A program made the position numbers and the translations under genes. Below, one piece after another: positions 1 to 28,693 of a stretch of 28,693 bases of DNA (within the stretch, counting starts at the first letter, position 1; each line of letters starts with the position of its first letter). The stretch comes from a virus. The stretch lies in IMG/VR virus record IMGVR_UViG_3300029309_000252, positions 1 to 28,693 of that record. One strand, written 5' to 3'. The notes below the pieces were generated by a model that was not told the DNA's origin, did no database searches, and saw nothing but the letters and a program-made list of their open reading frames with translations.

Positions 1-78
1 ATGAAGTTCATTAGCAAAATGCTCCCCATTTTTACTTTCTACATTACCATTTGCTGTTATATTTGATAAATTAGACAT
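1..78 (-). CDS. 5' end of an unknown small protein (partial, runs off left edge)
   Basis: This minus-strand frame opens at ATG 78 (a tandem ATG lies at 81) and stays open for 26 codons to the window edge. A strong AGGAGG site lies just upstream at 86-91, inside the end of the preceding gene. The start overlaps that gene's stop region by 8 bases, the same coupled layout as the rest of the minus-strand cassette. The visible residues (MSNLSNITANGNVESKNG...) are polar, rich in Asn and Ser, and match no family I recognise. Only the N-terminus is present, so no function is assigned. Confidence 0.6.
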   Translation of the reverse strand, partial: MSNLSNITANGNVESKNGEHFANELH

Positions 79-259
79 CATTGACCTCCTCAGTATTACT
101 CCACTCCCAATCTTTAGATGCATCAAAACCTATTGCTTCAATTAATCTATAAACACCTGCATCATATGCTTCATCTTCGTTTTTTGCTTCTACAATATAA
201 TCGTATTGCAAAGGGACATACGGTTTAAAAGATACCCTGTATTCTTTTGGTTTACTCAT
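71..259 (-). CDS. Small acidic hypothetical protein, 62 aa
   Basis: The start was placed at ATG 259 rather than the upstream in-frame ATG at 274. The bases between them read ATG-AGGAG-ATTGGTG-ATG, so AGGAG is the ribosome site for the second ATG. The start overlaps the stop of the upstream gene by 8 bases. The product begins MSKPKEYRVSF, with a likely beta strand, then YIVEAKNEDEAYDAGVYRL, which reads as strand-loop-helix, and ends acidic with two Trp residues (WEWSN). No family is recognised. It belongs to the coupled minus-strand cassette of tiny genes, consistent with an early accessory phage protein. Confidence 0.7.
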   Translation of the reverse strand: MSKPKEYRVSFKPYVPLQYDYIVEAKNEDEAYDAGVYRLIEAIGFDASKDWEWSNTEEVNDV

Positions 260-434
260 CACCAATCTCCTCATAATCTGCTTGTATGTCAGCTAAGTCC
301 ATACTTTTAAAATTGCAATAAACACTTTCTGCAACATGTTCTTCTAATGCAGAATCATTGTCGGTATTCACCCAATTTTTAATAACATCTACATAGTTTC
401 TGATAATTGCATTTTCCATTTCTTCTCTAGACAT
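252..434 (-). CDS. Very acidic hypothetical protein, 60 aa
   Basis: ATG 434 is preceded by AAGGAGG (revcomp of 440-446) at good spacing, and the start overlaps the upstream stop by 8 bases. The 60 aa product has about 16 Asp/Glu against 4 Lys/Arg, a net charge near -12, and appears mostly helical. No domain is recognised. Strong acidity in a small early phage protein is compatible with a DNA-mimic or inhibitor role, as in Ocr-type proteins, but charge alone does not show this and no sequence similarity to Ocr is visible. It lies inside the coupled minus-strand cassette. Confidence 0.7.
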   Translation of the reverse strand: MSREEMENAIIRNYVDVIKNWVNTDNDSALEEHVAESVYCNFKSMDLADIQADYEEIGDE

Positions 435-615
435 TATTCACCTCCTTTTTAAATTCTTCTTCAGTCATCAAACCATCATCAATAAAATGTTGTTCAAACA
501 TTTCTATAATGTCATCTTTATCTGTTCCGTTGTTTAAAACTGAATATATAAGATCAACTGCTTCGCCAAAACTACCACACCATTCCTTTATCATTTTTTT
601 AGGTACTATCATCAT
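427..615 (-). CDS. Acidic helical hypothetical protein, 62 aa
   Basis: Two tandem ATGs (615 and 612) follow a GGGAG ribosome site that sits inside the end of the upstream gene, and either could be used. The product starts with MIVPKKMIKEWCG and continues as predicted helices ending in a helix-loop-helix-like stretch (DDGLMTEEEFKKEV). It has no recognisable family. The 3' end overlaps the next start by 8 bases, with an AGGAGG motif encoded in its own last codons, so it is translationally linked to the following gene. Confidence 0.68.
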   Translation of the reverse strand: MMIVPKKMIKEWCGSFGEAVDLIYSVLNNGTDKDDIIEMFEQHFIDDGLMTEEEFKKEVNNV

Positions 616-848
616 TCATTCTCCCATTTCTTAATCTGCTCTAATAAACATTCAGCACACTCTACTCTGCCAAAGACAACATCATCATCATTAGAATCGC
701 AGTCGGCTATCTCACCAGGATTTAAGGTTAATGTCTTTTCATCCTCTAACCATTCCTCAATATTGTCTAAGATTTTGTTTAAATAGAAAATTTGGTTGCG
801 TAATTCCATATTTTCATTTTCTAGTATTTTAAATTCATGTTTGTTCAT
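612..848 (-). CDS. Coiled-coil hypothetical protein, 78 aa
   Basis: ATG 848 is preceded by GAGGAGAT and shares an ATGA overlap with the end of the zinc-ribbon gene upstream. Residues 1-35 form a heptad-like helix (ILENENMELRNQIFYLNKIL). An acidic patch follows (DCDSNDDD), then a C-terminal helix with two Cys (ECAECLLEQIKKW). The E-C-A-E-C pair alone is not a zinc site. No family is recognised. A small coiled-coil protein may act as an oligomer or as an adapter to a host protein, but this is inference only. Confidence 0.7.
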   Translation of the reverse strand: MNKHEFKILENENMELRNQIFYLNKILDNIEEWLEDEKTLTLNPGEIADCDSNDDDVVFGRVECAECLLEQIKKWENE

Positions 849-1012
849 ATCATCTCCTCATATTCTTTATCGGTTCTTTCGTCCGCCCACAAGCCCTCAG
901 TAGAGCCACAAGACAAACAAGTGTTAGTAGTAGTATCTACGTTCCTACTACCACAACACATACAACATAACGGCATATTAGCTATCTCTGCCCAACTATA
1001 TGATTGTTTCAT
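845..1012 (-). CDS. Zinc-ribbon mini-protein, 55 aa
   Basis: This short frame runs from ATG 1012 to TGA 845-847 and fills what would otherwise be a gap between its neighbours. It overlaps the upstream gene by 17 bases and the downstream start by an ATGA. The product is MKQSYSWAEIANMPLCCMCC, then GSRNVDTTTNTCLSCGSTEG and an acidic tail. The CxxC(C)G...CxxCG arrangement is a classic four-Cys zinc-ribbon knuckle pair, with Cys at about 16-20 and 32-35. Zinc ribbons of this size often contact nucleic acid, RNA polymerase or another protein. I cannot tell which applies here. Default gene callers may miss it because of its size. Confidence 0.7.
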   Translation of the reverse strand: MKQSYSWAEIANMPLCCMCCGSRNVDTTTNTCLSCGSTEGLWADERTDKEYEEMI

Positions 1013-1205
1013 CTACGTCCCCCTCTTTTTTATATGCACATACAACAAAGTTATAACCCTCTGCTTCTGTGTCTAAATCCAACAGATCAGTTAATATCTG
1101 TAAAACATTTACTTTATTTGATTCAGCGTAATCAACACCGAACCAAACACCATTTGGCACAACAGTCCAATTGTTTTTTTCTAACTCTTTTTTAGTCAGC
1201 ATCAT
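996..1205 (-). CDS. Acidic hypothetical protein, 69 aa
   Basis: Tandem ATGs at 1205 and 1202 follow AGGAGGTGA. The second has the better six-base spacing, giving 68 aa. The product (LTKKELEKNNWTVVPNGVWF, then VDYAESNKVNVLQILTDL) has a short helix, a beta hairpin and a helix, and ends in YNFVVCAYKKEGDVDETII. It is acidic overall. No family is recognised. It overlaps the upstream gene by about 11-14 bases and the following zinc-ribbon gene by 17 bases, so it is part of the coupled minus-strand unit. Confidence 0.7.
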   Translation of the reverse strand: MMLTKKELEKNNWTVVPNGVWFGVDYAESNKVNVLQILTDLLDLDTEAEGYNFVVCAYKKEGDVDETII

Positions 1206-1500
1206 TCACCTCCTGTTTGCATACATGCTCGGCAAGAGTAATGACACTCCAACCACAGGCGTTGATCCAACCCTTATCATAAATATAAAATTCTTCTTCA
1301 TTATCAAGATATCTGTTGCATCCAACTACAAAATATTGATTGAGTTCTTTAGCGTTTCCGTTGAAACAATCACCCTTATCTTCAAAAAACTTCCAAAGAG
1401 TTTCATCATAAATATCGGCCTTCAACATAAAATCTCTAGCTATTCTTATTTTTTTATATCTATCTGATGAAGAAAGACCAAAATATGTCGGTTTATTCAT
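1192..1500 (-). CDS. Hypothetical protein, 102 aa
   Basis: ATG 1500 overlaps the upstream stop as ATGA. A GGAGG lies about ten bases upstream, inside the preceding gene. The product has a basic N-terminal third (SSSDRYKKIRIARDF) and then an acidic, aromatic-rich remainder with four Cys spread out (DKGDCFNG, VGCNRY, NACGW, EHVCKQ). The Cys spacing does not form CxxC knuckles, so I do not call a zinc site. It is one of the larger proteins of the minus-strand cassette. Function unknown. Confidence 0.7.
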   Translation of the reverse strand: MNKPTYFGLSSSDRYKKIRIARDFMLKADIYDETLWKFFEDKGDCFNGNAKELNQYFVVGCNRYLDNEEEFYIYDKGWINACGWSVITLAEHVCKQEVNDAD

Positions 1501-1727
1501 AATCCTAATTCCTCCATAACTTGTTCAATTGGTTCATCTTTTAGAGCTTTACCACTCCATATGTTTTTAAAGTCCTCTGCTTTTCTCCTGATGACTTCAT
1601 CAATAATTAATTGATATAGTTCTGTCGGATTATCAAACATATCTGCACGTTGTTTAATAAAATTGCATAAGTAACGGTTATTTTTAGTTTTTAAAATTTT
1701 AAATGCTTCACTTGTAGTTAATGACAT
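1497..1727 (-). CDS. Helical hypothetical protein, 76 aa
   Basis: ATG 1727 has an AGGAGGAAAG ribosome site directly upstream. The product begins MSLTTSEAFKILKTKNNRYL and is predicted to be almost all helix, ending acidic (EPIEQVMEELGL). Its last codons contain the GGAGG that serves the next gene, and the two genes overlap by four bases. The N-terminal TTSEAFKIL followed by basic residues vaguely resembles a small helix-turn-helix, but the pattern is too weak to claim. Function unknown. Confidence 0.7.
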   Translation of the reverse strand: MSLTTSEAFKILKTKNNRYLCNFIKQRADMFDNPTELYQLIIDEVIRRKAEDFKNIWSGKALKDEPIEQVMEELGL

Positions 1728-1739
1728 AATCTTTCCTCC

Positions 1740-1904
1740 TTAATATTTATTTAAAAAACGGTCTACTTCTTCTTGGTTTATGCACTCTTCTGTATCAATG
1801 ATGAATTCACCGTATCTATCTGAGCCGTATAAAGTCACCAAATAATTAAATGTGCCTAAGTAACCGTTATCTTTTTCTATTTCTATTCTTTTAATTTGTT
1901 TCAT
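1740..1904 (-). CDS. Hypothetical protein, 54 aa
   Basis: This is a complete short frame from ATG 1904 to TAA 1740-1742. It fills the space between two clear genes and overlaps the upstream gene by 14 bases. An AGAGG motif lies seven bases before the ATG. The product (MKQIKRIEIEKDNGYLGTF, then YLVTLYGSDRYGEFIIDTEE) reads as alternating beta strands followed by a short helix (NQEEVDRFLNKY). It could be a small beta-rich adapter fold. No family is recognised. The tight fit and ribosome site support it as a real gene. Confidence 0.65.
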   Translation of the reverse strand: MKQIKRIEIEKDNGYLGTFNYLVTLYGSDRYGEFIIDTEECINQEEVDRFLNKY

Positions 1905-2118
1905 TTGTTTGCCTCTGTTGTAGAGCTTCTTTTATCTTTTCAAGCTCTATGATCATATTTTTCTTATCTGCCATTAAGCGGTTAATTATTGATTTAAGCT
2001 CAATATTTTCTCGTATCCATTCCCCCTTTTTTTTGATGGCTATATTTCTATATTTTTTGATTTCTTTGTTATCGTTATAATCCGTTGCTTCTATTATTAA
2101 TTTGCTAAATCTTTCCAT
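1891..2118 (-). CDS. Coiled-coil hypothetical protein, 75 aa
   Basis: The frame opens at ATG 2118. No ribosome site lies in the usual window. Instead, a perfect 8-bp hairpin with GAGGAG in its 5' arm sits a few bases upstream (2126-2145). The product is Lys/Glu rich and helical throughout, with a likely coiled coil in the second half (LKSIINRLMADKKNMIIELE). Unlike most of its neighbours it carries many basic residues (IKKYRNIAIKKKGEW). No family is recognised. Its expression may depend on the upstream hairpin. Confidence 0.65.
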   Translation of the reverse strand: MERFSKLIIEATDYNDNKEIKKYRNIAIKKKGEWIRENIELKSIINRLMADKKNMIIELEKIKEALQQRQTNETN

Positions 2119-2125
2119 AATAAAT

Positions 2126-2145
2126 GAGGAGTATATCTACTCCTC
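2126..2145 (-). promoter_or_regulatory. Perfect 8-bp hairpin at the gene junction, before the 75-aa gene
   Basis: Read on the minus strand, the sequence is GAGGAGTA-GATA-TACTCCTC, an uninterrupted 8-bp stem with a 4-base loop. It overlaps the last codons and stop of the upstream 115-aa gene and ends seven bases before the next ATG. The 5' arm contains the only Shine-Dalgarno-like motif near that ATG. There is no U-tract, so it is not an ordinary terminator. It may control translation of the downstream gene or mark an RNA processing point. The role is inferred; the structure is directly visible. Confidence 0.5.
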
Positions 2146-2484
2146 GACCTCCTCTTCTAATGGATTGGCTTCTAACCATTCAGCAACAATTTCTTCACCA
2201 ACAATATAAGCATACATATTGACCACTCTTTCAGGGCTTGAAAAATCCGTTGTGACTTCGCCAAAGTTGAACTGCTCATATTCTTTGATAATATCGATAA
2301 CTTCAAAAACCTGGTCTTCTAACCATTGTTTAGCCCTGTATGTGCCGATAATGTAATAGTCAGTATTAAATGCGTGATAGTGTAATTCATCTCTAAAATC
2401 AGAATCATTTAAGGCTTCTGAAGCGTCAGATATAAAATCGTTGAAGTATTCTTTGATTTCTTTATATTTGAAATACTCTTTCAT
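2137..2484 (-). CDS. Acidic hypothetical protein, 115 aa
   Basis: ATG 2484 has GGGAGGT six bases upstream and overlaps the previous stop by one base (TAATG). This is the largest complete protein of the minus-strand cassette and is strongly acidic, ending NPLEEEVEE. The N-terminal half (KYKEIKEYFNDFISDASEAL) is helical. The middle is aromatic (YYIIGTYRAKQWLEDQVFEV) and the C-terminal part is helical again. No recognised domain or catalytic motif is seen. Consistent with an early phage accessory protein of unknown target. Confidence 0.72.
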   Translation of the reverse strand: MKEYFKYKEIKEYFNDFISDASEALNDSDFRDELHYHAFNTDYYIIGTYRAKQWLEDQVFEVIDIIKEYEQFNFGEVTTDFSSPERVVNMYAYIVGEEIVAEWLEANPLEEEVEE

Positions 2485-2735
2485 TATATGACCTCCCTTT
2501 CATGTCCAAACGGTTTAAAATCTTCTTTGAAGAACACATTAGTAATATTTGGTCTTATGCCGTTATGGTAGCCTTCTGCGTCATGCCAAACAGCATCAGA
2601 GGGCATATTCTTAAGTTCATCTACTTTATCTAATACTAAGTCTCGTTGTTCCTCAGTATCACATTTGATCACGATATCGTAAGTATCTGTAAAATTAATC
2701 ATAGTATTAGTATTTAGCCACACTTTGTAGACCAT
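2484..2735 (-). CDS. Hypothetical protein, 83 aa, first gene of the minus-strand operon
   Basis: The start at ATG 2735 has no clear ribosome site, unlike its downstream neighbours, so the start is somewhat uncertain. The product (MVYKVWLNTNTMINFTDTYD) begins with beta strands, has a helix (TEEQRDLVLDKVDELKNM), and ends with an aromatic and basic stretch. No family is recognised. It is the first gene after the divergent control region, so its transcript would begin at the minus-strand promoter near 2896-2904 with a leader of roughly 150 bases. Confidence 0.66.
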   Translation of the reverse strand: MVYKVWLNTNTMINFTDTYDIVIKCDTEEQRDLVLDKVDELKNMPSDAVWHDAEGYHNGIRPNITNVFFKEDFKPFGHEREVI

Positions 2736-2895
2736 TACAATAGGTAAACTATAAATAAGTGTACAAATGTAAGGGTTGTATTAGCATTATTTCCATCACT
2801 CAAAGAGCAGACGCAAACAAAATCGGGAACGCACAATAAAAAAAAGCTGTTAAGAGCTAGTCGGGAGGGCGCTAAAAAAACCAAGCACACACCAA

Positions 2896-2904
2896 ATTAT
2901 AGCA
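2896..2904 (-). promoter_or_regulatory. Extended -10 promoter for the minus-strand cassette
   Basis: On the minus strand, 2904 to 2896 reads TGCTATAAT, a perfect -10 with the TGn extension that can replace a good -35. The -35 position (GTTTCC or TTTCCT) is poor. Transcription would start near 2889 and enter the 83-aa gene after a leader of about 150 bases. It is assigned by consensus only. Confidence 0.42.
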
Positions 2905-2971
2905 TTTTTGCTTTACAAGGAAACACACATCAAAGCCATATATATAGAGGATTTCAGAGGAAAAAAAGGTC

Positions 2972-3001
2972 TTGCTTTAGTTTACAAAGTGTATATATAA
3001 T
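2972..3001 (+). promoter_or_regulatory. Sigma70-like promoter for the 3022-4005 operon
   Basis: TTGCTT (2972-2977) and a perfect TATAAT (2996-3001) are separated by 18 bases. The predicted start near 3007-3008 falls at the AAGGAG ribosome site of the first gene, leaving a leader of only about 15 bases. The TTGCTT hexamer recurs in the candidate promoter at 14306, which suggests a shared -35 preference. Confidence 0.5.
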
Positions 3002-3021
3002 TGTGTAAGGAGATTATTTAT

Positions 3022-3444
3022 ATGAAAGATAATTTAATGAAAACGTATAAGCCCACTCGTGAAGATACGGGCGACTATTATGCTATAGAGGGGGGAACTA
3101 CCCATTCTTTAATTGCGAAGTATTTGGTCGATTCAACAGATGCTGTCGTTTATTCAAAACCTGCTGAGTCTATCGCACAAGCTGTTAGCTTACTATGGTC
3201 AGCTTTGAACGGTTTGGATCTTTGGAGACTTCAGTATGTATCCAGGCATATGCCCGAGGTTTTAAAATTGGCGCAACTCTACTCTGATGTTTACGGATCA
3301 CCTAATAGGGATCTGCTAAATGATGTAAAAAGAGAATATATATCTGAAGGCATGCTAGAAGAAAGCATGACGAATACGATAAGAAATTTGAAGAGTTATA
3401 GATCTAACCCGCCTATAGTATTTAAGGAGGAATTATGGAAATAG
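3022..3444 (+). CDS. Hypothetical protein, 140 aa
   Basis: The ATG at 3022 was chosen because AAGGAG lies nine bases upstream (3007-3012). A longer frame from a TTG at 3001 would start inside the promoter -10 and was rejected. The product has a polar N-terminus (YKPTREDTGDYYAIEG), a central helical stretch (SIAQAVSLLWSALNGL, then DLWRLQYVSRHMPEVL) and a charged C-terminus. There is no signal peptide and no motif I recognise. Its last codons encode the AAGGAGG used by the next gene, with which it overlaps by ten bases. It is the first gene of a three-gene unit ending at the stem-loop at 4033. Confidence 0.78.
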   Translation: MKDNLMKTYKPTREDTGDYYAIEGGTTHSLIAKYLVDSTDAVVYSKPAESIAQAVSLLWSALNGLDLWRLQYVSRHMPEVLKLAQLYSDVYGSPNRDLLNDVKREYISEGMLEESMTNTIRNLKSYRSNPPIVFKEELWK

Positions 3445-3809
3445 CAAGAGGTAGCAGAGAACACCAGGCTATTGCCCAGGTGGTGATGGAATCGTTACAT
3501 CTATTGGATTCTGAAGACACCAGTGGTATTCGTTGCTTTAATAGTGATGAGTTTTTAAAAGGCGTTTGGGGTAGGTTTGCTTGTATAGATACCGCTATGG
3601 AAGTTGTAGATGAGGTATTCGAACAGGTTTATAACGATCACACCTATTATAGTGTCCCTGATTATATGGAATGCTACTGGGCTGCAGATCGTGAACCAAG
3701 ACTGAATGCTTTGGTAGCGTTAGAAAAAGTTGATAATGAATACTTAGATGACCTATGTAGTCATCTAGGTTACTACTTAGAAGAAAAGGAGGAAGTAGAA
3801 AATGACTAG
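3435..3809 (+). CDS. Acidic hypothetical protein, 124 aa
   Basis: ATG 3435 follows AAGGAGG at ideal spacing, within the end of the previous gene. The product is acidic (VDEVFEQVYNDHTYYSVPDY, C-terminus EEKEEVEND) and mostly helical, with Cys and Trp residues (MECYWAADREP). No catalytic motif or family is recognised. It overlaps the next gene by eight bases, and that gene's ribosome site lies in its final codons. It is part of the small plus-strand operon and may be an early accessory protein like those on the other strand. Confidence 0.77.
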   Translation: MEIARGSREHQAIAQVVMESLHLLDSEDTSGIRCFNSDEFLKGVWGRFACIDTAMEVVDEVFEQVYNDHTYYSVPDYMECYWAADREPRLNALVALEKVDNEYLDDLCSHLGYYLEEKEEVEND

Positions 3810-4005
3810 GAAAGACTATATTGCGATCGCAGAAGTGATCAAACGAGAACATCTGGCCCCAAAGATAGGGGTTGATGGTGTTGACAGATTAAGCAAGTCT
3901 GGGGTGATCTCAGGGCTTACAACAGTATTCAAGGCCGATAACCCTAATTTTGATAGTAGACGCTTTGCTGAAGCGTGTGGCATAAACTTTGATAGCTTTG
4001 ATTGA
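3802..4005 (+). CDS. Small conserved-type phage protein, 67 aa
   Basis: ATG 3802 has AAAAGGAGG upstream in the end of the previous gene. The N-terminus MTRKDYIAIAEVIKREH and the C-terminal pattern FKADNPNFDSRRFAEACGI resemble a small protein seen often in marine phages, where a start of the form MTRKDY..IA is followed by ADNPxFDxxRFxxAC. I know of no established function for it. The DNP and Cys near the C-terminus are the most recognisable parts. It is the last gene before the stem-loop terminator at 4033-4080. Confidence 0.8.
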   Translation: MTRKDYIAIAEVIKREHLAPKIGVDGVDRLSKSGVISGLTTVFKADNPNFDSRRFAEACGINFDSFD

Positions 4006-4032
4006 TATTCTTATAATCCTGGCTATTGCTTA

Positions 4033-4080
4033 CCTGGTGTCCTTGGGTGAAAGATCCGAGGACTAACCAGGCTATTTCTT
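4033..4080 (+). terminator. Long stem-loop terminator after the small plus-strand operon
   Basis: CCTGGT-GTCCTTGG (4033-4046) pairs with CCGAGGAC (4056-4063) and ACCAGG (4066-4071). This gives 14 pairs with one G-T wobble, a 2-base TA bulge and a 9-base loop. A T-rich but interrupted tail (CTATTTCTT) follows. It sits 28 bases after the last stop, so termination is likely, though the imperfect T-tract makes it weaker than the one at 14281. Confidence 0.65.
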
Positions 4081-4213
4081 AAACACAACATCTTGTGTTT
4101 TATCTCACAAAACCAAAAACACAACATATAGTGGTGTGTGGATCTGGATCCTACGGGTTTGACCACAACATATTGTGTTTTACACATCCCAAACAAAACA
4201 CAAGATATAGGGT
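4081..4213. repeat. Four related operator-like repeats (AACACAACATATTGTGTT type)
   Basis: Copy 1 (4081-4100) is AAACACAA-CATC-TTGTGTTT, a perfect 8-bp inverted repeat. Copy 2 begins near 4117 (AAACACAACATATAGTG). Copy 3 (4163-4180) holds CACAA-CATA-TTGTG. Copy 4 (4197-4210) is a half-like site (AACACAAGATATAG). Spacings are about 37, 46 and 34 bases. A TTGACC at 4159-4164 with a weak TACACA 16 bases on would place copy 3 between -35 and -10. This looks like a repressor or activator binding array controlling the packaging and head operon. The binding protein is not identified in this window. Confidence 0.6.
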
Positions 4214-4219
4214 CGGCGG

Positions 4220-4253
4220 GACTCTATCAGGAAGTGTGGATCCTCGTAGAGTC
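4220..4253. repeat. Imperfect inverted repeat / hairpin with GTCGGC flanks
   Basis: GACTCTA (4220-4226) pairs with TAGAGTC (4247-4253). Inside it AGGA (4229-4232) pairs with TCCT (4241-4244), leaving an 8-base loop and a 2x2 internal bulge. The same GTCGGC hexamer flanks it at 4212-4217 and 4251-4256, and GTGTGGATC in its loop repeats 4136-4144. No T-tract follows. It could be a regulatory RNA structure or a protein site; role unknown. Confidence 0.45.
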
Positions 4254-4380
4254 GGCCAAAATGACCCCCATACACACACAATTGGGACTACAAATTTTGT
4301 CCTACCTTTACACAATATTTCACTCATACAAAAACCATATTTTTTACAATTAAGGGTACCCATACCCAGGGGGGATATAT
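4254..4380. other. Non-coding remainder of the region before the packaging operon
   Basis: No supported gene is seen on either strand. The stretch contains GGGTA-CCCA-TACCC (4354-4367), a 5-bp inverted repeat, a G6 run at 4369-4374 and T/A-rich runs. Open frames here on both strands lack ribosome sites and resemble no protein, so they were not called. No confident promoter was found, although the region must supply one or receive read-through for the head operon. Confidence 0.4.
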
Positions 4381-4418
4381 ATTTTGTAGACAAAATCCAG
4401 AAAGTGAGTTAATCTCAC
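4381..4418. promoter_or_regulatory. Two palindromes directly upstream of the packaging operon
   Basis: ATTTTGT-AG-ACAAAAT (4381-4396) is a perfect 7-bp palindrome. GTGAG-TTAAT-CTCAC (4404-4418) is a perfect 5-bp inverted repeat ending six bases before the ATG at 4425. The second resembles the GTGA...TCAC half-sites of CRP-family regulators but with one extra spacer base. A weak TAGACA-17-TAATCT promoter overlaps both. The gene has no clear Shine-Dalgarno site, so these elements could regulate its transcription or translation. Confidence 0.4.
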
Positions 4419-4424
4419 ACTATC

Positions 4425-4715
4425 ATGCAAGAAGAACTGAACATGCTGACTGGAATGGAAGGGGCCAACATGTCTGGACTTTCCCAACCAAAAGAGATCC
4501 AACAAGAGATAGACGGTTTATCCTCTGAGGATAAAAAAGCGGCTCTAGATAGCCTTAAACAAATAAGACAAATAATTCAACAAATGATGGCGCAAGGTGC
4601 GACCGAAGAAGAAATAGAAGCTTTCCTCAAGGAAATAGGTATCAGTTTACAAGAACTAGATTACGCTGAACAAATGTTAGGTTTAGCCGAAAACAATACA
4701 GGTATAAATTTATGA
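4425..4715 (+). CDS. Acidic helical hypothetical protein, 96 aa
   Basis: The ATG at 4425 is the first gene of the packaging and head operon and lacks a clear ribosome site. The product is acidic and Gln-rich: an N-terminal flexible part (MQEELNMLTGMEGANM), helix (LSSEDKKAALDSLKQIRQII), then ATEEEIEAFLKEIGISLQEL and a final helix. Its position just before the large-subunit region could suggest a small terminase subunit, but no DNA-binding helix-turn-helix is visible and the charge is wrong for that role. It overlaps the next gene by ATGA. Function unknown. Confidence 0.75.
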   Translation: MQEELNMLTGMEGANMSGLSQPKEIQQEIDGLSSEDKKAALDSLKQIRQIIQQMMAQGATEEEIEAFLKEIGISLQELDYAEQMLGLAENNTGINL

Positions 4716-6004
4716 TGGGACTCTTTAGCAGATTATTGCGTAGAAGAAGACTGAATCCAAGAAGAACAGGATTATTTGGTGGTGTAGCTGGTTTAAGGGA
4801 CCGTATGCCACGAAGAAGAAATATGTTTTTTGGAGGTAGAAGGCAAATGAATCCTTTTTTAGGCATGAATAATCTCCCTCGAATAAGTTTTTTACCTCCT
4901 TCTATTGCTGAGGCGCAAGGCAGAAACTTATCTAACGTGGGACTTTTGCCTAGTTACATGCAACCTGGTGGCTCAGGTATGCCAGAAACGGATAATAGAT
5001 TTGCTGATATGCCACAACCTCCAGAAATGCAAACTTCTGACATGACAATTTATACAGATGCTTTTGGTAATCAAAAATCAGGTTCTAGCAGTATGGCAAG
5101 GTACCACAAACAATTGAAAGAATATTTTGCAGCTAACCCAGGTGCACAAGATTATTACTTGTCTCAAAACCCACCAAGTAAAATGCCACCCGTAAGTCCA
5201 CCTTTTGGCGATCCAATTAGGACACCAGGGCTTCTTAAACTTAATCCAGGGCCAGCTCTAGGTGGAGTAAACAGAATTGGAGATATATACGCTAATAGAG
5301 AAAATTTCGTTGCTGCACCTAATAAAGATCCTAACGACAGTTCGTTTGGTCCAGGCGATCCAGGTTATCGTCCTGGCGTGCCAGACCCTCTCAAGGGTCA
5401 ACCAATTAGCCCAACCTTACCGATGGACTTACCACCTATGCCTGATCCTATTGTGGACATGCAAGGCAGAATGGGCTTTGAAAACGGTGGCGACGCTGAT
5501 AAATCTGATTTCCCAGATTTAAGTGGTGATGGCAAAATAACCAAAAAAGATATTTTAATTGGTAGAGGCGTTATTGAGATGGGTAATGGCGGCGATCCAG
5601 CTGACGAACAAGCTAGAGCTCTTATGAGTGAAGAAGATAGAATGATGGCTAACATGAGTATACCAGGTAAAGATATGCCAAGCGGAAGTGATTCTGACAT
5701 GATGAACTATCAACGTGCTTTACAAAATTACCAAGAATTTTATTATTCACAACCAGAAGCTTTAAGAGCTAACTTACCTTCACCAGCAGAACTTTATAAT
5801 GAACCTGAGAAAGTCATGAATGATCCTGCTTACAGAGATCTGATGGGCGAAGCTGGTCGTGGTCTTGGTTCAGCACTTATGATGGGGTCTGGTCCAGGGC
5901 GTGGTATAAATCAAATAAGCATGCTGTTAAAACAATTAGATGGCCCTAGTATGCCTAATTTTCCTGAAAAAAAAAGTCCGAACTTCCCGATGATGTCTCG
6001 GTAA
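4712..6004 (+). CDS. Hypothetical Pro/Gly/Met-rich protein with EF-hand-like loop, 430 aa
   Basis: The start at ATG 4712 overlaps the upstream stop (a second ATG follows at 4715). The N-terminus is strongly basic (FSRLLRRRRLNPRR, MPRRRNMFFGGRRQM). The central part is Pro/Gly rich and low complexity. Residues 269-280 (DLSGDGKITKKD) match an EF-hand calcium loop with acidic or Ser ligands at 1, 3, 5 and 12 and Gly at 6. A similar FPDLxGDGK motif followed by ILIGRGV occurs in other marine phage proteins. The frame ends shortly after an A9 tract, where a -1 shift would add 134 residues. Function unknown. Basic head-module proteins of this kind may be internal or ejected virion proteins (inference). 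Confidence 0.75.
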   Translation: MMGLFSRLLRRRRLNPRRTGLFGGVAGLRDRMPRRRNMFFGGRRQMNPFLGMNNLPRISFLPPSIAEAQGRNLSNVGLLPSYMQPGGSGMPETDNRFADMPQPPEMQTSDMTIYTDAFGNQKSGSSSMARYHKQLKEYFAANPGAQDYYLSQNPPSKMPPVSPPFGDPIRTPGLLKLNPGPALGGVNRIGDIYANRENFVAAPNKDPNDSSFGPGDPGYRPGVPDPLKGQPISPTLPMDLPPMPDPIVDMQGRMGFENGGDADKSDFPDLSGDGKITKKDILIGRGVIEMGNGGDPADEQARALMSEEDRMMANMSIPGKDMPSGSDSDMMNYQRALQNYQEFYYSQPEALRANLPSPAELYNEPEKVMNDPAYRDLMGEAGRGLGSALMMGSGPGRGINQISMLLKQLDGPSMPNFPEKKSPNFPMMSR

Positions 6005-6378
6005 AAGATTTTACTGATTTAATTTTTGATCCAACAGATCCAATTGATTACATATCTTTAGCAGTCCCACCCTTTGGTTTTGTAGCTAAAGCACGCAAAT
6101 TAGACAAGGCTGACGATTTCCTAGAAAAAGTTCTGAAACAAAAAGCTGATAGACTTGCAAAGGTTCCAGCAGGCCAAAGAAAAAGATACCAGCAACTACA
6201 AGACTTGCGAACAGAAAAAATGGAAAAAGCTGAAATGCTTCAAGGCGATATCAAAAGATATGATGATGCAGTAGGTGCAGCTAACCTTAGAAAACAAAAA
6301 GAACTTATAATACAGAGACAAAAACTAGAAGAAGAGATTGCTAACATCGGTAAAGAGTTACGTAGCATGACTAAGTAA
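5968..6378 (+). CDS. -1 frame extension of the 430-aa protein (candidate frameshift product)
   Basis: The frame opens just after a TGA at 5965-5967, at the A9 tract (5967-5975), and runs 136 codons to TAA 6376-6378. Its first in-frame ATG is only at codon 85 (6220) and has no ribosome site. An in-frame slippery heptamer A-AAA-AAA (5968-5974) in the upstream gene would allow a -1 slip, giving residues 1-421 plus 134 more (about 555 aa). The extension looks like real protein: ELPDDVSVKDFTDLIFDPTD, then PFGFVAKARKL and a Lys/Glu/Gln coiled coil to the end. Alternatives are transcriptional slippage, a homopolymer sequencing error, or decay of the 3' half. Confidence 0.6.
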   Translation, partial: KKKSELPDDVSVKDFTDLIFDPTDPIDYISLAVPPFGFVAKARKLDKADDFLEKVLKQKADRLAKVPAGQRKRYQQLQDLRTEKMEKAEMLQGDIKRYDDAVGAANLRKQKELIIQRQKLEEEIANIGKELRSMTK

Positions 6379-6381
6379 TAT

Positions 6382-7842
6382 ATGTCACTTGAAAATCTTA
6401 CAGACGCAGAGCTGAAGGAAGCTTTGCTCTTAAAAGAAAGACTAAATATCCTGGCTAAAAGAGATGATTGTCAAGCTACTTTCATGTCTTTTATTGAACA
6501 CATTTGGCCTGAGTTTATATGCGGGCGTCATCATAAAATATTTGCTCAAAAGCTTGAAGATATAGCAACAGGTAAAATAAACCGTCTTATTATTAATATG
6601 CCTCCAAGACACACAAAGTCTGAGTTTGCTTCTACTTACTTCCCTGCTTGGATTATGGGTAAGTACCCAAACAAAAAAATTATGCAAACTACGCACACAG
6701 GCGAACTAGCTGCACGTTTTGGTCGTAAAGTCAGAAACATGATGGATACCAAAGAGTATCAATCTATCTTTCCTGATGTGACTCTATCAGCTGACTCGAA
6801 GTCTGCTGGCCGTTGGGAAACTAACAAAGGGGGTGAGTATTTCGCTGCTGGTGTAGGTGGAGCTATTACAGGTCGTGGTGCTGACCTGTTGATTATAGAT
6901 GATCCACACTCTGAACAAGATGCTCTTAGTCCTTCAGCTATGGAAGCCTGTTGGGAATGGTACACCTCAGGTCCTCGACAGCGTTTACAACCAAAAGGAG
7001 CTATAGTTCTAGTTATGACTAGGTGGAGTAGCGTCGACCTGACAGCCAAACTTTTAGATGCACAAAAGGAACCCTTAGCTGATAGCTGGGAGGTAGTAGA
7101 ATTTCCTGCAATCTTCCCCGATACAGAGAATCCTTTATGGCCTGAGTTTTGGTCTAAAGATGAGCTTTTGTCTGTCAAAGCTTCTCTACCTGCTATGAAA
7201 TGGAACGCTCAATGGATGCAGACACCAACTGCAGAAGAAGGTTCAATTATCAAAAGAGAGTGGTGGAACGAGTGGGAACATGATACATTACCAGGAGTAC
7301 AATACATAATTCAATCGTATGATACGGCATTTTCAAAAAGACAGTCCGCCGACTTTAGTGCCATATCTACTTGGGGTGTGTTTAGGCCATCTGATGGTGC
7401 GCCCGATTCTGTTATCTTACTTGACTGTCAAAAAGGTCGTTGGGATTTTCCTGAGCTCAAAGAAATAGCTATGCGTGAATACCGTTACTGGGATCCCGAT
7501 ATGGTTTTGATTGAAGCGAAAGCATCTGGTACACCTTTGACACATGAGTTGCGCAGGCTAGGTATACCTGTAGTTAATTATTCTCCAACGAGAGGACACG
7601 ACAAACAAACTAGAATGCATGCTGTTGCCCCAATCTTTGAGTCTGGTTTAGTTTGGGCTCCAAAAAAACAGTTTGCTGATGAAATGATAGAAGAATGTGC
7701 TTCTTTCCCCTTTGGTGCACATGATGATTTGTGTGATACAATGACTCAAGCTTTGATGCGTTTTCGTGAGGGCGGTCTTGTCTCATTAGGAAGTGATTAT
7801 GAAGATGAAGACAAAGCACCAATAAAGAGGGTATATTATTAG
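6382..7842 (+). CDS. terL: Terminase large subunit (DNA-packaging ATPase/nuclease)
   Basis: This 486 aa protein has the full large-terminase layout. The N-terminal ATPase has a Walker A-like PPRHTKSE at 74-81, an upstream adenine-binding region, Walker B LLIIDDP at 169-175, and the coupling motif VLVMTRW at 209-215. The C-terminal RNase H-like nuclease has its acidic metal ligands at D314 (SYDTAF), E378 (LIEAKASG) and around D448-D452 (AHDDLCD). It drives phage DNA into the prohead through the portal and cuts the concatemer. The length is normal for a podovirus or siphovirus TerL. No strong ribosome site precedes ATG 6382, four bases after the previous frame's stop, so it is probably coupled. 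All catalytic motifs are intact. Confidence 0.97.
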   Translation: MSLENLTDAELKEALLLKERLNILAKRDDCQATFMSFIEHIWPEFICGRHHKIFAQKLEDIATGKINRLIINMPPRHTKSEFASTYFPAWIMGKYPNKKIMQTTHTGELAARFGRKVRNMMDTKEYQSIFPDVTLSADSKSAGRWETNKGGEYFAAGVGGAITGRGADLLIIDDPHSEQDALSPSAMEACWEWYTSGPRQRLQPKGAIVLVMTRWSSVDLTAKLLDAQKEPLADSWEVVEFPAIFPDTENPLWPEFWSKDELLSVKASLPAMKWNAQWMQTPTAEEGSIIKREWWNEWEHDTLPGVQYIIQSYDTAFSKRQSADFSAISTWGVFRPSDGAPDSVILLDCQKGRWDFPELKEIAMREYRYWDPDMVLIEAKASGTPLTHELRRLGIPVVNYSPTRGHDKQTRMHAVAPIFESGLVWAPKKQFADEMIEECASFPFGAHDDLCDTMTQALMRFREGGLVSLGSDYEDEDKAPIKRVYY

Positions 7843-7843
7843 T

Positions 7844-8017
7844 ATGTTACAGTTTTATCTAACAGAATATGAAAAAGATGGTAGCGTAGTAGACGGCCCC
7901 TTAATTTGCGCTAAAGACTTTGACGAAGCACACATACAAGCAAGAGATTTAAAACTAAAATTAGTTGGTGAGTTATTTCCCCTAGCTGATTTGCTTAATC
8001 AGGAGACATTACACTAA
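7844..8017 (+). CDS. Mini-protein between terminase and portal, 57 aa
   Basis: This short complete frame runs from ATG 7844, one base after the terminase stop, to TAA 8015-8017, which overlaps the portal ATG (TAATG). The product starts MLQFYLTEYEKDGSVVDGPL and continues ICAKDFDEAHIQARDLKLKL, reading as beta hairpin then helix. CAGGAG within its last codons serves the portal gene. No family is recognised. Tight overlap with both neighbours and lack of alternative coding support a real gene. Confidence 0.68.
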   Translation: MLQFYLTEYEKDGSVVDGPLICAKDFDEAHIQARDLKLKLVGELFPLADLLNQETLH

Positions 8018-10470
8018 TGGCTATTGAAAACATTACACCAGAGAACCCAGACAAACCAACCACACCAAACGAATTAGAACTCACACAAGTCCTTGACATT
8101 ACCCAAAGAGATGGCGACTTCGAAATATTAGAAGATGGTTCTGCAGTTATGCAAGATGATATGGAGCCTGATATGTCTTTAGATGGTGATATTAATTTAG
8201 CTGATGTCTTAGAAGAAAGTGTCTTGTCAAGAATAGCTAGCGATCTAATGGCTAGTATAGAAAAAGACAAATCATCCAGAGACGACTGGGAAAAAACTTA
8301 TACCGATGGTCTTAAGTATTTGGGCATGAAGTTTGATGAAGATAGAAGTGAGCCTTTCTCTGGTGCTTCAGGTGTCATACATCCTTTGCTTGGTGAAGCT
8401 GTCACACAATTTCAAGCACAAGCTTACAAAGAGTTACTACCTTCAGGTGGCCCAGTAAAAACACAAGTTATTGGTGCTTATAACTCTGATGTAGAAATGC
8501 AAGCACAAAGAGTCAAAGAATTTATGAACTTTCAAATCATCCACAAGATGGAGGAGTACGATGAAGAATTAGATCAATTATTGTTTTACTTGCCATTAGC
8601 AGGTTCAGCATTTAAGAAAGTTTATTACGATGATAATTTAGGTAGAGCTATATCAAAGTTTGTAGCGCCTGAAGATTTAATTGTTCCTTACTATGCTACC
8701 GACTTAGAGTCTTGTGGCAGAATAACAAACGTTATCAAAATGTCAGATAACGAAGTTAAAAAACTACAGCTCTCAGGGTTTTATCGCAATATATCTTTGA
8801 GCGGTGATGAGAGTATAGATACAAATACTGAAGTACAAGAAGAAATAGACAAGCTTACAGGACAACAACCGTCTTACGATGATACGGAAGTGTCAGTTTT
8901 GTATGAAGTACATACAGATTTAAATTTAGAGGGCTTCGAGGATATGAATGATGCAGGCGAAGAGTCTGGCTTGAAGCTGCCATATATTGTTACGATAGAT
9001 ACTGCAAGCGGTAAGGTTTTATCAATCAGAAGAAACTTCAAAGAAACCGATCCTTTGAAAAATAAAATAGAGTATTTTGTACACTTCAAATTTTTACCAG
9101 GTTTAGGTTTTTATGGCTTTGGGTTAACTCACATGATAGGTGGGTTATCGAAAGCGTCCACGTCTATTCTGAGGCAATTGATTGACGCAGGTACCCTTGC
9201 TAACCTACCTGCTGGGTTTAAGACAAGAGGTATAAGAATAAGAGACGAAGATAGTCCTATTCAGCCTGGAGAGTTTCGTGATGTGGACGCCCCTGGTGGA
9301 TCTTTAGCAGATTCAATTCAACCGTTGCCGTTCAAAGAGCCTAGCGGTACTTTACTTTCCTTGCTAGGTTTGCTAGTAGACTCAGGACAAAAGTTTGCAT
9401 CTATAGCAGAAATAAATGTAGGACAAGGCAATCCATCTGCACCAGTTGGTACAACTATGGCATTACTCGAAAGATCAACCAAAGTTTTATCTGCGATACA
9501 TAAAAGATTACATAACGCACAAAAAAAAGAATTTAAGCTATTGTCCGATATATTCAAAGAATATTTACCGCCTGAATACCCATATCAAGTAAGCGGTGGT
9601 ATGAATCAAATAAAAGCACAAGACTTTGATGACAGAGTAGACATAATGCCAATATCAAATCCAGATATTTTTTCAACATCACAAAGAATAGCTATGGCAC
9701 AAGAAATGATGCAATTAGTGCAATCAAACCCTGAAATACATGGTAAGGGTGGTATATATGAAGCATATCGTAGAATGTATGCAGCTATTGGTATAGATAA
9801 TATTGATGCTTTGTTAAAACCACCACCAGCAGATAACCCACAACCATTAGAAGCTGGTTTCGAAAACAATCAACTTCTTATGGGTCAACCAGCACAAGCT
9901 TTCGTCCAACAAGATCATGATGCTCATATATCAGCGCATATGGCGTTACTCAAAACTCCACCAGTACAATCTAATGCTATGGTACAAGCAGCTATACATG
10001 CTCACATAATGCAACACCTACAAATGAAAGCAGATTTGCTAGCAGAACAACAGATGCCACCAGAGCTAATGCAACAATATCAACAACTACAACAACAAGC
10101 ACAAAACGTTGATCCACAACAATCTTTACAAATACAAACACAAGCAAAAGATTTATTAGCACAATTTTCAGCACCTATTTTTGCTGAGCTTGTTACACAA
10201 TATAGTGAGCAGACAAGCGACCCTAATGAAGATCCTCTTGTAGCTTTAAGAAGACAAGAAATAGCGCTCAAAGGCCAAGAGCTAGCTATAGAACAACAAC
10301 AATTTCAAGTAGAACAACAAAGAAAACGAGACGATTCATTACGTCAAGATGCTATTGATCGTGAGCGTATAAGTTTGCAAGAAGAGATCGCTGAGATGAA
10401 AGATGAAACTACAAGAGAACGTTTAGAACAACAAAGAGAGTTAAAATTAATGGACTTGAATAGAAAATAA
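8017..10470 (+). CDS. Portal protein, P22-like
   Basis: This 817 aa protein directly follows the terminase, as portals do. The region from about 75 to 610 matches the P22-type portal fold, with GASGVIHPLLGEAV near the N-terminus, the wing/stem part FVAPEDLIVPYYATDLESC, and the conserved FKFLPGLGFYGFGLTHMI and GLSKASTSILRQLIDAGTLA. The C-terminal 180 residues are Gln-rich and coiled coil (runs such as MQQYQQLQQQAQ), comparable to the helical barrel that extends P22 gp1. Twelve copies form the DNA entry channel and bind terminase and later the gp4-like connector. At 817 aa it is slightly longer than P22 gp1 (about 725). The N-terminal 70 residues are acidic. Confidence 0.92.
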   Translation: MAIENITPENPDKPTTPNELELTQVLDITQRDGDFEILEDGSAVMQDDMEPDMSLDGDINLADVLEESVLSRIASDLMASIEKDKSSRDDWEKTYTDGLKYLGMKFDEDRSEPFSGASGVIHPLLGEAVTQFQAQAYKELLPSGGPVKTQVIGAYNSDVEMQAQRVKEFMNFQIIHKMEEYDEELDQLLFYLPLAGSAFKKVYYDDNLGRAISKFVAPEDLIVPYYATDLESCGRITNVIKMSDNEVKKLQLSGFYRNISLSGDESIDTNTEVQEEIDKLTGQQPSYDDTEVSVLYEVHTDLNLEGFEDMNDAGEESGLKLPYIVTIDTASGKVLSIRRNFKETDPLKNKIEYFVHFKFLPGLGFYGFGLTHMIGGLSKASTSILRQLIDAGTLANLPAGFKTRGIRIRDEDSPIQPGEFRDVDAPGGSLADSIQPLPFKEPSGTLLSLLGLLVDSGQKFASIAEINVGQGNPSAPVGTTMALLERSTKVLSAIHKRLHNAQKKEFKLLSDIFKEYLPPEYPYQVSGGMNQIKAQDFDDRVDIMPISNPDIFSTSQRIAMAQEMMQLVQSNPEIHGKGGIYEAYRRMYAAIGIDNIDALLKPPPADNPQPLEAGFENNQLLMGQPAQAFVQQDHDAHISAHMALLKTPPVQSNAMVQAAIHAHIMQHLQMKADLLAEQQMPPELMQQYQQLQQQAQNVDPQQSLQIQTQAKDLLAQFSAPIFAELVTQYSEQTSDPNEDPLVALRRQEIALKGQELAIEQQQFQVEQQRKRDDSLRQDAIDRERISLQEEIAEMKDETTRERLEQQRELKLMDLNRK

Positions 10471-10483
10471 GGTAGTATAGAAT
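10456..10483 (+). promoter_or_regulatory. Candidate promoter TTGAAT-16-TAGAAT
   Basis: TTGAAT (10456-10461) and TAGAAT (10478-10483), spaced by 16, lie across the end of the portal gene. The -10 ends only six bases before ATG 10490, so transcription would start at or very near the start codon, giving a leaderless message. The next gene has no Shine-Dalgarno site, which fits. Consensus match only, in AT-rich DNA. Confidence 0.3.
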
Positions 10484-10489
10484 CAAATT

Positions 10490-10657
10490 ATGAAAATAAT
10501 GAAAGAAAAACAATGTTACGGCAATAAAGGGAAAGTGCCTATGAAGGTAACTCAAAAAGTTTCTGTCAACACTAAACCACAACCTGGTATGGGTAAAGGT
10601 AAAGCGAGAGGTGTTGGTATTGCTGAATCTGGCACAAAGTTTTCTGGCGTATATTAA
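10490..10657 (+). CDS. Small basic Gly/Lys-rich protein, 55 aa
   Basis: A complete frame from ATG 10490 to TAA 10655-10657, overlapping the next ATG by one base (TAATG). The product is MKIMKEKQCYGNKGKVPMKV, then a middle of Thr/Lys/Pro, then GMGKGKARGVGIAESGTKF. The GMGxGKARGxG pattern near the C-terminus is typical of tiny proteins that sit between portal and capsid genes in many marine podoviruses and cyanophages. Function unknown. Basic, flexible head-module proteins may be minor virion components (inference). A second ATG three codons in could also be the start. Confidence 0.72.
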   Translation: MKIMKEKQCYGNKGKVPMKVTQKVSVNTKPQPGMGKGKARGVGIAESGTKFSGVY

Positions 10658-10872
10658 TGTCAGTTCTTTGGTTAAGAGAAAAACTACTTAAAGAACTTGC
10701 TGATAAAAGGCAAGCTATAACAGACACATTACTGGCTGGTGTCAAAGACATGAGCCAATATGAGTTTCTACGTGGACGTTACAGTTCTCTCATCGACGTA
10801 GAAAATGATTTAAGGGAACTGCTGGGAAAAGTAATAGAAGATGACGAAGACCAACAAGGTGGTAGTACCTGA
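10657..10872 (+). CDS. Small helical head-module protein, 71 aa
   Basis: ATG 10657 overlaps the previous stop. The product begins MSVLWLREKLLKELADKRQA and continues as a long helix pair (DMSQYEFLRGRYSSLIDVEN), ending acidic. The YxxLRGRxxxLxxxExxL pattern is a recurrent small protein in phage head operons of this kind. I know of no demonstrated function. Its 3' end overlaps the next gene by 32 bases, unusually long for this window, which supports tight co-translation. Confidence 0.75.
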   Translation: MSVLWLREKLLKELADKRQAITDTLLAGVKDMSQYEFLRGRYSSLIDVENDLRELLGKVIEDDEDQQGGST

Positions 10873-11341
10873 CCACGTAGCTAAAGAAATCGAGAAAGAA
10901 AATCAAGCAATAGAACAAACCGTGCAAAAAACTGGTGAAGAGCTTGATAAAGCATATGTTGATCCTGGACTAAAAGTCCTAGATCCAACTCTTTTAGACA
11001 AATCCGCATTAGAAAGAATGCCTACACCTACTGGGTGGCGTATGTTGATACTGCCATTTGCTGGTATGGGTAAATCTAAAGGCGGTATAATACTTACACA
11101 AGATACGGTTGATAGAGAAAGATTATCAACTGTTTGTGCATACGTAGTGAAAATGGGACCTCTATGTTACAAAGACGCTAAGTTTGGTAATCAAGCTTGG
11201 TGTGAAGAGAAACAATGGGTATTGATTGGCCGTTACGCAGGAGCAAGATTCAAACTTGGTGATGATGCAGAATGTAGAATCATTAATGATGATGAAGTGA
11301 TAGCGACTATACACGATCCAACCGATATCGTTGCAGTATAA
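10841..11341 (+). CDS. GroES-like co-chaperonin (Cpn10 fold) with N-terminal extension
   Basis: This 166 aa protein has a charged N-terminal extension of about 60 residues, then a Cpn10-like domain. P-T-G-W-R-M-L-I-L at 63-71 aligns with the start of GroES. The mobile-loop segment GKSKGGIILTQD (77-88) matches the GroES loop that binds GroEL through an IVL-type triplet (here IIL). The end carries DEVIATIHDPTDIVAV, like the EEVLIMxESDILAIV ending of GroES. It would pair with the host GroEL to fold the capsid protein, as T4 gp31 does. It lies two genes upstream of scaffold-to-capsid genes, supporting that role. ATG 10841 lacks a good ribosome site, and a GTG at 10859 is possible. Confidence 0.8.
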   Translation: MTKTNKVVVPDHVAKEIEKENQAIEQTVQKTGEELDKAYVDPGLKVLDPTLLDKSALERMPTPTGWRMLILPFAGMGKSKGGIILTQDTVDRERLSTVCAYVVKMGPLCYKDAKFGNQAWCEEKQWVLIGRYAGARFKLGDDAECRIINDDEVIATIHDPTDIVAV

Positions 11342-11350
11342 GGAGAACTT

Positions 11351-12256
11351 ATGTCAGAAGAAGTTAAAAACGAAAACGAAAATATAGAAGAAGGCGAAAT
11401 AGTAGAGTTAGATGAACCTACACCTGAGCCTGAAGAAGCTGTACAAGAATCAGAACCTGAGCAGGTTGAAGAATCTGTTCAAGAAGCTGCCCCTACTGAA
11501 GAAGAGGAGTTAGCTGGTTATTCTGACAAAGTGCAGAAAAGAATTAATACACTTACACGAAAATTAAGAGAAGCAGAACGTGCAAGTGAGTCAGCATATA
11601 ACATGGCTAACAGTCTGAAAACTGAAAATAATAATTTAAAAGAAAGAGTAGCACAAAGCAGTGAAAGTTTTTTAGGTGAGGCAGAACAGAGATTACAATC
11701 TCAAAGAGTCCAAGCCCAAGCAGCTTTAAAAAATGCTTTAGAAACGCAAGATCATGATAAGGCTGTTAAAGCGCAAGACATATTAGCTAGGATAGCAGTT
11801 GAAGAATCATCTATAAAAAATTCAAAAATTAATTTTACTCAAAACCAAAATGTAAAAGAAACACCTGCTGCGCAACCAGAACAACAACCCGCACAACCAG
11901 ATCCCAAAGCACAAGCTTGGGCAGATGCCAACGTTTGGTTTGGTGAAGATCGTGTAATGACTATGGCAACTTTTGGTATACATGAAGATCTTGTTGATGA
12001 AGGATTTGATCCTAACAGCGATGAGTATTATACTGAAGTTGATCAAAGGTTGAGGAAAAGTTTTCCTGCCAAGTTTGAAAAGGCAGAAGAAAGTGTTACA
12101 GAAACACAAAAACCTCAACAAAGAGTGGCTTCTGCAGCCAGAAATACCCAGGCGACTGGAGGTAAACGTAAAGTTAAACTTACACCGTCAGAGGTTCAAA
12201 TGGCTAAGAAGTTGAACGTACCTCTCAACGAGTACGCAAAATTTGTAAAAAGGTAA
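11351..12256 (+). CDS. Scaffolding protein
   Basis: The ATG at 11351 has AAGGAG upstream. The 301 aa product has an extremely acidic Glu/Pro N-terminus (about 1-55) and a strong coiled coil from about 60 to 160 (KVQKRINTLTRKLREAERAS). A Gln/Pro/Ala linker near 175-190 follows, then a more globular C-terminal part ending KLTPSEVQMAKKLNVPLNEY. This composition and a position just before the decoration and capsid genes are typical of phage scaffolding proteins, which guide prohead assembly and then leave. Assignment rests on architecture and context rather than a catalytic motif. Confidence 0.82.
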   Translation: MSEEVKNENENIEEGEIVELDEPTPEPEEAVQESEPEQVEESVQEAAPTEEEELAGYSDKVQKRINTLTRKLREAERASESAYNMANSLKTENNNLKERVAQSSESFLGEAEQRLQSQRVQAQAALKNALETQDHDKAVKAQDILARIAVEESSIKNSKINFTQNQNVKETPAAQPEQQPAQPDPKAQAWADANVWFGEDRVMTMATFGIHEDLVDEGFDPNSDEYYTEVDQRLRKSFPAKFEKAEESVTETQKPQQRVASAARNTQATGGKRKVKLTPSEVQMAKKLNVPLNEYAKFVKR

Positions 12257-12261
12257 TAACT

Positions 12262-12753
12262 ATGAATAGAGACGATAAGGGTAGGTTCTTAAAACCTGAA
12301 AATGACAGAATGACCCGTTCTGCTGATACTCGTGCTAAAGACGTGGCACGCAAACCTTGGGCTCCACCAAGCACATTAGATACTCCACCCGCCCCTGAAG
12401 GCTTTGTCTACAGGTGGATAAGGGCAGAGACTTTGAATCAAGAAGACAGAAAGAATGTCATGTCAAGACTCAGAGAAGGCTTCGAACTTGTTCGAGCTGA
12501 AGAGATAACTGATTTTGAACTTCCAAGTATTCTTGAGGGTAAGCACGCAGGAGTTATAGGTGTTGGGGGCTTATTATTAGCTAAGATTCCACTAGAGACA
12601 AGAGAAGAACGTAACTCTTATTATCAGGGCAGAAGCGAAACTATGCAGCAAGCTATTGATAATGATCTGTTGAAGGAATCTGATGCTCGTTCTCCAATAA
12701 TGTCTCCGAGGAGAACTTCTTCAGTAACATTCGGGGGCGGTAAACGAAAATAA
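12262..12753 (+). CDS. Conserved-type head-module protein, 163 aa
   Basis: ATG 12262 follows AAGG six bases after the scaffold gene. The product has a charged disordered N-terminus (MNRDDKGRFLKPENDRM), then a compact domain with FVYRWIRAETLNQEDRKNVM and LREGFELVRAEEI, a Gly-rich hydrophobic stretch (GVIGVGGLLLAKI), and a basic C-terminus ending GGGKRK. The YRWIR...N..DR.NV..R.REG pattern recurs between scaffold and capsid genes of marine podoviruses. Its role is not established; it may be a minor capsid or assembly protein. Confidence 0.78.
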   Translation: MNRDDKGRFLKPENDRMTRSADTRAKDVARKPWAPPSTLDTPPAPEGFVYRWIRAETLNQEDRKNVMSRLREGFELVRAEEITDFELPSILEGKHAGVIGVGGLLLAKIPLETREERNSYYQGRSETMQQAIDNDLLKESDARSPIMSPRRTSSVTFGGGKRK

Positions 12754-12772
12754 TATATAAGGAAAAAATATT

Positions 12773-13336
12773 ATGGCAAACCCAGATAAACCTAATGGCT
12801 TTAAGCTTATCGGTAAGTTAGGAAGTGCACCACAAAATAATGGTTGTACTGAATATCTTATTGCAAGTGGACAGTCAGGGGCAATTTTCTCTGGAGATCC
12901 TGTTCAGATGTTGACAGGCGGTACCATTAGCGTCGTTAGTACGTCTACTACCGTCAAAATCTTAGGGATCTTCCGTGGCTGCAAGTTCGTTGATACAGAT
13001 GGTAGTATTGTTTATAAAGCACACTATCCAAACGGTCAAACTTCTTCAGACCCAATTATCGCTTTAGTAGAGGACAATCCAGAAAACCTCTATAAAGTAC
13101 AAAGTTCAGGCTCACTCGCTTTAACCGATGTGGGCGCAAACGTTGATATAGACTATACCGCTGGTGATACAGTATCTGGCCAATCTAAGGCTGAGGTAGC
13201 TGGTTCATCAGGAGCTGGTACTGCACAATTCAGAATCATTGGTAAGGTTGATGAACCTGACAACGATTTTGGTACAAATGTTAGTTTAATAGTCAAAATC
13301 AATGAGCATGCATACAGCACAACAGCTGGTGTCTAA
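12773..13336 (+). CDS. Putative capsid decoration protein, 187 aa
   Basis: ATG 12773 lies downstream of AAGGA, immediately before the major capsid gene. The product is beta-rich with few charged runs: PDKPNGFKLIGKLGSAP, then QSGAIFSGDPVQMLTGGTIS, and FRGCKFVDTDG in the middle. It ends FGTNVSLIVKINEHAYS, with Ser/Thr/Gly-rich loops. This gene is regularly found next to the capsid gene in related phages and reads like a small beta-barrel head decoration or stabilising protein. The function is inferred from position, size and composition; no specific family motif was confirmed. Confidence 0.7.
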   Translation: MANPDKPNGFKLIGKLGSAPQNNGCTEYLIASGQSGAIFSGDPVQMLTGGTISVVSTSTTVKILGIFRGCKFVDTDGSIVYKAHYPNGQTSSDPIIALVEDNPENLYKVQSSGSLALTDVGANVDIDYTAGDTVSGQSKAEVAGSSGAGTAQFRIIGKVDEPDNDFGTNVSLIVKINEHAYSTTAGV

Positions 13337-13351
13337 TAATAGGAGTAAATA

Positions 13352-14260
13352 ATGGCAATTAATAGATCGCAATTAGCAAAAGAATTAGAGCCAGGCTTAA
13401 ACGCTTTATTTGGTATGGAGTATGCTAGATACGACAATGAACATGCTGAAATCTTCGAGCAAGAGTCATCTGACAGAGCATTCGAAGAAGAAGTACAAAT
13501 TGTTGGATTTGGTAACGCCCCTGATAAAGCAGAAGGTGCTGGTATCGCTTACGATAACGCAAGTGAAGGTTTTACAGCTCGATACGAGCATGAAACAGTC
13601 GCATTAGCATTCGCACTTACTGAAGAAGCAGTAGAGGATAATTTGTATGACAGACTTGGTTCAAGATATACCAAAGCTTTAGCTAGAAGTATGGCTAACA
13701 CCAAGCAGATCAAAGCTGCAAACATTCTTAATAATGCTTTTTCAGCTAGTTTTGCAGGAGGAGATGGTAAACCATTAGTGGCTACTGATCACCCTCTAAC
13801 AGGCGGTGGTGTAGGTGCTAACAGAGCAGCAGTTTTTGCTGATTTGAACGAAACCTCACTTGAAGATACTCTTATCAGAATTTCAACTCAGGTTGATGAT
13901 AGAGGTTTAGCAATAGCTTTACAGGGAACTAAGTTAATCGTTCCACCACAATTACAATTTGTGGCAGATAGAATTCTTATGTCTCCTGGTCAGTCAGGTA
14001 CAGCTAATAATGACATTAACGCTATGAGAAATATGGGTATGATACCTGAAGGATATGTGGTCAACCACTATCTGACAGACCCAGATGCTTTCTTCGTTAA
14101 GTCAGACTGTCCTGATGGCTTCAAGCATTTTGTTAGATCGCCTATGGCAACATCACTAGAAGGTGATTTTGATACAGGAAATCTAAGATACAAAGCTAGA
14201 GAGAGATATTCATTCGGATTCTCAAACTGGAGATGTGTCGATGCTTCACAAGGTGCATAA
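13352..14260 (+). CDS. Major capsid protein (Mu gpT-like HK97 fold)
   Basis: The ATG at 13352 has AGGAG upstream. The 302 aa product resembles the Mu-like gpT capsid family: N-terminal AKELEPGLNALFGMEYARY, then RYEHETVALAFALTEEAVED and YDRLGSRYTKALARSMANTK, which form the long spine helix. The P-domain and A-domain parts include KPLVATDHPLTGGG, LIVPPQLQFVADRIL and a C-terminal RYSFGFSNWRCVDAS. It builds the icosahedral shell. Position after scaffold and decoration genes, and directly before a strong terminator, supports high expression. There is no protease gene in the module, so maturation may be proteolysis-free. Confidence 0.92.
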   Translation: MAINRSQLAKELEPGLNALFGMEYARYDNEHAEIFEQESSDRAFEEEVQIVGFGNAPDKAEGAGIAYDNASEGFTARYEHETVALAFALTEEAVEDNLYDRLGSRYTKALARSMANTKQIKAANILNNAFSASFAGGDGKPLVATDHPLTGGGVGANRAAVFADLNETSLEDTLIRISTQVDDRGLAIALQGTKLIVPPQLQFVADRILMSPGQSGTANNDINAMRNMGMIPEGYVVNHYLTDPDAFFVKSDCPDGFKHFVRSPMATSLEGDFDTGNLRYKARERYSFGFSNWRCVDASQGA

Positions 14261-14280
14261 TTAAACCTTGTACCCATCAA

Positions 14281-14304
14281 GGGAGCCTTCGGGCTCCCTT
14301 TTTT
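14281..14304 (+). terminator. Strong intrinsic terminator after the capsid gene
   Basis: GGGAGCC-TTCG-GGCTCCC forms a perfect 7-bp GC-rich stem with a stable UUCG tetraloop, followed by six T. It lies 20 bases after the capsid stop. It would end the head operon and let the downstream genes be controlled by their own promoter. Confidence 0.93.
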
Positions 14305-14305
14305 A

Positions 14306-14334
14306 TTGCTTAATTACCTAAACAGAGTTACACT
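14306..14334 (+). promoter_or_regulatory. Candidate promoter TTGCTT-17-TACACT after the capsid terminator
   Basis: TTGCTT (14306-14311) and TACACT (14329-14334) are spaced by 17, directly after the terminator T-tract. The -35 hexamer is identical to that at 2972. It would restart transcription for the jelly-roll paralog block, with a leader of about 50 bases containing a hairpin. Confidence 0.45.
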
Positions 14335-14347
14335 CAAATAAATTATG

Positions 14348-14366
14348 GCATTTAGCAAATAAATGC
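14348..14366 (+). promoter_or_regulatory. Leader hairpin before the first jelly-roll gene
   Basis: GCATTTA-GCAAA-TAAATGC is a perfect 7-bp stem with a 5-base loop, ending just before the AAGGAGG ribosome site of the gene at 14390. It lies in the transcript leader predicted from the promoter at 14306. It may stabilise the message or expose the ribosome site. Structure seen; function inferred. Confidence 0.4.
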
Positions 14367-14389
14367 TGGTCCAAGGAGGACTGTAATTT

Positions 14390-15244
14390 ATGAGTGTTAA
14401 TTTTAAGAACAACGTTTCTAACGTAGATAAAAGCAAAGGGTCAAATCTTATGGGTTTAATACACCCTGGTCCTACTACAGAATACTTCGACGATTTTTTT
14501 ACATACAATGCAGGTGAGTGGAAAGTAACAGAAACCGCTGCAGGTTCAGGAGCAAATAGCGTAACGAACGTAGATGGTAATGGCGGTGTCATACAAATGA
14601 CTACTGACAATGCTGCAAATGACGGTATTCTAATACAGCTTGGAACAAACTCTGCTATTAATAGTGCTTTCGAGTTTGATTTAGATCACGATTTTTTTTA
14701 CGAAGCTAGAATAGCTCTTGATCATTACGATGCAACTAAAATGCATGCGTTTATTGGGTTATGTGGCAAAGCTGATGATGAAATATTTGATAATTTTAGA
14801 TTCCAAGACAGTATCGGACATCAATTTACAAATGTAGGTGGTTTTTTTCCTTCTGATTTTTATGTTAGATACGGAACACAAGAAACATCACCAGGATCTT
14901 TAGGCAACAGAATGGCTACTTGGAATGGTACTGGTCAAGGCATTTCTGGTACGTCTGTAGTAAATCAAGTGCCTTTTCCTTCAGATGGAGAGTTTTGTAC
15001 TTTAGGTGTATCTTATGACAGTAAATCACAACTAATTTCTTGGACATATCAAGGTGTTCTCATTCAAAGAGCTGCTTTTGATGATAGATTGACAGGACAA
15101 AAAACAACAAATGCTGTTGAAACTTGGGCATATCCAAAAGGAGTGTTAGTACCAACATTAGGAGTAAGAACAAAAGAAGCGTCTGCTAATAGTATGAAGG
15201 TAGATTACTTTAGATGCGGTATGAGAAGGAGGAATCGAGTATGA
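14390..15244 (+). CDS. Jelly-roll (ConA/LamG-like) structural paralog 1, 284 aa
   Basis: ATG 14390 follows AAGGAGG. The product has a short polar N-arm and then a domain opening with EYFDDFFTYNAGEWKVTETA. It continues with GSGANSVTNVDGNGGVIQMT and paired strands (DFFYEARIALDHYDATKMHA), and ends VLVPTLGVRTKEA...MKVDYFRCGMRRR. The DDF-x-x-Y...W opening and VDY near the C-terminus recur in three further genes. Alternating strands with FYEARI- and AFIGL-type cores resemble concanavalin A/laminin-G-type jelly rolls in phage fibre or decoration proteins. It is probably a virion surface protein. The ConA-like call is by pattern only and could be another beta-sandwich fold. Confidence 0.65.
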   Translation: MSVNFKNNVSNVDKSKGSNLMGLIHPGPTTEYFDDFFTYNAGEWKVTETAAGSGANSVTNVDGNGGVIQMTTDNAANDGILIQLGTNSAINSAFEFDLDHDFFYEARIALDHYDATKMHAFIGLCGKADDEIFDNFRFQDSIGHQFTNVGGFFPSDFYVRYGTQETSPGSLGNRMATWNGTGQGISGTSVVNQVPFPSDGEFCTLGVSYDSKSQLISWTYQGVLIQRAAFDDRLTGQKTTNAVETWAYPKGVLVPTLGVRTKEASANSMKVDYFRCGMRRRNRV

Positions 15245-15360
15245 CATATGTAATAAGATGGCGTGGTGGCTCTATGGAGTTTAGTAGTATGAAAGATTTG
15301 TCTGATTGGATGCAGGCTCAAAATCATGATTTTCCAAATATTTGTTTGGAGGTGAAATAA
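15241..15360 (+). CDS. Mini-protein 1 of the paralog block, 39 aa
   Basis: This complete frame overlaps the upstream stop by ATGA, with AAGGAGG nine bases before the ATG, and its stop overlaps the next ATG by TAATG. The sequence begins MTYVIRWRGGSMEFSSMKDL and ends NICLEVK. It reads as strand-helix-strand, like the three other 43-47 aa mini-proteins in this block. Real translation is supported by the ribosome site and the two overlaps. Function unknown. Confidence 0.72.
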   Translation: MTYVIRWRGGSMEFSSMKDLSDWMQAQNHDFPNICLEVK

Positions 15361-15503
15361 TGGCTAAGAAATTAACATTAACAATAGACGGTGTAGAAAC
15401 ACAATATGCAAATACAACAGCAGGTAAAAAGAAATTAGCAGATGCTGCTATGGCCGCTGTAGCTGTTGGTAAAGAAGTAGTTTTAGATGAGGTAGAAGTA
15501 TAA
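15360..15503 (+). CDS. Mini-protein 2 of the paralog block, 47 aa
   Basis: The frame starts at ATG 15360 with GGAGG upstream and its stop overlaps the next ATG (TAATG). The product begins MAKKLTLTIDGVETQYANTT, has an Ala/Lys helix (KKKLADAAMAAVAVGK), and ends in an acidic strand (VVLDEVEV). The layout of strand, turn, strand, helix and final V-L-D-E strand is shared with the mini-proteins at 17352 and 18337, suggesting a duplicated family. Function unknown; it may be a small partner of the jelly-roll proteins. Confidence 0.72.
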   Translation: MAKKLTLTIDGVETQYANTTAGKKKLADAAMAAVAVGKEVVLDEVEV

Positions 15504-16513
15504 TGGCAAGTAATGATGGAAACGTAATATTTGGTAAAACTTCAGCGGTTGGTGAAGTAAATAAAAAAATAACAGGAAATGCTAGTGTAAGTTTCCCAAA
15601 CGGTATTTCTAATTTCGTAAAAAAAGATCATCCTTTATCTAAAATTGGTATCTTAGATAAAACTAAATATATTGTTTGGCACGACGATTTTAGCAATTAT
15701 GTAGCTGGCCATTGGGAAAAAACAGTAGTTGAAGCAGGTTCAGGAAATCACTCAGTTGGTGTCATTAACGGTGCAGGTGGCTTGCTAGAAATAGCTACAG
15801 ATAATGCAAATAACGATAGAGTTTTATTGCAATATAAAGGAAATGCATCTCAAGCAGTTGGTAGTTTCATAATGGATCCAAAAAAGAAAACTTATATTGC
15901 TATGAGGTTTAAGTGCGACAATTGGCAAACATGTGCTTTACATGTTGGTCTGATGAGAAGAAAAACTGATTTCAACGGTTTATTAAGTCAGGGTGGTACT
16001 ATACAAGGACTAGGTATAGATCCATTATTTACAGGCTCAGAACCAGCTATGTTTGCTTTTATGGGCACAGGGTCTGGTTTACCGCTGAATTGTGTATTTG
16101 GTACTACTACTTCAGGCTTTTTACCAACAGCTGGTGACATCACAAATGATGAGTTTATTGAACTAATTTTTGTTTACGATCCCAATAGAAATGTTGGTAG
16201 AAGTATACCAAGTCCTAAAAACAACGATACTTTCTTAGGAAATATAAGTGCTGCTTTACCAGCTGGTCAAATAAATACAAATCAAACTTATCTACATAAG
16301 CCTGTTTATTTCAAAGATTCGGCTAGAGGTTGGACTGGGTGTAGTGCAAGTGTAGGTGGTTCTGATTTACCATTTACCCCAGGAACAGATACAGTAAATC
16401 CTGCCACATGGCCTGATGGTGTAAATTTGATGCCTACTATGATGATTAGAAATAGTACCGCAGCTATAAGCAAGTTGACAGTAGATTATTTAACTATCGT
16501 ACAGGAGAGATAA
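15503..16513 (+). CDS. Jelly-roll (ConA/LamG-like) structural paralog 2, 336 aa
   Basis: ATG 15503 overlaps the previous stop. A longer N-arm (about 60 residues, with SFPNGISNFVKKDHPLS) leads to the shared domain start VWHDDFSNYVAGHWEKTVVE. The segments AGSGNHSVGVINGAGGLLEI and ATDNANNDRVLLQY closely match paralog 1 (AGSGANSVTNVDGNGG and TTDNAANDGILIQL). The end is LMPTMMIRNSTAAISKLTVD followed by YLTIVQER. The SFPNGISN motif also appears in paralog 4. Paralog 1 and 2 are the closest pair. Likely virion surface protein. Confidence 0.65.
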   Translation: MASNDGNVIFGKTSAVGEVNKKITGNASVSFPNGISNFVKKDHPLSKIGILDKTKYIVWHDDFSNYVAGHWEKTVVEAGSGNHSVGVINGAGGLLEIATDNANNDRVLLQYKGNASQAVGSFIMDPKKKTYIAMRFKCDNWQTCALHVGLMRRKTDFNGLLSQGGTIQGLGIDPLFTGSEPAMFAFMGTGSGLPLNCVFGTTTSGFLPTAGDITNDEFIELIFVYDPNRNVGRSIPSPKNNDTFLGNISAALPAGQINTNQTYLHKPVYFKDSARGWTGCSASVGGSDLPFTPGTDTVNPATWPDGVNLMPTMMIRNSTAAISKLTVDYLTIVQER

Positions 16514-17352
16514 TGAGTACAAATTACGAAAAAGGTTTTAATAACTTACCTGATTTAAAAAATCACCCAGCTGGTGATTATATGGGCGGTGATTGGCCAA
16601 CAAAGTTTAATATTATATTTGATGATTTTACATCATTTGACACAGCTTCTAATGGCTGGCGAGCAGGTACACAAGGTGGTTCTACAATAGCTTTAGTGCC
16701 AACATCTCAATTCGATAGCAGAACAGCAAACGGTGTTTTGCGATTAACTACATCTTCAAGTGCTACAGGGAGTGCTGGTAGCTGTTTGTTAGCTTGGGCT
16801 GGAGGAAGTGGTGCTAATAGAGCAACCATACCTTTTACTGGTACAGAACCATTCTTTTTCCAAATACGTTACAAATATCCTGCAAATGCTACGGATTGTC
16901 TTCTGGGTTTTAATGTGGGGACTGAAGCTTTAATGACTGGTTCTCAATATACAGGCTTCCAATTCATGCCTCCTAGTTTTCAAACTCAGTTTAATCCGAA
17001 TAGTGGTTCTCCTGCTGCTAGTTTTCTCCGTATGAAAAATGCTATTGTTGGTGCTTTTGGCTCTTTAGAAGGAGCAGATGAAGCCACAGTTTTAGACCGA
17101 TATAATGTTCTAACATTTTATTATGATCCAAAAAGAAAATTTATGGTTTATCAAATAAATGATAAAAGGTACGATGCTGCAGGAACAGTCAGAACTAATT
17201 TAGATGGACAAGATTTAATGCTTGATACAGCTGGCACAATACCATTTGGTTCTGTTATGATGCCAACAATTGGGTTATCTGGTGCAGTTTCACAAAGTAT
17301 TGATATAGATTATGTAATGGTGGGTTGTCAAAGACCTGAGGAGTTATTCTAA
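16513..17352 (+). CDS. Jelly-roll (ConA/LamG-like) structural paralog 3, 279 aa
   Basis: ATG 16513 overlaps the previous stop (TAATG) with AGGAGA upstream. The N-arm is short, then the shared opening IIFDDFTSFDTASNGWRAGT. A middle with GVLRLTTSSSATGSAG and FFFQIRYKYPANATDCLLGF follows, and the conserved end VMMPTIGLSGAVSQSIDIDY leads into a Cys-Gln-Arg tail. It is more divergent than paralogs 1 and 2 and has longer Ser/Thr/Gly loops. There is no catalytic motif. Probably a virion surface or fibre component, as for the others. Confidence 0.65.
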   Translation: MSTNYEKGFNNLPDLKNHPAGDYMGGDWPTKFNIIFDDFTSFDTASNGWRAGTQGGSTIALVPTSQFDSRTANGVLRLTTSSSATGSAGSCLLAWAGGSGANRATIPFTGTEPFFFQIRYKYPANATDCLLGFNVGTEALMTGSQYTGFQFMPPSFQTQFNPNSGSPAASFLRMKNAIVGAFGSLEGADEATVLDRYNVLTFYYDPKRKFMVYQINDKRYDAAGTVRTNLDGQDLMLDTAGTIPFGSVMMPTIGLSGAVSQSIDIDYVMVGCQRPEELF

Positions 17353-17483
17353 TGGCATATATAATTAAATACGAAAAACCAAGTGGCGAAACTGGCGAAG
17401 TGTCAGTCGCAAATGTTAATAAAATACAAGAAAAACTAGAAGAAATAGGACCTTGTAATGTTGAAATAAAGGAGAAAGAATAA
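17352..17483 (+). CDS. Mini-protein 3 of the paralog block, 43 aa
   Basis: The frame from ATG 17352 is joined to both neighbours by TAATG overlaps, with GAGGAG upstream. The product begins MAYIIKYEKPSGETGEVSVA, has a helix (NVNKIQEKLEEIG) and ends in an acidic strand (NVEIKEKE). Its shape matches the mini-proteins at 15360 and 18337. It contains AAGGAG in its last codons as the ribosome site for paralog 4. Function unknown. Confidence 0.72.
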   Translation: MAYIIKYEKPSGETGEVSVANVNKIQEKLEEIGPCNVEIKEKE

Positions 17484-18337
17484 TGTCTTTAACAAATTTT
17501 CCAAATGGAGTAAGCAACCAAAGTATTGATAACATAATCAAAGGTAATTTTTACGATCCTACTAGAAATCATGTATTCTTTGATGACTTTGATCATTACG
17601 ATACTGATAAATGGTCTGAGTTGAAATCAGCCAACGGTACAGTAGCAATCAGTCCTGATAATCCATCTTGTATTAGGTTAACAAGTCATACAGGTTCTAA
17701 CGATTTTACAGGGCTATTATTAGGTCCAGCAGTAGGCACACCTGAACATAACTTTACTCTAAAAAAAGATAGAGACTTTGTGATGAAGTTTAGATGGAAT
17801 CCTAATGGTATGAATGGAAGTGACCCAGCATATGCAGGCGCTTTTATGTTTACTGACGATGTGCAAGCAGGCCCACCAATATTCTTTTCACCAACACCCC
17901 CAACAGGGTCAATAGGTGTTATGTTTAAAGGTGATCCAGCAGGCGGTACAGTATGTTATCAATATGTTAATAACGGTTCTAATGCTTATGCAGGCCTGCT
18001 TAATTCAACAGACAATCCTGAGTTAAACGTCGCAAGTAGAGCAGGCTTTCCAAACACATTCTTTACTGCAACTATTTACTACGATTCAGTCAAAGGTAGA
18101 ATTAAATGGATACTAGAAGATACATTAGTATCAGAGGTGGATATAACAGTAACAAATAGAAATTTAAAAAATAGTGCTTCAACATCTTTAACAGCAGCGG
18201 ACATACCGTTTACTGATTCAGGTGCTCAGGTATTACCGCATATTTATGTTGCTAATTTCTTAAACTCAGGAGCACAAAGTGCTGACTTTGATTATATATT
18301 TGTATCTCAACCAAGAGATCCAGGAGGTTTCAAGTAA
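17483..18337 (+). CDS. Jelly-roll (ConA/LamG-like) structural paralog 4, 284 aa
   Basis: ATG 17483 overlaps the previous stop and has AAGGAG upstream. The N-arm contains FPNGVSN, as in paralog 2. The domain opens with VFFDDFDHYDTDKWSELKSA and continues with a strand-rich core (FVMKFRWNPNGM, GAFMFTDDV). It has a long Ser/Thr/Ala stretch near 235-255 and ends with VLPHIYVANFLNSGAQSADF followed by DYIFVSQPRDPGG. The DDF..Y and DY ends define it as the fourth family member. Likely virion surface protein. Confidence 0.65.
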   Translation: MSLTNFPNGVSNQSIDNIIKGNFYDPTRNHVFFDDFDHYDTDKWSELKSANGTVAISPDNPSCIRLTSHTGSNDFTGLLLGPAVGTPEHNFTLKKDRDFVMKFRWNPNGMNGSDPAYAGAFMFTDDVQAGPPIFFSPTPPTGSIGVMFKGDPAGGTVCYQYVNNGSNAYAGLLNSTDNPELNVASRAGFPNTFFTATIYYDSVKGRIKWILEDTLVSEVDITVTNRNLKNSASTSLTAADIPFTDSGAQVLPHIYVANFLNSGAQSADFDYIFVSQPRDPGGFK

Positions 18338-18474
18338 TGGCTATAAAATTAAAACTTATAAATACACAAACTGGCGAAGTCGTCTTAGATGAAACTGTAG
18401 CTAATAAAACTGCTGCAAATAATAAATTAAAAGATTTAAATGAATCAGTACAAGTTATTTGGGAGGAGGAATAA
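18337..18474 (+). CDS. Mini-protein 4 of the paralog block, 45 aa
   Basis: ATG 18337 overlaps the paralog 4 stop, with AGGAGG nine bases upstream. Its own stop overlaps the next ATG, whose ribosome site GGGAGGAGG it encodes. The product begins MAIKLKLINTQTGEVVLDET, has a helix (ANNKLKDLNE) and ends in an acidic strand (VQVIWEEE). It is the clearest match to mini-proteins 2 and 3. Function unknown. Confidence 0.72.
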   Translation: MAIKLKLINTQTGEVVLDETVANKTAANNKLKDLNESVQVIWEEE

Positions 18475-18767
18475 TGAGATTAGTAGGTAGTGATGTAAAA
18501 ACAGCATCCGCAACTTCAACCGCTACAGGTGGTGTTGATTTAACCCAACACAGATCTAGACTCAAAGGATATGTAATAGCTGGTGGTTCATCAGATGGTA
18601 CAGTAACTTTTAGAGATGGAAGTGTTTCAGGGACAGTCTTGTTAGTTGCTCCTTGTAATGCAAATGATACAGAAACATTAAGTATACCGTCAGAAGGCGT
18701 ATTGTTTGAAAACGGCATACATGCTGTTTTATCTAATATAGATAGAGTAACAATATTCCATTCCTAA
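18474..18767 (+). CDS. Small beta-rich virion-type protein, 97 aa
   Basis: The start at ATG 18474 is set by GGGAGGAGG six bases upstream; a longer in-frame ATG at 18459 lies in the ribosome site and was rejected. The product begins MRLVGSDVKTASATSTATGG, has a run of strands with GSSDGTVTFRDGSVSGTVLL, and ends GIHAVLSNIDRVTIFHS. Small Ser/Thr/Gly beta-sandwich proteins like this occur in phage structural modules as decoration or fibre-tip proteins. Assignment to a precise family was not possible. Confidence 0.68.
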   Translation: MRLVGSDVKTASATSTATGGVDLTQHRSRLKGYVIAGGSSDGTVTFRDGSVSGTVLLVAPCNANDTETLSIPSEGVLFENGIHAVLSNIDRVTIFHS

Positions 18768-18768
18768 T

Positions 18769-19050
18769 ATGGCAGTAAGCATGCGCAAAGAGCATAAAAG
18801 CCCCTCTGGGGGTTTAAGTGCTAAAGGTAGAAAATACTACAACAGAAAAACTGGCTCTAATTTAAAAGCTCCTGTTACTTCAAAAAACCCTAAAGGCAAA
18901 GCAAAAGCGAGAAAAAAATCATTTTGTGCTAGAATGAGTGGTGTAAAAGGTCCTATGAAAGACAAAAAAGGTAGGCCAACAAGAAAGGCTTTAGCTTTAA
19001 GAAAATGGCGTTGTGGGACAACTAAAAAAAGAAAAACTAGAGGACGATAA
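18769..19050 (+). CDS. Lys/Arg/Gly-rich small basic protein (DUF6321-like), 93 aa
   Basis: The product contains KSPSGGLSAKGRKYYNRKTG, then SNLKAPVTSKNPKGKAKARK, FCARMSGVKGPMKDKKGRPT and LALRKWRCG. This string of motifs matches a widespread phage and algal-virus small basic protein family I recall as DUF6321, whose function is unknown. It is highly positively charged with a pair of Cys that could bind metal. The start is a plain ATG two bases after the previous stop. Basic virion proteins may help neutralise packaged DNA (inference). It opens the basic-protein cluster that surrounds the SET-domain gene. Confidence 0.82.
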   Translation: MAVSMRKEHKSPSGGLSAKGRKYYNRKTGSNLKAPVTSKNPKGKAKARKKSFCARMSGVKGPMKDKKGRPTRKALALRKWRCGTTKKRKTRGR

Positions 19051-19051
19051 T

Positions 19052-19231
19052 ATGAGTTTTTGGGAAAAAGTAGGAAATTTTTTTGGCTTGGTAAAAGTCA
19101 GAGCTCGTGATGAAAATGGTCGATACGTTGCAGATGATAAATCGACAGCAAGGAATGAAGCATATACAATGGTGCATAAAGATTTGATAAAAAAACCAAA
19201 ACGTAAATATAAAAAAAGGAAGGCTAAATAA
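19052..19231 (+). CDS. Small basic-tailed protein, 59 aa
   Basis: ATG 19052 was chosen because AGAGGA lies at the right distance; an upstream in-frame ATG at 19013 falls inside the previous gene. The product has an aromatic N-terminal helix (MSFWEKVGNFFGLVKVRARD), an acidic-polar centre (ENGRYVADDKSTARNEAYTM), and a Lys-rich tail (KKPKRKYKKRKAK). The amphipathic N-terminus and basic C-terminus suggest membrane or nucleic-acid contact, but no family is recognised. Its stop overlaps the next start (TAATG). Confidence 0.72.
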   Translation: MSFWEKVGNFFGLVKVRARDENGRYVADDKSTARNEAYTMVHKDLIKKPKRKYKKRKAK

Positions 19232-19503
19232 TGGCTATAAGTAGTGAAAAGAAAGTACAGAGAATAGAGGTTTATCCTTTATCTGATAAAACAGCAGCTG
19301 ATACAGCTAATGCAAAACATCCAACTGTTATGGTGTGTTATGAAAATGTCTTAACTGGGACTGGTACAGATGCTCATCTAAACGGTACAGTTGCATCAGA
19401 GGTAAAACATTTAAGCAAATTTGTAGAAGATGGTGGCGCTGCAACTGATTACTCTAAAGAAGATGCTTTGGTAAAAACAGTTTGCGCAGCTATTTGGGCA
19501 TAA
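19231..19503 (+). CDS. Conserved-type small phage protein, 90 aa
   Basis: ATG 19231 overlaps the previous stop with AAGGA upstream. The product (MAISSEKKVQRIEVYPLSDK, TANAKHPTVMVCYENVLTG) ends with TVCAAIWA. The VQRIEVYP and KHPTVMVCYE motifs recur in small proteins of marine podoviruses near tail or lysin genes. I know of no demonstrated function. It directly abuts the GTG start of the nuclease gene with no space between. Confidence 0.74.
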   Translation: MAISSEKKVQRIEVYPLSDKTAADTANAKHPTVMVCYENVLTGTGTDAHLNGTVASEVKHLSKFVEDGGAATDYSKEDALVKTVCAAIWA

Positions 19504-19926
19504 GTGTACGAATACAAATGCCAAGTAACTAGAGTAGTAGACGGGGATACAGTAGATTGTGTCCTCGATCTAGGCTTTAGTATCCTTCATAAATGTCGTG
19601 TACGTCTATACGGTATTGACACTCCTGAATCCAGAACTCGTGACTTAGATGAAAAAGCAAGAGGTAAACTTGCATCTAAATTTCTAAAAGAAGCTATAGA
19701 TAACGGTAATAAAATAGTATTAAAAAGCCAACTTAAAGACTCAAAAGGAAAGTATGGCAGAGTGCTTGGTTCAATTGTGGTGGATGGTTTAGACATCAAC
19801 AAAGCTATGGTAGCTAACAATCTAGCGGTCAAATACTACGGCCAAAGTAAAGATGATGTTGAAGCAGAACATATGGTCAATAGAGATATCTTGATTGCAG
19901 AGGGTGCGTATGTACCCGATCTATAA
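19504..19926 (+). CDS. Staphylococcal-nuclease-like endonuclease
   Basis: This 140 aa protein has the thermonuclease/SNase signature. The motif VVDGDTVDCVLDLGF (11-25) gives the metal-binding acidic residues, RLYGIDTPE (34-42) gives the catalytic Arg and Glu, and KYGRVLGSI (83-91) supplies the second catalytic Arg. The tail ends IAEGAYVPDL. It cleaves DNA or RNA with calcium. The start is GTG with no Shine-Dalgarno site, directly after the previous stop, so it is probably translated by coupling. There is no signal peptide, so it should act inside the host or in the virion. Candidate roles are host DNA breakdown or genome processing. Confidence 0.9.
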   Translation: MYEYKCQVTRVVDGDTVDCVLDLGFSILHKCRVRLYGIDTPESRTRDLDEKARGKLASKFLKEAIDNGNKIVLKSQLKDSKGKYGRVLGSIVVDGLDINKAMVANNLAVKYYGQSKDDVEAEHMVNRDILIAEGAYVPDL

Positions 19927-20245
19927 TAAGTTTTATTACAAACCTCTTCCTGATTCTTTAGAAGTAAAAGAAAGCCCAATTGAAGGTTTAGGTCTTTTCG
20001 CTAAAACCAATATCAAAAAACATTTCGATTGTGGCATGTCACATATTAAGGTGCCTATTATTTGTGGTTTTATCAGAACTTCAATAGGTGGTTTTTTAAA
20101 TCATTCTGAAAAACCAAATTGTGTTCTTTCTTTAGAGTTGGATTGGGATGATTATAAGGTATATAATGTTTTTACTATAAGAAAAATTGAAGCTGGTGAA
20201 GAACTAACTTTAGATTATCATTCAGATGGTTTGAATTATGGCTAA
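19910..20245 (+). CDS. Minimal SET-domain lysine methyltransferase
   Basis: This 111 aa protein starts at ATG 19910, with GAGGG upstream inside the nuclease gene; an earlier TTG at 19895 was rejected. SET motifs appear in order: ESPIEGLGLFA (21-31, SAM-binding), FLNHSEKPNC (62-71, the NHSxxPN motif) and GEELTLDY (96-103, with the catalytic Tyr). The size matches minimal viral SET proteins such as chlorella virus vSET (about 119 aa), which methylate histone lysines. No post-SET Cys cluster is seen. It sits among Lys-rich small proteins, which are possible substrates, but none has been tested. A phage SET enzyme is unusual; methyl transfer to lysine is expected from the family and not shown here. 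Confidence 0.85.
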   Translation: MYPIYNKFYYKPLPDSLEVKESPIEGLGLFAKTNIKKHFDCGMSHIKVPIICGFIRTSIGGFLNHSEKPNCVLSLELDWDDYKVYNVFTIRKIEAGEELTLDYHSDGLNYG

Positions 20246-20504
20246 AAAGAAAGCAAAAAAAGATGCTTGTTACCACAAAGTAAAAGCTAGATATACAAGA
20301 AACGGAGGTACTTGGCCATCAGCTTATGGTTCAGGTGCCCTTGTCAAATGCAGAAAAGTAGGAGCTAAGAACTGGGGCAATAAATCTAAAAAAGCCACAG
20401 GTGGCATAGTCAAGATGAAAAACGGTGGTTGTGTGCAATTTATAAAAAGAAGAGGCACAGGTGCTATGCTACCTTTCAAAAATAACAAAACAAAAATATC
20501 CTAA
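20238..20504 (+). CDS. Small basic Gly/Lys/Cys protein, 88 aa
   Basis: ATG 20238 overlaps the SET gene by eight bases. The product begins MAKKKAKKDACYHKVKARYT, then GGTWPSAYGSGALVKCRKVG and AKNWGNKSKK. The YxKVKxRY...WPSAYxSGALVKCRKVGAxNWG block is a family widespread in phages and large algal viruses, function unknown. The C-terminal part (TGGIVKMKNGGCVQFIKRRG) is another recurring short motif. Charged Lys/Gly surfaces and Cys pairs suggest nucleic-acid or metal binding. It is a member of the cluster of basic proteins around the SET enzyme. Confidence 0.82.
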   Translation: MAKKKAKKDACYHKVKARYTRNGGTWPSAYGSGALVKCRKVGAKNWGNKSKKATGGIVKMKNGGCVQFIKRRGTGAMLPFKNNKTKIS

Positions 20505-20806
20505 TGAGCTTAAAAGACTGGTTTTCTAAAAATGACGGTAAAGGCTGGATAGATTGTAAAACTGGCAAACCCTGTGGACGTAAATCTAGAACTAAAAGCA
20601 AAAGACCGTATCCTGCATGTAGGCCTACTAAAGCACAATGTAATGAGGCTGCAAAGAAAAAAACAAGCAAAAAAAGAATTAGTTGGCAAAAGAAAAAGAA
20701 TGGTGGCGAAATGATTCTTGCAAAAAAAAATAGCAGAATTGCTAAAGGTTGTGGTAAAGTAATGAGTGATAGAAGGAAGAGGACTAAACAAACTTATTAT
20801 GTATAA
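20504..20806 (+). CDS. Small basic protein (DUF5872-like), 100 aa
   Basis: ATG 20504 overlaps the previous stop (TAATG). The product (MSLKDWFSKNDGKGWIDCKT, GKPCGRKSRTKSKRPYPACR, PTKAQCNEAAKKKTSKKRIS) carries the DWF..N.GKGW.DC.TGKPCGRK...PYPACRPT.AQC signature that I recall as DUF5872, found in phages and large eukaryotic viruses. Four Cys may bind zinc. Function unknown. The tail is basic and Tyr-ended (KRTKQTYYV). It belongs to the basic cluster flanking the SET gene. Confidence 0.82.
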   Translation: MSLKDWFSKNDGKGWIDCKTGKPCGRKSRTKSKRPYPACRPTKAQCNEAAKKKTSKKRISWQKKKNGGEMILAKKNSRIAKGCGKVMSDRRKRTKQTYYV

Positions 20807-21056
20807 AAAAACAAAAGGATATTCAGGCGGAGGCAGAGCAAAAAAAGCTAAAGGATACTCAGGCGGCGGAGGTGCTAGAAAATCTAAAGGCTACGCTATG
20901 GGTGGTAAAGCCACAAAAGGCTACGCTATGGGTGGTAAAGCCACAAAAGGTTATGCTAATGGCGGAGCTGCTAAATCTAAAAAAACTAAGGGTTTTGCTG
21001 TAGCTGGTGCTTCAAATATAAGAAGAGCTAGACAAGGCGCTGAAGTAAATAGTTAA
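20799..21056 (+). CDS. KGY-GG tandem-repeat basic protein, 85 aa
   Basis: The start ATG 20799 overlaps the previous gene by eight bases; only a distant AGGAAGAGG lies upstream. The product is built of repeats with the core K-G-Y-(S/A)-x-G-G: TKGYSGGGRAKKAKGYSGGG, GARKSKGYAMGGKATKGYAM, GGKATKGYANGG, then KTKGFAVAGASNIRRARQGA. It is almost pure Lys/Arg/Gly/Ala/Tyr/Ser and must be disordered. It contains one ARKS tetrapeptide, the motif around methylated H3 lysines. It could be a DNA-neutralising virion protein or a substrate of the neighbouring SET enzyme; both are inferences. Confidence 0.75.
   Translation: MYKKTKGYSGGGRAKKAKGYSGGGGARKSKGYAMGGKATKGYAMGGKATKGYANGGAAKSKKTKGFAVAGASNIRRARQGAEVNS
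20886..20945 (+). repeat. Perfect 30-bp tandem duplication inside the KGY-repeat gene
   Basis: The 30 bases at 20886-20915 (coding KGYAMGGKAT) are repeated exactly at 20916-20945. A degenerate third unit follows from 20946 (KGYANGGAAK), and earlier units differ mainly at third codon positions. The identity of two units shows a recent duplication, so repeat number probably varies between related phages. Confidence 0.88.
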
Positions 21057-21730
21057 TGCCTCATCTTATAAGTAACATACCCCATTTCAAAGTTTGGGTG
21101 AGAAGAGACTTCACATCTGGTCACGAAAATTATCAAGGCGAATTTATACATGCCTATGTCATAGCAGTAAACACCATTCCAGACAGATCTCTAAGTTTTC
21201 AAGTTGTATTTACAGGATGCGAGGTAGATAGAGAGGACTGGGAAGAGGGCAACATACATGGTGGTGCTATGTGGGCTAGAATGCCTATACAGGGTCTAGT
21301 CGCAGATATACCTATGGAAGAGTGGCCTGAACCTATGGAAGATCATTTGGCCCAACCTTGGGATTGTGAATCAAGAGATCATTCTGTAGTTGTTATGGAT
21401 AGAGTAAGTTCATCACCCTGGATAGCCAAGATAGATGGTGATTTTTATCAAGCAAAATACTTATTCACTGTTGACTATACAAATAATGATATTGCAGATG
21501 ACCCTGCACAACATAAACAATCTCATGTATTATATATAACAGAAGATTGTAAATGGAAAGGTAATTTAGTCGCTTTACCTAACAATAGAGTAAGGGCTAC
21601 AAGTCCAGCTCTTTGGAGAACAGGAGAAGGTGCGCCAGACTTTAAACCGTCACAATGGGTGCATTCTGCTGAAGGACACGAAAGTTATTTAGATCCAGCA
21701 ATCACATTTAATAATTTATATGAGGATTGA
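21056..21730 (+). CDS. Conserved-type structural protein, 224 aa
   Basis: ATG 21056 overlaps the previous stop. The product is aromatic and acidic with many Trp: MPHLISNIPHFKVWVRRDFT, GEFIHAYVIAVNTIPDRSLS, FTGCEVDREDWEEGNIHGGA, MWARMPIQGLVADIP, and EDHLAQPWDCESRDHSVVV. The whole-length pattern is a well-known conserved unknown of cyanophages and other marine phages. The fold appears beta-rich. It comes just before the head-tail connector genes, so a head or neck role is possible. No catalytic site can be assigned. Confidence 0.8.
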   Translation: MPHLISNIPHFKVWVRRDFTSGHENYQGEFIHAYVIAVNTIPDRSLSFQVVFTGCEVDREDWEEGNIHGGAMWARMPIQGLVADIPMEEWPEPMEDHLAQPWDCESRDHSVVVMDRVSSSPWIAKIDGDFYQAKYLFTVDYTNNDIADDPAQHKQSHVLYITEDCKWKGNLVALPNNRVRATSPALWRTGEGAPDFKPSQWVHSAEGHESYLDPAITFNNLYED

Positions 21731-21732
21731 AT

Positions 21733-21855
21733 ATGGCCGAGCTGACAAGAGAAACAAAAAAGAAGCTTATTAAAGAATTGAAAAATGCTTCTAGATTGCA
21801 TGCAAGACAAGCAAGACAACTAGAAAGATCTTTAAAAACTACTAAGAAAAAATAA
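21733..21855 (+). CDS. Basic helical mini-protein, 40 aa
   Basis: A complete short frame from ATG 21733, two bases after the previous stop, with GAGGA upstream; its TAA overlaps the next ATG (TAATG). The product begins MAELTRETKKKLIKELKNAS and continues RLHARQARQLERSLKTTKKK, a highly basic amphipathic helix. No family is recognised. Overlap with the next gene and the ribosome site support it. Confidence 0.68.
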   Translation: MAELTRETKKKLIKELKNASRLHARQARQLERSLKTTKKK

Positions 21856-22529
21856 TGGCAGTTTCAGGTAGCAAAGACTTTGAATTAAATATTACAGAGT
21901 TTATAGAAGAGGCATACGAAAGATGTGGATTAGAACTTAGAACTGGATACGATCTCAAAACAGCTATCAGGTCTGCTAATCTTATGTTAGCTGAATGGGC
22001 TAATAGAGGTTTGAATCAATGGACCATATCAACTGGTACACAAACAGTTACTGAAGGCACTAATAACTACCAACTAGGCACTAGCACAATAGATATCTTA
22101 GATGTAACAATTAGAAGAACCGTAGGTACTGACACAACAGATATACGTATGGATAGATTATCTAGATCAGAATTCTTCTCAATACCTAATAAAGACTCAA
22201 AAGCAAAACCTTCACAATTTTTTTTAGATAAACAAGTTAACCCAGTTTTATTTTTGTATCCAACCCCTGAAAATTCTACCGATATAATTAGATTTACAAA
22301 ATTAGAGAGAATAGATGATGTTGATTCAGCAACAAACACTATGCAGATGCCCTTCAGACTCTTTCCTTGCTTTGTAGCAGGGCTTGCCTACTACTTATCA
22401 CAAAAAAGAGCTCCTGAGCGAACTGGGGACCTCAAAGCGATATATGAAGAAGAATTTAGAAGAGCTGCAGATCAAGATGAGGATAGAGCATCATTTAGAG
22501 TAAGGCCCTATCCTGGAGTGAGAAGATGA
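21855..22529 (+). CDS. Head-tail connector, P22 gp4-like
   Basis: ATG 21855 overlaps the previous stop. The 224 aa product has an all-helical N-terminal region (ITEFIEEAYERCGLELRTGY, then TAIRSANLMLAEWANRGLNQ) and a beta-rich centre (LDVTIRRTV, FLYPTPENSTDIIRF). A C-terminal helix with an extended basic tail follows (KAIYEEEFRRAADQDEDRAS). The YERCGxE...A.R.ANxMLAEWANRGLN pattern is the hallmark of the gp4 tail-accessory family. It binds the portal after packaging and provides the docking ring for the tail hub. Confidence comes from the characteristic N-terminal pattern and position. Confidence 0.85.
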   Translation: MAVSGSKDFELNITEFIEEAYERCGLELRTGYDLKTAIRSANLMLAEWANRGLNQWTISTGTQTVTEGTNNYQLGTSTIDILDVTIRRTVGTDTTDIRMDRLSRSEFFSIPNKDSKAKPSQFFLDKQVNPVLFLYPTPENSTDIIRFTKLERIDDVDSATNTMQMPFRLFPCFVAGLAYYLSQKRAPERTGDLKAIYEEEFRRAADQDEDRASFRVRPYPGVRR

Positions 22530-22831
22530 CATATGCAACTGGCAAGTTTGCAAGAGCCTTATGTGATAGATGCGGTTTTGAATATAAGTTACTAGAATTA
22601 AAAAAAGAATGGACAGGTTTCAAAGTCTGTCATAAGTGCTTCGAACCTAAACATCCACAGTTAGGTCCTTTCAACCATATAGCTGATCCTGAAGCTTTGT
22701 ATGATCCAAGAGTAAATAATGATATAGAAGCTAATGGTGGTAATGTATTTTCTAACGAAAACCCAATAGGTAGAAGTTTTAGAGGGTTCTTGCTAACATC
22801 TGTATTAGGAAAAGTTACAATAACAACATGA
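22526..22831 (+). CDS. Zinc-finger structural-module protein, 101 aa
   Basis: ATG 22526 overlaps the gp4-like stop (ATGA). The N-terminus carries CDRCGFEYKLLELKKEWTGF followed by KVCHKCFEPKHPQ, a CxxC...CxxC zinc knuckle pair. The rest (PFNHIADPEALYDPRVNNDI) is polar, and the C-terminus is likely extended beta (FRGFLLTSVLGKVTI). The CxRCGF..xxxEWxGxxVCxxCxExKHPQ pattern is common beside connector genes in marine podoviruses, with no known role. A zinc-stabilised neck or adaptor protein is plausible. Confidence 0.82.
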   Translation: MTYATGKFARALCDRCGFEYKLLELKKEWTGFKVCHKCFEPKHPQLGPFNHIADPEALYDPRVNNDIEANGGNVFSNENPIGRSFRGFLLTSVLGKVTITT

Positions 22832-23487
22832 ATCTTTCAAATTTAGAAAACATCATAAAACAATATTTACAAAATGAAGAACCAACTTTTGTCAGTAATT
22901 TGCCTGTAATTATAGAGAATGCAGAGGAAAGAATTTTTGAATCTGTTCAATTTGATAATTTTAGAAAAACCGCTACTTTAACATTCGCAACTGGTAACAA
23001 AACTTTGACAACACCAGCAGACTACGTTTTACCATTTAGTTTAGCTGTTATAGATAGTAACAGTGACTATAATTATTTAGATAAAAAACATCCTAGTTTT
23101 ATGCAAGAATTTGATGTTGATCCAGCAGATGCAACAAAAAGAGGATTACCAAAATATTACGCAGATAATGTAAAAAACTTAAACGGTTCAACACTTATCG
23201 TAGCTCCAGTGCCAGATGCAAACTATAGTGTTGAGTTGAATTATTTATACAAACCGAATTCAATTACAACAGACACAACAGGCACCTGGTTGTCAAAAAA
23301 TGCCAGAAATGCCTTGATTTATGCATGTTTAGTAGAAGGTTATATGTTTATGAAAGGCGATGCAGAGCTTTTAACTTTTTATGAAAACAGATACAATCAA
23401 GAGATAGAAAGGCTCAAGAATAGAGCTGAAGCTAGGGGAAGAAGGGACGAGTACAGATACGATTCTTTACGTACTTCTGTAACTTAA
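22828..23487 (+). CDS. Phage adaptor/neck protein, 219 aa
   Basis: ATG 22828 overlaps the previous stop. The protein has an N-terminal helical segment (LENIIKQYLQNEEPTFVSNL, then IIENAEERIFESVQFDNFRK), a beta-rich middle (TPADYVLPFSLAVID), and a C-terminal helical region (ARNALIYACLVEGYMFMKGD, ending in basic residues with EARGRRDEYRYDS). This layout and gene position match adaptor or tail-tubular-A-type head-tail joining proteins that follow the connector. The exact family assignment is by architecture. Confidence 0.75.
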   Translation: MNLSNLENIIKQYLQNEEPTFVSNLPVIIENAEERIFESVQFDNFRKTATLTFATGNKTLTTPADYVLPFSLAVIDSNSDYNYLDKKHPSFMQEFDVDPADATKRGLPKYYADNVKNLNGSTLIVAPVPDANYSVELNYLYKPNSITTDTTGTWLSKNARNALIYACLVEGYMFMKGDAELLTFYENRYNQEIERLKNRAEARGRRDEYRYDSLRTSVT

Positions 23488-23489
23488 GA

Positions 23490-24224
23490 ATGGAAAAAAC
23501 TGAAAATTTAAAAGGCAAAAAAGTTGCCATTGTTGCTATGGGAGCTAGCTGGCACGATTTTTGTTTGAGTAAAACACATAGTGCTCAGTTTGATGAAGTG
23601 TGGGTAATAAACTCTGTAGCAGGAGTAATTTTTCATGATCGTGTGTTTATGATGGATCCGCCTGCTAGATTTTTAGATACGGAAAATGCAGCAAATCAAA
23701 CAGACATTATGACTGAGGTGCTTAAAAGTCATAAAGGGCCTATCTATACTTGTGAGCTAGATGAAAGGTGTCCTGGACTTGTTGAATACCCAATAGAAGA
23801 AGTAGTAAAAAAAGGCAAAACTAATTACCTCAACAATACAGTAGCTTATGCTGTAGCTTTTGCTTATCTAGCAGAAATAGGTGAGCTCAACCTATATGGC
23901 GTCGATTTTAGCTACAAAAATAATCTGCATTACGCTGAAGCAGGCAGAGCATGTGTTGAATATTGGCTTGCTAAATGTATAGAACAAGGTATGAAAGTTG
24001 GTGTAGCCAGCACATCACCAACTCTAGATGCTAATGTGCCGTCAGAAGAAAAACTTTACGGCTACCATAGGTTAGCAGACCCTTTACTAGTTATGACAGA
24101 TGATAAAGGTGAATATAAGACCATCAAAAGAAGTGAGTATCTAAAACAAACCAAAAAACCTGTATATGAGCCAATAATGGTTGGTAGACATGATCCTAGT
24201 CCACCTGAGCCAAATGTATGGTAG
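23490..24224 (+). CDS. MptE/DUF115-like Rossmann-fold protein, 244 aa
   Basis: The product begins with a Rossmann-type opening: GKKVAIVAMGASWHDFCLSK, then FDEVWVINSVAGVIFHDRVF, and FMMDPPARFLD. The centre has NTVAYAVAFAYLAEIGELNL followed by YGVDFSYKNNLHYAEAG, and ends with EQGMKVGVASTSPTLDANVP. The G-A-S near the N-terminus and LYGVDFSY resemble MptE-like/MAF-flag10-type (DUF115) proteins, some of which transfer sugars or pyrophosphate. It is widely conserved in marine phages, function unproven. Placement between neck and tail genes is unusual for an enzyme. No clear ribosome site precedes ATG 23490. Confidence 0.68.
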   Translation: MEKTENLKGKKVAIVAMGASWHDFCLSKTHSAQFDEVWVINSVAGVIFHDRVFMMDPPARFLDTENAANQTDIMTEVLKSHKGPIYTCELDERCPGLVEYPIEEVVKKGKTNYLNNTVAYAVAFAYLAEIGELNLYGVDFSYKNNLHYAEAGRACVEYWLAKCIEQGMKVGVASTSPTLDANVPSEEKLYGYHRLADPLLVMTDDKGEYKTIKRSEYLKQTKKPVYEPIMVGRHDPSPPEPNVW

Positions 24225-24233
24225 AATTTCGTT

Positions 24234-24671
24234 ATGGCAATAACATCAACTTTAACTAATTCATTCAAACAAGAGTTATTTAAAGGGATACATAACTTTG
24301 ATCAAGGGGGATCACCAGACACTTTTAAGTTAGCTTTATATACTAATGCAGCTACTCTAAATGCCTCAACGACAGCTTACAGCACCTCTAATGAGGTAAC
24401 AGGCACAAACTATACTGCTGGTGGCTCTGCTCTTACACTCAAGACTGGTACTCCTACTTTAGACGGGACAACAGCCGTAGTAGATTTTAATAATCTTACA
24501 TTTACAAATGTAACCGTTACAGCAAGAGGAGCACTTATATATAACAGCTCAGACTCAAATAAAGCCGTTGCAGTAATAGATTTTGGTGAAAACATAACAG
24601 CTACAGCTGGCGATCTTACAATCACATTCCCATCATCTGGTGCTTCAAATTCAATAATTAGGGTGTCATAA
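24234..24671 (+). CDS. Conserved-type beta-rich tail protein, 145 aa
   Basis: ATG 24234 lacks a Shine-Dalgarno site; a TAGAAT sits six bases upstream. The product (ITSTLTNSFKQELFKGIHNF, then FKLALYTNAATLNASTTAYS) continues with NEVTGTNYTAGGSALTL and ends in beta strands rich in Thr/Ala/Gly (TARGALIYNSSDSNKAVAVI). This pattern is a common structural protein of marine podoviruses and siphoviruses, usually near tail fibre genes. It is probably a tail or fibre-associated protein; the exact role is not known. Confidence 0.78.
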   Translation: MAITSTLTNSFKQELFKGIHNFDQGGSPDTFKLALYTNAATLNASTTAYSTSNEVTGTNYTAGGSALTLKTGTPTLDGTTAVVDFNNLTFTNVTVTARGALIYNSSDSNKAVAVIDFGENITATAGDLTITFPSSGASNSIIRVS

Positions 24672-24678
24672 TAAGAAA

Positions 24679-25659
24679 ATGGCTACATTCGATAACAATC
24701 TAAGAATAAAAGAAATAGCAACAGGTGCCGAAGCTGGTTCTTGGGGTACATCAACCAACACAAACCTTAGTCTTATAGCTGATGCTTTAGGTTATGCAAC
24801 AGAAGCAACCTTTGATACTGATGGCAATAAAACAGTATCTGTAGCTAACGCAACGTCAAGTCCATACAGAAGCATGTATGTCAAAGTAACTTCATCAGCT
24901 ACTCTGTCAGCAACAAGGGATTTAACAATAGGTCCTAACACAATAAAGCGTGTTATGTTTATAGAGAATGCTACTACAGGCGGACAATCTATCGTTGTTA
25001 AGCAAGGATCAGGAGCAAGCGTCACTATTACAAATGGCTCTGTCATGTGTGTACTTTTAGATGGAGCTGGTGCAGGAGCAGCAGTTATATCGGTTTTTAC
25101 AGATTTTGTTGCAACTGATTCAGTAAAAATTACAGGCACAACACCAACTCTGACATTAGGAGATGGAGATGCTGAAGATGCAAAAATAGTATTTGATGGT
25201 AATGCTCAAGACTTTTATATTGGCCTAGATGATACTGGAGATGATTTAAAAATTGGAAGAGGGACAGCTGTTGGAACAACAAGCCAAATAAATATCAATA
25301 ATGACGGAACAACAAGTTTTTCAAATAATAATACTAACGGTTCTGTATCTTTATGTGGGTCTTCATACACTATAGATGTTTTTAAGGCGGCTGGTGGAGA
25401 AATGTTTAATTTAGCATCAGACGGCGGTTCTAATGGTACATTTATGAGATTAGATACTGACAACTCAGCACCAATAAAAATAGGTAGTGCAGAAACTGGA
25501 GCTTTTCAATACTATCACAATAATGTTCTTAGAGCTGAATTTGAGGCTGATGGTGATTTAAGATTACATACTGCTGGCAAAGGCATAATGTTGAAATCAC
25601 CAGATGGTACAAATTTTGTTTTGTCTGTTTCAAATGCAGGCGCTTTGGTTATCGGATAA
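24679..25659 (+). CDS. Tail fibre protein, 326 aa
   Basis: The N-terminus (LRIKEIATGAEAGSWGTSTN, NTNLSLIADALG) is a recurrent tail-fibre attachment pattern in marine phages. The remainder is beta-rich, Gly/Thr/Ser/Asn-dominated repeats (TGTTPTLTLGDGDAEDAK, DFYIGLDDTGDDLKIGRG), typical of a fibre shaft. The C-terminal part (GAFQYYHNNVLRAEFEADGD, then LRLHTAGKGIMLKSPDG) resembles conserved fibre tip segments. It likely contributes to host recognition. No lyase or hydrolase motif is seen. Confidence 0.78.
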   Translation: MATFDNNLRIKEIATGAEAGSWGTSTNTNLSLIADALGYATEATFDTDGNKTVSVANATSSPYRSMYVKVTSSATLSATRDLTIGPNTIKRVMFIENATTGGQSIVVKQGSGASVTITNGSVMCVLLDGAGAGAAVISVFTDFVATDSVKITGTTPTLTLGDGDAEDAKIVFDGNAQDFYIGLDDTGDDLKIGRGTAVGTTSQININNDGTTSFSNNNTNGSVSLCGSSYTIDVFKAAGGEMFNLASDGGSNGTFMRLDTDNSAPIKIGSAETGAFQYYHNNVLRAEFEADGDLRLHTAGKGIMLKSPDGTNFVLSVSNAGALVIG

Positions 25660-25673
25660 ATTTCTTGTATAAT
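25645..25673 (+). promoter_or_regulatory. Candidate promoter before the lysis cassette
   Basis: TTGGTT (25645-25650) and a perfect TATAAT (25668-25673), spaced by 17, lie at the end of the fibre gene. The predicted start is near 25680, adjacent to ATG 25681. The first gene has no Shine-Dalgarno site, so the message could be leaderless. It would drive the small lysis-region genes. Strength rests on the -10 element only. Confidence 0.42.
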
Positions 25674-25680
25674 TCTTTTT

Positions 25681-25884
25681 ATGAACGATAAACAATTTTA
25701 TATTATTGCGTTACAACTTGTTGAGGTTCTCTGCGCTAGAGGAGCTATCAAAGGGGAAGAATTAGATGTCATCAGCCAGGTGAGAAAGTATATAACAGAA
25801 AAACTTAAAGACATGCAAGAGCCTGTTGTAGAATCGGTTGATGAATTAAAAGAAGAAAAACCAGAAACTGTAGAGGAGGAATAA
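25681..25884 (+). CDS. Acidic-tailed small protein at the start of the lysis region, 67 aa
   Basis: ATG 25681 lies one base from the predicted transcription start and lacks a ribosome site. The product (MNDKQFYIIALQLVEVLCAR, GAIKGEELDVISQVRKYITE) is a compact helical N-terminus with a Glu-rich C-terminus (ELKEEKPETVEEE). No family is recognised. It overlaps the next gene by one base (TAATG) and encodes its GAGGAGG site. The position suggests an accessory to the lysis module, not proven. Confidence 0.68.
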   Translation: MNDKQFYIIALQLVEVLCARGAIKGEELDVISQVRKYITEKLKDMQEPVVESVDELKEEKPETVEEE

Positions 25885-25979
25885 TGGAATACATTATTGG
25901 AGTAATTGTTTTAGGGTTAGTTGGTTATTGGTGGATATCAAAAAACAAACCTGAATGGTTAGAAAAATTTAAAAAGTAA
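25884..25979 (+). CDS. 31-aa single-pass membrane micro-protein
   Basis: ATG 25884 overlaps the previous stop with GAGGAGG upstream. The product begins MEYIIGVIVLGLVGYWWISK, followed by a basic-acidic tail (NKPEWLEKFKK). Residues 3-18 form a clear hydrophobic transmembrane helix with a Trp-Trp interface. It is followed by a holin-like protein and an endolysin, so it may be a micro-holin or holin regulator. The size is below the cut-off of most gene finders. Confidence 0.7.
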   Translation: MEYIIGVIVLGLVGYWWISKNKPEWLEKFKK

Positions 25980-26201
25980 GTGGCTAGAAAAACAGCAGCA
26001 GAAGTCCATCTTGAATTGTCTGTACATCAAAAGGAAAGCGAAGAAAGGTGGAAAACTGTTTTCAATAAATTTGTTGACGTGGAGTTAGAAATCAAAGAGC
26101 TGCAACAAAAAGTACAAGGTGGCCTTACTACACTCATAATTCTGCTTGTAGGTTTAATTTGTAGCGTGCTAGCGTTACTTGTAGAAAGTTTAATATTATG
26201 A
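25980..26201 (+). CDS. Putative holin with C-terminal membrane helix, 73 aa
   Basis: The start is GTG 25980, directly after the previous stop; there is no good ribosome site, so coupling is likely. The N-terminal half is a charged coiled coil (LELSVHQKESEERWKTVFNK, VDVELEIKELQQKVQ). The C-terminus is one strong membrane helix (TTLIILLVGLICSVLALLVE). A cytoplasmic coiled coil plus a single C-terminal anchor resembles small holin/antiholin-like proteins. It overlaps the endolysin start by ATGA, which supports a lysis function. Confidence 0.72.
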   Translation: MARKTAAEVHLELSVHQKESEERWKTVFNKFVDVELEIKELQQKVQGGLTTLIILLVGLICSVLALLVESLIL

Positions 26202-26653
26202 ATAATCATGTATCACAAGGACTAGAGGGCAAAATAAGGCATATGCTTAAAAAACATGAGGGTTTTGTTTCTCATGTATATGAAGACTCTACTCCAGAAA
26301 AATATTTAACAATTGGGTATGGCAGGCTAGTAGATAAAAGACTAGGTGGTGGTATATCACAAGATGAAGCAGATTTTTTATTGCTAAATGATATAAGAAA
26401 CTGTATTAAGATATTAAAAAATGAATTGGATTATTTTGAAGATCTTTCAGATAACAGACAAATAGTTTTGATTAATATGTATTTCAATCTTGGTAATAGG
26501 TTATTCAATTTTAAAAACATGTTATTTGCATTAGCAAAAAAAGATTATGATGAGGCTGCAGCTCAAATGTTAGATAGCAAATGGGCACAACAAGTAAAGG
26601 GTAGGTCATCAGAATTAGCTAAAATGATGAAGGAAGACATTTACCACACCTAA
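26198..26653 (+). CDS. Phage lysozyme, T4-like GH24 endolysin
   Basis: This 151 aa protein has the GH24 active-site set. LKKHEGFVSHVYEDSTPEKY supplies the catalytic Glu and Asp, and LTIGYGRLVDKRLGGGISQD continues with the catalytic Thr and the G-x-G loop. The rest (NRQIVLINMYFNLGNRLFNF, ALAKKDYDEAAAQMLDSKWA) is the helical C-lobe. It cleaves peptidoglycan to release progeny. No signal peptide or SAR domain is seen, so it needs a holin; the two preceding genes are the candidates. ATG 26198 overlaps the holin-like stop. Confidence 0.94.
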   Translation: MNNHVSQGLEGKIRHMLKKHEGFVSHVYEDSTPEKYLTIGYGRLVDKRLGGGISQDEADFLLLNDIRNCIKILKNELDYFEDLSDNRQIVLINMYFNLGNRLFNFKNMLFALAKKDYDEAAAQMLDSKWAQQVKGRSSELAKMMKEDIYHT

Positions 26654-26665
26654 TAATCCAATATC

Positions 26666-26700
26666 TAGCTTAAATACATACAAAAAGATAGAATATCTTT
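26666..26700 (+). promoter_or_regulatory. Candidate promoter overlapping a palindrome before the tail hub gene
   Basis: TAGCTT (26666-26671) and TAGAAT (26689-26694), spaced by 17, form a weak promoter. The -10 lies inside AAAGATA-GAA-TATCTTT (26684-26700), a perfect 7-bp inverted repeat that could be an operator or a leader hairpin. ATG 26706 follows after 11 bases without a Shine-Dalgarno site. Confidence 0.35.
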
Positions 26701-26705
26701 AAGTT

Positions 26706-28565
26706 ATGACAATTCAAAAGCTACAATTCAATCCAGGAATTGATAGAGAAGGAACCGCTTACGATTCAGAAGGCGGTTGGTTTGATTGTAACTTAGTACG
26801 GTTTAGAGCAGGCAGACCAGAGAAGTTTGGTGGTTGGGAAAAAATAACACCAAGCACATACTTAGGTACTGTAAGAGCTTTACATAACTGGATTGCAAAT
26901 GATGGTACTAAATATCTTGGATTAGGATCAAATTTAAAGTATTACTTATATGAAGGTAATATCTTCAACGATATTACACCAATTAGGAATACTACAGCAG
27001 CAGGAGATGTAACATTTGCAAAGGTCGCAGATGGAGATGCAACACTCACTGTTACGGACACAGACCACGGATGTACGCTAAATGATTTCGTTACCTTTTC
27101 TGGTGCAGTATCTTTAGGGGGAGGTGGTAACATTTCAGCCGTTGTCTTAAATCAAGAATATCAAATATCAAAAATAATTGATGCAAATACTTACCATATA
27201 GAAGCAAAAGACACAAGCGGTAATCCTGTTTTAGCTAATTCATCAGATACAGGTAATGGTGGTTCTAATACTGTTGGTGCATATCAAATAAATGTTGGGC
27301 TAGACGATTTTGTTGCAGGTGTAGGTTATGGTGCTAGCACTTGGGGCGGAGGTGGCTGGGGTGGTTCATCTTCATTATCTGCAGTCAATCAATTACGTAT
27401 ATGGACACATGATAATTTTGGACAAGACTTAATTATCAACCCAAGGGGTGGACAAATCTATAGATGGCAACCTCCAACTACCACCACTAGAGCTACCCTT
27501 TTGTCGGCTATTGGTGGAGCTAATAAGGTACCTACTAAAGCCTTACAAGTTATGACTTCAGAAACAGATAGACATTTAATAGTATTAGGTGCTGATCCCC
27601 TCTCAGGTGGCAATAGGACAGGAGTGGTTGATCCTATGTTAGTTGCATTTAGTGACCAAGAAAACAATTTAGAATTTGAGCCTTTAACAACTAATACAGC
27701 AGGCTCAGTAAGACTGTCTTCAGGATCACAAATAATAGGTGGTGTGAAAGCAAGACAAGAAGTAGTTATATTTACTGATACATCTGTATACAGTATGCAA
27801 TTTATAGGACCACCTTTTACTTTTTCTATAAATTTAATAGATAATTCTACTGGTTTGATTGGACCAAAAGCAGCCATAACAGCACCAGGTGGTGTGTTCT
27901 TTATGTCTTACGATAGTTTTTATGTGTATAGTGGTTCAGTACAAAAGTTAAGTTGTGCAGTCAAAAATTATGTATTTTCAGATTTTAATCAATCACAAGC
28001 TTTTAAAGTTTTTGGTTTTAGTAACAAAGAACATAATGAAGTAGGATGGTTCTATCCATCAAAAGATTCACAAGAAATAGATCGTTATGTTATTTACAAT
28101 TATGTCGATAATATTTGGTATTACGGACAGTTGGTGAGGACTGCTTGGTTAGACTCTGGTGTCGAATCATTCCCACAAGCCGTTGGAGCTCCAAATTTAT
28201 TTCAACACGAAATAGGCTTCAACGACGATGGTGCTGCTATGCAAAATGTTTTTATAGAATCATCTGACTTAGATTTAGGTGATGGTGAAAGCTTCGCTTT
28301 CTTAAGCAGAATAATTCCTGATATAAAATTTCTAGGAAGCGGTAATGTTAAATTAATTACCAAGCAAAGAGATTTTCCAGGTGTAGATCCCGCTACAGAA
28401 ACATCTAACTCCACTATCTCTCCAAATACAAAACAAGTTTTTATTAGATCACGAGGTAGACAATTTATTCTTAGAATACAGTCTACAGATCAATTAGATG
28501 ATATTGGAACAGGATGGAGGTTAGGGGCGACAAGATTAGATCTTAGAACTGACGGGAGGAGATAG
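26706..28565 (+). CDS. Tail hub/DNA-stabilisation protein, P22 gp10-like, 619 aa
   Basis: This large beta-rich protein begins with LQFNPGIDREGTAYDSEGGW followed by FDCNLVRFRAGRPEKFGGWE, the opening typical of gp10/packaged-DNA stabilisation and hub proteins. Inside, Gly-rich segments (GYGASTWGGGGWGGSSSL) and beta repeats follow (NQLRIWTHDNFGQDLIIN, MSYDSFYVYSGSVQKLS). In P22, gp10 sits under gp4 and holds the tail spikes. Here it would plug the head and carry the tail, consistent with the gp4-like gene upstream. Length and Trp/Gly content suit a beta-propeller-like hub. No enzyme motif is seen. Confidence 0.85.
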   Translation: MTIQKLQFNPGIDREGTAYDSEGGWFDCNLVRFRAGRPEKFGGWEKITPSTYLGTVRALHNWIANDGTKYLGLGSNLKYYLYEGNIFNDITPIRNTTAAGDVTFAKVADGDATLTVTDTDHGCTLNDFVTFSGAVSLGGGGNISAVVLNQEYQISKIIDANTYHIEAKDTSGNPVLANSSDTGNGGSNTVGAYQINVGLDDFVAGVGYGASTWGGGGWGGSSSLSAVNQLRIWTHDNFGQDLIINPRGGQIYRWQPPTTTTRATLLSAIGGANKVPTKALQVMTSETDRHLIVLGADPLSGGNRTGVVDPMLVAFSDQENNLEFEPLTTNTAGSVRLSSGSQIIGGVKARQEVVIFTDTSVYSMQFIGPPFTFSINLIDNSTGLIGPKAAITAPGGVFFMSYDSFYVYSGSVQKLSCAVKNYVFSDFNQSQAFKVFGFSNKEHNEVGWFYPSKDSQEIDRYVIYNYVDNIWYYGQLVRTAWLDSGVESFPQAVGAPNLFQHEIGFNDDGAAMQNVFIESSDLDLGDGESFAFLSRIIPDIKFLGSGNVKLITKQRDFPGVDPATETSNSTISPNTKQVFIRSRGRQFILRIQSTDQLDDIGTGWRLGATRLDLRTDGRR

Positions 28566-28693
28566 TGGCAAAACTACTACAAACTAACTTACCCTTCTCT
28601 CAAGGCCCTAATGTCACTTCTGAGACATTTAATCAATTAGTAAGGGTCCTAGAGATCAATTTAGGATCTGTTGATCCTGATAACACTTTACAA
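28565..28693 (+). CDS. 5' end of a conserved-type tail-module protein (partial)
   Basis: GTG 28565 overlaps the hub stop (TAGTG) and has GGGAGGAG upstream. The 43 visible residues begin MAKLLQTNLPFSQGPNVTSE and continue TFNQLVRVLEINLGSVDPDN. The TSETFNxLVRVLEINLGxxDPDNT pattern is a familiar start of small marine phage tail-associated proteins. The frame is open to the window edge. No function is assigned. Confidence 0.7.
   Translation, partial: MAKLLQTNLPFSQGPNVTSETFNQLVRVLEINLGSVDPDNTLQ

Follow-up and report, generated by a model that had tools for sequence, protein, structure and literature searches.

Minimal SET-domain protein in a gene-swapping phage interval is probably an accessory lysine methyltransferase and shows no excess of lysine-rich neighbors over controls

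What is known of SET-domain enzymes comes mainly from eukaryotic histone methyltransferases and from the effectors of a small number of pathogens. The domain is recognized by a GxG motif for S-adenosylmethionine (SAM), an NH..N motif and a catalytic Tyr, and many but not all members also carry a Cys-rich post-SET. A minimal virus-encoded example is vSET (A612L) of the chlorella virus PBCV-1, an active lysine methyltransferase without a post-SET that methylates histone H3 of its host. Among prokaryotes, the SET enzyme Go1-SET of the archaeon Methanosarcina mazei reportedly methylates MC1-alpha, a basic protein associated with DNA (PMC3980110). Phage SET domains are already annotated publicly, both as PHROG 28741, an entry without a function, and as UniProt entries named 'SET domain containing protein [uncultured Caudovirales phage]'. 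In the open-access papers searched we found no study of the phage SET family, and an incidental mention for phage Ps15 only. Here we describe a member of what proved to be a large and apparently unstudied phage and bacterial SET family.

The gene lies in a 28,693-nucleotide stretch of DNA from a marine phage, referred to as the window, whose morphogenesis genes resemble those of HTVC023P-type pelagiphages (SAR11 podoviruses). The capsid protein was 63-66% identical in HTVC023P and HTVC027P (65.5% over 98% in the test of this assignment), and HTVC023P has the same gene order of terminase, GroES, capsid, and DUF6321-like and other basic genes. They differ in SET, for which HTVC023P and HTVC027P gave no match in a phage-wide search; the comparison was made from a 28.7-kb fragment, in which no PolA, helicase or primase gene was identified. 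The main text of the HTVC023P-type genome paper contains no mention of SET, methyltransferase or lysine. A near-identity DNA search of phage records gave no match to the window. The features used in this study are as follows.

13352..14260, plus strand: major capsid protein, left border of the variable interval (Pfam Phage_capsid_4, 1.8e-13)
18769..19050, plus strand: B1, basic DUF6321 protein, net charge +0.33 per residue (Pfam DUF6321, 6.7e-29)
19052..19231, plus strand: B2, basic 59-aa protein, +0.19 per residue (from charge; related genes in some SET-bearing loci)
19231..19503, plus strand: neutral 90-aa protein between B2 and the nuclease (no Pfam family above cut-off)
19504..19926, plus strand: staphylococcal-nuclease-like protein (SNase) with a GTG start (Pfam SNase, 4.3e-14; PHROG 452 endonuclease, 2.9e-37)
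19910..20245, plus strand: SET-domain protein, 111 aa, candidate protein-lysine N-methyltransferase (Pfam SET, PHROG 28741, AlphaFold, Foldseek, motifs, dN/dS)
20238..20504, plus strand: B3, basic 88-aa protein with a weak DUF5872-like core, +0.26 per residue (Pfam DUF5872, 0.007, below cut-off; PHROG 727, 1.6e-18)
20504..20806, plus strand: B4, basic 100-aa protein with several Cys, +0.26 per residue (no Pfam or PHROG family; homologs in SET-bearing and SET-less relatives)
20799..21056, plus strand: B5, Gly/Lys repeat protein, 85 aa, +0.24 per residue, with a single ARKS (charge and motif search)
21056..21730, plus strand: conserved 224-aa acidic protein (PHROG 3704, 3.5e-26)
21855..22529, plus strand: tail-side structural gene, working label gp4, right border of the variable interval (PHROG 12985, 5.6e-25, without a function; border conserved in relatives)

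An earlier note on this DNA had described a SET protein overlapping a nuclease gene, followed at once by three very basic small proteins and preceded by two more. The start of SET does lie inside the nuclease ORF, with an overlap of 17 nt, and B3 to B5 follow directly. The two upstream genes, B1 and B2, are basic as described, but they are not immediate neighbors, as the neutral 90-aa gene and the neutral nuclease intervene before SET.

The ORF runs from an ATG at 19910 to a stop at 20245 and contains the three motifs previously read from it, GLGLFA (residues 26-31), NHSEKPNC (64-71) and GEELTLDY (96-103). Pfam assigned the SET family at E=4.3e-11 and 43.6 bits (cut-off 22.4), PHROG 28741 covered nearly the whole protein (1.9e-24), and matches among PDB sequences included MLL1 (2e-8) and vSET (3e-5). 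The strength of the Pfam and PDB matches places the assignment far beyond chance. Structure prediction had been proposed earlier as a check, and the AlphaFold model, built with 36 aligned relatives as input, bore the assignment out, with a pLDDT of 83.9 and the SET (beta-clip) fold. Foldseek analysis of the model revealed SET domains all through the top matches (MLL1, 7e-7; vSET, 2e-6), and its matches to predicted viral structures included SET proteins annotated in phages and giant viruses.

Motif positions were assigned via alignment to MLL1, and residues invariant in 36/36 phage SET sequences included G26, G28, H45, R56, T57, N64, H65, N70, C71, E97, E98 and Y103. These comprise the SAM-binding GxG motif (G26 and G28), the NHSxxPN pseudoknot motif (N64, H65 and N70) and the catalytic Tyr closing the E-E-L-T-x-x-Y motif (Y103, aligned with the MLL1 motif), so that retention of the catalytic Tyr and SAM motif in homologs, also raised in the earlier note, was confirmed. 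Three related SET proteins (L024, L027 and L028) have NHN in place of NHS, with Asn at position 66 and the other motifs kept. No Cys follows residue 103, and the protein has no Cys-rich post-SET; since vSET also lacks this element, its absence is not disqualifying. The gene is under purifying selection, with a dN/dS of about 0.05 for the closest copies, rising to at most 0.16 among the pairs tested. The ORF encodes a genuine, intact-looking SET-domain protein, an assignment that is well supported. Together, the fold, invariant motifs and low dN/dS indicate that the gene is real and maintained, with the sequence features that would be expected of an active enzyme.

The closest known relatives are PHROG 28741, which is the direct family match, and the uncultured Caudovirales phage SET entries in UniProt, with annotated phage SET proteins matched at the level of fold. 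vSET is likewise minimal and of similar length (TM 0.66/0.69 in the Foldseek comparison); the two proteins share 26% identity, and the virus encoding vSET infects algae, whereas the host of the phage is a prokaryote. Relatives of the window phage infect bacteria, which are not known to have histone H3. The MLL1 (KMT2A) SET domain gave the best match in both sequence and fold, and its NHS..PNC and GEELT.DY motifs align with those of the phage protein, which differs in having neither the larger domain context nor the post-SET Cys. This nearness probably reflects database content, not descent. Go1-SET is comparable in being a prokaryotic SET enzyme.

Analysis of the distribution of the family revealed 149 virus loci in a protein search with SET, and at least 598 confirmed virus stretches with a family member in a profile-based scan. 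Five distinct named phages had a match (P-SSM7, P-RSM6, Kolga, AG-345-P14 and PH1), and the carriers include T4-like cyanophages and a Pelagibacter siphovirus-type phage. Two SET-bearing isolates, the Pelagibacter phage Kolga and the Prochlorococcus phage P-SSM7, have no basic cluster beside SET. In a bacterial and archaeal genome collection 31 SET loci were identified; judged by eye from neighboring translations, several look chromosomal and others resemble phage contigs in bins. Chromosomal-looking copies were found in SAR92-like contigs (e.g. L185, 133 kb), a SAR86 single-cell contig (L189, 214 kb) and Saccharibacteria (L173 and L181), and these copies have no lysine-rich neighbor genes. 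The SET proteins of the SAR92-like gammaproteobacteria (L185, L176, L177, L179, L183, L186 and L187) are closely related; the neighbors in L185 resemble genes for fatty-acid synthesis, a peroxiredoxin and a single-strand-binding protein, which is a chromosomal setting. In the wider family (L434-L512) the terminase is a recurring neighbor, with eight ORFs related to the window's large subunit within 1.5 kb of SET. The Pseudoalteromonas phage PH1 carries a more distant, fused form, in which a SET-like domain forms the C-terminus of a 280-aa protein (L084, 7461-8303). The gene is flanked by a hypothetical gene and a 'DNA ejection' gene, with an internal virion protein encoded nearby, and its product is a different, possibly virion-associated SET.

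We consider it probable that the window encodes an accessory SET protein-lysine methyltransferase in a gene-swapping slot, with a target common to many infected cells and not specifically its neighbors. The protein would act as a minimal single-domain enzyme that binds SAM via the GxG and NH..N motifs, with Tyr103 promoting methyl transfer onto a lysine side chain. The gene appears to be an accessory (moron-like) one, of a family found across many marine phages and in some bacterial chromosomes, that would have landed in a capsid-to-tail-side interval already holding turnover-prone lysine-rich proteins. Either a protein of the host or a widespread one of phages is the probable substrate. A shared target is preferred because the family is spread over unrelated phages and bacterial chromosomes; this spread is the single line of evidence for it, and no positive sign of any particular host target was seen. 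A family this large and this strongly conserved, carried by marine phages and free-living bacteria, is expected to have bacterial or phage proteins as targets, none of which is named in the papers found. With its small size and intact appearance, the gene lends itself to a direct search for its target.

A narrower form of this explanation, in which SET modifies a host protein (ribosomal, translation or defense) and thereby reprograms the infected cell, is a serious but tentative possibility. The occurrence of the same family in unrelated phages (T4-like cyanophages, Pelagibacter siphovirus-type) and in bacterial chromosomes fits a widely conserved target; however, widespread proteins are shared by phage genomes too, and direct evidence points to no host protein.

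The SET fold could also have been kept for a non-enzymatic role (SAM, peptide or partner binding), or the protein could modify something besides protein lysine. Its short length, reduced middle segment and missing post-SET are consistent with this, as are some relatives (L035 and L046) that end within 1-2 residues of the catalytic Tyr and the invariant H45, R56 and T57, which have no assigned role. We regard it as unlikely, as the SAM and catalytic motifs are invariant in the 36 sequences and vSET, an active lysine methyltransferase of similar size (a 119-residue chain), is among the top fold matches.

The earlier note had placed SET and the adjacent basic genes in one phage lysine-methylation system, with lysine-rich DNA-binding or virion proteins of the phage itself as substrates, modified in the manner of histone tails. 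The enzyme half of this proposal stands, in that motifs and fold identify a SET methyltransferase, while comparison with relatives gives no support for the link to neighboring substrates. To obtain SET-independent relatives, three genes were used to gather loci: the capsid gene of the window, that of a more distantly related SET-bearing phage, and the tail-side gene of a third phage. Among 111 complete capsid-to-gp4 intervals, two or more basic genes were present in 88 and SET in 5; 83 intervals had at least two basic genes and no SET, 5 had both, and 23 had fewer than two basic genes and no SET (Fisher P = 0.58). Two of the five SET-bearing intervals (L276 and L277) are contigs already found via SET. 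Because the rows of these sets are related to one another and do not represent independent events, the tests are descriptive. SET thus occurs at a frequency of about 5%, against a basic cluster that is the norm. A similar picture was obtained for loci picked by the 224-aa neighbor (basic genes in 51/54, SET in 3/54) and in phage records, of which 312 had DUF6321 homologs, 317 the B3 core and 8 SET. In the cultured Pelagibacter phage HTVC023P, too, this slot is occupied by the basic cluster.

The wider family gave the same answer from the side of the enzyme. At least two basic ORFs lay within 1.5 kb in 5/79 SET loci compared with 3/53 random genes from the same contigs (Fisher P = 1.0), and one copy 78% identical to that of the window (L012) sits in a different gene setting with no basic genes. 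In this survey of related phages for co-occurrence, as proposed in the earlier note, the linkage of enzyme and candidate substrates was not above background in either comparison. On a plain reading, SET entered phages whose genomes already had the basic cluster. The closeness of the genes misled, as the lysine-rich cluster is common in marine phages independently of SET.

Adjacency in the window, and the several basic genes that flanked SET in every capsid-to-gp4 interval of relatives that carries it (14/14 SET-selected and 5/5 others, 19 in all), do speak for a single system. They leave room for a SET-basic link within this clade, which the numbers do not require. Go1-SET acting on MC1-alpha (PMC3980110) is a further precedent, by analogy with which a basic DNA-binding substrate could be envisaged. 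In the SET tree, which is built from 113 columns and weakly resolved, basic neighbors fall in two subclades of one well-supported group and are rare elsewhere, bar two scattered distant members. Against a single system stand the many basic clusters without SET, including that of HTVC023P, the wider SET family, mostly without basic neighbors, and the flanking basic genes themselves, which differ from relative to relative. We therefore regard it as doubtful, and a dedicated enzyme-substrate operon was rejected as the leading reading on the basis of the controls chosen via capsid, gp4 and 224-aa neighbor.

The ARKS tetrapeptide in B5, earlier likened to a methylated histone H3 site, occurs once in the window and in that protein only. 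Shuffling produced it by chance in 1.2% of cases for B5 and 4.9% for any of the five basic proteins. ARKS was found in 0/91 distinct basic proteins from the 19 other SET-bearing intervals, compared with 6/304 basic proteins of SET-less intervals, and relatives with and without SET keep the Gly/Lys repeat of B5 but not ARKS. The idea of a conserved histone-mimic site was rejected on the basis of its absence from the basic proteins of the other SET-bearing intervals, which also argues against the single-system proposal. That SET, in some phage lineages, methylates surrounding lysine-rich and possibly DNA-associated proteins in an independent resemblance to histone-tail methylation is likewise doubtful.

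Co-occurrence of SET and DUF6321 anywhere in the genome (6/20 records, including P-SSM7 and a 120-kb contig) was set aside as uninformative because DUF6321 is common in phages; DUF6321 was not found in complete Kolga or in a 298-kb contig. Kolga does encode a basic protein far from SET (44414-44653), which looks by eye like one in L127. We found no mention of DUF6321 in the open-access papers searched, of which one mentions DUF5872. The small lysine-rich genes (DUF6321, DUF5872-like, Cys-containing and Gly/Lys repeats; window 18769-21056, relatives L088-L163 and L196-L352) form a cluster that turns over fast, is placed between the capsid and tail-side genes of most relatives, and is made up of families common in marine phages.

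The 224-aa protein occurs alongside the basic cluster whether or not SET is present, and was 70-88% identical in 20 of 21 aligned sequences and 28% in one. Its labels conflict ('ferredoxin' for the PHROGs family, PurM on HTVC023P gp44, which occupies the same place and looks related by eye), and its structure model has low confidence (pLDDT 53). At 14390-18337 of the window no Pfam family was matched where tested; the region holds four consecutive genes of 279-336 aa, alike by eye in their FFDDF-type start and DYxxx end, which are possibly duplicated decoration or adhesion proteins.
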